From NCBI GenBank assembly GCA_030141605.1, contig JAQGDQ010000020.1:1138001-1202000 (forward strand): DNA of 64,000 bases. Direction: 5' to 3'. Source of the DNA: Tubiluchus corallicola (lineage: Eukaryota; Priapulida; Priapulimorpha; Priapulimorphida; Tubiluchidae). The translations under genes were made by a program, and so were the position numbers. The notes below the pieces were generated by a model. It had not been told where the DNA came from and did no database searches. It was given only the letters and a program-made list of their open reading frames with translations. How positions within the stretch are numbered: the first letter of the stretch is position 1; the number at the start of each line of letters is the position of its first letter. Of the stretch, positions 1 through 64,000 are shown piece by piece.

Positions 1-189
1 TTTTATAATTTGTTCATTTTGCAAAAATTTAACCTATTTTTGCCAATTCTTAATGCTAAAATTTTCCTCGTTATAATTTTAATGCCCTTATTGAGTTTAT
101 CAGCGGTTACAATTATTGTTGCTTACATTATGTATCATTGATATGTTATGCCATTAGTTTTTTATCCGTTCCACATAATATATTTTTTG

Positions 190-396
190 GTGCTGAATAA
201 GAATTTAAACCGCAGTTAATAAAAATATTTAGAGAGGCTGTTACAACAAGCTGCCTACTAATGTCACTGACTGAAACTACTATATAAAGGCACTTCGTCT
301 TTGTGTGAGAGATGGATGCTCAATGACTGCACGGTCTTTCTCAACCCCATCCCTCTTTTAAACTAGCATTAATCATTAATAACACTTTGTTACATG
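190..396 (-). mobile_element. Dispersed repeat family A, inverted copy
   Basis: Its reverse complement matches 22668-22862: gtaacaaag..attaatgatt, agtttaaaag, gaaagaccgt.c.gtca, gaagcatcca/gagcatccat, tagtcagt, aagcagcttgttgtaa/aggcagcttgttgtaa, tctaaatatt, and ttattcagca at the end. Non-coding; ends are not sharp and no inverted termini are visible. Confidence 0.85.
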
Positions 397-867
397 TTTG
401 CGATACGAAAGGGAGACAAATAAGTAAAAACTGAATTGAACTGCATCAAATAGTAGCATCACGCACATTTCCAACAATATCTCAAAAACAATTATAGATA
501 ATAAAGATAAAATTAATAAGTGTTTAAAAGCTCTTGCATACGATGGTAAATCGTTCGCATATACAAGTGAAGAAACGCACGATAAAAATACAGCTATCAC
601 TACAAAAACTTAAAATTGCCTTATTAGTAATAGTGATTTAATAAAGAACATCAACGTCGTAAAATTATTAAACTTTATTAATTTTAATTGGCTTGGAAAT
701 TTAGAAAATTCAGAATGCGGAACTAAAGCAACAGCTGGAATACTGACCAAGCAAAAACTAGAAATTACAGTTGAATTGTTATAAAAATAAGAAACTATTT
801 GCGAAAATAAAGCATACGTCATTACAGTAACAAGATCTCAGAAAAATTATTAATGGATGGCACTTAC

Positions 868-980
868 CATCTTGGCTTTTTGTAGCTTTATAACACAGCA
901 ACTTTAATAATGTGTTGCCGTCAATGGCGGACGTTGCGAAAGGATCGATCACGTGATCAGTGGTGCAATCAGCCTCCCGA
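868..980 (-). CDS. Candidate partial exon on - strand (weak)
   Basis: On the - strand a GC-richer stretch with the E-box-containing palindrome gatcacgtgatc and a ccgccattg motif ends in a near-consensus donor, CCAAGATG|GTAAGTG (donor bases 867-866). One frame is open through it and reads DHVIDPFATSAIDGNTLLKL, then LCYKATKSQD. It could be an internal exon (the GNTLLKL part recalls ankyrin or SAM repeats). Or it could be a first exon whose start ATG in a good context is the last codon before the donor. The upstream border is poor (purine-rich, no polypyrimidine tract). Confidence 0.25.
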
Positions 981-2061
981 TTTTTTTAAATGATATTTTT
1001 TAAAGCTATTGAAATAAATAAGTGATATTAAACATGTAGAAGCAAAAATTATTCTAGTTCCAAATGTTTTCAAATTTTGTGATTTTTGACTACAGCTAGA
1101 TCTTTTTTGTATTACTAAAGTCATGCAATTCGGGCAGAGGTCTGTAACCTGTACTCTGTAACTTCTGTAGACTAAATTTACGTCGTTTCTATTTCTGCTA
1201 AATAAAATTTTTACATTAAACATTTTACTTTCTTGGATTAGAGTGGAAGCAAAAATCTGGTTTTGCCACAGTGTATATTCAGGTATATGTTTTAATGCGT
1301 TATCAATCATATTTTTTCTAAAGTAAAAACGTGGTTTTTGCTTGTCCTACTCCTAGGTCATAATTAGTAATTAATATTAATAATCTTATTATAACTTAAT
1401 GTAAGATTTAAAGCATGCATAATTATAATGATTATCCTTAGTTCTCATTTTGAAAGTTGAAAGTGTGCTAGCATATAGAAAATGCTTTCAGCATACTATC
1501 ATCAGAGTGCTTTTAAAATTAAAGAAGGCTATAAATAAAGCTCAACATTGGTTGGGAACGTTAACAATGTTTGCGCTACTAGTACCCAAACTTATCTTAC
1601 TGATACTTACTGTTAACTTATCTTGTTAACTTGTAAAGCTGTTGTAGGCTAGTACCTGTTGGCCAGTTCTTATCACTTTCCTCTGCCTTCCCTGATTATT
1701 AGATTACACCTAATCAGGGTTGCCACACATGTCCCAAATTTCGTGCAACTTTTCCGAAAACGGTACCAAGCAGATCACAAGCTAGAATGCTAGATGATCA
1801 CAGGACAACATTTATCCCAGTAATAGCCAGCCATGTAGAATATATTAACTAAACACAGCAATAGTCTCCCCAACTACTAAGAATGTATCGCAAAACAGCT
1901 TCCCAGGTGCACTACATCATTAAATTGCAAGAATTTTACTTCCTCACATGCGTAGCATTGCTGGCAATCCATTTCACTAAAGTAATCATGGATTAATAAA
2001 AATCAAAAAACTTTCTTCCGATTCAACATCCAGTGATTTTTACAGCAACAGACGCAATTGG

Positions 2062-2160
2062 GTAAAGTTTATTTATTTATTTATTTAACTTTCATTTCAG
2101 TACGTAACAAGTAGAATAGGACAGTAAATAAAAAGACATAAGGCCGACAATAAAAATACT
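2062..2160. repeat. (TTTA)n run with LINE-tail-like flank
   Basis: gtttatttatttatttattt followed by ttcatttcagtacgtaacaa and cagtaaataaaaag. This resembles the 3' tail of a minus-strand non-LTR element, but no coding part is recognisable. Confidence 0.35.
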
Positions 2161-4648
2161 TCTGTTTCCGTTTAATCGCCAAGGTAAGATTTTTTTTCGC
2201 ACCCCCAGCAGAGGAGTTTATAATTTTCTTGTGTGTTCATATACTTACCTGACACAATCATATAAAAGCTTATTTTTTTAATATTTAAAATGTAAAATGC
2301 AATAATTATTATAACATCGTTTGCAGCCATGTTTTTCTATGGTTTTCTTTCGCCCAAGGTGGCGTTTTTGTATGATATCGGATGATTATCGTATTGGAGG
2401 CTAAAAAGTATTTTAGCCTGACCCAATCATATTTTCTGCTGCCAAATGTGCATTTTAATGGCTGATTAGTTTGACACTTATACCATAATTATCCGAACAT
2501 ACGTTCACACCATCCAAAAACGACACTATATGACAATCAATAATTATATGATAATTTACAGATGTGAACAAAAAGCTAAATGACAAAGCATGAAAAAATG
2601 TGCATTGAAAAAAATTAAAACATTATTGCTAACCAGAAGAATAAACAAACTTTGATTTCAACTGGTTTCAAATATTCCACGATTCAGCTTTAAATATTTC
2701 CAAAGCTGTCAAAGGACTCAAGACAGGAATAAATTTTCTGTGGCCGGCCTAGTTAAAAATCATTATTTAAAAATACTACCACAAGTCAGATAGTGAAGTA
2801 ATTTTAGCAATTTGGCAGAGTCTGAAGACAAGCGAAACACTCTAAACCATAAGTTAATTGAAAATGCACTTTTTCAACATCAAGCCATGAACCTCGTCAG
2901 ATCCCTTACATTTTAATTTCTCGTCAGATTTTCAAGATTTGACAGGCGTCAATAAAGATTTAACATCTTCTATGTAAAAATCAGAAGGTTTATAGTTTCC
3001 TGTATAGACCAAAACAGTGGGCACAACAGTCAGCACGAACTCGATCTAAAACGTTCTTCTGGTAGAACTGGTCACTGATCCGACTTAGAACAGCGAGATT
3101 CGTGTATAAATAAAAAATTGCATCGTCTTCATCTTCACAGGTGTAGAAGGCAGCAGTCGGAGTAGGCTGGCATTGGGAGCACCTGCTTGCAGTCGGGATA
3201 CACCGAAATTCGGTTACCAAACCAAAACAAATTTTCTGTTCATTTCGTTTCATTGGTAGAAATAAAAATTAGGTAAGGTTTTGTTTCAGCAAATTTTTTT
3301 ACTAAGAAATTTTGCAAAATTCGGTTTCGATTCGGTTTGTTTAAACAAATTCCATCGCGACAGGTAAAAAATACATTTTTATAATTTGTCATTTTTGTCC
3401 GATGAACGCCGCCAATTAAACAATATAACTAAGCCTGGCAAAACCAACCGACAATTTTTCAACAAAACTGTTTGTGCGTGGCAGGCTGACAGCGTGAACT
3501 AGCTCATAAAATTTTGCCATTTGGGGTGATGCGCCTGGATGCTGTGAAGTTGTTCACTTGTCAATGTCTTCATTTCTATGATGTACGTATATATGGTTTT
3601 ATTATTAATTAATTGTGAGTTTTGCATAGATTATAATCATTGTCAACATCATTCAATGGATTTAGTGTAATTGTGTCCAGCACAGATGAACAATGCGTAT
3701 CAAATGCAAGCTTTGAGATTTTTTATTCATTGGGTTTTTAACACAGCAGATTTAAGTTTAGTGTAAAATATTTGAGACAATAGGTAAAATGTTTGCTATA
3801 TGATTATTTATTAAGCTGCAATATTAAAGTAATTACTATACTGTTACCTTTTAATGAAAATTGATTTAAGTACTGGTTACTTACTGTTTGGGTTATCAAG
3901 ATGAAATTTGTAGACATATCAAGGGGCTATCACTACATTACGTAATACAAGCACGAAGTGGCCCTTAATAAATTATATGCAAAAGTAATCAATTTATCAA
4001 CTTTAAGATTTTCATTAGACAGTAATCACGGGTGAACGTATGGACTGCTCACTTCAAACAAAGTATAAGTTGGACATTATCGTGACAAACTCCTTTAAAT
4101 TCAGTTTTAAAAAGAAAATGAGGTGTGTCCAAACACAATGTCAAACTCTAGTTCAAAATGATATAAAGTGTACAATATTTAAAGTGAGAATATTGTTTTC
4201 GCAAGGATGATTTTGTGAAAGCAAAATGTTTTCTTTTCTGACCAGTTTTTATAAACCTCAATGAGATCTTCACAGTCAAACTTAATTCAAATGTGGTCAA
4301 AACTTATTATACATCAGTGTAATTTTATGCTATTGTTCTGGTTATAATCGTGGTTAAAAGATGTCATTGGGACTGATGTGTAATTTGGGCATTCAATATA
4401 AGAGTCGCTCATTTATTTTGAAACAAGGCTAACTGGCTTAGTTTCTTTATTATACTTATGTCTCTGTATTTTGTAGTGTTTTGAAACTTTGTATCTACAT
4501 TCTGTTTAAATTGAATAGTCATTTTTTAGCTACCTGAAGTGACAATTTTGTGCAAAAATAGCTGTTGTTCTGCAAATTAGTGTTTATGGAAAAGTGCAAT
4601 CAGTTTATCTGCTGATTAGACATTAGTCGTGACTGTCATATTGTTCGG

Positions 4649-4677
4649 TTTAGTTTAGTTTAGTTTAGCTTAGCTTA
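4649..4677 (+). repeat. (TTTAG)n pentamer run
   Basis: tttagtttagtttagtttag followed by cttagcttag; short simple repeat. Confidence 0.9.
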
Positions 4678-5131
4678 GACAGTTGTTGTCCAGCGTACGC
4701 TGTTGTCCGGAATGCCGCTGAGCATTATATCGCAGCAGAGGCAGAGCGATAGACCAATATGTTTGACATCATTTCCTATGGCTAGTCATTCCTTCTGCAC
4801 AACTTGTCTACATTTTCTCTTTCATTCGATTCAAATAACTAACCAATCTAAATCTTCAACTGCGGTACTTGTTTGCTTGTACGTCTTTGTTTTCAGCAGT
4901 TTTCTTTCATAATTCAGCAATTCCGTTGGTAAAGAAAGTCTTCTTTACATCAAGTTTGGAGTGTTGTTTACGTGGTTAAAGATGCTGACCTGTGTTGCAG
5001 ATTCTGTTGTTTCAACTGACGACTGATGTTGAACTGGTCAACCTTTTCCTTTTTTAAGTATATCTGTAACAGATTATTTATTGTTTACCTTATTCCTAGA
5101 GTTTGAAGTTCGTCAAATATCAGCCTTTACA

Positions 5132-5395
5132 TTACTTAAGAGAAATTTTCATTGAAGAGGTTAGTCTTGTTGCACTGTGCTGGAGTCTTTCTACCACATT
5201 AGCATCTTTACAAGTGTGGTTTTCACAGCAATGAACTCTACTGCCAGAAGTTGTCTTACTTTGGATTTGCAAAGCGTGGTCACCTGAGATGCATGGTCTG
5301 CTGATTCGCGGACCCCTTGTCCACAAGGTTTTTCTGCATATTTGTGGAATTGCAGGCCTCCAGTGCTTGCGGACCCAGCGGAGTAGCAGATCCAA
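5132..5395 (-). pseudogene. Possible LINE reverse-transcriptase fragment
   Basis: The - strand frame of 87 codons ends with ENHTCKDANVVERLQHSATR + LTSSM. This fits the 'kdi..lE.vQrrATrli' motif near the end of non-LTR retrotransposon RT domains. The rest of the frame is not recognisable. Short and weakly matched, so tentative. Confidence 0.45.
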
Positions 5396-6348
5396 CCTAT
5401 TTCTTAGCTATTGTTTGCGAATCTGGCTTCAACCAGGAATATAATTTTTGTCAAAGGCGCAAGCTAAAGACATTGCAGAACTGCCATACACAAAAAGTCC
5501 TCACAGTCCCCTAGTCGAGATAAATAAGTGTCTCACTTTTATACCCAGTTAACGAATCCTGCACATTTGAGGCGGTGCTGGTATACAACCCTCTGGAGTA
5601 TACTGTCTACTGTTGAAAAACTTAGTGATGATTAATGTGTAACAATCTCTAAAATTTTTGAATTTTAATTTAAATAATACATTACATTTGAAAAGCATTT
5701 TAATATTACAGTGACATTAGCAATATTTTGTCAGGGCAAATGATGGTAATGCCTCTAAGAGAGATACACATAGATTTTATAAAAAAATATTGAATATCAC
5801 TTAGCCTAGGTCTGAAGTGGAGCATCCTCCGTCTTGGCCTTCTTGGGGTCCACGTGATTTCACATCTCTTTTTCTCTTTTGTTGCAGTTATAAGGCAATT
5901 TTTACTAGTTTGACACTGTTACTAATTTGGCAATTTACTCCAGTGTAGTGGTTTTTGTTTTCACATAATTACTTGTGTTATGAGGTAGTATCATGAAGAT
6001 AGTGAATAAAAACCAATTAAATGAGATTATTGCTGACAAAGAATTCTGCAGAAAAAGGACCAGGAAAAACTGTGCATTCCAAAAAACAGGCCCCAGGGAA
6101 AACTTTGAATTCATGAGCCTGTACTGAGATTAAGAACCAATAAGGAGAGATCTTGTGAACAGTTAACTTGTTAATTAACCTGAGTTTATCTTGTGGCCTG
6201 ATAAGAATGGCAAATCAAAACTTTGTTGTAAATACATAATAAAATTTACATGGCCACCTTTATTTACATTTAAATCTCCTCTTAAGAAAACTGTGACATA
6301 AAACAATTTATGTTAAATTATATTATGTTGGATACTCTGGTGCCTCTG

Positions 6349-6414
6349 TGCCTCAGTGGGTAGCATAGCTGCCCCGAAAACAGAAAATTTAAGTTCGAGT
6401 CCCAGTGGAGGTCC
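6349..6414 (+). mobile_element. tRNA-like SINE head
   Basis: gtgcctcagtgggtagcata, then gctgccccgaaaacag and aagttcgagtcccagtggag + gtcc. The gttcgagtcc part is a good pol III B box and tgggtagcatag an A-box-like site. GCCTC and GAGGT could form an acceptor stem, but the T stem does not pair (tttaa against cccag), so it is not a functional tRNA. Confidence 0.55.
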
Positions 6415-6605
6415 TAAATTTTATTGCTTTCGAGCATTTATAGGATTTTTTATTTGATAAAGATTGATAAAAAATTGATGAAAATTTTTGAACTAGGCCT
6501 AAAAAATTAGATATATGTGCTTGTAAGTTTATTAAGTGGACAGCAATGTAGTTGAGGTAGTACTTGACCAATGCTAGTCATTTGGGAGAGAACAAGAGTA
6601 AGAAA

Positions 6606-6695
6606 GGAAGTGAGAGAGGAGAGAGAGAGAGAGAGGGGGGGGGCGGGAGGGGGTTCGGAGAAAAAGGGGGAAAGGGGAAAGAGAAAAGGGGAACG
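6606..6695 (+). repeat. 90-bp purine-only-like tract, GA then G-rich
   Basis: gagagaggagagagagagag leads into gggggggggcgggagggggt, then purine runs to aaaaggggaa. Only a few pyrimidines occur. It could form triplex (H-DNA) or G-quadruplex structures. Confidence 0.93.
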
Positions 6696-8085
6696 AACAA
6701 TCATTTTTGGTAGTTCATCTATTGAAATTACTATACATCTGTGTGCTCTACATACTCAGCTTAGTTAGTTTGATTTAATATCTGCTCACTTGGCTTATGC
6801 ATTTGTAATAGGTCTAATTACGTACTGAGTTTCCCTGTACACAACGATATGAACTTGTTTGATACAAAACTTTTCCTATGCTATAATACAGTTAGGGCAG
6901 TCCTCTACTGTAGCCCCTTTTATGTATCCCTCCACTGAGCTCATATGACTCACTGTATTATAAAGTTCTTTGCTACAACTGTTCGCATTGATACAGTGCA
7001 GTGAGCGCATAGTCTCCGCCTTGAATGATATTGATCCACTGAATCTAATGCCTCTGCAGTTCATGGGAAGCTGCAGCTCGGATGAGGATGCTGTTCGTCA
7101 ATTTCTGCTGTTTCCCCTGAAGCTTGGAAAATCCAATAATAATTACATTTTATGTTTTTTACAGTGATTCTGGGACGTCGTTTTCCTCGTAATCTAGTTA
7201 ACTGCCGACGGACATAAAAAGGAGTTTTCTTACAATTGCTGTGAAATTTTGGTGAGTTTTTCGATCAACGTCTTCGTGGCTTTTCCTTACCAAAATATGA
7301 AAAAAAATTTACAACTTTATTGATAACAGTTTGTAATTTCTTTTTGTTAAATGAAATTCTGAAAAAAACAGGTTTGTGGTACTGCAAGATTACTTAGATT
7401 AGAGTAAAAAATATGTGCAGAACATTATTTCACACTCACACAAAATAAAGTTCAGCTGCTAGACTTATTTGTAATTATAATTTGCCTCATTCAATATGGT
7501 AACCTGTTCTGACGTTCTGAATTGCATGAAAAATAACCTGCTTTTTGTCAGGGTTGTGGACCTGGATTCAAGAGTCGGACTCGAGGAGTCAGTGTCTGTA
7601 AATATCTAACCGACACCCGACTCCAGATTAAAACAATGCATTTTAAAAGCTTATATAACCCCAAGTTTTTTAATGCATTATTATGATTACCTAAAGACTT
7701 CATAGCTTCCTTTACGTAAAAGAAAATTATAAACAAGATAACTTGCCTTTTTCTGGCGAATTTCGAACGTGTGCATTATCATAAAGATTGCCATGTTGCG
7801 AAACTTTAGCAGGAATGAGCAAGAATGAAACGTATGACATACAGAAAGCGTCTTTGGTTACCGATGTTTGCTTACTAATTATTGGTGACCTCGTGTCTGT
7901 ACTCATAACATCATTCGTCTCATGCAACGAAAAATGGCAGTTCTTTCACATTTAATACCGCTAACAATGAAGCGATTAAAAAAACAAGTTTTGCAGTAAG
8001 TTTATAATAAAATAATTTGAATATTCGTAATGAGAGTGTTGTTTTAGGTGGCGTTTCTTATATCATAGTGAGGATTTAGTTTAAT

Positions 8086-8220
8086 GGCACTTTCGGACTC
8101 AAAGACTTCTAGCAAGTTCTCTCTCAACTTGTTGCAATGTGTGAATGGCTTGGCAACTTCTTCTCACAGAGAGAAGTTGCTCAACAAGTTGCGAGAAAAG
8201 TCTGTACGTCTGGACGTGCC
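8086..8220 (+). mobile_element. 135-bp MITE-like inverted repeat
   Basis: The left end ggcactttcggactcaaaga pairs with the right end, whose reverse complement reads ggcacgtccagacgtacaga, and the pairing continues as cttctagcaag/cttttctcgcaa. The interior holds caacttgttgca and caacaagttgcg. The ends resemble those of 17260-17592 (ggcacgttcagactagcgag). Confidence 0.8.
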
Positions 8221-9236
8221 ATAAGAAAATGTACCATTATTGCAGATAAAACTTAAACTGAAATGGCAAACTTTTTATCTGCAAGTAATTAATAGCCCTA
8301 ACTAGTTGATTAAGATACTCCTGCTTTAATTCATAAGATCAAGCACCAGTAAATACCAAAAGGCACCTTTATCAAGGGTGTAGTTGAGGGAGAATGAAGC
8401 TCGAGCATAGCTCCACATGATTAAAAAGCTGCAAGTCATCTGAGGCCTTCCTGCTCTACACACATATATTCACGTGCATCCAAAGCAGCTGCGCAGCTTC
8501 ACTGGATAATATAAAAACCACTAGAACTGATCGAGATTGGTTAATAAAATGCTTAAAGTCGAGAGGAGTCAAACTCGATATTTTGATAGTCCCATACCCA
8601 GAGTAGGAATTGATAGATCTTTTAATACAGACTTGGCACTCATTTTCTTTTTCTATAGTTTTTGTATCATCCGTTTTTATTACAAGAATTAGCTCATCTA
8701 TATTTTCTCGACCCCATCATCATTATTATTTATATGGTGTATAAATTTATTCTCGCTTTACTTAATTACAGGTATTAATTTCTCACACGCTAATCCTTCG
8801 GTTCCACTTGGCACTCTAAATGAAATAAACTTATCATTTATTAATGCTTAGGACCGCCGAGGCTATGCAATCATTAATGTCTGTTTCGCTCCATCCAACT
8901 TGCTAGGGATGGTACAGATGCAGTCATTCTGATGGCAAGTAATGACTCCAAAACCATTAGAAAAGTAAAATTAATGATTAATATTATCTGACATTGCTCC
9001 ACGTCTCAAAGTTGTGAAAATAAACTTTAAATTGCCATCGTGGCAGCACCAGGAATCATCCCTATTTCCATAGAGGTGGCATTCGGGGAGTTTCTGAAGT
9101 GCCCTCTGATAGATTGAAGCTGTAAAAGTTTTGCAAAAGTCTAATGAAATGTAATCAGGTCGTGTGTGCGCAAATGAATATTAATGGTGGAGGCTGGCAA
9201 GTAAAACATGTTCACTTGCATGAGTAATGTCATCAA

Positions 9237-9420
9237 TGCGTGGTCGTGTACAAGGTGTGCGATAAATGTGCGGTCGTATACGGGGTGTACCATAAATGTG
9301 TGGTTATTTATAAGGAGCATGCCATAAATCTATGGTCGTCTACGGTGTGCACCACAAGTATGTGGTCATATATAGGCCCTACCATAACTGTACTCGTCTA
9401 CAGGCTCCGTCATAAATTCT
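9237..9420 (+). repeat. Degenerate tandem repeat, about 30 bp unit
   Basis: ataaatgtgcggtcgtatac..., ataaatgtgtggttatttat..., ataaatctatggtcgtctac..., acaagtatgtggtcatatat..., ataactgtactcgtctacag: about six copies of a cataaatgtgtggtcgtata-type unit. Confidence 0.85.
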
Positions 9421-10063
9421 GCAGCTGTTGCTTTTAACAGTATGAATGCATGATGTGTTATAAATCCTATAAACTGTGGAGAGAATGTAGAAAAATGCAT
9501 GTTTGTGTTTGGGTTATTCTGTGTATTTTTTGTATTTTAAGATTTTCCATATTTCTTACATTCACACTGCAGAACAAACCCATAATAGGTTGCAAAATTT
9601 CAAATAAAAGCAGAATTTTTCATTAATTCCTCCATGTATCTGTCTGTAATCTGTGTTTTATTAATATATTCAATAATTGATGCCAAATCTATTAAAATTT
9701 CATAGTGATAATATTTCAACAAATATTTCTCAAATTGTACAGTGACAGTTTTCTTAACCCATCTACATTTACAATTTACGAACCTAACCACTTTTAATTT
9801 AATAACTCTTTCTGAACTCATTTTGTCAAGTTCAGAAACTAGTCTTCGCCCTCAAGAAGCGGAAGTCAACAGTAGATGATTGAAAGTAAAAAAACTTTGC
9901 AACAGGCTTTCTGTGAGCTGTTATTCAAAAATGATCTTGTTAAGATTTCCAGTTTTCTCTATCAGACGATTCCACCGTATAAATCATGATTTGAAGGGTC
10001 ACTTCCTGGTCTTCTTCCTAATGGGCTTGTCATGATTATAATACATGAAAGACCCAGCCTCTA

Positions 10064-10508
10064 GGTATCAACATGGTGTTTATTAAGGGCAGACGATTGT
10101 TTCAACAGCAACTGTCATTATCAATGCTAAAAATCAAGCCGAGACAAATGCTTAATACATTTATGACACTACAACCAAAGCACAAAATATAATTACAAAA
10201 TCAAAAGAGTGAAATTTAAATTGTCAAAATACAAATGGAAATAACTGGAAAGGTGTTCATAAAAAATGTAAAAAAATTGTACTTCATACATGAGGTTCAG
10301 GCAAAGATCACAACTACAGCAAACACGTAATCTAGCACAAGTGAAGTCTACCTATTGGGAGAAATCTGTTATCACTGTAATAAGTGTTAGGATACAAAAA
10401 GAGCAATGTCTTAATTATATGTCTTGGCTTCATTTGTAACGTTGCTGTGAAAATGACAGTTGCCGTGGAAACGATCATCTGTGCTTAATGAACACCATGT
10501 ATTTTCAT
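10064..10508 (+). mobile_element. Foldback/TIR element of about 445 bp
   Basis: The left arm gtatcaacatggtgtttatt, aagggcagacgattgtttca, acagcaactgtcatta is matched by the reversed right arm aaatacatggtgttcattaa, gcacagatgatcgtttccac, ggcaactgtcatttt. TIRs are about 60 bp and the interior is non-coding. The order of motifs recalls the 40369-40995 arms, but the sequences differ. Confidence 0.88.
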
Positions 10509-11286
10509 GATTATTTGGCAAAATCTGAATTGAGACAAATACAAACATGTGTTCCCTTTATGCTATATAAGAGCACCAAGGCTGCTATCTGATATTTTAA
10601 CTTTTTAAGTTTGTTATAAATAACTTCATTTATCGTTTTGTTACTAATCAATCATTTTGTCTTCTTGGTCAGTGTGTACATGTACCCTATAACAAATCAG
10701 TGTATTTGTTTGACTTGTTATGTCACACGTGAACTTTGCCCACGTCTCCAAGGTACGCCAGTTTGAACCAAAGGTCAGGAGTATGGACAAACAGCCAGCT
10801 ACGTTCTCTTTCTGCAAAATAAGCCATTAAGATGTGCTGATGCTTGCATTTCTTGTGCACGTTGTGCTAAAGTTGTTAGGTGGCTGAGACTTTGCACGTA
10901 AGTTATAATGATTGGTTGTTCTTTATGAGATTTAACTAGCACTCCGGGTAACATTTACTTTCCATTTTCACTTGTGTTGTACTTTTAATGACTGTGCTAG
11001 ACTTTTTTAAACCTAACTGACTAGACCTACGGCACACTGTTTTGAGACAACTGTTACCTATAATAAGCTCATATAAATACTAGACAGTAAAACTTTATTG
11101 CATTAAAGCATTTCACAGCTTCTCACGAATGTCTTGTAACTTTAATCTGATAAATAAAATTGGATCAGATTCCAGTTTTTAGTGTTTCTCTTTATTAGGC
11201 TGGTTAAGTTAGGGTGATCATTTGTTCCTTATGGAGCTTTTTATTTGGTTTTCTTTTAGTGGTAATGTAATAAACAATACAACTAA

Positions 11287-11649
11287 TTAAGCTTGGGTAG
11301 CGACCTGTGAAATGCTGTGTTTAGGTTCGTACAAATATGACACATTAACACCACATGTCACTGGATCATTTTGAAAATTTTCAGTGGTTTTTTGGAGACA
11401 TTTTAGCTGACTAGTAGCCAAAGTAGTTCCTAAAGACAACAAAGCAGAACGAATCTGATAAGCAGCAAAAGCATTGGACAAACAAAAACAAAGGACAAGC
11501 AAAATTATTATCACCAATAGCAATAAATTACAAGAAAACCTAGACACAAAGTGAAGTAGATGCCATGTTAAACTCCCCAAAACAATGTACCAGGCATAAA
11601 GGGAAAACTTTGCCAAAAGAACTGGTTCAGGCTTTTTTGTAGACTTCAT
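11287..11649 (-). CDS. Candidate small two-membrane-segment protein (120 aa)
   Basis: An intronless - strand frame starts at ATG 11649 (context acaagATGa, A at -3) and stops near 11287. Residues about 10-36 (LLAKFSLYAWYIVLGSLTWH...) and 41-63 (NLLLLVIIILLVLCFCLSNA...) are hydrophobic and could be two membrane spans or a hairpin. The start is basic (MKSTKKPEP) and the C-terminal half hydrophilic. On the - strand an AATAAA lies at 11245-11240, about 42 nt past the stop, as expected for a poly(A) signal. I recognise no family. It may be a lineage-specific gene, the last exon of a longer gene, or chance. Confidence 0.35.
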   Translation of the reverse strand: MKSTKKPEPVLLAKFSLYAWYIVLGSLTWHLLHFVSRFSCNLLLLVIIILLVLCFCLSNAFAAYQIRSALLSLGTTLATSQLKCLQKTTENFQNDPVTCGVNVSYLYEPKHSISQVATQA

Positions 11650-12721
11650 CTTGTAATGTTGTTTCTGTTTGCCTTCTGGGGTGGATTTTTTTACATTTAG
11701 TGTTGCCAGGTATATAACAACATTATGTGACTCATAATTTGCTAGAACTAGTGCTGTGATTGGTCATGTCTGAAGTTTTCAGGTTGATGTAGTGATGACA
11801 TACTGGCATTGATTTGCTTGGTTTAAGTTCCGGTTATGTAACTTTGCAAAAACAATAATGGTCTTTGTATTTTCAATCCTGCAATATCACTTGATTTTAT
11901 TTTGTTGTTAGACTTTGATTGTGAGGGATGTACAATCACTGGTAAATGTGTTCAACCGTTTTCTCTTTCAAACTGATATTAGTCGGTTTTGTGTTCATTT
12001 AGGCAGTGTTAGTTCCTAAGCTCCATACCTTTATTCAAATTCTTGTTAATTAACAAGGCAATTAACTGAACAAAGAAAGAGGTAACTTGATGCGTATATA
12101 GCTGTGACCCTCTTAAGATTGGAGTTAGATTGACACTATGCAAAGTGTCAGTCAAAGTCAAAGCTAAAAGGTGACTAGCTGCTGACCTAGTGGATTTACT
12201 CCATGCCAGACACCAAACTAGGTAAGCTTACTTCTCCAGTGCTTTAGTTGTAGAGAATTTTACTGTGTTGTTTAAAGGGTTGCAAGACTTTCGTGGATCA
12301 GCCCACCTGTGTGCAATTCCACTGCCTGATTATTGGCTAATAAGAGCAACTCGGTGATGTATGATCATCGGTAATTGATTAGACAAATAACTTATCCATC
12401 TCGATTAGGATCGATTTGCGGATGCTGCACAAGTTCATTACTTATTGCGTGTGTGCACTTGGGATGCTGTGCATAATTTAAATGATTGACCGGATGCAGT
12501 ATCGACACCGCAAGTGCCAACTGTCAAATCTTATTTTTTCTTCATTTATCCAAGTTTTAATACAGGCCAAAATACGAGCTTATGGAGCTTCTTTAGAGGA
12601 GCTTTTCACTAATTTGCAAATTACATTTTTGCATGAATAACTCAAATAATTAGAGCAGTTCAGAATTGTGCAAATTAGAATCCGGCATTCGGTAGCAGGT
12701 CATATTGAAGTTGGATAACCC

Positions 12722-12962
12722 TGTCAAGACTCGACTCATCTAAGATGAGCCACGGGAACCCTCAGATATGGTTCTTGCAACCATATTCGGATCATGCACA
12801 TCCTCTCTATATGAGATAAACAGTCATAATCAGCACGGCGAATGATAATGAGCACCCCAAGCGAGAAGCGAAGCTGTTCGTCCATCCAATCACAGACCAG
12901 TCTTGGCCATTCTTAGCTTTTGATTGCCCAGACGACACTGAGATCGCTGGGCCATGTACCTT
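12722..12962 (-). mobile_element. SINE-like repeat, family B, - copy
   Basis: On the - strand: ggcccagcgatctcagtgtc, gtctgggcaatcaaaagcta, then ggatggacgaacagcttcgc, gccgtgctgattatgactgt, ttatctcatatagagaggat, and cgtggctcatcttagatgag. Aligns with 45488-45715 (+) and 58797-59060 (-) over the central 150 bp. Confidence 0.85.
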
Positions 12963-14009
12963 GCCTATAATCTCAATTTTGTAAATGTTGAACATTCTTT
13001 ACCATACAAATCTTCATCGCATTAGATTTCTATGTAAAATTTATTGCGAAGCAGTTATGATGGGTCAGCCAGGCATCTTATAGACAAATCTACCTTGCAA
13101 TTTTGTTACTGTTATGACCTTATAGGTGATATTTATTTTTCAGTGAATGCCAGTGATAACCGGCGTTAGTTTCATTAGCACGTATTTGTTACCTGACCTT
13201 TGAATTATAGTCACCTAATATTCCCATGTGAGTGGTGTTACCTAGGCGAGTGCTTTGAGCCAGCTATGTCTCTCATGTACTGAAATGTCATGTTATTACG
13301 ACCCCATCCCTGTTTATAAACCGACAGCTAAACAGTGTTGTCATGCAAACCTACAATTTTTTTACAATTACATATATACTTTATCATATAATTGACTATA
13401 GCATTATTTATGGCAAAGAAATGCAGCATTTTAAGGGACATATTGACTGGGTGCTCCCCTTGGATCAGAATTCAAATCAGCTGCGAATTATAAATTAACT
13501 ATGAAACTCATTAATGATCCAAATCATGATTCATCTTGGGTAACACGTGTTGACAGTCAATAAAGCTTTAGAAATTCCTTCACAAATAGCTTTTGAACAG
13601 TTAGCTGCCATATTTAGATGCTTCGTGCGTTGCCCTGGGTTTTCTGCATTGTGTCACAAATTGCAGTATAATTCCTGGGTTAACTATGGCGATTGTAAAG
13701 TTGAAAACTAATTAGAAATTCTGGGCAAGTTCTCAACTGCTGTATAAGCAGTAATTTGGAAATTGAGAATGTATTAAATGATGTTTTCCATTAAACTTAA
13801 GTCAAAGTACCAGGATACATTACCAGAAAGTTTCATTGCCATTGGTGGCGCTAGTGGCGGCGTTAAGGAAAGAGAATGCACTACATTTCATGTTTGTAGT
13901 GTAAGTAATGCTTTAAAAATGTTTTATCAATTGCACAAGTGACGCTGCAGCGCCACAGTTTATAACAAAGTTAACCTTCATTTCATTATTGAACCCCTCA
14001 TTTATAAAG

Positions 14010-14316
14010 GTCTTTTCATCTTGCATAATTAGTTTCTGCATAAGGAAGGGTGTTAACACTCGCCTTTCCATCTTACTTAATCAGTTTCTGTATAAGAATG
14101 GATGTTAACACTCGTCTTTCCATCTTAGTCAATCAGTTCCTATACAAAGGGTGTTAACCCTTGCATTTCCATCTTACTTAATCAGTTTCTGTATAAGGAA
14201 GGGTGTTAACACTCGTCTTTCCATCTTCCTTAATCAGTTTCTGTATAAGGAAGAGTGTTAACACTCGTCTTTCCATCTTCCTTAGTCAGTTTCTGTATAA
14301 GGAAGAGTGTTAACAC
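14010..14316 (+). repeat. 52-bp minisatellite, about six copies
   Basis: Unit: tttccatcttacttaatcag, tttctgtataaggaagggtg, ttaacactcg + tc. Every copy carries the 10-bp palindrome gtgttaacac or a close variant. Copies differ by point changes and 1-2 base indels. Confidence 0.96.
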
Positions 14317-15187
14317 TGGTGTGGACATCAGTTCATTCAATAAAATATTGTCAGGCAATAAAAAAATTGTCAAATTGGCATTCGATGTAAGAGCGTTTTT
14401 TCATTCAGTTAAACAAAAAAAAATGGTCTCTAAAACGGAATTTGCACGACTAGCAGCATAACAGGGACTTCGTAGCTTACTTCACGCTCTTCTGGCACCG
14501 TTTTTGTTTTGCGTTCATTTTCCCTCATTCTTTGTTGCCATTTCCTTTCGTCCATTTATGCCTTTTTTTTGCTTTTATCTTTCGCTTCATTCCCACTTTT
14601 CATCATTTTGCCAACTCTTTGAACCAGAAGTTTTCAGTGTCGTGTTGAATTAGGATCTGTGTGTACTTACGGGAGAAATTTCGCAGAAAATTTGAGCTAA
14701 TGTGTCCCTTATTGATTTTGTCTGGTAGAAAAGGAAAATGTGGCACAAAATGGCAGTTTAAATAACATCGAGAAGCATGGTCGGATGTATCGAATGTATG
14801 TCAGAAATTATCGATGTAAGAAATCGTGATAAACTTGATTTGAAGTAGTAACACATTTTTTCTGGGACTTCATGGTAAGATGTGACGTTTACGTGCAAAG
14901 CATTTTCTCGACATTGAGTGAATTCGAATTTATTGCGTGTTAAAGAGATGCGTCTAGTTAAGAAGTCTCTTTGTAACAGCAATACTGACACTTCAACACT
15001 GATTCTCTTCCCATTCATTGTTTAATAATGTGCATTGTGGGATAAGTGGGATGTGTCTTCTGTTTACTTAGTTCTTTGCACGAGATGTCCTAATGAATTG
15101 GTCAAACAGATACATTTTGAACAAATAGAAATTGCTGTTGTAAACAGACACAGGATGTCTATTATAAGTACCTCTACATATTAGCTG

Positions 15188-15389
15188 AAAAATTCCATCT
15201 GAGAATCGCCTATGTCAATATCGCGTGAAATCTAAAGTAGAGGATGAACTTCTATTTATGTTACATTGTACTTTATATGATGACTTGAGATATAACTTAT
15301 ATAAAAAACTGAAACAGCTTATACCTGCTTTTGCCTGTCAAGAGAAATTTAAACTTTTTAGTGGGTCTGAAGAACATAGATATTCTTAA
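15188..15389 (+). pseudogene. LINE C-terminal zinc-binding region fragment
   Basis: From 15195 the + strand reads PSENRLCQYRVKSKVEDELL, FMLHCTLYDDLRYNLYKKLK and on to a stop at 15387. This fits the post-RT region of many non-LTR retrotransposons (ENR.C..C....VEDE.HFL..C..Y..LR). The second Cys of the pair is Arg and upstream frames are broken, so it is a relic. Confidence 0.75.
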
Positions 15390-16503
15390 AATTACAATCA
15401 TCTTTGTACATACTGCAACTGAATTACGTAACAGCAATGACATTTAATCTGACACTTGTACCTGTAATATGAAGATATTGTTAATAGATTGTTAAAAAAA
15501 CTAAAACTTTTTATCACTAACTTAACTTTTTTTTAAACTGTTTAATGCACCCGAGTTAACATTTTTTGACTAGAGAAATTGTTATGTTCTGTAGTGACAA
15601 TATAATGTATAACATATGTTTCTTTTGTCATATTTTTAATGTAATTGGTTGGTTGTTCCTTTGGTGCAATAAATTGTTATCAATCTTAAATTTGATCTAT
15701 AATTATTATCAGCGTGTGTGCCGTAAATATCCCAGTATTCTGTTTCTTTGCGCTTTTCCTTAAAGACACAGTCTATAGACTGGAACAAGAGTATACAATA
15801 TTTTTAAACATCATTTTACAATTTATAAAAAAAGTTTATGAACATCTTTTCGCTCTACGATGTATCAGCGGTTTTGATCTTTTCTCTTTATAATGGCAAC
15901 TTGGTAATCCTTTACCAATTATTTGTAGGACAAGGTTCCAAAATTGTGCCATAACATCTCATAGTTTTCCAACTTTTACATGTATTTCATCAAAAAGATT
16001 TCTGTCGAATATGTGTTTCTGATAAATATTGTTACTCAATTTTGTGATGTTTAAATAATTATTATTTCTTATGATCTGTAAATCCACGAAGGAAATTTGT
16101 TGTTCAAGCTATTTCTGATCACCCAGGCGTCATCATATTACAGTGACATTTGAAGAGGCGTATAACTGTACTTGGCCAGGAAATTTTGGATCCTGAATCA
16201 AACTTTTTCATTATTTATTAGGACTGATATCTGTAACGAATAGCAAAGTCGAAAATTGTTAATAAAAGATATCTTCCAATATTATTTTTGTAATATGAAT
16301 TACATTCAAACATAAAACTATGGATTCGAATAATTCAGTACTTCAACTACATAAGTTCTTTATCATTAAAACGTTTGAAATAACTTGCAATCAGTGCAAT
16401 TCAGCTGGGATTTCTGTGTACAATTTTTAAACAAATTATTGGTGTTTTTACTGCACAACATAGTCAAGCAGTTCGCATGATCTTTGGGAAACTGCTTTTT
16501 ATT

Positions 16504-16628
16504 AACGATTCGAAAATTTATTCAAATATTCTTAAAACTGAATTTGAATTCGATTTTGGTTCGAAATCTTGAAATTCGATTTGATTCAAGTTTGAAAGTC
16601 AAAAATTCGACTCAATTCGAATTTGCTT
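16504..16628 (+). repeat. TTCGAA-rich degenerate repeat
   Basis: attcgaaaattt, gaattcgattttggttcgaa, aaattcgatttgattcaagt, aaaattcgactcaattcgaa: about 125 bp dominated by variants of (A)ATTCGA(A). A short similar stretch occurs at 3319-3340. Confidence 0.8.
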
Positions 16629-17259
16629 TCTAACAGAGAATGCTGTAGCCTAATAGACCTGTGCATTAATTACTTTTAAATGATATGAACTATGCAGTGT
16701 GCTATTTTTAAAGGTAGCTTTACTTGAATTTGCTTCTATACATACTAAAAACTGGTATTTTTGTAAATTCCAAAGAGTTGATTAGCAAGAGTTGATCCTA
16801 ATGTACTATACTTATTCAAGTCTTGTGTTCAGCAGGTATTGTTAAATTGCATTCGTATGCATATCCCGTATGCATGCGTGAGATCGGTGTAACGTTACAT
16901 ACATCCAATTACACTTAATGCCGGTTGATATCATCCGTCATCCTCAGTAAATAGGCAGTCAGTTCAGTCCATTATCAATGATTTTTTCAGGTGTCTTGTT
17001 TCTTTCAGATGCTTTTGGTGAAACCATTTGAAAAAAGGTGAATGAAGCTGCCGTTGCATAGAGATTTCACCCAGAATAGTCATATTTGTCTGTTTTGCAG
17101 GTACATTTATTGTAATTAAACAAAATTAATTTTGGCTGCAAATTAATTTAAATCAAGTTATTTTTAATTTGACTTTTCTTTGCCAAAAGAATTATTCTTA
17201 GTTCACCCTCAAAAAAGATTTCCAACTAATCTCCTATGGCGCGAGAGAGAGAAAATTCT

Positions 17260-17592
17260 GGCACGTTCAGACTAGCGAGTTTTCTGCCATGAATTTTCTC
17301 TCTGACTACAAACTCGCAAGTGTGAATTGCTTTGCAAGTTATTGTTGGCAAGAAATTGCAAACTCTCGGACAGTTGCTGCAACTTGATTATGTGGGAGTT
17401 AATGTCCATGTCTACTGTGAATGCCTGGCCGAGTTACTTTCGACACTTCTCGCAGTGAACAGAGAAGGGAGTGTCATCTCTTCCTTACTGTCAGAGAGTA
17501 ACTCGCAGCAAGCGTAGCTCTCTAGTCTACAAATGCTTGCAATTTACTTGGCGAGTTTACTTGGAGAGAAAACTCGCAAATCTGAACACTCC
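17260..17592 (+). mobile_element. MITE-like element of about 333 bp
   Basis: The left end ggcacgttcagactagcgag + ttttc pairs with the right end, reverse complement ggagtgttcagatttgcgag + ttttc. TIR about 28 bp, imperfect. The interior repeats actcgca/gcgagt motifs. End sequence resembles 8086-8220. Confidence 0.82.
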
Positions 17593-19965
17593 TTTACTTT
17601 ATGCACTTTTTAAAGACATTTGTGCCTTGAAAAAGACAAATACCACCAAACAGAAGTTGGATGAACAAGACAATTTCTCTGCAAATATACAGAAAAATAG
17701 TTACACTTCCTTAGATTAACATTTCTCTGCGAGTGGGGTTTTAAATATCTAATAAAATTTTACTAACTTGGTTTTTATGTTGGATAAGCTGTTATGTATG
17801 TTAGATGAACAATATCTGTGCATTTTACTAAACTGGTATATACATATTGTTTAGTGAACAAAAGTATTATAATTCTTTTGGCTACTTCTTTAATGCCAAA
17901 ACACGAAATACACATTAAAAGAATTTTTTAGCAATCCTTTCATTTTTAATCACATGATGTGGAACAAACAAAAGTAACAGTATTGCTATGTAATACTGCC
18001 ACACTCTATAACCTACAATACTGAGAATCTACACCAAGATTCAGAATCGTCAGAATTTACCAGCTATTAATGATACGTGTCTCGAAATAGATGTAGAAAA
18101 CAGAGTAAAACGATTTCAGTTCATCAAAATTTGAGTAAAAGCATTTAGAGTATACAGTAGAACAATGAGTCTGATGACAGTGTTTAGTAAAACTATTTTA
18201 ACCCTAATCCTACCGACAGGGGTCTGTTTGGACCCCACATAGTTGTTTTTATGCACAAAAGATAAGAATGAGGCAGTGCAGTGTTGCAGCTTAAACAGTT
18301 CTTCATCATATGTTGCTTGCTTTGCTGTAGATTGATGTCATGTTGTAAGACGTTTTCTGATCGGATACTTTAATAATTTAGACATTGGTGCATTAGTATA
18401 CATACGCAAATCTTCTTTTTGCAAGCATAAAACACGATTTGCAGCTTTATTCAAAGCAGGAGTTCCAGAATCGTGCCTGTGCTACAATTGCTGTACAGCC
18501 TAATTTTGCATGAAATGGTGTACACTTACAGAGTGCAAAAACTAAAATTATGTTTTATATTTATGTGATACTAACAAATACGCACATACACCTTATATAT
18601 TTTAGCTAATTTTTGTGAACTAGGAACTGTATGTTTATTGTGTGTAAATACTAACCACCATATATAATTTTATTGCAAATTTTTCCATCTTCTTAATACG
18701 TATGTGTCAACACTGTAGTAAATATTGGGGTGGGTGACTCGATAACTTACGTTCGTTCACCACCCCTTCACCTATAAGTGGTAACTAAATTTTGTTTTAA
18801 TTCGTTACAATTATATTGTACTAACATTTTACTAACAGGTGAAAAATAAACGACATTCTAGTTCTGCAAAAAATTCTAATTCCAACAAATTTCTCCACAA
18901 ATTGCATCTTAATTGAATCGTTCTGCCTTCCATTTTTAGCAACTCATTCCCTATTTTGCACCTTATTCTGTGTGAATCTACGTCTGTTTCAGTAATCACG
19001 TAATGCTGCTGCAGTTATCACGTAATGTTCATTCCGATCATTTCACCCATCTAAGTACACTCCAGAGTCTTATGGCAACTGTGCAGAGTTGCAGATTATA
19101 CTGTGCAGCAGCCGTCTTTTGTGTGTCAAAGCCAGAAGATCTGATTACGATTTCCTCAGCATCTCAGATATGCATCTTACAACTACTTTATAAATCTTGT
19201 GGTATTAAAACCCGCCTGCGAGAGATGCGCATCTTTCAATTAGTAGAATTGTCCCTTGTGCAAGCGCAGCTGCCACTGAGGATTTCTCCATCTCGTTGTT
19301 CCCGTGAGAGCTCATCGAGGATGCTGAGAACAGAGCTGTAATTCTTGTCACGCATCACTAGTCTCTACAGATGTCTTTGACAACCAATATGCGGTCTCTG
19401 CAAGAGTGTGCTATCCACAAGGCATTATTATCTGTCAGGAATGATTCGAAGATATCTTCTTAAGGAATTACCCTAACCCCTAGAGTTATATGAAATCATA
19501 ATACATGTTAAAGGAAAGGACAAGTCACGTAGCATCTTAGATTTATTTTACTGTTACCTCTTAAACATAGAAAAATATAACAAAGAAATTTGCAAAAAAC
19601 TATCTGTAAAACATAAAGTTAATTTATATTTCTTCTATATTGAAATTTTAAGGCGACGATAGCTGTCATTCATTTAAAATTATGATGTAACACGTGAAGT
19701 TCATGAGTTTTCGTAAGCGTCATGGTTTTCCGTAAGCATACGCTGCTTAAATTGATTCGAACTTCTGCAGCTTACCTCTTGTTCGTGCAAAAATTACACA
19801 GAATTAGATATCCAAATTTTTTGTAAAAACTTATCACACTTTTGACGAAAATTGACAATGCACTGCTTTTCTTCAGCAAATGAACGATTTCATTGGTTGA
19901 AGGTGGGCATTCTAAATGGTAGTGCCCTAAAATGTAATGATCATAATGTTTAAAGTGATTTGCAC

Positions 19966-20070
19966 GAAGCACTTATTGCACTTTTATTATTAAATACTTC
20001 TAACATTTTTCATTTACATTGATATAAACCTAACTTCCCAGAAGGCTTGGCTTTTCCTTTAACGTTAGAT
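19966..20070 (+). mobile_element. Dispersed repeat family D, copy 1
   Basis: Shares cttattgcacttttattatt, cttctaacatttttc, taacttcccagaaggc and tttaacgt with 54838-54955. Non-coding; class unknown. Confidence 0.75.
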
Positions 20071-20601
20071 CACAACATTCACAACAAGCAAGGAGGAAAG
20101 TTTTTCAGCCTGCTTAATTGAATTGCCGATAAACTCCTAAAAAGGTGAAGTTTGGAGAGTTTTTTCACTTGGTTAAGAAAGACTAATTAACCATAAAGAT
20201 ACATAAGAAACAATTGAGTGAGTTCTCAAAGAGCTAATTTTGTGACGCGATTAAAATTCTGAAGTGCCATTCGTATCTGTACAACACTTTCACGGCTGAA
20301 TTTTCTGGTGTAATTAAAACCCCGAGTACCATAACCTGTCCGAACAATTGAAGCATTTTATGAAGTACTTGAATGAAGCATTCTATGAAGTACTATATAA
20401 AGCGTTGTTAAATATTACAGTAAATTTCAAAATGGTATGCATAATTTCTGGATTAATTTCGTTAATAGGCAATAAGAAGTACACTGATAAGACATACCTG
20501 TCAAGAATTGTACTTCTTATTGTAATATAATGACAAGTTTCAAAATAGCTGGTTCATTGGTGGTGGTTGTTCTCTGTCACTAAATGTAGATTCAGCATCT
20601 G

Positions 20602-20728
20602 ACATGCTAAATACACAAACATGCTAAATACAACAAACATGCTAAATACAACCAACATGCTAAATAGAGCAAAATTGCTAAAAACAACAAACACTCTAAA
20701 TACAACAAACATGCTAAATTCAATGAAC
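20602..20728 (+). repeat. 18-bp tandem repeat
   Basis: catgctaaatacaacaaa repeated about seven times with substitutions (some copies attgctaaaaacaacaaa, cactctaaatacaacaaa). Confidence 0.95.
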
Positions 20729-20939
20729 GTAAAACAGTCATTCAAAATTCGACACGTAGACCTACAGCAAGAAAATCTTATAGTCTATAGCGTGTAGCAC
20801 ATTTTTTGTTTCCTGCCTTTATAATCATCATAGATAATTTCTTGATTTCACTTCTGCATGTCTGTGTGTACAACCTCTCAGCGAAAATTTAATTCTGATC
20901 TTAGATGCATTCAATTAAAAAGTGTCAGATAGTGACTTG

Positions 20940-21392
20940 ATTTGATTTAGTTTTATTTTATGTATTGTTTATTCCAAACATAACGTTCGTATTGACAGTT
21001 ATTACAGAAATTACAGTTACAACAACAATAAATAACAGTTAAATGACGCACACCTAAACTTACAAAGTTACACTACTATAGAATATTTACAAATAGGAGC
21101 CAAAGCGTACGTGGCCTCGGGCTTATTAAATTAAATACTAGTGTACAGCAAGGTACGCTAGTACTTTCGTATAATGGATCTATATACAATATCACTCTGT
21201 AATATTGCCTTACAAATTTATTACTATTTGCAGTTCTATTGAGAAAACTGAACATACTTCTTCTGTGTTTTTTGTCAAGGTACAACAAGTTGAGTTCAAT
21301 GGACACCTAGCACTGTAGTCATAAGAGCAGTTAAATAACTTTCTCATGCAGACATTGTATGCTACTTTAAGTTTTCTCAAATTATAAAACAA
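20940..21392 (-). pseudogene. LINE ORF2 C-terminal remnant and 3' end
   Basis: On the - strand one frame gives LRKLKVAYNVCMRKLFNCSY + DYSAR. After a frame change another gives DKKHRRSMFSFLNRTANSNK + FV. Together these fit the C-terminal block of RTE/CR1-type polymerases (kl.vayN...R.l...p, then R..F..R...S.N). The frames are broken, so it is dead. The sequence down to about 20940 would be its 3' UTR. Confidence 0.7.
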
Positions 21393-22667
21393 ATGAAACG
21401 AAATGTAGAAAAAAGACTGCTAGGAATTAATAAAAACCAATAAGACTATGAAAAGACATTAATTTTCAATAAAGAAGGCTTATTTAAACATCTAAAATGG
21501 CTGCTATTCCCAGCTCAAACAGCCACTAATTGACAGTGCATACAATTACAGAAGCTTCTCAATCACGTATGAGCACGTATCCCATTTCCTCAAGAGCTTC
21601 ATCGATTTTTCATTTCTGATAAGAAAAAGTACTAACAATTTCAAAGTACTTTACAGTATATTTAAAAAATTAGAAAGACTCATTAGAATGCATGTTTATA
21701 TCTTCCTGTGATAACTTTTACATATAGTGGGTTTTCATTGCTTGGAATTCTGCATTACAAAGAAAGATTAAATTCGCTCTTGCCAGCTGTAATCTGCTCA
21801 CTTTATTAGGAAGCATTATATCGACTAATCTAACTTTTACCAAGAAATCGTGCATTGTTGCAATCTTTGTCTTAAGTTCCTTCACGTGAGAAGATACGAC
21901 CAGAGACAGCTGTAAGGACTCGTAAAGCCATAGCCTGCCGTCTGTAATGGATAATCAATGATTTGTCTGCATTCCTAAACAACCTCAGAAGATCAATAAT
22001 CAATAGAAACTGTTGGCATCCTACCTACCAGGCTTCACTAAATTGTAATCAACATTTTACAAGAACAATAAAACAGTAACTGCTGAATACAGAAGGTGTA
22101 CACGGGGTTAATACCAGGTGTTCAGAAAAAACAGTGAGGTAGAAATTTGTTGATATGCCGAATTGTGCTGATCAAATTGTGAAGAAGTGTTGCCATGAAC
22201 TGCTACATTACGACACATTATAACAATGTGAAAACACAATAAGATAGATTTGATTATGTTCATGATGATGACGACACATGACAGACTGACCATTTGGGTT
22301 TTATTCTTGAAGTGGATCTAAATGCTTTTCCATAAATCCGATTTTCATAACATATACTGTAATTTGGTTTTTATACATTCTAATATAAGCGTATCAGCAC
22401 AGGTCTGCTACACTGTTTCTCTGAAACAGCCTGTAGCGACAAAATTTCACATCACAAGGATAACATTGTCTTGCTAGTAAGCAAAGAGCTTGTTTTTTAT
22501 GAGAGCAACATAGCCCGTTTTCAAAGAGTTTTTTAGCAGTTGTACCATATGGAAAAGTAGCTTTCGGTCCATGTCTTACTTAAGTAATACTTGAAATATT
22601 AGCTTCAATTAAACTTAATTCAGCTTAATTTATTTTTTATTTATTGTCTCATACAACAAACCAGTAA

Positions 22668-22862
22668 CAAAGCATTAATGATTAATAGTTTAAAAGACAG
22701 ACGAGGTGAAGAAAGACCGTACTGTCACGAAGCATCCACCCCTTAATCAAAATACCATGTATATAACAGTTTTAGTCAGTTTTGCTAGTAAGCAGCTTGT
22801 TGTAATGGCATCTAAATATTGATATTAATTGTAATTAGTTAGCATCCTTATTCAGCAGTAAC
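22668..22862 (+). mobile_element. Dispersed repeat family A, direct copy
   Basis: Counterpart of 190-396 in opposite orientation; see the matching blocks there. It ends just before an (AT)n run. Confidence 0.85.
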
Positions 22863-22885
22863 ATATATATATATATATATATATG
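22863..22885 (+). repeat. (AT)n microsatellite
   Basis: About 11 AT units directly after the family A repeat. Confidence 0.97.
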
Positions 22886-23584
22886 TACAAAGATAAAAAT
22901 CCCACCGGTATAACATATCAGTAGTATATAACAGAAGCAACAATAATTGTAACCTTTGATAAACTCAATAAGACATTCAAATTACGGCAAGTAAGATTCG
23001 AACTAGAAATATTTATGCTGTTGTTTCATAAGCAGAAAATAATGGAAAAACACAAAGAACTCGGTATATACCTTTCTGCACTTTAGAAGCACCGCTTCGA
23101 CACATCCTTCTGATTTACTTGCTTACTGATGGGGATGTGGTATTATCCAGTATCTACTTGCCATTTTGTATCATTTACATGTACGAGCATTTGTGTAGCG
23201 TTAAATGTGTCTGTTATTTCCCCTATCCTGAATGTGATTAAATTATGTAATACTATTATACAAGTCAGAGCTGCTTGAGACTTCTTTTGATCTTGCATTA
23301 TGAAAACTTATCTCTTTGTTGCAGCGTATCGTAACCACGATGATTTTATTTATGAGTCTCTTATTGTTACGATGGTTTAATGTGCTGGATATTGCAAGTG
23401 CACGTGAAGTCTTCAATATTATTAGAATACACTGATTATATGCATGCCGTTTTTTCAATTCTGTGTTTGTGTGAAAAGTTTTTTCCTACCTGGTAATTAT
23501 GTGAAGTTGAGAAACAGAGACCCAATAAATATAGTGTGCTTGAGTAAATATATACTTAATTAGCCACAGTGTTTGCCAGGTTAT

Positions 23585-23629
23585 GAGAGTTAAGCAGCAC
23601 TGGACCTGGTTGGTAAAAGGCTATGTAAC
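23585..23629 (+). mobile_element. 5S-rRNA-like fragment, possible SINE3 head
   Basis: gagagttaagcagcactgga, then cctggttggtaaaaggctat + gtaac aligns with the internal promoter region of animal 5S rRNA (gaagttaagca.cg..gggcctggttagtacttggatgggtgac). The first 50 and last 20 bases of 5S rRNA are not present, so this is not a 5S gene. A 5S-derived SINE or pseudogene fragment fits best. Confidence 0.45.
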
Positions 23630-25663
23630 TTACAGAAGAAACTGTATCTGCGCAGGTAGCTTCATTTTCCACCTTCTCCTATTTGTTTTGATGAGGGAGG
23701 TGTATAGTTACTAGTATACGAAGGTGGTTAAGTGTCTTGACACCTTTTTTGATTTAGTGTTTCACCTTAGACTTAGAGGATCATCTTATTTATCAGATAA
23801 ATTTCGGTCCCGCCACAACATTAGTAGTACGCCTGCCTTCGAATGCTAGATTTTAACTTGCAGTGTACAAAACTGCATAAAAATTTGTCGTATTTGAATA
23901 TCGTGTGGCTGGGTTGTGTAATAGTCCAAAATCATGTGTAATATTCCAATTCAATTTTGACATTCAAGTGTTAGCAACATTATTACATGCTCATGTGTGG
24001 ATTGTGTATTACTGTCCCAGATGGTTAAGAACTTCATTAAGCAGTGACATTTCCAAAGTGGATTCAGATTTAGTTATGGTATTGTGGATTTGAATTGCAC
24101 CTTGTTGTGGCTGGCCTCGCAAGGCAGCATATTTCCCACATGCAAACGTATCCTGCCATTAATGCTTAGAGATGGTTTAGATGTTGGATTTTTGTTTTCT
24201 TTTCCTCATTATTCAGCATATAAAACTATCCAGTGTAGTAGAAAAACACCCGAAAATGCCTGATGTTTTTCTAACTGGGCTTTGCACTGCTTAAAGTCCA
24301 GGTTTGCCTTTGCGGCTGAAAAAGTTTCGATACCAAAATTATCGATTTGCTTAGAGTACTAAGAAAAAGTTGGTTTCGGAACTTTGAAATTTTGTTGTTG
24401 TACTTTCATTATTTTCATCGTTCATTACATAGTTGTCTAAAATATGCAACTGAGCAGCTGGAATGCTAGTAAATAACTAATTAGTCACGAGAATAGTGGA
24501 ATGCTGGTGACATAGTGGCTTTCAGGTAGCAAGAACCTCTCTTGCCTTGTGTGTGAGAGCTCTATTTCAAATTGTCATTCAAAACAACCTGTTTTAAGAC
24601 ATAGCTTCGTCACAGCCATGGCTTGCCACCAAAGGCTAGCTACAGACTTGGAGTTGCAAGCAAGCACTTACACTTCTCAGCCATTCCTATTGCCTTAAAA
24701 TGTTTGAGAGCTGACATCTCGCACTCCATTTAACCCATTCTTGTTCCTTCAAGGTTAGAAACTTGATCTAGCAGGTCTTTTTCCACGTTTGGAATTGTAG
24801 CCAAGCTCTGTCGTCCTCTCAGACAGTCCCTTTGCCCTAAAATGCACGATTCCTGCTGACATATTGCGCTACATTTACCCCAGTCCTCTTCCTCAAGGGT
24901 TAACTTAACAACTTGGTCTCGCGGGTCTGCTAGTCAGGCTGGCTTGCTGAAATTATGTACCCAGTTCATGATGTCCAAAGGTTAACAATGTTGCTAAGCA
25001 TGGACGTCCACAATAGGGACAATATCGTTCTGAGCTTATATTGGACAGGAAATGTACATATCGATCCCTGATGGAACTGATTCTCCATACGCAGTAAACT
25101 GGTAATTGCTTGCGAAGCCATATGAATTGACGACATCCTGCAATCCGTCTGGCTTCATTCCGTGCAACTGTGGTGGCAGTGAACAGCCTCAACAATAATG
25201 CTGACTTGTGTTTTCCTTGAGACACACATGTAGGGTAGATTTAAATTATCTGAGCTGCGTTAGATAATTCATTTTGCATGTTATTACTTATTCTACTGTA
25301 TTGCATTGTGTCCTGTGCATGCACTTATGTGCTGTTAATTTCTGCATTGCATTACCTTGCATTCTGTGCAGTACCACAACATATTGCGTTAATTCATTGG
25401 CTGTTTACACTACTTAGTGTAAACTATATTAATAATCTACATGGTGATAGACAAACTTGTTTCATTGCTACATGTATTAAACTCTCTGTACAATTGTTTA
25501 TACACTTCAACATATTCCAAATCGTCACTGGCTGGACCTACTAAATACTGATGTTATGGCAAGACTGGAACATAGCTCGTTACCACGTGTTTGCCGCTAA
25601 GATCAGCCAACTGTACGTGTCTCATTATTGTCAACTAATCCAGTAAACAGGTTACGAAACTGT

Positions 25664-25812
25664 AACAATGTTATAAGTTATAAACAATGTTATCAAGTAA
25701 TTATGTTATTAAGTTATGAACAATGTCATCAAGTAACAATTTTAACAGGCTAGGAACAACGTTATCAAGTAACAATATTATCAAGTTCTGCTCAATGTTA
25801 TCAAGTAAACTG
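25664..25812 (+). repeat. Degenerate tandem repeat with acaatgttatcaagtaa
   Basis: acaatgttatcaagtaa, acaatgtcatcaagtaacaa, acaacgttatcaagtaacaa, tcaatgttatcaagtaaa: at least four diverged copies spaced about 30-55 bp. Confidence 0.85.
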
Positions 25813-27932
25813 TGACTAAAATTGGAAGTCTAAGTGTGAAACATCGTCACAGCACTTTCTAAGTCAAGCGTTGAAAACGCAAATAGTCAGAAATGCCTTT
25901 TAATGGTCATTGACATGCTTACGTGCATGATAAATAGTGAGCCAAATGACCTATTTTTCTTCATGTCTTCCCAAGAGACGTTATAATGATGATCACATGG
26001 TATCGGTAAATTACTCTCGGCTAACACTGATACCTCTTCGCAAGATATATCACCTTTGAGAGGAAGCCTTATTAATCAGGCGTTCTTGTTCGGGCGCTCA
26101 TCTAAGTTTCTTGTGTTCCATGAAATGCACACTATGTTTGTTGTATTGACTGTTTCATTCCTCTTGAAATCTGTTTTCAAAAAAAAAACTTAGTTTAGAC
26201 TTTTTTATATAACTAGTTTTTATACTAGTTAAGCACCTATTGTCAGAAGTAGCTTGCTATTCTTCTCAGCACAGCATGGAGGTGAATAGATATAGAATAG
26301 ATTCTTTGCCATTTTAATAGCTTCTTCATGTGCTACTTTAGTTAAAAATTTGGGGGTCCGCGACCCTGGTGTGGTTCTTATCATTCTTGTGAAAGGCATT
26401 CATACTCTCCTATCCTAAGTCCTCAAGACAGAAGCCATTATCAGTAGAAATAAAGTTAGAAACGAAAATAATTTGATTAGCCAGAAATTTTAGTTTACTT
26501 GGTTTTAGTTTAGTTAGCTTATTAATTGTCGCAATTAGGCATAGTGATACCACAGTAACTGGGACAACCCTGACATTCCTTGTGCATGAAAATTCACCCA
26601 CTTTTTCATTGTCTTCATGTGGACTTTTGACATTTTTTTGTTTAAAGTTGTTAACAGTTTGTGAATTGTCTTACACTTCGACCATGTCTTGCCCAGGGCA
26701 ATGCTTAGTCGATTTGGTTTCTTTGATGGCATTACCGATGCGAATGTGCAATTTAAGTGCACTTTTACAGTCCTCCGTTTATTTCTTTAGTCTCTAAAAG
26801 CCGTTTAATCCGCAGGGATTCATTCGGGAAATGTCTTTACTTACAGGCAGAATGGCCGCTAAGTCAAGTTTGCCCAAAATGCCTTTTATTGCAACTTCTA
26901 ATGTTTAGAAGAAACATTGTAGAAACTGTCGGTCGTTGCTTGTCATTACGGCTTGTAATGTTCCAGAAAATCTTGCATTCTGTCTTGCTCCCTTGTGGTT
27001 AATAGTGTGGCTATTCCAAACACAGTTTATATCTTATGTAATGACTTTTTGTTGTTGTGGTTGACGGAAAATAGCAGATGAGAATGGCTTCAGTTTAATT
27101 ACATTTTGTCAGTTTTAACAGCTCACCTGTTTGCACAGCGAAACATATAAACTAGAATTTTACATCACTTTTTTACATTGTTGTATTCATATATTTAGTC
27201 AATCCTTGCTTCCCACCTAATAAGATTGCTACTTATTATTAATCAAAAGTTTTATTTGAAATTTCGTTTTTGTTGCCATGAATGGCAACGATTTTTTTAA
27301 AATTTGTTAAAAAACATTAGAAATGATAGTTCTAAATACTTCTTGATCATCTCGCTATAGTGACGAGTGAATATGCAAGAAATCTGCCCCACTTTTTGTG
27401 TAAATAAACATTACTTTATTTAACAGTGTTCAGCATTACTGTTATTACTATTTATTCGTACTCGTGTGCAATAACAAAATTATGTACAGAGACTAGTCAG
27501 TAAATTAAGCTTGCATAGTGTCCACCCTCCATTTTGTCAAAGGTGACCATATTTGGAGTCTCACTTTTGTATTATTAGACAAAAAAAATTTATTTTGTCA
27601 TGTGTATATGTTTTCAACTAAGCACTACAAATTACTTAAGGTATGTTTGGTCAGTGAACAACTGTATACCAAAGGTAGCAATAAAGTAAAAATACGTTTA
27701 TAAAAAAACCTTCCCTGCTTTTAAGCCCAGCTTTTGTTTTCAGTCTTATTAAAATCGTTTTTACATGAAATGCTTCAAAATTTTTTCTTTGTACTCACGC
27801 AAGAGCATAATGTAAGGTGTTTCTAACGATGATGTTCACGACATAATAGTGCAAACTATTTGAGTATGTAAACTCTTCAGTAGGTACTTTCTTACTGTAC
27901 TGATTTGTTGTACTTACTATTATTTTTTGCAG

Positions 27933-29060
27933 GTTTGCTAACTTTTGTTCGCAATGGATGATCCTCTAGTCTGTGAGCAACAGCATACAATAAACACAGA
28001 ACACGAAACTTCAACAATCACATCAGATACGGAAAACTTTGAAACGCCAGACAATGCAAATCTGAACGACATCAACAGCAGAAAACAAGTAGAGGACAAT
28101 CGCAGAAGTACCGTTAGCGACAATGCCGATTCTGCAGAAGAAGTCGACAGTGGCGTTTCAAGTCGGAAGTCCGATGGCGAGCATGACAGCAGTCACGGAA
28201 ATGCAATAGACGAGTGTGCTGAAAACGATTTAACAGAAGCTGATCAGGTCGCTAACGGAGCACCGAGTTTATCTCCCGATAGCATCGAAGTGATGGATAT
28301 CAGTCCAACTGAAAGTACTAGCGGCGAAAATCATGATGAAGTTAAACACGATAGTAAAAATACAAAAGTTGGACAAGCAAGTGATGTTGTACTTGTACAA
28401 AAAGAACAAATAGTTTACGATGACACAAGCGAAGCACTAGAGCACGATTCTGTAAAAAGTGTAACTGTTTCTTCAAGGCCATTAAAAACTGTAACTCAAA
28501 AGGGTGAAATCCTCAAGCGGAAGAGCCCGTCTCCTCCCAAAAGGTACCCTGGCAAGGTCATCGGATCCGTGCAGATTGCCGAATACGAACGGTCGCCTAG
28601 GCGCTACAATGCACGGCCACTGCCTATGCACAAAATGATTGGGGAAATGCTCGACGAACAAGTGCGAAGTACTAGTGGCTCTCCCTGTAGTTCAGAAGGA
28701 GAAAGCATTGCCCGGAACGTTGCCGGTGATTATTACGTGGGTGCAAGACTGGCTTATGCACCGTCATCAGACAGCGTGAACAGTTTTGCCGTACGTAGTG
28801 ACATCAGTGATATTAGTAACGATCGTGTACTAGACGATGACAAAGTTATGAGTGCGCGCGTTAGTTCAAAGCATGCATCCGGTGAAAAACAAACTTTAAA
28901 CTTGACAAACTATAATCGCGAGAGTGTGCACAGCCGCGAAGGTAGTCGTTCTGAAGTGGAGAGGAAGTCGACCGATCTGGCGGAAAGCGAAGACGATGAT
29001 GTTCCTGACTGTGATGCTGATAGCATGGATGTGGAGAGTGAAATCCTAGCTGACAATGAG
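27933..29060 (+). CDS. APBA1: APBA coding exon 1: acidic disordered N-terminus (residues 1-369)
   Basis: The acceptor tttttgcag ends at 27932. The first ATG in the exon is 27954 ([10 protein letters not shown]), with an in-frame TAA at 27939-27941, so translation starts here and 27933-27953 is 5' UTR. At least one non-coding exon must lie upstream. The donor GAG|GTAAGT follows 29060, phase 0. The 369 residues are rich in Ser, Asp, Glu and Asn with no hydrophobic segment. A basic, proline-containing stretch at 187-226 ([24 protein letters not shown]) interrupts the acidic background. Residues 344-369 are strongly acidic ([16 protein letters not shown]). The N-termini of X11 proteins are unstructured and diverge fast, so assignment to the gene rests on splice phase and an open reading frame longer than 1.1 kb. 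Confidence 0.88.
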
Positions 29061-31489
29061 GTAAGTTTGACTGAAATTTTAATCACCAATATTAAATATC
29101 TAGCTTTGAATGTTGATTTACTTGTGTTTACGACTCTACGAGTTAATTATGCTGCCTCCAAAGCTCAAAATGTTCAGGCTTTGCAGATTTGACTTAAAAT
29201 TATGTTTAATGTTTTTAACATTGAAACAAAAGTAACACTATTCCTGGGCAAAGAAAATAGTTGTGTGGTCGTGCTTGGCATCTAAAGTTAAACAACCTTC
29301 TGCTTAGTAAATGAGTGGGCGACTGACTGAAATGTTTTTGGGCAGTTTATCAGCCATGCTGGCTCTGCTGTTTCACTTGCTTAAGCAGGCACATACACTT
29401 TCAATCATGGTAACTGATTCTGCTAGTGCGGTATCTCATTTTAGATCATTGTTTTTGATTATTAATAACGTTTCATCCCTCTCACACTAAAAAGACCTTG
29501 ACACAATGTTAACACCATAGAATAAATTATCGAAATTTCTATAGAGGGAAAATGCTAATTTGACGTTGATACTTCGTAGCAGTGTACATGTATTAGTAGC
29601 GTTTTTAAACCTGCTGCATACCACTTATTCTCTAATGCCGAATCTCCATAATATTATTTTGCTCACTTGTGGATAAGATGCCAAAGTATGGCAGTTAAAA
29701 AACTGAATAAATTTGCATATACAGTAAAAAGACATTAGCAAATAATCAGTTTATTGTAAACAATAAAATTATTTAAAAATATATTAAAATCACAGAGTGC
29801 ATACTAGTACAACCAAGTGGTAAAAAGGTGCTATAACACAATAAACCATTATTTAAAAAAATCAAATAAAAAACTAAAGGAGTACGTATTTGCCAAGATT
29901 ATATTACTACCATTTAAAAGTCTTTTCATACAGGGTATAGGTGAATAAAACTTGCAATTTGTTTTACATGTAGCTTCTAACAAGCTTTCCCCTTCTCTTA
30001 ATTGCATCGAAGGTAAACGAATAGGTAATAAATTAGTGTCTTTCTGAACTTTTCATTTTACGTACAAACTTTAAAATAGGGACAGTACGTCTTTCAATAA
30101 ATTTTTCAAATTCAGAGACTTCAGTGCATCTGACATCACAGCTGGTGTACAAAGGGCCTAAAATAATGTTGCAAATTTTACTTAATTGCTATGACACCAG
30201 TTATAAGACAACTTTAATGAATTTATATCTGACTGCGTTAATTACTGACTATATAAGATTTCTGTTTTTTATTGTATGGATTTCATTTAATTTTTCACAT
30301 ACATGTACGCGTACGTTCTCACATTTAGAATATTACCAGAAAGACGTTGATTGTCTCATAGAACCAAATTTGATTATCTGAACCATTTCAGTTCAGTTCA
30401 ATTCACTGGTGCTACTTTTAATCTGAGAATGTCGGCTGTAAGAGTAATCCCGCCACGTTGAGCTAAGAAAATTGAGAGTAACAACCGTCCGAGTCCGTAT
30501 ACGTTTCAATTTGCGGAGATGATTTAGGAAGTTTCGTCGCTCGCAAATCTGATTTGGCAGCCTAAACTTGGACAGCTGATGCGTAAAATTTTCTTTGGAC
30601 GGATTGTAGGCTTTGTCCCGCGTTTCCGTTTCTCGGAGTTGATGATTCATTTTGTGCGGTTATGAAACCTGCGTAATTTCCAAATGTAGGTTTTACGCTC
30701 AGATGATCCCGGTTGATTGCACAACAAATTTGTGGATTGAAGTCACAAAATTGCAAGATCGTGTGCCCGTAAGGATTATGCAAGGATTGTACAATTTTGC
30801 ATTTGTAAAGGCCCGTTATTGGTTTCAAGTTACAATTTCACATTTTGAAAGACCCATTATTGGCTTCAAGTTACAATTTCACATTTCTAAATACCCACTA
30901 TTGGCTTCAAGTTACAATTTCACATTTCTAAAGACCCACTATTGGCTTCAACTTACAATTTCACATTTCTAAAGACCCACTATTGGCTTCAACTTACAAT
31001 TTCACATTTCTAAAGACCCACTATTGGCTTCAAGTTACAATTTCACATTTCTAAAGACCCACTATTGGCTTCAAGTTACAATTTTACATTTCTAAAGACC
31101 CATTATTGGCTTCAAGTTACAATTTTACATTTCTAAAGACCCATTATTGGCTTCAAGTTACAATTTCACCTTTGTCATTTCGTTTCCTGGTTTTTTGCAG
31201 GTGAGTGCCATAACAGGAGTCAAAACCGGAACGGCCATGCCTTGTTTAGAAGATGGTCTATCCAGCGGACACGTTTCCGAATCCGATGATGAGATCGATA
31301 ATGGTCCGCCACCCGAGTCACTTACCATGCTACTGATGCGGCAGCAGATTAACGAGATCGAGCGAGAGGTGGCCGAGAAGCTTAGTCTGGAGGAGCAGAG
31401 GAGTTCCTCAGAGAGACAAAGTAGCACAGAACCTCAGATGTATCAAGCTGATTACGTACAACAGAGCTATCCACAGGTAAAATGCAACT

Positions 31490-31529
<40 letters not shown>

Positions 31530-34500
31530 TTGTAATAATAATTTTGTTCTGGACATAACTTAAAGGATTACAACATAAAGTAACTAAATACTTTTTCCCA
31601 ACATGGTCTCGGTTATTATTACCTGTACATTACTTCAATAAATCCATTTTCTTGGTCGAAGGTCCAGCAGTACCATTTTTAGGTCTTTGGTATGGCTTGA
31701 CTGGTAAGCGTCGACCTGAACCCACGATTTCCAGGTGAGAAATGAGCACTCTTCCACTGAGTTATTTCCACTTTCATAATAGTTGTGTAATTCATAATTA
31801 AAGAGGCAACAGGCTATATAATATGGTACTACAGATAATATAGCACGGAAGAATTCCATGCATGCACAACCCTATTATACTATTCTGTTATTGCTATATT
31901 CTGTGATAATTCTAATTACTCATGCATGCGCTTAGCATAACATACACGTATTGTTGTATATACATTAAGTTGTTTAGTAAGCTAGTGAGCTTATTAATGT
32001 GGCTTATCACAATTAAAAATCTTTAGAAAATGAATTTTACATGCTTGAACTTATCAACTTCACATACTTGGAAACCTATATATGTATATATATTATCTTT
32101 ATTCGTACTTTAGTTTGTACACTTTGAGTTAATTAATTAAGTTAAACGGAAAAAACAACAACATTATTTAACTACACACACGTATACATACAAATCAGTG
32201 ATGGTCAATGCAAAAATTTTTGCACAATATTTACATGCAGATGCTAAATTGTGGCTAAATAACGTATGATTATTTTCATTCGTTCGCCATAGAAACACTC
32301 CTTAATCATATTGGCATAGACCGTATTCTCTTGCATTAAATTAGCAATATGATACTCTATAAAAACATGTCAGTTTCAGTTTCTTAAAATGAAAAATATC
32401 TAAACTATTCACATTTAACAAAACACTCATAATGCTGCCATCGTCACGATATACAGTTTTTCATAGATATTATAATCTGCCTGTTACATTGTGTGTTTAA
32501 TAGACGTTTTATTATTAGCAAACATGAAAAGTTAATTAACAATAGCTGTTCTAGTTTGATTAATAACATTGATTAAAGCGTTTAACGTGTCAGACAGAAA
32601 TTATCTTCACTCACCCTCGTGAATAATTCATGAACTTCCTCTAGACAAATGGCGGCCATTTTTGTTAGCGAATAACCGTAATTTAAGAGATAATAGGAGG
32701 ATTACAATCAATAGATGGACGATGAGAAAAGCTTAAGCCACTTTGCAGACAACAGCATTAATGATTTCATTATGAGCAACCCGTTTGTTATAGAGGATGA
32801 GGCCAGGCCGTTAATAATATTGGCTGGCTAATAATGTATTTTAATCAATATAAAGTCATTGATAATGTTAGAATTCAGCTAATATAATACTGGCTGGCAA
32901 ATAAAGTATGTAAACCAATATGAAGTTCTTGATACAGGGCCGTCTTTATGCCCCAAGGGCCGATGAGCATAGGAGCCCTATGCTAATCTATGTACCTTGT
33001 GAATGACTGTCAATAAGTAAATACTACTATAAATATACTGATATTATAAAGCAATAGTCAGCAAAGAAATTTCGCAAATGTTTGTGTTGAACACTTGATT
33101 AATAATAAATAATTCAGAGTAATTTCCTTCTGTCCCATCTCCACCTGTATGTTTTGCTAATTGAGCATCATTTATATTTTGAAATTTTTGTGCTTTTCAA
33201 GGCTCATTTGTGATGTGTGTTGATTAATCTTTGCTGTACAGCATGTTTTTTAATATTTAAACACTAATTTGGTTGGAAGTACACACAAATACAATAAATA
33301 TATATTTAATTTTATTGATGATATACATTATTATTCCTGTGAGTGATCATGAAGGTTGGGATCCCAGGACCTATAATGTGTTAAGATGGCCCTGCATTAA
33401 TAATATTAGAGTTCAACTAAGTAGTGCAGGTTTGGTTTATTAACATGATTTTCTTACAGGAATTATACATTCATTTTATAGCTAACTCACCTACTTTCTG
33501 AAATGCTGTTCATTCTCAATTTTGTGTAAAACCTTTTTCAACTGTTCATTTTAATCCACCAACATTTTGTGTGCTGCTGCACGAGCAAAGTTTAGATTAT
33601 TTAATTTATTTGTTCACCTGCTGTATTCAGTTCATTTCTTACCTTCAGAGGAGGGCATTTTTGGACAATGTGAGTAACCACTGTTAGTTCAGTAGATTCT
33701 TCTTTCAGACTTTGAGGAATTCAAAAAATTTGTGTTGAACTCAAAAACTATTTACTAGCTTGAGTGGCTGATGGCATCCTGGTACTAGCGTAACTGAAAA
33801 ACTAAGGGTGTCGACACATTTACAACTTTTGTCAGCCCATCTGGGAAGAAAAACCGTGTACATAGGATGCCGCAAAACATTTCTGACGACATTCACTTTC
33901 AATTACCAACTTCATTGGTGTCACCATGGCAGATGCTCAATTTTAACTGAACGAAGTGAAGACATTATTTGGGGGTCTCTGGTTATTTTGTGCTGTCTTC
34001 ACAAAGAAGTAACAGAAAAGTCGGCAAGAATGCTTTAGTTGATCATGATGCGTTTACATCTTTTATTAGCAACAAAAGTTGGGCGATAAAAATTGTATTA
34101 GTGATCTAGGAAAGCAATCAAGATTGCATATCCCCGTGACCGGATTATGATTTTTTAGGGCCCTAGGCTAGTGAAATTATGAGGCCCCCGTCAGATGGAG
34201 CCACCCTCTTAGGATATATTTTAGCAGCGTTTGCATAGCTTGGGGCCCTTCAAACAGAGATCCTTTATCTCAAATTAGGAGCCACTTTACAATTGAATTT
34301 TCAGCTGTACAGCATGTTCCTGGCCTCCTTTTTTAAAGTCAGCAATCCCAAGCTCCCAAACTTGAGGACACTAAGTTGCAGCCTATACTAACCTGTAGCT
34401 AGTACACAGCCCTGCATATCCCATGATTCCTAAGTTCCATTTCCAGGGTATTCAGAAAGAGTTAAAGCACAATTAAGTTTTCTGATTTTCTTTTCACCGT

Positions 34501-36830
34501 GAGCTGTCTTGGGATTTATACATATTAAGCCATATTTCATAACCTTCGTGACGACTGGAACTCATTCAGTTATTATAAAGGCATTTCGAATGTGCTCACT
34601 ATATATGAAGGTCAAGCAAGGGCTGAAATAAGTGGATTTCGAAATCTGCGCTGCAGTGAAGGTGAATTGGAGGCTAAATCTCTAGTTATTTCCCGTAAAA
34701 GAGCCGGCAAAATTGTCTGTCTCGTGTGTATTGGGGTCGAGTTCGCAAATTGATACAGTAATTTCGTGATACTTAGCACTTCCGGACTGCTCCGAACTCC
34801 TGTTGATAATTAGATTGGATGAATTCCGTCCACATCACATAATTGCTGATTGGCTGCGGTTGCTAGGTAACTGTTGTATGCATGATGGCGCTTGTTGCAG
34901 CATAGCAAATTGCGCCTGCAATGCAACACTAAATTGTCTAAAGATTAAATAGAATGTCCACGTTAATTCAATTAAATTTTGTTATGAAAAAAAAACACAA
35001 TAAAATTTGCCAATGTACATTGTATGCTGATCAGTACTGAGCTTAATATAGTCTCGATGAATGTCAACCAAGCTTTCAAAACTAATATTGAAACGATACT
35101 GTTGAAATTGGAGTTATAAGTGTATTATAGTATTGGAAGTGGCAGTGATGTTTTTGTAATTTCGTGAAATTGTAATTTTTATAATCGTCATTCTGTGACA
35201 TGACTCTCTCATGTCTGCAAATTTCTAAAATCTGTTAACTTCGTTCCACTTGGAGAATTACAGTTAAAGGTGACATTGTTGTGTTGTCATCACTGTTGTC
35301 ATTTGAGTAGCTATTTCAAGCTTCAGTTCAGTTCAGTGCCTGGACCGTTTTATATCAAGGTGAGCAATGACAGATAGCTACTCGGCTGAAAAGGAAAAAG
35401 ATGTAATTTAAACCAAACCCTTAATACTACTCTCACGACGTCTCCTCGTTACTTTGCCACAATCAGTATTTTTAAACAGCAACCACCTCACACTCTCCTC
35501 ATCTGAAACACCCTCCCAAACAACCTTTCCTTTCTCATTTTCATAAAAAATGCATCGTAACAAAATATGTTATAAAATGCCTATGCCTGTGCATCTAATG
35601 GATCCCTAAATGTCAAACTATCACTGTCGCCACTGAGTATCCAGTTAATCATAGAGTAAGGCATGCATTTGTGTTAAATGAATCATATTTCAGAATATGT
35701 GTTAGCCACTGTCCATTAAAAGCTAGAACTCAGAATTTTTAAAATGTACAATAAGACAGGTAATCTTATTGGATTACATATTTCTGTTGGATCCTGTTTG
35801 ATATAAATGTGATAAACTGTTTTTTTGCGAATTCCGCTGTTGTTCCGACAGACATTAATAAATTTTCTAACAAACATACCATGAAAGCATATTGCATGAA
35901 TCAGGGCTAGGTTAACCCATAAGCAGACTATGCACGTGCTTAATGCAGCAACGCTCGGGGGGCACCGAATTGGCAAAAAGAAAAAAAAGTTGAAAGTATA
36001 CAAAAATTGTAATTCAGTATGTTGAAGACAACGAATGTCTTTCATATGAGCCAGAGGGCTACAGGAGAATGTTTAATTTTTTGCTGTTGGCAGACATTAT
36101 ACCTTTTCTTATTACAACTAATGTATTTTATTAAAATTTCATTTGAAGTCAATAAAGAATTGAAATGGCATAAAACATGATAGAGTCTGTTTTATATATA
36201 ATGTCGCATAATTTTTATCACATAATACGTATGCTGTAAGCCGAGAAAAGTGCTCACGGTGACGCGGATCAAAGGAGAAAGCTAGGGCACCAGGTGGTGG
36301 GTGTGTTTAGGGCACCATCACATCTTAATCCGGTCCTAGCAGCAATCGAAACTTTCACAGTGAACGTTTAAACAACACTTATTAACTCAGTTGCACTGAT
36401 GTCATTTCATCCGTTTCTCGTCTATTTCAGTTGCCCGGATCTCAACCGTACGGCTATCCAGACAGTCACAACCATGCGTTCACCACAGCTCATTATCCCC
36501 AGGAACAATCCGGGCAACATTATCTGCATGGGAGATCTCCGCAAGGATATCATCAACAGTACATACGTGGTGGTTAGTGTCTATTATCTCATTTTACTAT
36601 TGTGACCCTAAATAGTTGTGGTCAGTATATCACAATATATTTCCGTTATTATATTTGTATTATTGTGATTGAATTTTCTTTCTAATACATGTGCATATTG
36701 CTTATACTGCATGTGACTGCCACACTTCATATATAATACATGTGCATATTGCTTATACTGCATGTGACTGCCACACTTCATATATAATACATGTGCATAT
36801 TGCTTATACTGCATGTGACTGCCACACTTC

Positions 36831-36863
<33 letters not shown>

Positions 36864-39800
36864 CAAGTGTGGCAGTCACATGCAGTATAAGCAATATGCA
36901 TGTGTATTAGAAAGAAAATTCAATCACAATAATACAAATAAATATATTAGTTAAATGTGAGTTTAATGTGATGCAGTCTGAACTGGTAATATTTTTAATC
37001 AACGATTTAAGTAGAATATTGTTTAAACCTACGACTGCAATTAACTCTCAGGGTCTTGTCAAAAATCAGGTTTAGATCAGCAGCAGGCAACTCTTAACAT
37101 TCAATTATAAATTGATCATAACATCTGTGTGCCATTTGCCAGTGTAATGCAGTATTTTGAGCCATGCAGTTAACAGTCATATCCTTCAAATGCCCTTGAA
37201 ATTACTACTGCAACTTTAAGCTTAAATTGTCAATTTGCAGTCCAGGTTTGTCAGAAAGGTAATTAGAAATGTTCGTTTTGTGTTGTCATAAACGTGTCTA
37301 CTCTCATTTCATTTACTAGAAACTGTTTATAAATTTAGTAGAATTAATGCTGTCTCTGTGTGGTTTCTCTGAACGAATCCAGCTAAAAAAGTCACAGGTA
37401 AAAAAATCACAGGTTAAAGCCACAGGTACAAAAAGTAACAGGAAAAGAGGCATAAATGCCCTAAAACTCCAACCCTAACCCTTAACCTAACCTTAAGATA
37501 CTGAACAAAACTGAACATAGTGCCTGCAATATGTACAAGTCATGTATTTCTAGTTAACAACTGATTTAAAACAGTTTCTGTTTTATTACTAGTACTTAAA
37601 TTGTGACTCACTTGAGTATTTTTGTTTGATTACCTCACTTTCCTAGTTAAAATTGTGATTTTTTTCCTAGCCGAGATTGCGTTCTTTTTTCCTGTAACTT
37701 TATTACCACATTACCGGTCGCCTCTCTGAATGATGAGTTAAAAACAGATTTGCTTAATTAAAGGTTTAGCAAAGTGGTGAATACGCAGTTGCCAACATCC
37801 GGCATACATCTTAATCTGTCTACTAAATTTTCTTCCAAAGTTTATTCATTTTGATCAGACTAGCATCACAAAACTTTTAAAAAACTAGTAATTTGTCCTT
37901 ACATAATTTTTCGTGCAAACAGAGAACCCCATTTCTTAAAAAACCATGAACCAATGGCTCAAAAAACGGACTAGTGCTAGAAAAGTTTTCGCAGCATCCA
38001 GAAATGCAGCAGTATGTTATTCGTTACTTTGTCGGTTATTGCATACGTGTAACATTCGAGCAACCTTATAAATTGAAGAATCCTTGAAAGATGATCATGT
38101 GCGCAATCTCTTGATGAAAAAAACTGTTTCATTGACAGTTTTTTCTTTAACTTATTGTTTATGATATTAACTGCGGTATGGCCAGGGGAACATAAAGACA
38201 CACAATTTCTGTAATGACAAGTATGAAAGCTGTGATATATATAAAAATATATTTGAGAAACCTATCAATGATTTATATTAAATATGACAACCAGTATCCA
38301 CTTAAGCAAAGACTTGGCTTTTATTCAGACACAAACATCTGCAGCGTTTTGACTTAGTTTATGTCATGTTTGTGCAACAATCCATCTTAATAGAAAGTGC
38401 AGTATGTTTTTACCGTTATTTTTTCTTTGTATCACACGATGCGTAAGTTTATAATTTAGTATTTGTCTTGTTTGATGTATTGATATTTTTTGCATTTTAT
38501 GCTTGTTTTGTGCAAACTTATTTTACATAGTTTACATTGCAGTAGCAGTAGCAAATTAGCATTTTCAGATATGATTTATCATGGAACTAGTCCATATGGA
38601 CAACATCCGTATGCCGACAGTCCACAATACAGTCCGCAACGCCTGCACTACAGCCCTCAGAGAGTCTACAGTCCACAGAATGTCCAGTACCACTCCGGAC
38701 CTGGTTACAGTCCGCAACAAGTACAATACAGCTTGGCTCAAGTACAGTATAATCCACAACAAGTGCAGTATAATGTTCGGCAGCCGTCTCCTCAACATGC
38801 GGCCGGACACATGGGTGGGCATCCAACCGGGATGGTTACAACCACACAGTATAAGGTATGAAAAACTTTAAGATCCCAATGCATGGATTTGTTAACATAT
38901 TCATGGATATTGAGTACTGTATCAGTGAGAAATGTAACAGAAAAGTTGAGGCCTGACTACATTACATTATTCACACAATTATATACACTGAGTAGTAACT
39001 GCAGTAACAGTGGTAGTGATGTAGTAATCCGTTTAACCGATAAACTGAAAAAGAAACGTTGTCTACTTTATGTTTAGCCAAGATAAGATCAGTAGTGTTT
39101 GACTGTAATTAGTTTTGGTAGTTACTGTACTCTATCCATGTAAATATAGGTGTTACCTGAGACGAACATCCGCGACGTCGAGATCCATGACGTGGAGGAC
39201 CTAGATCCGTTGAGGATTGCCGAAGATGACCACGACGACGGAGGATTGACGGAGCGCAGACAGTCTGTTGAACTAGCAATAAACGACATCAAATCGGCGA
39301 TACAAAAAAGCAAAAGCGCTCAGTTAAAATCGCCCCCGATGGAGGTGCCACGCTCGCCAGAGAAACCGGTTTGGGTACTGAGGTATGGCAACGAGCTAGA
39401 TGCCATCAGGTGGGTCACGGCATGGACGTGTCTGTACTAGTGTGAACGCAGCTTTATCATTCACTTTTTTTGCCAGTTTTCCGTTGCAGTTTTGAGTTTT
39501 TTATGTTTAGTATTTTCTTTTTGAATGGGCACTTTATTTCTCATTGTTAGAATTGAAATGTTCTTAGTGCAATTTTCACTGTTTCTCAAAATCAGTTGCG
39601 GTTCTGTTTTGCGAAACTGTGTTAACGAATTTATCTTGGTCACAGTAGAACATGTCACTTCCCTACGCATTCGTGGTAACCACAATATTTGAATTTGATA
39701 AAGGCAGGCACATTTAGGCACGTTAGGTAAAAATGGTGAAAAAATGTTAGGTGCATTAGTCATTGGCATTTATAGGCATCTTCAATGTTTGGACAGAATT

Positions 39801-42800
39801 TTTAATTGGAGGCATCTTTAATGTTCAGATAGTATCTTTAATTAATCAGTTAGTAGAAAAACACCACTATTTTAGTGATATGGATAGCTTCTGATGAAAA
39901 AAATGTGAACGTACACTCATTTATATAAAACCTATGTTATTTTTACCAAAACAGCAGTTTGTGCTATTAATTTTACCTTCTTATCTATGTATAGGTGTAA
40001 CAGTAAGACAAATGCTATGCTAAGTAAATTTACTTTGAAGAAATTCGCATGTACCAAAAAGTACTGCTAACGTCGTTTTTAACATTTGCAGCAGTTTTTC
40101 TTGGAATAGAAAGATTTTGTAAGCAATCGCTTGCATCAGAGAAATTGTGCAATTTCCCGTGAGTGACTGAAAAGGAGGATTAACTTTGTGCTTAAATTGT
40201 GCTTTGCGTTTGCTCCGGTGACGTCCATGATTATTGACCCATCTGATGGCTTCTTACGATTTTTACGTTGTTTTGACGAATAAAGAACAACCAACTGCTA
40301 AACGTTCAAGTTTTTTTCTGATTTTCACACAACGTGACACAGAGAATATCGAACTATTATTTTCAAAGGGAAAATAAAAGCCAACGCCCACTTAACCAAA
40401 GACATGGCTTTTATTCAGAGACAAAACCTGCAACGTTTCGACCAGTTATGGTCATGTTCGCTCAGCAATCCACTTAAATAAAATTGCGGCATAAAAAAGT
40501 CACAAAAATCAACATAGTCAGAAGAAAACAAGACAAATACTAAATTGTAAACTTACAATTTGTGTGATACAATGACGAATGACAAAAAAATAAATACTAA
40601 ATACTAAATAATAAATAACAAATACTAAATTGTAAACTTACAATTCGTGTGATACTAAGACGAATGACAGAAAAAATAAATACTAAATAATAAATAACAA
40701 ATACTAAATTATAAACTTACAATTCGTGTGATACGAAGGCGAATGACAGAAAAAATAAATACTAAATAATAAATAACAAATACTAAATTATAAACTTACA
40801 ATTCGTGTGATACAAAGACGAATGACATTTCATTTTTTGACTGATGCCTGTAGATAATAATAAGAGAACCTTTGCAGAAAACATGAACAATACTGAACAT
40901 GTTGTATGAATATGACCAAAACTGTTTGAAGCATTGCAGATGTTTTGTATGAATGAAACCATGTCTTTGCTTAAGTGGGTGCTGGTTGTTATTCTCATTT
41001 TAAGAATTCATTTTCCTCATCACCGATCAGCTACTATTTTGTTTGCTAAGATGTGTTATTCAGCCTGATATTTATTTTTTCTGCAATATGTGTTGTTACA
41101 TTTTTTTATATCATTCATATTGACAGAGATAAATATTAATGGCACGAAAACTAACAACGAGTAAAAAAATTCCACGGTTAAAAAAATGAGGCAAAAGAGA
41201 AAGGGCACACCGTTTTGAACTACCAGTTGTAGTTCTTCTTCGGGTGAGCATAAAAACACACAAAAAAGAGAAAAATCACAGTTACTAGAAGTACTAAAGT
41301 AATTGTTTTGGGGTATTTTTATATGATTAACGTAAAAAGGATAACACACTGAAAGAGATACAAGCACATAGAAAAAACACAGAAACGCAGCAGTGGCTTT
41401 TTCTGTTTTTTTGTGTTCACCTGAAGAACTACGGTGGTAGTTTGAAACACTGTGTGCCCTTTCTTTTTTTGCATCGTTTTCTTAATTGTAGAATTTTTGT
41501 TCATCATTCATTTAGGTTAAGCATAAAGTCATTCATACAATATTGCATGTCATTTTAATTCCGATTAACTACAATTAGTAAGCATCCTGTTTCTTAATTG
41601 TTACTGTGTGTAAATGGTTGTGGTGGGACCGGAACTTACCTCATCATCAAGAATAATCCTGTAAGTGGAGACATTCCATTAACGCAGAAGTGGGCAGAGA
41701 CTACAACTAAAGCTTGTTTGAAAGGCCCCCTGCTGCTAACAAATCGGTATTAAACCCCTGATGTGCTTGTCACAATAACATTTGCCTTCCCGGACTGGTG
41801 GTTGTCGCCACCTTTAATCAAGCAAAATTTTGATTAACTGTGTCGTCATGGTCTGGTCATTAGCTGTGTAATTAACTACAAATATGGTAATGTGGCAGTC
41901 ATTAACAAAGGGCTAACTGCTAAATAACAAAATTTTGAGCCGCTTCTTGCGGGTAACATTATGACTGTAATTAGCCTCAAGACAGCACAGTGGCTGATGT
42001 ATTTGTTAGGTGAATTTACTGCTTGGCGTCTACGGCGATGCTCGGTGTTAACTGAAAACATACTAATCATCAAGTGTTAGTAACGATCATCTATGGGTTT
42101 AGTGTCTGGTTTACCGTTCTAATTGGTTCCAATTAGCAAAGGAACTGATAGATAGGAAATGTATGTGCAGGTCGGAAGTGCGAAAACTCGGATTTTATCA
42201 ATTAATGTAGAGTCACTCTCGAGTTTATCCAAATCTGTTTAATTTGTGCTATTAAAATCATCTTTCTGTTGAAATACTTGCATTAGCCCGTTAGAGGTAA
42301 CTCGGAATTTAGGCATAACATTTGAAAAGTGTAAATTGTTCCACCACTTTCGAACGATTATGCACAATGAGCTTTATAAGTTATATTACTGGACATAAAC
42401 AAGAAACTAATAAACATATGTTTGATTAGATAAATTATACCCGTCCTAACGTAGCTAATGGTTATTCATTTCATGATATTATGTACCTAATGTATGTAAT
42501 ATATAGTGTCTAACATCATGAGATAATGCTACTAAAAGATTTTCCCAGGCCGACAACAGTAACATTCCCTTCTCTTACCTTTTGTCCCAGTGTATCATCT
42601 TACATGCTTCTTGACTTTCCTCCTGATTCTTGTTGTCGCATTAGTTTAACTTGCAATCATAATTTTGCATTTTGTTTCAATGATGCTGTAAATGTCTGAG
42701 GCATATTATTAGCTTAATTGCTGTCCGCCAAACGTTTTCATTTGTAAAATAAAAGACGTCATGAGACAAGCAGCCATTTTGATTGTCAGGTTTGCTGTAA

Positions 42801-45800
42801 TCTATGATAATCATTAATTTGTTTTTTAACTTTTCAAACAAGATCATTTTTGCCAATTATTATTGTGCATACAAACACGTGTGCAAAGTTTGATGTATTA
42901 GTAATATTATTCAAAAGTGTGATATATTAATAAAATTAATCAAAGTGTGATGTATTTATAACATTAATCAAAGTGTGATGTATTAATAACATTAATCAAA
43001 GTGTTATGTATTAATAACATTAATCAAAGGGTGGCATATTAATACCATTAATCAAAGTGTGATGTATTAATAACATTAATCAAAGTGTGATATATTAATA
43101 ACATTAATCAAAGTGTGATGTATTAATAACATTAATCAAAGTGTGATATTTTAATAGCATTAATCAAAGTGTGATATTATAATAACATTAATCAAAGTGT
43201 GATGTATTGTCTAGGGACACGTACGTGCAGAAAATACGCAGGGATGAGGAGGTGCGTCGAAGAGGAGGTAGCGGCAGCCGTCATCAAGATGCCGCAAACA
43301 TGCGGGGAAATCACGACGATGAGAGGGAATGCAGGGATGAGGAAGAAGACGATGACAGTGATGATGAGGATGTCTCGCGTCAGCATCATAATCATCACTC
43401 AGATGATGGTAGTTTTTTGTTTTTCCTCTTTGTTGACAAATGTTTTTTTCCTGTACATGTTAGGTGTAAAGTGTGGTGAATTTGTTGTTGTTCCATTTGT
43501 GAGTTGGAAATTGCTCTGAAATCTGGTGCTTTGTGCCAAACTAGGGCTGTGGGGGCTGCCCTTTCGAATTTCCTGTGAACAATTTTTCATTTTGCCATAT
43601 CCACAAGAACAGTAACATACCAATGTGGTTTTCGTGATGAGTTGCCGAGGGGGGAGCAAGGAGAGCAGTATTACTGCTATTGTTCTAAAGTGTTTCTGCT
43701 GGGGTTTGTCAATGTGTGTCTGAATGGACAACGTTGATGAGCCTGACTTCTGCCATGTCACATTGTACTTAATACAGTTGTTGTTGTGCAGTGTGACATA
43801 GTACTTGCGTAACCATAAATGATTACACTTGTTGTGCAGGAACTATGACACAACACGGTTGCTGGAAAACATAATGTTTACAGGTGTCTTAGTTATGTCT
43901 GATGTTCCCAGACATCATGTTCAATGTGTAATGTAATTCTAATATTTATAATCGTTGTGCATTCATGTTTTACTTACCGTTATTATGTTCCGTATTTATT
44001 CTTCAATTTGCCTCTAGACATTCAGGTAGACAGTTGCCATGAGCAGACCGTTGCCGTAAAGCCGCCGACGGCTCCCCTCCGTGGTAGGTTAAGTAACAAC
44101 AGTGAGAACTTTGCATGAGTAATGAAACGTGCATGCGCTTACCAAATTGTACTATATTTTGTCTAATGAGCACTTTTAATTTCGTTTAATAGCGTAGATC
44201 TTTTTGGCTTAGTATGGAAACAGTTAGTAGTGTAGTTTGAAATTTCAGGCTCAAATGTCACTGTTGAAAATTTGTGGTCACTAATCGAATTCGTTTGGTG
44301 GTGCCACAGTAACTTGTCTCAATTCACAGTGTGTGCTTTAATTACAGTAATACTGCCTTTCTTTTTGAATAAATATGTCATTTATTGTGGATTTAATACT
44401 ATTACTGCGAGCTGTTACCTGTTGGATAATATTGCTGCAGCTGTTAAATATTGGACCAGGTAATTTAGGTTAGAGAAGGGAATCAGAACTAACTATTTTG
44501 ATTCCGTGATGTGTTTTCTATTCAGTAAAACTAATCGAACTATTGTGAATCATGCTTGCTATTCTTACTATATTGTTTTTTAATTAATCATTAATACTTT
44601 CATGAGTAAAAACTTAAGAATAGGTCTGTACTTTACAAGAACTTGATACTAATAATAATTTCCAGAAGAGAGAATGTTCAACACATTATTAGTTAAGAAG
44701 TTTGTGTTAAGACTTGCTAAAGCAGTGTGTGTATGCATTTCAATTCTAGGTTTCTCGGACATGCTTTCAACTTAAGTTTGATAACTTGTTTTGCAACTAA
44801 CCAATATATTTTTTAAGTTTAATTAATTATCAAGTATTATTTTCATTTTGTGTTGATATTGCATGTCAAAGTTTGGAGCATCTTAAAAGTTTTTACAGTA
44901 TGAATTTTGTCATTTAATACAAATGAGTCTTTCTTTGCCCTTTGACATTTACCACGGATGATATACGTGTACATTAATTAGTAAAGTCGGTATTAACAAC
45001 GCCAAGGCAATTATGCTTCTATTGACTTGGCTCGAATTAAGCCAGCGTGGCGTTGCGTTCATTTGTTTGCTCAGTTGTCATAAATTTTGCAAACGTCTCA
45101 TCTTCCTTTGCTGGGTTCATTTTATTCCCGGGAGAAATAAACCGTTTTTGGCCGCGGAAATTTCCTCAATTTTTCACGAATGTTTTTACTAGTTTAATTT
45201 CGCGTGGTGTCATAACAGCGGCAGTTCAAAACCGTTTAGCCAATTTAAATTTATAGACAGTTTCGCTCGTAAATTTGTGACTTGACGTTTATAACTGCGC
45301 AATATAATGATGCTTAAGTAAAACAATGCAAGAAAGCATAAATTTCAAAATTCTTTATCGACCATATTTCAAATGTTAATTTGTTACAAAACAGTTGCTA
45401 GGGATGTGAAATTGTCTCATAAGTTTCTGCTAGTTGTAGGTGTAACTACATTGTATTAAGTCTAGGTACCCTGAGGTTTCTGTATCATCTTGACAATTGG
45501 AGCCAAGAATGGCAGAGAGACTGGTGAGTGACTGGATGGGTTAACTTTTGGATTCTCACTTTGGTTGGTTTCGTTTGCCGTGCTGATTATGGCCATTTAC
45601 CTCATAGACAGAGAATGTGTATATATCCAAATATGGCTAAGATGCCTCTGCCAGTTCAGTGGCTCATCTTACAAGCATATCGTCGATAATTAGTCAGTTT
45701 TCAGTCTTGCCACGACCATCCAACAAGTAAGAGTTGTTGTTGAATCTGGATTCCGAGTTGCAGAATTCCGAATTGGATAAAAATGACTTTGCTGTTTAAG

Positions 45801-48800
45801 TCATTTGCAACAATTCCTAACCTCACTAATTATGGCTGCAACTATAGTTTTGCATTTGAATTATTTCAATGCTTTTGAATTGTGTTAGAATCCTCTTCAA
45901 AACTGCGTTATCCTTTCCTTTTACTGTGGTTGATTTAACAGTTCTAAACCTGAGCTTTTAAATCTTTTAAGGAGATGCCCTGGAATGTGTTATCTTCTCC
46001 TTTAACTGTGGTTGATTTAACAGATTGAAATTTGAACTTTTAAATCTTTTGAGAGTTCTTGAAACTGTATTATCTTTTAACTGTTCTTAATTGAAGAATT
46101 GCAAATTTGAAGTTGTTATTGCATTCATTAAATTTATAACTTCATTATATTTAAAGATGCTCCATTCTCTGACATTCGAGAAGTTTACGTTAGCTTTATG
46201 TTAAGTTACGAATATACTTTTACGTTCGAAAGCTGATCGATATGATTTTGTTTAGGTTATGTCGGGTGATGATGATCGTTATGAGTTTCTTTCGCCGTTT
46301 CTGGATTTTCGTTTTAGATCATTTGATGCTTGAGGCGATTGTCCTTTCTTGCTTTTGTTGACCATTATGTTTTTTGTTTGTTGTTTTTGTTTATTGTGCA
46401 CGTGTCTTGTAAATACGATCATGTGCTTGTGCTCGTGCAATGATGTAGATAGTTTTTTTGTCGCTTTTTGTGAATTTGTAGCTTGTTGCGTCATATAGAA
46501 CTATTTCCAGCCTTGACATTTCAGATTCCGGAACAGACACGGAAACGGATAAACTTCTTGGCAAGAAACGGGAATATTACGACGATCGCGATGAAGCCAA
46601 ACCTCCGAGAGCTGAAAAGGTATCCCAACTGAACGTTTCAGTTGTAAAATTTTGTGGTCTGACCAATTTAGTGAAATGTTGCGAAACCGTAAATGCATAT
46701 AAACTCGTCTAATTTTAGTTTTTTGTAAAAACTTGATCTTTATGATTGGTTTCACTTTTTTCAGTTGTGTTTATTAAAAACAGTTTAGATTGTTTATGCT
46801 TTTTTTGTTACATTGATATTGTTTTTTTTTTTTTGACATTTTGTCTTATCAATCTGTCCACATACTGTAATTGTGGACACGAGCAACATTCTCTTGGTAG
46901 TAAGTCTTACTAAGCATTTTGGGTTGCAGTTATTGATTTTTGCTCGAACACATGAGGCTGTTTGGTCGTGGTAACAGACGAACATCGTTTAAAGAGAATG
47001 GAAATGTTTAATTCTAATTTGAGACCCTCATAAATCCTAACAAGTGCTATTTTGGCCGCCATATTGGATCGGAAGTGACGGTCACCTAAATAATGTGTCC
47101 GTCCCAGAGACTAGTATTTGGCCATATCTAAGTATCTAACACCTAAACATAACTTAAATAATAATATTTTAGCCCCCATATTGGATCTAAGATGGCGGTG
47201 ACCGTAATTCACTCCCATCTCTTTTCCAGTGTCCTAGTATTACTCACGCAAAATTTCACAAAATCCATGCAGTCATTTGCCCGCCCTTGAAAACCAAACG
47301 TCTAACTCGGCTCGCTTATAGCACAGACATCATGTGTGGTTTATTTATTTTATGTCTGTTATGTGTAAAGAGTGGGAGGAATAACACATTAATTATTTAC
47401 AAATTCAATCAGGGTCATAAAAGATTTAAATTACATTTTTGTGTTTCTACCTGCTTACGTTTTTCAATGAATAACCATTAAATTCTTCAGAAAATATTTA
47501 TCCAAATTTTTCCCTTGCAGATTGACTGCCCACACCCACGTACGAAGGAAGGTGAGGAGGAATCCTGTAGGTGTCATTGTTTTCCACTTGTTACCATGGT
47601 AACAGCACAGTCACATGACTCACTGTGGAAGGCTGTGTACCACCATACAGCACCTGCATGGCATTTTATTAGCAAGCCGGAGCGCTTTTCGTTTTTGCTG
47701 CAATCTGTTTTCTTTAAAAATGCCGGATTTCTATTTTCCCTAAAAAAAGAACTAGTGGGAAACTTTGTGTGGGGAAAATTTCTCATATTGTTGTATAAAA
47801 TGTTTCACCATCAGCACTACCTCGTGATTAGGGCAGGTTCCTTTTTTATGCTTCTAGAATTCCGCCGGCTCATTGTCTTAAAACAGAAATTATGGCATAA
47901 ATTCTAATAATGGTGGCGCTTTTGTCACAATATTGCTGGAACATTCAGATCATTTTGTTTGCACTGCTTGATTTGTCATTTGAGTGCTTATTCTTAATTA
48001 CCGTCAATTTATTAACATGGCTGTTGGCAGTGATAGCATGTGCAAATTTCCTTTGGTTAAGAGTCTGTTAATTATGCTGTACAGATGATTCAGCAGCTAG
48101 TCACGACTAAAAATAGCTGTTTTATAAGCTTCAAGTTCATTTTGAATGTACAATACATAAAGAAAGAAAATACATAACATTTTTCCTTTATTTTTAAGCA
48201 CAAAATAACATATTTTTTATTTATTTTCCTTCTTCCATGCATGAACTGATGTATTTTTACATGCTTTGTCTTTCTTTGTTTCTGTTCAAATTAAAAAAGA
48301 TCTGCCATATTGCATGCTTTGCTAACAGCTGCATGAATTTGCCTTTTATTGTTTTTACGGAAGCTTTACATGGTGGCGTAGCAATATTTCATTGGGAGTT
48401 GTGTCCTGTGAATGTTACTAGGGTACTTCATTTATTTGATTTCGTACTAATAGTAAATTAGTATTAGGCACGCTTTCCATGTGCACGATATCGCGTGTGC
48501 TACAGTGCGTGGAAAAGTCGGTTCATTGCTGTTGTGTGCCACTGTTTCCATGTGGCCGTTTCTGAATGCTGATAATTTCTCGCAGCAAAAGGACACTCGC
48601 GCCTGCTCGGACTGTGTAAATATCATAATCATGGCCAGCAACAGGTTAGAAATTTTGATGTTACTTCTCAGATGAAGACAGAGGTTTGTTGTAATTGAGG
48701 TAACTGTCACTCGTTGATGAACATAGGAGCCACAGGTTCTAGGTCCATGACATACTCAAGCAACAATATGAGTTTGGAGTATACTATCACATGGTGACAG

Positions 48801-51800
48801 AGCTGGAACCAGACAGTCAGAAATACCACAGTTATTTCCGTATGTCAGCAGATAAGCAGCTGGAGTGTGTACCGAGACCAGATGATGTTCTAATTCTGTG
48901 ATTCCACAAACATGGAAGTATATTATCCCGCATGCAGAAACTCATGCTGTAAAACTTCCCCGTGTAAACGCGCACATGAAAAGTGCGCCTTAGGCTTGTC
49001 TTTGTCGGTAACTCGATATGCTTTTGTAAACCTCTGTGAAATATATTTATGTGCCTTGGGTATCTGTATTTGTACTTGTGAGTCATGGTATGTATGCAGT
49101 ATGATAAGCAACCTTTTTATTAGTCAAACTGCACCTTAGCAATTGCACACCGAATATGTTAAGTCGAAATATGTTACTCAGACGAGTTGTATTTGCCCTA
49201 CATCATGGGTTGATTTAATTCATTAGAGCCTTTTGCATGAATGATAATCACGGAATTTTGATCAATCATTAGACGTGTCTATTCGCCTTAAAGTTGATTA
49301 AAGCTGTCAACTGGCTTCGCGAAGTAAGACTAGCACTCAATGTAGTGTAATTGCTTCAGAAGGCAGTGTCAGATTTTAATCTCTAACAAGGAGAGTCGTT
49401 TGTAGAAGATGGCTTCTGTCCTCGAGCAATTCTACCTTTTCTAGTTTGTTTTAGAATTGACCAAGCTTGGCATCAAATATTGCCGAAATGACTTGTGATG
49501 TGTCTGATTAAACCATATGAGCTATGGATAGGCGTCTTGCTTTTTGCAACTATGTGGTATTGTTCAACTATTTTCTGTGTGTGTGTATGGCTTTACAAAA
49601 TAGCTTCATGGTAAACCGTACCCAATTTTAAACCCATTAATTTGTAATGTGTGATCAGTTATCTGTAATGCGTTATTGTGTATTGACTGTTTCTATGTGT
49701 CCTTAAATGCTATGCATATTAACAAAACGTACAGCAGACATTCCGCCATTTTTGCATTTTTGCAAACAGTAATTTTTGGAAACCATGTCTCTGTCTAAAT
49801 TTAAGCGTGATAATTACAGCTGCAGCGTTAGCTTATTATTGTACTATTAACGGAAAAATTCAAAAGAAAGCACAGCTTTTGGATGCAGGGGAGAGAACAT
49901 TACGGCACGTATCATCCGTTAGTGATGCTGCTATTAGATGCACAACACATAACTACACGCTTCTTCCATCTCTTAAAAATTCAAGTAAAAAAATATAATT
50001 ATTTATAGATCCTAAAGTGACCAAAACTCACTTAACTAGAATTTTCAGAAACTTACAGAGCGAAAATGGTCACCGGAACCTTGAAAACTCGCTATAATCA
50101 CCTAGTCCTAGGCAATGTTGATTTCGCGTCTGTGTGTTGCTGCATGGCGTGTATTTGGACGACAGCAATCGCGTGCGAATGAATACGGATCACGCATTAC
50201 GGATCATGCATTAAGTACACATGGAGTCATACCTTTAGTCAAAACAGTCTACTCCTTAAAATTTTGAAAGGGAACGTACTATTTTTTCAAGAATTATTAC
50301 TGCACAAATGTAATTTCCCATACTCGCCACTAGTTCTTCGCTGTTACATGCATTTCGCCATTCGCTGGTCAGAAGGGCACTAGTGCCTGTATTTCGGAAA
50401 TGTGTTGCACAAAAAGCAGATGCTGTACCTCTCAGTTCAGGGGCATTTGATGAACTGCACACGTTCGACAGGTCATGCATTAGCACAGCAAAATTTGAAT
50501 TTTTATCTTAAAACCTGCCAAGTTTTAGTGTAACACACTAAATCTCTTACAGTAGCACTGTCCTTCGAAATTCGCTTGCGCAAATACGTGCAACACGTTC
50601 ATGAACTTTTTCTCCTGTTTAAAATTATGTTCACTTGTGATGTCATCAATAGTTGGGCACGTGTACCATTAATTAAGATTTAAACTTTTATTTAATTGTC
50701 ACAAACTGTTTTCCAGTATTACTGATGTTAAAATGCATACTTTTTACCATACTTTAAAATAGGTAGCATATGAAAAATCATCCATCTTCCTTTAAGAATT
50801 ATGTACAAATAAGCATATCCATCTTGCATTAATGTTTTGGTAGCTATTGCTGTTCACCAGTAGAGGATTTTTTCCTGCATAGTTTAGCTACTTGGTTAAA
50901 AATACTGACTCTAGTGTAACTGAAAGTTTAGGATCACTAATGTTGCTTTAAATGACTTGCATTCTGCCTAGAATAACTGATGTTGTCAAGCTCTGTTGTG
51001 AACGTTTTAATTGTTCCTACGTCTCTTAAAAACTGACATTCCTTCTCTTGTGTGCAACATGGTCGTCAAGCTTCAGTCTGAAAATTCTTGTGTTTCAAAA
51101 CAAATATCAGTTAAATGCAAAAAGAATTACAAAATGGCAAGATTCACAAAAACTGTTTTGCAGATTTTTAAAAATTGGCATCCTTCTTTTTTAATTTTTT
51201 AAGCATTAAAAAATATGTATTTTTACATGTCAAGGAAAACAATTTTTTTAAAATTGGTAGGCTTAGTACTATATTTTTTCTTTAATTTTTATCACAACAT
51301 AAATGTGCTAATAACCACTATGTTGTGTGTATATTGTATGTATACTAACTCTTAGTCGTTTTTCTGTTTTTACTTTTGCCTCCTTCATTTGCTTCTGCAA
51401 ATTGTTCGACTGCGTAAATTTCTGTGGTAAGTTTTAGCGACTTTGCGTTGCTCTTTTTTACGCTTTGCCTGTTATATTGGTTTGCTATTCGCATTAGAGT
51501 AGGTATAAACTAGGAATTTTTCTGTAGTTACAAGCTTTATTAGTTTTGATATATCTACCTTTTTTATTTTTAGGTTTGTTCAAGTAGCTGTTTATTTTTT
51601 TATTTTTGTTGAATATTATGTTTGTTAAAGTTCATGCACTGCTGCTTCACCTTTTGTTTGTTTTTTTGTATTTGTAAAAGTTTTCGTTAGGAAAGTTACA
51701 TGCTCAAACACTTTCTTTTTTTCTGAGTTGTGAACAGCACTAGACTTTAAGCGTCATTTGTACATCACATTTTTTAACTCACAGTTTGAGTGTGGTTTTT

Positions 51801-54800
51801 GTCTTGTTTTACATGTGCTTTATGCGCAGGAATTCACCTGGGTCAACTTTAGCATAGCTTTCTGTGTTTTCTCTGTTAAGGCAAATGAACTTCTGTAGGA
51901 GCACGTGAAATTGATAAATATTGTATTTACGTCATACTTACAATGGTTACAATGTTTAACAGTGTGCAGTTTAGGTTTATTTATTTCATTTATTGAAGAT
52001 GAATTTATTTTAAAAACTTTCATAAGAATGTTAAATTCAAAGGTTTCCACCTGCGCAACTGAGTAGAGATACGTTTCTCATTGTCTGGGAGGGTTTCTGT
52101 TGTCTCTGTAATTATTAATATATTTCATAAATCCTACTGTACGTCTCATTGTGTCTATCATTTTTCATTATTTGTAGTGCCAGGGTAATGGTGCAACGCA
52201 CAATGGTTCTATCTCTTTGATATTGTTTATAGTGCACGTGTACTGTACAGTGTGCATTGTTTCACGCATTGTTTGTTTCATTGTTTCTAGTGTACACACA
52301 CAACCCTGAAGTTCTCATAGAGGGCGTCCTATTTCGAGCGCACTATCTCGGCTCTACGCAGCTGTTCTGTAGAGGCCCGCAGAGTAAAGCAACTCGGATG
52401 ATGCAAGCTCAGGAAGCAGTCAGCCGCATCAAGGTAAGCAGAGTAACTTTCTTGTACATCATTTGTTAACCGTGTTTCCTGACTCTTCACTCCTCACACT
52501 GAAAACATTTACAAAAAAAAGCTTATATCAAATGTGACTCCAATAACTATGCATTTTAGCACTCTGACCGGAAGTGTTTCCCGTTAATTACAACCTCAGT
52601 GCTTAAAAAACTTTAACATATACCTCATGTCACCTGCAAATTAGTTATCAAAATTAGTTTTTTAATGTCCGTGGGTAGTCACTGTTACCACATTCATCCG
52701 TGCTTTGCTATTGGCCGCCTGTTGCATATATTTGCTGCCATTTAGTGGCTTGCAACCAATAATAGCAACACAACAATAACAACTACTACAAGAATAACAG
52801 CAGCAACAACAACTACACTGACAACAACAACAGCAGCAGCAACAACAACAACAACATCAGCGACAACAGCAACAACAACAACAACATCATCAATAACAAC
52901 AACAACAACAGCAAAAGCCTCAACAGCCATTTTATTTATAAAGTGCACTTGAATATAACAATATCGGTCATGCTATGTTGTGCAAAGATAAACATTGCAT
53001 ACAATCCTTTTTTACTTATCAGTAACTTCTTTTTATTAACTATCTATATGTAAGTTACAAGTTCTAACTTTTTTATTACAAGCTGGCATGCATCACCTTT
53101 AAATGCTTTTAAATTAGTTTAAAATAATTCATAACTACGACTGAAAATAACAGGTAATGCGTCATTCATAAATTCGTACAATTACTTTGCTAAGCAGACC
53201 AAATCGATTACATTAATCCGTAGTGATTTATGCATATTTTCCAACCTGCAAACAGAATCATATACACAGTTTTATTTGCTGTAATCCCTGCCGTGTTTGT
53301 ATCATACACGGTTCTTCTTCTCCTAATCAATTCCGTTCTAATTAGCTGCTTCCTTGCTGATTTATGTTATTATTCAAATTCGTATGTCGTAGAATCTCAG
53401 GATTCACGTCACTCTCGAAGATTTACAAACGAAAATTAATTAATTTTCTCAAGCCATAAATAATCCGTAAACTGTTAATTTGCAAATGTTTTTGAAATAT
53501 TTGGTTTTTCGTTCATGGCTCATGAGTAAACGCGTACAGTACTGGCTTGTACCATGTTTTAGCTCTGCTGTTAAAACTTAAACTACTGTTGCCCATAGTT
53601 GATAGAACAGACGAAAAGTTTCTGAATTTCGAAACACAAATTTGTCTGAAACAAAATATAGAAAACTTGGGCTGAGCCTGCATTTGAACCAGATACCTTT
53701 AGATTACAAGTGCAGTGCAATGACCCCAATTTTATTCAATACCTTTAGATTACAAGTGCAGTGCAATGACCCCAATTTTATTCAATGTCATGTTTTAATT
53801 CACTTCTTATAGCTGTATTATCATCTACTTCGTCTCCGTCTAACCAACTTTCGAATTTTGTCATAAGAAATTGTCTCTTCTTTTTATTGATGACACTTTT
53901 ATCATACTGTGGAGCTTTGGAACTAATATCATTGTTAGTCAAATGTTACAAAATTTGGTGTTTGTGATAAGTTGTATAAAATTGCATCACACTAACTTCG
54001 TGCTGTCACTTGGGAGTTGTTATGCATAGTGGCATTTTAATCTCACCGGAGTACCCCCTCGGTTTCATCCATTTTCTTCATTTCTGCAGCCTCTAATGGC
54101 TGTAATATTAGCAAAACTTCAAGCTTGCGAGAAGCACGTCCTAATTGACCGACTCGCTGAAGTCATTACTGTTGAAAGCGGCTGCATTTTTCTCGTTCAC
54201 TGAATCATTACTACGTAGTTCACGCTCATTGATTTGTTCGTGTTTTCCATTAGTTCTTCACTGAGCTTCTATGTGTGTGTGTGTTATCCGATACAAGCGG
54301 GTTTGGAGTGGGAATTGTTATTAGAAGAGAGCGGAGGTTACTCTGTATTATATAGCAATGAGTTTTTAGGAGGAACCTCTTATTCTGTCGAGTACCGGAG
54401 TATCATTTAACCTCTCTAACACTTTTACATGCATCACATCAAAAAGTCTAATCATGAAAGCCAAAGCTGTGGCACCAATTGTATGGTCACATGCATCCTT
54501 TTCTGGCAAATTTTGCTGCTGTAACTTATATTTTTGCCCTGTTTCGTTAGTTATAAAATGATTCTTTATAACTTTTTCCTTTTGGCTTCTTATCTATGAA
54601 ACTCTTTTTGAGAAAATTTTTTGCAAGTTAGTGAGAATTTCATTTGTTTTTAAGAAAATGAGATATTTGCTAACAAATTAGTTATGAGAATTTAATTCCT
54701 GTGGACATACGTTTATTGTTTTACTGTAGCCACTTGCACTGAGTGACCACTGGTCATTTTGGGAGCGATTCGTATGCACATAAAAAAAATCTGTGTTAAT

Positions 54801-57800
54801 AATTTATCAAACAATAAAAAAATCTATTGTGATAATCCAATGCGCTTATCACACTTTTATTACCAAATCCTTCTAACATTTTTCGCAAATTTTGAAAGCT
54901 TAACCTACACCAGAAGGCCTTGTCTTCTTCTTTAAAGTACGTCTGCCTTCTTCACTTAAACTGAATGTTCCAAAAGACATGTATGTATTGTATCTATCAT
55001 CAATGGAAGAAAACTCGCATGTGAACACACCTTTCAAATAATTCTTAATTACCAAATTTGCTCAATTTCACAATTTTCTGGCTGATACTAACTTGTTGGC
55101 TGATGAGTCATAAAAATGTACGGAATAATGCGTTAAAAAGTGAACTGCGAGATAGTCCTTCTTGCATCTTCTGTGTCTGTGGAACAGGTACTGAGATGGT
55201 AAAAGGGACCTGCTGAACCACAGAACCATTACGTCCCAGCCTACTTATTGGCGATATTATTATACAATAGCTTAATAATGCACAGAACCATTACAATGTA
55301 GGAGTGATAAGGCGAAAATAAATAGCATTTTGCCATCGTTACAATAGTGATGTTAATGATGGGTGCAGTGTTCTTGGTTATAAGCTCCTATCAGCACTTA
55401 TGCAATAAAGAATTAGGATATATTGGGATAATGTCGGCCACATATAGATTTTTTTCAATGTTTCACCTTGTGTTTCAATTAATATTTTATAAATACTATA
55501 TATATATATATATATAAAATATTTATATAGTATATATGCATATATATATATATATATATATATGCATATATACTATATAAATATTTTATATATTCTATAA
55601 AATGCGAGTCTAGATCATGTGACCTCACTTTAGTGTATAAAAACTGGATGGCCGTCATTACCGCACCGTACCGATGGCCGACATCACCGCACTGTACCGA
55701 TGGCCGACATTACCGCACTATACCATATTGCTCAAAATCTACCAGTAACTAATAAAATGACCAAGAATTTTTCCATTTTCAACATGCTACGTCATATATT
55801 ACTGAATACATTGCATAAATGTAACAATCGTGATTGATTACGTTTAGATGTACCGTTTTTATTACATTCTGTAATTGTTATGTGGTTTCTTAGACATGTT
55901 CTGTAATGTTTGCCAATGGCCCTTATCTGGCAGTAAAATTTGCACATTGCACAACATTTGATTTATGCTTATTCTGTTCGTGTCTGAAGTTATGAAGATG
56001 AAATAATTAAGCAAGGATTTTGAGTTAATTATTAACTTAGAAATATGTCTGGTTCATTGATAATGCAGACTTATTCTTTTCATGTGTTTGCTAAAAAAAC
56101 ATTAATGCTTTCATTTCAGTACATTTTAAACATGTCTTCTGTGGTGCAAATTACGACAATTTTTGCATTCGGTTCAGTTTTATGTTTTGCCCTTGCTGTA
56201 ATTTCAACCAGTTACAGTATTTGTTTCTCTGAATTTTTTCGTCTGTTTTTCGGGGCTCAAAAACTGACATGCTCTCTTGTTTTTTTCTCTTGCTGTGCAT
56301 TCATGTGATTGATCAAGAAGGCCTTGGTAAGTGTTACAGTGCATGCTCTGAAACAATTGTTTCACATATACATTTATTTCAAGTGCATTTGTTTCTGCGG
56401 TTATTGTATTGTTGTGAGAGTAGCGTGTGTCACTGTATTCTTTAATATGTATAAAAGCAAATCATAAATGATGCGAAAATTTCCAAGTCTTTTTATTTTG
56501 ATGCTGTTTTTATCACTTGTCTTTTATTTGAACAACAGTTCGTTACAAACAACGTGGGAAATCTTTAATTGTGTTATGATTGTATGTCTTAAGCTCTGTA
56601 ATTCTCTGTAAACAATTTTAAATCATGAACAGTGCAGATAAATAATGTTTTACGACTTGCACCCGTGTTTTTGCTTTTTCTGTTTGTTCGTTTTGTTAGT
56701 TTGCAAAGTTTGGTATGTCACTTCTGTTAGCATGACGTAGTTGGTGTAGTTCCGTAAGAGTCAACATTACTTACTGTGTTTATGTGTGTAAAGGCACCAG
56801 ATTACCACATTTTTGCACAGTTGTGGTACCTTACCATAGAGCTTGGCAGAATCCATCATATCCAAAGACCATACTACTCCTTTCAACTTTTGTTGAACAG
56901 TAATATTCCTGGCAGCAAATCTAAAACCGTGACGACACGATTGTTTAGCAGAACGTTGATGACTTGCATTAGGCATTTTTTGTTTGCAGGCTCCAGACGG
57001 AGAGAATCAACCGAGCACGGAGGTGGATTTATTCATTTCCACGGAGAAGATTATGGTGCTGAACACGGATTTACAGGTTTGTTGAAGAAGCTATTAGCAT
57101 GATTAGTGTCATGTAATTTTGTTTTGTCTGTCTGACATATTACGAATTGTTACTGATCTAATTTAAGATAAGCACTACAGTGCCTTGCTCTAATGGTCTA
57201 CTGTGATATTAAGCCTTTTTATCACTACTCATATAGAAAAATAATGCTATTTTAGACACCATTATGGCTGCCATATTGGATCTAAGATTGCACTGCAGTG
57301 CCTTGCTCTATTCGTCTATTGCGACATTAAGCATATTTATCACTACTTGTGTGAAAAACTAATGGTACTATAGACACCATTTTGGATCTAAGAATGTAAG
57401 TTGATCCTCCGTGTCCATTCCAGTGGACTTAATGCCATTCATTCAAAATTTCGTTATAATCCATGCAGTCGTTTGGCCATGTGTAAAGAGCAAACAGATA
57501 AAATCTGCTCGCTTGATACTACCGATGCTCCTAGGACCTCACAAGTTTTATTCGCTGTACTCACTTTGTTGCTGCTACTTGAATTCTTAACTTAAACATG
57601 TTTACATACAGAAAGACTGCTTACAAATCCAATTTTTTTCCTCGGACCTCTTACCTATAAAATTGTCTACCAGAAAGTAGTTTCCCTGTTAAACTAGCCT
57701 GCTTTAAGAAGTTTGTTAACAATCACTAGCTAATAATTAGTTACAATAATAATGTGTTTCGCGACCAGTGTAATCCACATTTCAACGTTTCTGCTACAGC

Positions 57801-60800
57801 CCCATCTACTGTCCAGCCACTAACCTGGTTTTGGGTGATTTACTTAAAAAAACTGACATATAAAGAGTCTTAAAGACTTTTCTATCTGTATTCAATCTAA
57901 AAAAGTTTTCATTACAAATTTGTATAGTTTTTTACCATCTAGTGTGGTTTTTCTTTGAATGTGGTTGTCCTTTACAAATGTAAATATTCATTTGACATTT
58001 TCATTATTCCTATTTGTGTTGTGCAGGAAATTATGATGGATCATGCGCTCCGGACCATATCATACATTGCCGACATTGGTGACATCATCGTCGTCATGGC
58101 GAGAAGGAGAGTGGTCACCGACGATAAGTCCGGCAAGGTGGTCGTTGGTCAGCAAGCCAAGATGATCTGTCACGTCTTCGAAACTGAGGAAGTAAGCAAA
58201 AATCTCCATCTTGAAAGTTTTTAGTTCTTTTACGTTGTAGTTACTCTGAATTTACTTATTGCACTTGTGGAAAGGATGTCTTTGGATAGATGTGTTGCTT
58301 GCTTTGGAAACATTGTGCACTCTGAATTCATCCAACTAATTCAAATTCAGGTCTCAGATCAAATGATAACTTCTTGCTCATGGTTCCTAGAGGGCTCTGT
58401 TCCACTGTGAGTGATAGGTCATTTGCTGTTGTAGAACCAGCTCTATGCAATGGTCTATCTGTCCACATCAGGACACTTTCCGACAACACTAGAGCACTTT
58501 TAAAAAAAGATGAAAACATACTTATTAAAATTGCTCACAGTCTTTAAAGTTATCAAATAATTTGCCGTAATTTACTTTTATTTTTATGGTTCTGTGTGTT
58601 TTTATGTATTTAATTATTGTATTTTTTATGAAATTTAGTAGGCTTGCTGTTTAATCCTGTGAACCTTTTTTATAAGCTTGTCGTGATAATTTTAGATGTT
58701 TTTGTGAAGCATCTTTGATTATTGTCAGTCGTGCTGTCTATAGATTTAGATGCTATACAAAACAAATATTATTATTAATATTGAGGAAAAGATGCCTGCC
58801 TTTTTAATAGTTCGAAGCCGGAAACCAGCATTCACTGGCAGATGAGCCACTGAACCAACACAGGTGTCTCAGTGATATTTGAATGTGAATATAGCCACCC
58901 TCTATGAGGTAAACAGCCAGAATCAGAATGGCAAATGAAACTTCCCAAAGTGAGAATTGAAGCTGTCATCCGTCCACTCACGACCAAAATTGGGCTGTTC
59001 ATAACTTTGGTCGCTAAACGAACACCGTGCCCACTAGGCCAGCAGCCTTCAAGCCAGGCACATCTTTGTTGAAGTGGAGCATAAATGGAGTAGGGAGGTT
59101 TCATTTGTGAAATCGATTACAGTTGCTTGTGGCAAGACCAAAACCTAGCTGTTTAACAAGATAATTCTCCGTGGTTCAAATATGTGTACATCCTCTGTCA
59201 TGTATGCTAGTATGAATGTTTTTATTCTAGGCGCCTCTCATAGCACAGTCTATTGGTCAGGCCTTTCAAGTCGCCTACGTTGAGTTTCTCAAAGCCAATG
59301 GCATCGAGGATCCGAACATTCTGCGTGAAATGGACTATCAAGAGGTGCTGAACTCACAGGAGATACCAGGAGACGAACTGAATATGTTTGCCAGTAAAGA
59401 GCAACAAAAAGAGGTACTTTGTATGGCTTCTTTTCTTTTTTACTTAGCATTTTTATGCTTTTATTATATTCTTATCTTTTGAACTTCTTGTTCATTTTTT
59501 ATTTTCTGTTACATTTCTTGTTCCGTTGAAAATTTAGGAAAAACGTCAGTGCACGATCTTCGTACTTTGGATTTACGTATTTTAACTTTTTAATTTAATT
59601 TAATTTATTAACACGATATACATATGCTGTACATTACAATATAATCAAAAGTTACATTAAAATGAATAAAATTTTTGAGCGCTGGGGAGCGCTGGTTACA
59701 TGTGACTACCAAGATCAACTATACACAGTCTTCTGCAGAATAATTTAAAATTTGTCACAAACAGAGAATCATTCGCAGAATTTGGAAGTGAATTCAACAT
59801 GTGATCAATCTGATTTGAAAAAACTGTCCAAACTGCTTTTTAATTGTTCTTTGTACAAATAGTTTCAACGAATGGAAATTATTCGTTGAAAGTATTTGAT
59901 TCAATGAAACAGTTTACTCCACATACGATCAGATGATACCCTAGTAAAAAAAAATTTCAGCACCCAAATATACTTCTTTTTGAAGGATTTTAAGGTAGTC
60001 GTGGACTTACAACCACAGTCGGTTCCGGCACATTGAACGTAAGATGAGTTGGATGCAAGTCGTGCCGTATAGTCAGCGTAACAGGTGCACCAAACTCACA
60101 AGACATTGTGTGTTTCTGCGCACTAAGTGTACTGGCACCTATACGAATTTATGAAAACAGACAGCGATTTAAAATTGATTTGTATAACAAAATAGAAGGA
60201 AATACGAGTCATGGTTGGTTTTGTTTAATTAACTATTAAAATTGCTGTCGGGTTGTAAAGTTGAATGTAATGACGTCTAATGACTTCAAATTTAGAACTA
60301 TGATACGTATTTCATACGTTTTTAGTAAGATTAGTCAATGTATCTGCAAAATGTAGAAAACACTTGATTCAATGTATTTTCAGATCATCACTCCAAAGTT
60401 AAAAGGTGAAATTCTTGGAGTAGTGATTGTCGAATCGGGCTGGGGTTCCATGCTACCAACCGTAGTCATTGCCAACATGGCACCCAATGGGGCGGCAGCA
60501 CGCTGCGGTCAGTTGAATATTGGTGACCAGATAATCTCTGTAAATGGTGTCAGTCTAGTGGGTCTGCCATTATCCACTTGCCAAAATTATATAAAGGTAA
60601 GGTTATATTACCACTCATGTGAACAGGTCATTGCAAATTAAACATCACACATGTGAACAGATCATTGTTGGTCTGTTATTGCTTATATACTTGCTCTATT
60701 TTGTTTTAACACTATCAATTTTTTGTTTGTGGTCTACAGGTGTCTGTAGAATAATTTTGTTTTTTTCCGTTGAAATTTTCCAGGCATGCAAAAATCAAAC

Positions 60801-63151
60801 AGTCGTGAAGCTGACCGTCGTCTCTTGTGCGCCGGTCGTAGAAGTCAAAATCAAGCGTCCTGATACAAAGTATCAGCTAGGCTTTAGTGTGCAGAACGGA
60901 ACGGTAGGTGGAGACACTGTACAGTTTGATAAAAAATTATTGACCCCCCCCCCCACACTTATGCAAGAAACCAAAAAAAAAGAAAGAAAATTGGGAGGAT
61001 TGTTTAATTTTAAACAAATGGCATTATTTAATGTCTATCAGCCATTTGCTGTTATGGTGTCTGTGTTAGGAATCGATGGAGGTGTGAGTGCTGAGACAAC
61101 TGGTGTTCTCTTTCATTTTAGTGGTCTGTCATTTCTTGCCACTGTATATAACTTTGGCTGTTTCTTTGCTTATTTGTGCCAAAGTTGATTGTTTTATGAA
61201 ACTTTGCAGATTTACTGCTTAAACCGATGCTCTTTTGTTAGGTTTTCCAGATTTTCTATGTGTCTATCGTGAAGTTGTTATTTTACGCTTATCGTGGGTT
61301 TGTTACTGTGATGAAATATTTGCAAGTTAATTGTTTGTAATGTTCAAACACTTTTAATAAACATTTAGTTAATCTTTTTTGTGATTCCAACTCCAGCTGT
61401 TGGAATACAACAAAAACAAACAGGTTGTTTTACTTTGTAGCTGCTGATATTTTTTTGAGCATTTGAAACATTTAGTATGCGTGCTTTGCTGATCTGTACA
61501 AAAGTCGTCTCTAAAGTACTTTACCTTGCATAGTTTTTTGGGCTATGTAATTTTTCTAGTTCATTATTTTGTCACAGTTTTCAGTTTGTTGTGATTACTA
61601 TTACCAAATCAAATAACTGTCAGTTTTAACATTTTATTAATTTTAAAAGCAAGAAAAGTTCTCGTATCCAGTAGGATACATTGAGCGTGAAAGGGTTAAA
61701 CAGTTTGATAATCCCAGCTCAGCTAGCCTGATTTCTACACCGTGTCCCTCCCGCTATATAGTTCTTAAAATCTTGAGTCATAGATGTATTAATTACGACA
61801 TCACAACTATTACTGTGCTGTAATTTGCACGTAGACTCCCGTAAATTGCCACTAATATACACATTATCTTTACCTGCAAATTGGCTAGCTCTTTGGTTTT
61901 GTTGATTTTTGATGAACTTTGAAATTTTTCATGATTTTTAAGCACTGCTTTATTTTTTTACCATTTATAATTCTTTCACAGATTTGTAGTCTACTTAGAG
62001 GAGGTATAGCAGAACGCGGGGGCGTCCGTGTTGGTCATCGCATCATAGAGATAAACGGCAACAGTGTTGTGGCTGTACCTCATGACCGTATAGTCAATTT
62101 ACTAGCTACCTCTATTGGCGAGGTTAGAAATTAAATATTTTGCATTGTCTTACACTCATACCTCTGTTTACTGGATCTCGCTTTTACAGATATCGGAAAA
62201 TTCGGACAAAACCCTGTTCCGTTAAAAGTCCTGCATGCAACAAAAACGGCTGTTATTTCACAAGTTGACTGCTAGCTAGCAGCCGCCGATTTGCTTACAT
62301 CCAAACAGCATGTAGCGACACGTGTGTAGTTTGTGCGTCAGCATCTTTAGTAGTTTAGTCAGCATCTCTAAGTGCTTTAGAGTCAATTATGTGGAGTTAT
62401 TTGAGTCAATTGCAGACAGTTTTTATATACTTTTGCATAGGTGCGGCCCGTACTAGATGTTTTTGAGACAGTTAGGCAATACACGGCGCCTACTATATTA
62501 GCTTAATATCTGAAAATACAGACAATCAGCAAATTCGGGCCAATGTGTCCCCGCTTTTGTGCAGCAAACCGAAATATGAGTGTATTTGTATTTTGAATAA
62601 AGGTGCATGATTATATTTACAGTTACATAGTTACTGCAAATGCACATTTGCTGATACTTTGGACTGAGGGAATAACTGAGTTGTCCTGGCGTGTGCTTGG
62701 TTGCAAAGTTAAGCAATGACGAGCATACTTATTAGTCTTTTTGCACACTGACTTATGGTCAGCTGCACACTGGTATTAACTTAATCTTGATTTATTTAAA
62801 CCAGTTTTAAAAACAACAAGCACTAGCTGTTTATAGCTAATTCCAACAATTAAATACTATAGTAATTTTACTGCCGTAACATTGTATTGAAATGATAACC
62901 TCATGCAAAGAAAGCAAGTACATGTACACAGCTTATAAGGTAACTGCACAGCCTGTGTTAAGTAAATATGATTTGATATCAGAGTGGTTATAGTGCCATC
63001 ATTTCTGGCTGGTTTTTAACTCTCAAAAAGCTAGAAATTAATTTTGTCTTCATCTAATTAACATTTTTTCCCTTTTCAGATACACATGAAGACTATGCCT
63101 ACATCTATGTTTAGACTACTGACTGGTCAAGAAACGCCCCTGTACTTATAG
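27954..63151 (+). CDS. APBA1: X11/Mint (APBA) family adaptor protein, 17 coding exons
   Basis: Spliced gene: join 27954-29060, 31201-31476, 36431-36572, 38569-38855, 39150-39409, 43215-43408, 44018-44083, 46525-46619, 47521-47551, 52291-52433, 56990-57076, 58027-58191, 59231-59413, 60384-60596, 60784-60903, 61982-62122, 63080-63151. The sum is 3582 nt, an intact frame of 1193 residues plus stop. All introns begin GT and end AG, and phases match at every junction. Layout: acidic disordered N-terminus (1 to about 820), PTB domain (about 822-985), linker helix (about 980-1010), PDZ1 (about 1019-1104), PDZ2 (about 1105-1182) and a conserved tail ending PLYL. Family knowledge: X11/Mint proteins bind the YENPTY motif of APP-type receptors through the PTB domain, bind membrane proteins and presynaptic partners through the PDZ domains, and work in neuronal trafficking and synaptic scaffolding (Drosophila X11L, C. 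elegans LIN-10, vertebrate APBA1-3). The family call rests on the PTB-PDZ-PDZ half. Whether it matches APBA1, 2 or 3 cannot be decided here; the symbol is a family label. Confidence 0.95.
29061..31200 (+). other. Intron 1 (between coding exons 1 and 2)
   Basis: 2.1-kb phase-0 intron. The exon 1 frame stays open for 132 nt past the donor (to 29192), which is not conserved-looking protein. AT-rich with no recognisable element until about 30780, where a 41-bp minisatellite fills the last 400 bases up to the acceptor tttttgcag. Confidence 0.85.
30778..31176 (+). repeat. 41-bp minisatellite abutting exon 2
   Basis: Copies of ttggcttcaagttacaattt... start at 30819, 30860, 30901, 30942, 30983, 31024, 31065, 31106 and 31147, exactly 41 bp apart; a diverged copy precedes them. 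The central copies are nearly identical (alternating cacta/catta at the end). The last, partial copy stops about 25 nt before the exon 2 acceptor, so the array forms the 3' end of intron 1 including the region where a branch point would lie. Confidence 0.97.
31201..31476 (+). CDS. APBA1: APBA coding exon 2 (residues 370-461)
   Basis: 276 nt, phase 0 at both ends (acceptor gttttttgcag, donor CACAG|GTAAAA). Encodes an acidic stretch ([19 protein letters not shown]) followed by a likely charged amphipathic helix at about 409-437 ([20 protein letters not shown]), then a Gln/Ser-rich tail with [12 protein letters not shown] that begins the Tyr/Gln-rich block of exons 3-4. The helix is the only structured-looking part of the N-terminal half. 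It could be the counterpart of the Munc18-interacting region of vertebrate Mint1/2, but I see no diagnostic motif. The exon lies between a 41-bp array on its left and a TAA microsatellite on its right. Confidence 0.9.
31491..31527 (+). repeat. (TAA)n microsatellite beside exon 2 donor
   Basis: About 12 uninterrupted TAA units starting roughly 15 nt after the exon 2 donor at 31477, with further interrupted TAA units to about 31541. Confidence 0.97.
32935..33398 (+). mobile_element. Possible hAT-like non-autonomous element
   Basis: The left end reads cagggccgtctttatg and the reverse complement of the right end reads cagggccatcttaacac, giving an imperfect terminal inverted repeat of about 15 bp starting CAGGGCC, as in many hAT elements. 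The interior is AT-rich and non-coding. No convincing 8-bp target duplication is seen, so boundaries and class are tentative. Confidence 0.45.
35903..36336 (+). mobile_element. Possible degraded hAT-like element
   Basis: The left part reads agggctaggttaacccataa and then cggggggcacc. The right part, reversed, reads aggaccggattaagatgtga and contains gggcacc. The two ends look like diverged inverted termini of the 'agggccggattaag' kind. Non-coding inside, no target duplication recognised. Confidence 0.35.
36431..36572 (+). CDS. APBA1: APBA coding exon 3: Tyr/His/Gln-rich (residues 462-508)
   Basis: 142 nt, enters phase 0 and leaves phase 1. Acceptor tctatttcag, donor GGTG|GTTAGT, which avoids the in-frame TAG just beyond. 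Reads [20 protein letters not shown], then Gln/His-rich [20 protein letters not shown]. The single leftover G joins AT of exon 4 to give Asp509. No homology recognised. Composition is continuous with exon 4, which supports the join. Confidence 0.87.
36653..36939 (+). mobile_element. Foldback element with triplicated 51-bp segment and (TA)n centre
   Basis: The left arm (36653-36736, atttgtattattgtgattg... to ...ccacacttcatatata) is repeated in inverted orientation at about 36860-36939 with only a few mismatches. Inside the left arm the segment acatgtgcatattgcttata... is present three times at 36687, 36738 and 36789 (51-bp period), followed by a (TA)n run at about 36836-36863. A single-stranded copy could form a stem of about 80 bp. 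It starts 80 nt after the exon 3 donor. Confidence 0.9.
38289..38490 (+). mobile_element. Short relative of the 40369-40995 TIR/tandem-core element
   Basis: Bases 38289-38395 (aaccagtatccacttaagca..., gtcatgtttgtgcaacaatc) match the left arm of the element at 40369. Bases 38420-38490, read in reverse, match one copy of its 79-bp core unit (acaagacaaatactaaatta...). So this copy holds one arm and one core unit in opposite orientation. It ends about 80 nt before the exon 4 acceptor. Confidence 0.8.
38569..38855 (+). CDS. APBA1: APBA coding exon 4: YSPQ/QVQY repeats (residues 509-604)
   Basis: 287 nt, phase 1 in and phase 0 out. Acceptor gcattttcag, donor TATAAG|GTATGA. Encodes a Tyr/Pro/Gln/Ser-rich low-complexity block. 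YSPQ occurs in [18 protein letters not shown] and again in GYSPQQVQY, followed by [21 protein letters not shown], so the unit is roughly (Y)SPQxVxY. A Gly/His-rich end ([13 protein letters not shown]) follows. Such regions are disordered and often sticky or phosphorylated; function here is unknown. Confidence 0.9.
39150..39409 (+). CDS. APBA1: APBA coding exon 5: conserved pre-PTB helix segment (residues 605-690)
   Basis: Phase 0 in (acceptor taaatatag), phase 2 out. Begins [20 protein letters not shown], then a helix-forming stretch [20 protein letters not shown] and [10 protein letters not shown]. The last part resembles the conserved segment before the PTB domain of vertebrate Mint1/2, where a helical stretch is followed by SP..., P.EP and WVMR. 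Two donors give the same phase: AG|GTATGG after 39382 and CAG|GTGGGT after 39409. I chose the longer, which adds YGNELDAIR. The shorter would end at WVLR, much like the vertebrate proteins. Confidence 0.88.
40369..40995 (+). mobile_element. TIR element with 79-bp tandem-repeat core
   Basis: The left arm (aaaataaaagccaacgccca, cttaaccaaagacatggctt, then aacgtttcgaccagttatgg) is matched by the reverse complement of the right arm ending near 40995 (cagcacccacttaagcaaag, acatggtttcattc, cagttttggtcatattc), about 110 bp of imperfect inverted repeat. Between them lie about 3.5 copies of a 79-bp unit (acaaatactaaattgtaaac..., starts near 40540, 40619, 40698 and 40777). No ORF. The structure resembles non-autonomous elements with minisatellite cores described in bivalves; family membership is not established. 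Confidence 0.88.
41177..41488 (+). mobile_element. Foldback/MITE-like element with arms of about 95 bp
   Basis: The left arm (ttaaaaaaatgaggcaaaag, agaaagggcacaccgttttg, aactaccagttgtagttctt) pairs with the right arm whose reverse complement reads cgatgcaaaaaaagaaaggg, cacacagtgtttcaaactac, caccgtagttcttcaggtga. The spacer is about 120 bp. No coding capacity. Confidence 0.88.
42882..43208 (+). repeat. 28-bp minisatellite running into the exon 6 acceptor
   Basis: Unit atcaaagtgtgatgtattaa + taacatta. Copies start at about 42911, then 42939, 42967, 42995, 43023, 43051, 43079, 43107, 43135, 43163 and 43191, all 28 bp apart. The last copy is cut after 18 bases and is followed by gtctag|GG, the acceptor. 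Each unit contains attaataac/attaatc, which resembles animal branch-point sequences. Confidence 0.97.
43215..43408 (+). CDS. APBA1: APBA coding exon 6: charged Arg/Asp/Glu/His-rich (residues 691-755)
   Basis: 194 nt, phase 2 in, phase 1 out (donor GATG|GTAGTT). The AG of exon 5 plus G gives Arg691, then [20 protein letters not shown], an acidic run [11 protein letters not shown] and a His cluster [11 protein letters not shown]. No domain. The exon is supported by phase agreement on both sides and by an open frame. A basic-to-acidic-to-His order within 65 residues is unusual. Confidence 0.82.
43409..44017 (+). other. Intron 6
   Basis: 609-nt phase-1 intron. No repeat or other element recognised. 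Confidence 0.75.
44018..44083 (+). CDS. APBA1: APBA coding exon 7 (residues 756-777)
   Basis: 66 nt, phase 1 at both ends. Acceptor tgcctctag, donor CGTG|GTAGGT. The G from exon 6 plus AC gives Asp, then [20 protein letters not shown] and Arg. Because it is a multiple of three with equal phases it can be included or skipped without changing the frame. No homology recognised. Confidence 0.75.
45488..45715 (+). mobile_element. SINE-like repeat, family B, + copy
   Basis: Matches the - strand copies at 12722-12962 and 58797-59060 over most of its length. Shared blocks include ccaagaatggc, tgactggatgg, gccgtgctgattatg, tttacctcatag and gttcagtggctcatct. The best-preserved head (in the 58797 copy) looks tRNA-derived. 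No poly(A) tail is clear in this copy. Confidence 0.85.
45885..46130 (+). repeat. Degenerate 80-bp tandem repeat, three copies
   Basis: actgtggttgatttaacag recurs about 82 bp apart (near 45922 and 46004), each followed by (a/g)[20 protein letters not shown] sequence. A third, weaker copy follows near 46069. Confidence 0.8.
46525..46619 (+). CDS. APBA1: APBA coding exon 8 (residues 778-809)
   Basis: 95 nt, phase 1 in, phase 0 out. Acceptor ttgacatttcag, donor GAAAAG|GTATCC. The G from exon 7 plus AT gives Asp, then [20 protein letters not shown] and [11 protein letters not shown]. Another acceptor (ctatttccag, 46510) would put the sequence in a different frame that does not join exon 9, so the downstream one is preferred. 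Hydrophilic, disordered linker before the PTB domain. Confidence 0.77.
46620..47520 (+). other. Intron 8
   Basis: 901-nt phase-0 intron; its second half contains a family C repeat (47040-47330). Confidence 0.75.
47040..47330 (+). mobile_element. Dispersed repeat family C, copy 1
   Basis: Matches 57173-57515. Both contain gccatattggatc twice about 110-130 bp apart, then ttccagtg..., caaaatttc...aatccatgcagtc, and end in aaac...ctcggctcgctt / ctgctcgctt. The end motif (aaaat..c.gtccagt.gtt, then caaacaga) is the kind often seen at 3' ends of non-LTR retrotransposons and their SINEs, so the + strand is probably sense. Confidence 0.8.
47521..47551 (+). CDS. APBA1: APBA coding exon 9, 31-nt microexon (residues 810-819)
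   Basis: 31 nt, phase 0 in, phase 1 out. It has a strong acceptor (ccaaatttttcccttgcag) and donor GAAG|GTGAGG. Encodes [10 protein letters not shown]; its last G joins TG of exon 10 to make Val820. Without it the phases of exons 8 (0) and 10 (1) do not match, which is good evidence that it is real. Not recognisable by homology because of its size. Confidence 0.8.
47552..52290 (+). other. Intron 9
   Basis: 4.7-kb phase-1 intron. The exon 9 frame stays open for 357 nt into it (to 47907). A GC-richer patch at 48470-48660 (gtgcacgatatcgcgtgtgc) may be a transposon end. No other element recognised; 51180-51820 is T-rich. Confidence 0.7.
52291..52433 (+). CDS. APBA1: APBA coding exon 10: start of PTB domain (residues 820-867)
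   Basis: 143 nt, phase 1 in, phase 0 out (donor ATCAAG|GTAAGC). Encodes [20 protein letters not shown], then GSTQLF and, after a short insert, [20 protein letters not shown] (838-844) and [12 protein letters not shown] are hallmark sequences of the X11/Mint PTB domain: first beta strand and following helix. Known function of the domain: binding of NPTY-type tails such as that of APP. Confidence 0.97.
52757..52926 (+). repeat. Compound CAA/CAG/CAT trinucleotide tract
   Basis: About 170 bp of mixed caa, cag, aac and cat triplets with occasional interruptions (caacaacaacaacatcatca, cagcagcagcaacaacaac). Intronic, not part of the predicted coding sequence. Confidence 0.97.
53665..53745 (-). mobile_element. 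tRNA-derived SINE fragment
   Basis: Read on the - strand: gtcattgcactgcacttgta, then atctaaaggtatctggttca + aatgcaggctcagccc. The ggttcaaat part fits a pol III B box, and ttgtaatctaaaggt resembles the anticodon-loop region of tRNA-derived SINEs. Stem pairing is poor, so not a functional tRNA. Confidence 0.5.
53695..53786 (+). repeat. Perfect 46-bp direct duplication
   Basis: acctttagattacaagtgca... occurs at 53695-53740 and again directly at 53741-53786 with no difference. It overlaps the SINE fragment, so part of the tRNA-like head was duplicated. The identity points to a recent event or an assembly artefact. Confidence 0.97.
54838..54955 (+). mobile_element. Dispersed repeat family D, copy 2
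   Basis: Matches 19966-20070: cttatcacacttttattacc vs cttattgcacttttattatt, followed by aaat(a/c)cttctaacattttt, then taacct(a)...cagaaggc and tttaa(c/a)gt. Non-coding; class unknown. Confidence 0.75.
55514..55589 (+). repeat. Perfect 76-bp AT-rich palindrome
   Basis: ataaaatatttatatagtat (55514) is mirrored by atactatataaatattttat (to 55589), with atgcat motifs and an (AT)n centre at about 55551. The 38-base arms pair without mismatch as far as I can read; a 20-nt (TA)n run borders it on the left. Confidence 0.93.
55647..55724 (+). repeat. 26-bp tandem repeat, three copies
   Basis: gatggccgacattaccgcac + tgtacc at 55647, 55673 and 55699 with a few substitutions. GC-richer than its surroundings. 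Confidence 0.95.
56990..57076 (+). CDS. APBA1: APBA coding exon 11: PTB domain (residues 868-896)
   Basis: 87 nt, phase 0 at both ends. Acceptor tttgtttgcag, donor TTACAG|GTTTGT. Encodes [20 protein letters not shown] and IMVLNTDLQ. The [15 protein letters not shown] pattern is strongly conserved in all X11/Mint PTB domains. Confidence 0.97.
57077..58026 (+). other. Intron 11
   Basis: 950-nt phase-0 intron; its first half is a family C repeat with a 120-bp internal duplication (57173-57515). Confidence 0.8.
57173..57515 (+). mobile_element. Dispersed repeat family C, copy 2, with 120-bp internal duplication
   Basis: cagtgccttgctctaatggt and cagtgccttgctctattcgt begin two diverged copies of a unit of about 120 bp, each ending ...tagacaccat..tggatctaag. 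The block ccattcattcaaaatttcgt, then tataatccatgcagtcgttt and ctgctcgctt matches 47040-47330. Confidence 0.82.
58027..58191 (+). CDS. APBA1: APBA coding exon 12: PTB domain core (residues 897-951)
   Basis: 165 nt, phase 0 both ends. Acceptor tttgtgttgtgcag, donor GAGGAA|GTAAGC. Encodes [28 protein letters not shown], a short basic loop ([17 protein letters not shown]) and [25 protein letters not shown] and the MICHVFE strand are signature parts of the X11 PTB domain, contributing to the peptide-binding groove. Confidence 0.98.
58320..58782 (+). pseudogene. LINE (CR1/L2/Jockey-like) ORF2 C-terminal remnant and 3' end
   Basis: The + strand translates between about 58395 and 58545 as [20 protein letters not shown], then [19 protein letters not shown]. 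This fits the common C-terminal motif of non-LTR retrotransposon polymerases (RSF.vaaP.lWN.LP..iR, then FK..LKT). Stops occur upstream, so it is a dead fragment. It ends in atgctatacaaaacaaatat + tattattaat, like LINE 3' ends with ATT-type tails. Confidence 0.75.
58797..59060 (-). mobile_element. SINE-like repeat, family B, - copy
   Basis: Read on the - strand it starts with tRNA-like sequence: gctggcctagtgggcacggt, then gttcgtttagcgaccaaagt, like the A-box half of tRNA-derived SINEs. Next comes gtggacggatgacagcttc and ttctggctgtttacctcata, shared with 45488-45715 and 12722-12962. Toward its end ggttcagtggctcatctgcc is shared with the + copy. It sits directly beside the LINE 3' end. Confidence 0.85.
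59231..59413 (+). CDS. APBA1: APBA coding exon 13: end of PTB domain and autoinhibitory linker (residues 952-1012)
   Basis: 183 nt, phase 0 both ends. Acceptor gtttttattctag, donor AAAGAG|GTACTT. Encodes [20 protein letters not shown] and KANGI, the conserved last helix of the PTB domain. Then [35 protein letters not shown]. The segment around Tyr987 ([10 protein letters not shown]..) aligns with the helix after the PTB domain of Mint1 that folds back over the peptide groove and is regulated by tyrosine phosphorylation. That role is known in the vertebrate protein and inferred here. Confidence 0.97.
59414..60383 (+). other. Intron 13
   Basis: 970-nt phase-0 intron. A tttaatttaatttaatttat run at about 59593 is followed by sequence reminiscent of a minus-strand LINE 3' tail, but nothing can be translated. 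Otherwise no element. Confidence 0.7.
60384..60596 (+). CDS. APBA1: APBA coding exon 14: PDZ1 (residues 1013-1083)
   Basis: 213 nt, phase 0 both ends. Acceptor gtattttcag, donor ATAAAG|GTAAGG. Encodes [76 protein letters not shown] (1021-1026) is the carboxylate-binding loop; [22 protein letters not shown] is highly conserved in the family. PDZ1 of X11 proteins binds C-termini of transmembrane partners and, in Mint1, the protein's own tail. Confidence 0.98.
60784..60903 (+). CDS. APBA1: APBA coding exon 15: end of PDZ1 and start of PDZ2 (residues 1084-1123)
   Basis: 120 nt, phase 0 both ends. Acceptor gaaattttccag, donor GGAACG|GTAGGT. Encodes [46 protein letters not shown] (1114-1119) is the carboxylate-binding loop of PDZ2. 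The last residue is Thr where family members I recall have Ile or Val (NG[IV]ICSL). The short upstream intron (60597-60783) is 187 nt and has no feature. Confidence 0.97.
60904..61981 (+). other. Intron 15
   Basis: 1.1-kb phase-0 intron. The exon 15 frame stays open for 288 nt (stop at 61186-61188). It has a C10 run at 60945 and an A-rich stretch at 60970-60990. At 61666-61699 gtatccagtaggatac + ...gtgaaagggttaa may be a piggyBac-like terminus. Confidence 0.75.
61982..62122 (+). CDS. APBA1: APBA coding exon 16: PDZ2 core (residues 1124-1170)
   Basis: 141 nt, phase 0 both ends. Acceptor ataattctttcacag, donor GGCGAG|GTTAGA. Encodes [47 protein letters not shown]. The [23 protein letters not shown] sequence is almost invariant in X11/Mint proteins and fixes the family assignment. 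Confidence 0.98.
62123..63079 (+). other. Intron 16
   Basis: 957-nt phase-0 intron with no recognised repeat or element. Confidence 0.75.
63080..63151 (+). CDS. APBA1: APBA last coding exon 17: PDZ2 end and C-terminal tail (residues 1171-1193)
   Basis: Acceptor ttcccttttcag, stop TAG at 63149-63151. Encodes [20 protein letters not shown] and LYL. IHMKTMP.SM.RLLT.QE.P.Y[IL] is the conserved C-terminus of the family. In vertebrate Mint1 this tail occupies the PDZ1 groove and is autoinhibitory; conservation suggests the same here. The stop codon's G is the first base of a 56-bp minisatellite. Confidence 0.98.
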   Translation: MHMKTMPTSMFRLLTGQETPLYL

Positions 63152-63574
63152 ACCTCAACTGTGACAAGTGCAGACTTGATGATGGTCAAGGAATGCCTCT
63201 GTTATAGACCTCAACTGTGACAAGTGCAGACTTGATGATGGTGAAGGAATGCCTCTGTTATAGACCTCAACTGTGACAAGTGCAGACTTGATGATGGTCA
63301 AGGAATGCCTCTGTTATAGACCTCAACTGTGACAAGTGCAGACTTGATGATGGTCAAGGAATGCCTCTGTTATAGACCTCAACTGTGACAAGTGCATACT
63401 TGACGATGGTCAAGGAATGCCTCTGTTATAGACCTCAAGTGTGACAAGTGCAGACTTGATGATGGTCAAGGAATGCCTCTGTTATAGACCTCAACTGTGA
63501 CAAGTGCAGACTTGATGATGGTCAAGGAATGCCTCTGTTATAGACCTCAACTGTGACAAGTGCAGACTTGATGA
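63151..63574 (+). repeat. 56-bp minisatellite starting in the stop codon, 7 full copies plus 32 bp
   Basis: Units start at 63151, 63207, 63263, 63319, 63375, 63431 and 63487; a partial one runs 63543-63574. Each reads gacctcaactgtgacaagtg, cagacttgatgatggtcaag, gaatgcctctgttata, with single substitutions in units 2, 4 and 5. The second half of each unit resembles the last 12 sense codons and stop of the gene. In that frame it reads RLDDGQGMPLL-stop against [12 protein letters not shown]-stop. Lies in the predicted 3' UTR. Confidence 0.98.
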
Positions 63575-64000
63575 GATATCAAACTGATTGTCTCACGTGT
63601 TTTGCATCAAAATATACGGCATCTACAAGAATGAAATTCGTATTTGACAATCACATGAATTTTGAAGTTTAAATGAAATTGCATTGCAACGTGCATCATT
63701 GCTTTTCTGTCTCTGATGAAGATTTGTGCTCTTGCCTTGGGAGATGTGAAAATGTGAATATTTGCCGCTGCTGTTTTCAGTGACCCATTTTTTAACCAAC
63801 ATTATGTACAGGGTGACCATGCTGTTACTGTTATCCTATTTCTTAGTAAACAACATTTAGGTCACCCAGTAATCGTCTATGTTTACCAAAATTTCATTGT
63901 AAGTATCGATAATGAATTTATAATAACTCTGTACATAAGTATAATTAGTGTAACAGATTTTGTGATAAAAATTATTGTACACATTAGCGTAGGGGTCGTA
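63575..64000 (+). other. Presumed 3' UTR or flank
   Basis: AT-rich, no ORF. No AATAAA or ATTAAA was seen between the stop codon and the window end, so the transcript end cannot be placed and may lie beyond the window. Confidence 0.6.

Follow-up and report, generated by a model that had tools for sequence, protein, structure and literature searches.

A minisatellite at the 3' end of an APBA gene in Tubiluchus corallicola that probably arose from the gene's own terminal codons

The window analysed here (64,000 nt of contig JAQGDQ010000020.1, positions 1,138,001 to 1,202,000) contains exons of APBA/Mint/X11, a nerve-cell scaffold gene, followed by a tandem array that begins within the last of them. 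The features, in window coordinates, are as follows.

52332-52439, + strand: PTB (PID) domain, PF00640 profile positions 1-36 (converted from contig 1190332-1190439)
58024-58206, + strand: PTB (PID) domain, PF00640 profile positions 71-122 (converted from contig 1196024-1196206)
60384-60596, + strand: APBA exon, PDZ-1 (phmmer on the translation; best match APBA1 chain 1u3b_A, E 6e-32)
60784-60903, + strand: APBA exon, end of PDZ-1 and start of PDZ-2 (translation, homology)
61982-62122, + strand: APBA exon, PDZ-2 (translation, homology)
63080-63151, + strand: final APBA/Mint coding exon, ending in the conserved tail and stop
63113-63117, + strand: AGACT motif of the coding tail, 6 nt 5' of copy 1, candidate left slippage site
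63124-63182, + strand: copy 1 (59 nt), 28 nt of coding tail including the stop, then 31 nt presumed to be 3' UTR
63183-63574, + strand: copies 2 to 8, seven 56-nt units (mean pairwise difference, 2.0%)
63564-63574, + strand: AGACTTGATGA, last 11 nt of copy 8; unique GATATC comes next

Both PTB matches are probably part of the same APBA gene as the PDZ exons. Exon boundaries were set by eye, at AG/GT for 60384-60596, and likewise by eye for 60784-60903 and 61982-62122; the sequence 3' of the stop is presumed to be 3' UTR.

TRF reported 7.7 copies of a 56-bp repeat at 63146-63574, with 97% matches. Phased with no partial unit, the array comprises exactly eight copies, 59 + 7 x 56 = 451 nt, at 63124-63574; it therefore starts inside the coding sequence and not at the third base of the stop codon, as an earlier note had proposed, while the other start given there, 63080, is that of the exon. 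The count of more than seven copies made in that note holds and can now be given as eight. Read in frame, the units encode RLDDGQGMPLL-stop, as had been described, with RLDDGEGMPLL in one unit and ILDDGQGMPLL in another, and are one codon shorter than the gene tail. All DNA matches in the whole genome lay inside the array at 63124-63574, and among eight protein matches in the genome, the tail was covered by the window's own exon only. The assembly could have collapsed the array or given it the wrong length.

The proposed relationship between the array and the C-terminal codons and stop was borne out. The last 39 nt of the ORF, stop included (63113-63151), aligned to the corresponding 36 nt of the unit with a score of 27, a value that was not reached by 100,000 mononucleotide shuffles (best, 9), by 20,000 dinucleotide shuffles (best, 6), or by 125,722 overlapping 39-mers from both strands of window positions 1-62900 (best, 9). 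Random synonymous recodings reached it in 2 of 100,000 cases (mean, -6.5); under two other scoring schemes, each shuffle and genomic control gave 0, and the recodings gave 25 and 5 per 100,000. When the common TTATAG was left out, 63124-63145 (22 nt) scored 14 against 19 nt of the unit, compared with a best control of 9 among 125,758 22-mers. The match resides in the coding 28 nt of copy 1 (one nucleotide, eight codons and the stop), which differ from 25 nt of the unit by three transitions and by a TAC codon that the unit has lost. Among 125,746 28-mers from window positions 1-62900, none scored as high. In translation, the unit has Gly in place of Glu, Met in place of Thr and no Tyr, the third transition (CCC/CCT) being silent.

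The suggestion that half of each unit is a degraded coding tail stands for these 25 nt but fails for the first 11 nt of the proposed match, where coding AGACTACTGAC matches AGACTTGATGA poorly: 1,677 of 125,780 window 11-mers match equally well. If AGACTTGATGA were coding derived, differences would crowd there (6/11 ungapped versus 3/25; Fisher p 0.012, with boundaries chosen post hoc). That derivation is not supported: since the same 11 nt also close the array before unique DNA, AGACTTGATGA is most simply read as the original 3' flank. In that case the segment that was copied joins 28 nt of coding sequence to 31 nt of putative 3' UTR, and a shared AGACT occurs near each of its ends. The data thus support tandem duplication of a stretch that runs from the last codons across the stop into the presumed 3' UTR, loss of 3 nt, and expansion, much as previously outlined, except that the source was 59 nt long and not about 56.

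The direction from gene to array is supported by the age of the tail. It is kept in the solved APBA1 and APBA2 chains, which points to the coding copy as the source; the APBA2 chain, 3suz_A, we take to be mammalian. The APBA C-terminus is an auto-inhibitory, PDZ-1-binding tail, and the array unit lacks its Glu and Tyr codons. PMC11405698 reports deep conservation of the tail, and by our own counting the Glu lost in the units would correspond to the one that this paper gives as conserved, six positions beyond the helix Arg.

All units share the same differences from the gene, which the earlier note took to mean that expansion followed divergence. This order, without later homogenisation, is only one option. 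The UTR half of copy 1 is identical to the consensus of copies 2 to 8 (0/31 differences; 0, 0, 0, 2, 1, 0 and 0 against the seven units singly), whereas its coding half is set apart from the units by three substitutions and one deletion (Fisher p 0.038 for the contrast, post hoc), a pattern that homogenisation by exchange would explain no less well. From it we infer that the array copies were kept alike by exchange, and that selection meanwhile held the coding tail unchanged. Transfer of a unit tail into the gene would be in frame for 7/7 units and would replace GQETPLYL with GQGMPLL (six units) or GEGMPLL (one), removing the Tyr adjoining the C-terminus and the Glu.

We consider it likely (probability about 0.8) that the minisatellite arose in place from the end of the APBA gene, hybrid copy 1 included. 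Judging from the anatomy of the locus, slippage or unequal exchange between AGACT-containing stretches, in the coding tail and 59 nt downstream, would have duplicated the end of the ORF (28 nt) together with the 31 nt that follow it in the presumed 3' UTR. AGACT remains a candidate slippage site, since it is only 5 nt long, the presumed junction lies 6 nt past the repeats, and a second AGACT occurs at 63090 in the same exon; the motif recurs at 63172 in copy 1 and, in all but one of the seven units, at 63228, 63284, 63340, 63452, 63508 and 63564. The additional copy, no longer under coding constraint, would then have lost TAC and acquired Gly and Met; the conserved protein suggests this lineage for the observed changes, although the silent CCC/CCT change can be assigned to neither copy. 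Unequal exchange or slippage may subsequently have expanded and homogenised the diverged version to seven 56-nt copies, making copy 1 a hybrid with a consensus UTR half and a coding half that would stay ancestral because its replacement would damage the auto-inhibitory C-terminus.

The locus offers a clean example of how a tandem repeat is born. The route has been described before for other repeats; the kind of event is known, and what is new is the place, the 3' end of APBA. The array is most likely a neutral 3'-UTR minisatellite that does nothing specific apart from making the 3' UTR longer by repeats prone to form hairpins. Room is left for a role in RNA, as the unit folds as a hairpin in the sense strand only (z -2.9, versus +0.14 for the antisense of the same unit).

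The last gene of the window is APBA/Mint/X11, on the + strand; its four exons are listed below.

APBA exons (boundaries placed by eye; exons not joined by a transcript)
60384-60596, + strand, first APBA exon of the four
60784-60903, + strand, second APBA exon
61982-62122, + strand, third APBA exon
63080-63151, + strand, fourth APBA exon

In translation these exons encode PDZ-1, PDZ-2 and the C-terminal tail, with matches to APBA1 and APBA2 chains of solved structure (first exon E 6e-32, the other three E 4.4e-56). Two PTB-domain matches (PF00640) lie upstream of the PDZ exons on the same strand; the order PTB, PDZ-1, PDZ-2 and then a conserved tail at the C-terminus is that of APBA/Mint/X11, here read across separate exons. 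The tail was compared with 3suz_A (APBA2) and 1u3b_A (APBA1), the latter with the C-terminal end RLLTAQEQPVYI; we take both chains to be mammalian. Because the coding tail is conserved in these solved chains, the APBA gene, judged from sequence comparison, is the source of the repeat and not the reverse.

TRF placed the array at 63146-63574, with a period of 56 and 97% matches. Phased on TGGTCAAG, it comprises exactly eight copies, one of 59 nt (63124-63182) and seven of 56 nt, and its right end at 63574 adjoins unique GATATC. Copy 1 thus takes in the final 28 coding nt, and the start of the array moves to 63124, within the coding sequence, from the third base of the stop codon, where the earlier note had placed it. 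Copies 2 to 8 show a mean pairwise difference of 2.0%, and the unit listing holds four substitutions in all. With eight near-identical copies of 56 nt (the first 59), the array is a minisatellite, a class with units of about 10 to 100 nt in several near-identical copies; in a search of the genome that scored only the best candidates, skipped very common words and read some stretches as N, matches were found at this locus only, which gives no sign of a dispersed satellite or a transposon-borne repeat. All of the array results rest on one assembly. A coding repeat was considered and rejected, since there are stops in all six frames and the period of 56 is not a multiple of three; read-through past the APBA stop would append TSTVTSADLMMVKECLCYRPQL before the next stop.

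The match between the coding tail and the unit is real. A single global alignment spans all 39 nt of the tail with a score of 27; the best scores among controls were 9 in 100,000 mononucleotide shuffles, 6 in 20,000 dinucleotide shuffles and 9 in 125,722 genomic 39-mers (window 1-62900, both strands). When the tail was recoded synonymously 100,000 times, only 2 versions equalled 27, and two further scoring schemes concur, with 25 and 5 recodings per 100,000 equalling the tail. The 28-nt core scored 26, and none of 125,746 28-mers exceeded 12; with TTATAG removed the score was 14, and the highest of 125,758 22-mers reached 9. The repeat is gene derived in that unit and coding end resemble each other more than chance allows, and the proposal in the earlier note that the unit derives from the coding end has borne out its shuffled-control check, the tail having beaten every shuffle and genomic control.

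The extent of the copied segment is a separate matter. In the version first proposed, the duplicated stretch runs from 63113 (AGACTACTG...) to 63171; divergence along its whole length came next and expansion last, which leaves a partial unit of 11 nt at the end of the array. The global alignment through all 39 nt is in its favor, as is the motif AGACT, which is common to both places, exactly where expected (63113-63117 and 63564-63568, 6 nt short of the junction); another AGACT lies in the exon at 63090. However, this version requires a chance partial unit, leaves unexplained the equality between the UTR half of copy 1 and the consensus, and needs the changes to crowd into the first 11 nt (6 of 11 positions differ there and 3 of 25 in the rest, ungapped; Fisher p 0.012 with post hoc boundaries, and less crowding with gaps). 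The 11-nt similarity is itself weak, being equalled by 1,677 of the 125,780 window 11-mers. We consider this version unlikely; it would be at odds with an array-less gene end that ran ...GTGCAGACTTGATGAGATATC after the stop.

We think instead, from the sequence, that the copied segment starts 11 nt downstream of AGACTACTG, and therefore there is no partial unit and no crowding of differences. The AGACTTGATGA of the unit also closes the array, with unique DNA directly after it, and because of this position it is most simply read as the original flank, carried along with the duplication. A single-copy ancestral gene end would then run ...TTATAG ACCTCAACTGTGACAAGTGC AGACTTGATGA, followed by GATATC-like DNA. 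The 59-nt duplication is well supported; AGACT is a candidate slippage site only.

No new mechanism is needed for the APBA array. In the model of Haber and Louis (1998), as presented in the available text of PMC3389668, direct repeats of 5 to 10 nt flank a segment, and slippage or unequal exchange between them gives rise to a minisatellite. The APBA array may resemble that account, as single-copy DNA close to 5-nt direct repeats (AGACT) has become a tandem repeat; it differs in a junction placed 6 nt beyond the common 5-mer and in a segment that spans a stop codon, so that one copy is still under coding selection. The same text gives a shortened terminal unit as a key feature of the Taylor-Breden type. 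Expansion from a single-copy sequence is common to that type and to the APBA array; in the 63124 phase, however, there is no partial copy and the first copy is 3 nt longer, whereas the phase of the earlier note leaves the 11-nt partial.

Over 25 aligned nucleotides, the unit differs from the coding tail by A to G (Glu to Gly), by C to T (Thr to Met) and by a third change, CCC/CCT, which is silent and is not assigned to either lineage; the unit has also lost TAC (Tyr). In its 31 presumed-UTR nucleotides, copy 1 is identical to the consensus of copies 2 to 8 and shows 0, 0, 0, 2, 1, 0 and 0 differences from the seven units taken singly, whereas the coding half of copy 1 differs from the unit by three substitutions and one deletion (Fisher p 0.038 against the UTR half, with post hoc boundaries). 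We infer that exchange has spread through the UTR half, and not the coding half, of copy 1. All seven possible recombinants between copy 1 and the units would be in frame and end in GQGMPLL or GEGMPLL. Selection against recombinants would be a natural reason for the preservation of the coding half of copy 1, because these ends are without the Tyr and the Glu of the tail motif, residues discussed in the available text of PMC11405698, with the Glu placed by our own counting. It is possible that divergence preceded expansion.

Since the first AATAAA or ATTAAA past the stop lies at 64414 on the window scale, in the stretch downstream of the window (L006), the 3' UTR probably extends for about 1.3 kb and includes the array. 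By eye, L006:245-640 (about 64245-64640) holds recurring GTCAGGGAAA-like motifs that resemble a degenerate dispersed repeat downstream of the array, and the first AATAAA falls inside this stretch. The unit folds on itself. We rejected an origin of the UTR part by inverted duplication: in a Watson-Crick alignment, the reverse complement of the tail aligns at the background level, 10,230 of 41,908 background stretches being as good for the native tail and 18,988 of 41,918 for the unit's tail.

A functional 3'-UTR element, built of one hairpin module per unit and tuning the APBA mRNA through the number of copies, has the strand asymmetry of folding in its favor. The sense unit forms a hairpin of -19.2 kcal/mol (z -2.9; 2 of 200 shuffles as good), whereas the antisense of the identical unit reaches only -9.8 (z +0.14; 103 of 200); a two-unit stretch gives z -2.9 sense and +1.55 antisense, and the whole array z -7.0 (0 of 100 shuffles as good), a figure inflated by repetition. 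However, the source copy at 63124-63182 folds weakly (z -1.6), and there is no sign of conserved pairing, because three of the four inter-unit substitutions hit paired positions and the folds of units vary, two being weaker (-15.4 and -16.9) and a third, which carries two substitutions, stronger (-21.5). We regard this role as improbable. Across 63080-64000, no Rfam family was found at E up to 1. Throughout positions 63152-63574, the hairpin of each unit is confined to the sense strand, with G-U pairs contributing.

It is more speculative still, and very improbable in our estimate, that the array is a standing reservoir of in-frame alternative C-termini, in which the auto-inhibitory GQETPLYL is swapped for GQGMPLL or GEGMPLL. 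If it were, recombinants in the population would carry a Mint whose PDZ-1 is released; selection would act against most of them, with the frozen coding half of copy 1 as its visible trace.

The human SLC6A3/DAT1 3'-UTR VNTR likewise consists of tandem units of comparable length (about 40 to 60 nt), here in a presumed 3' UTR; we know of no claim that its units come from the terminal codons and stop of SLC6A3 itself. Human VNTR loci occur in 3,512 exons and, relative to other tandem repeats, are over-represented in coding exons and in the 5' and 3' UTRs (PMC8096271). As in those exonic minisatellites, a tandem repeat here overlaps an exon end; an origin of the unit from the gene terminus, as in the APBA array, is not discussed in the available text of that source. 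The intronic minisatellites and tandem fourth-exon duplications of earthworm metallothionein genes, as described in the accessible part of PMC12783039, are a loose parallel only. Among the matches listed from the open-access literature, there was no stop-spanning minisatellite of such origin and none at an APBA gene. The locus offers a readable minisatellite birth, with source, candidate slippage sites, direction (readable through an ancient protein tail) and a seemingly frozen copy beside homogenised ones all in 500 nt. It provides a natural test of how far selection on a coding neighbour limits within-array exchange, and it is well suited to teaching, given a clear source and a coding copy that looks frozen.

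A TRF survey of 204 kb (the window and 14 other stretches of 10 kb from the same genome; period 10 to 150, at least 2.5 copies) found 29 arrays, covering 2.0% of bases. Because arrays are this common in the sample, one touching some stop codon in the genome is expected; that an unrelated minisatellite abuts this stop and resembles the tail by accident or convergence is nevertheless hardly credible, since the similarity lies above every control tried and is collinear, in frame and inclusive of the stop. Edges were tested on 17 arrays: 15 of the 29, hand-picked with a period of 24 or more (an AT-rich array at a stretch edge, L012:11-237, and a CA-rich one, L015:3788-3867, were omitted), and two with about two copies. 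The left edge of the APBA array was equalled by 1 of 2,000 shuffles and the right edge by 1,374 of 2,000. A diverged edge copy (4 or fewer of 2,000 shuffles) was present at 3 of the 32 other edges, on 2 of the 16 other arrays; degenerate edge copies occur, in a minority of arrays. Two long minisatellites, at 42884-43208 (28 bp x 11.6) and 30790-31173 (41 bp x 9.4), have flanks without one. Minisatellites are denser in the window, with 13 arrays in 64 kb (the present one included), than in the 14 other stretches, with 16 in 140 kb.
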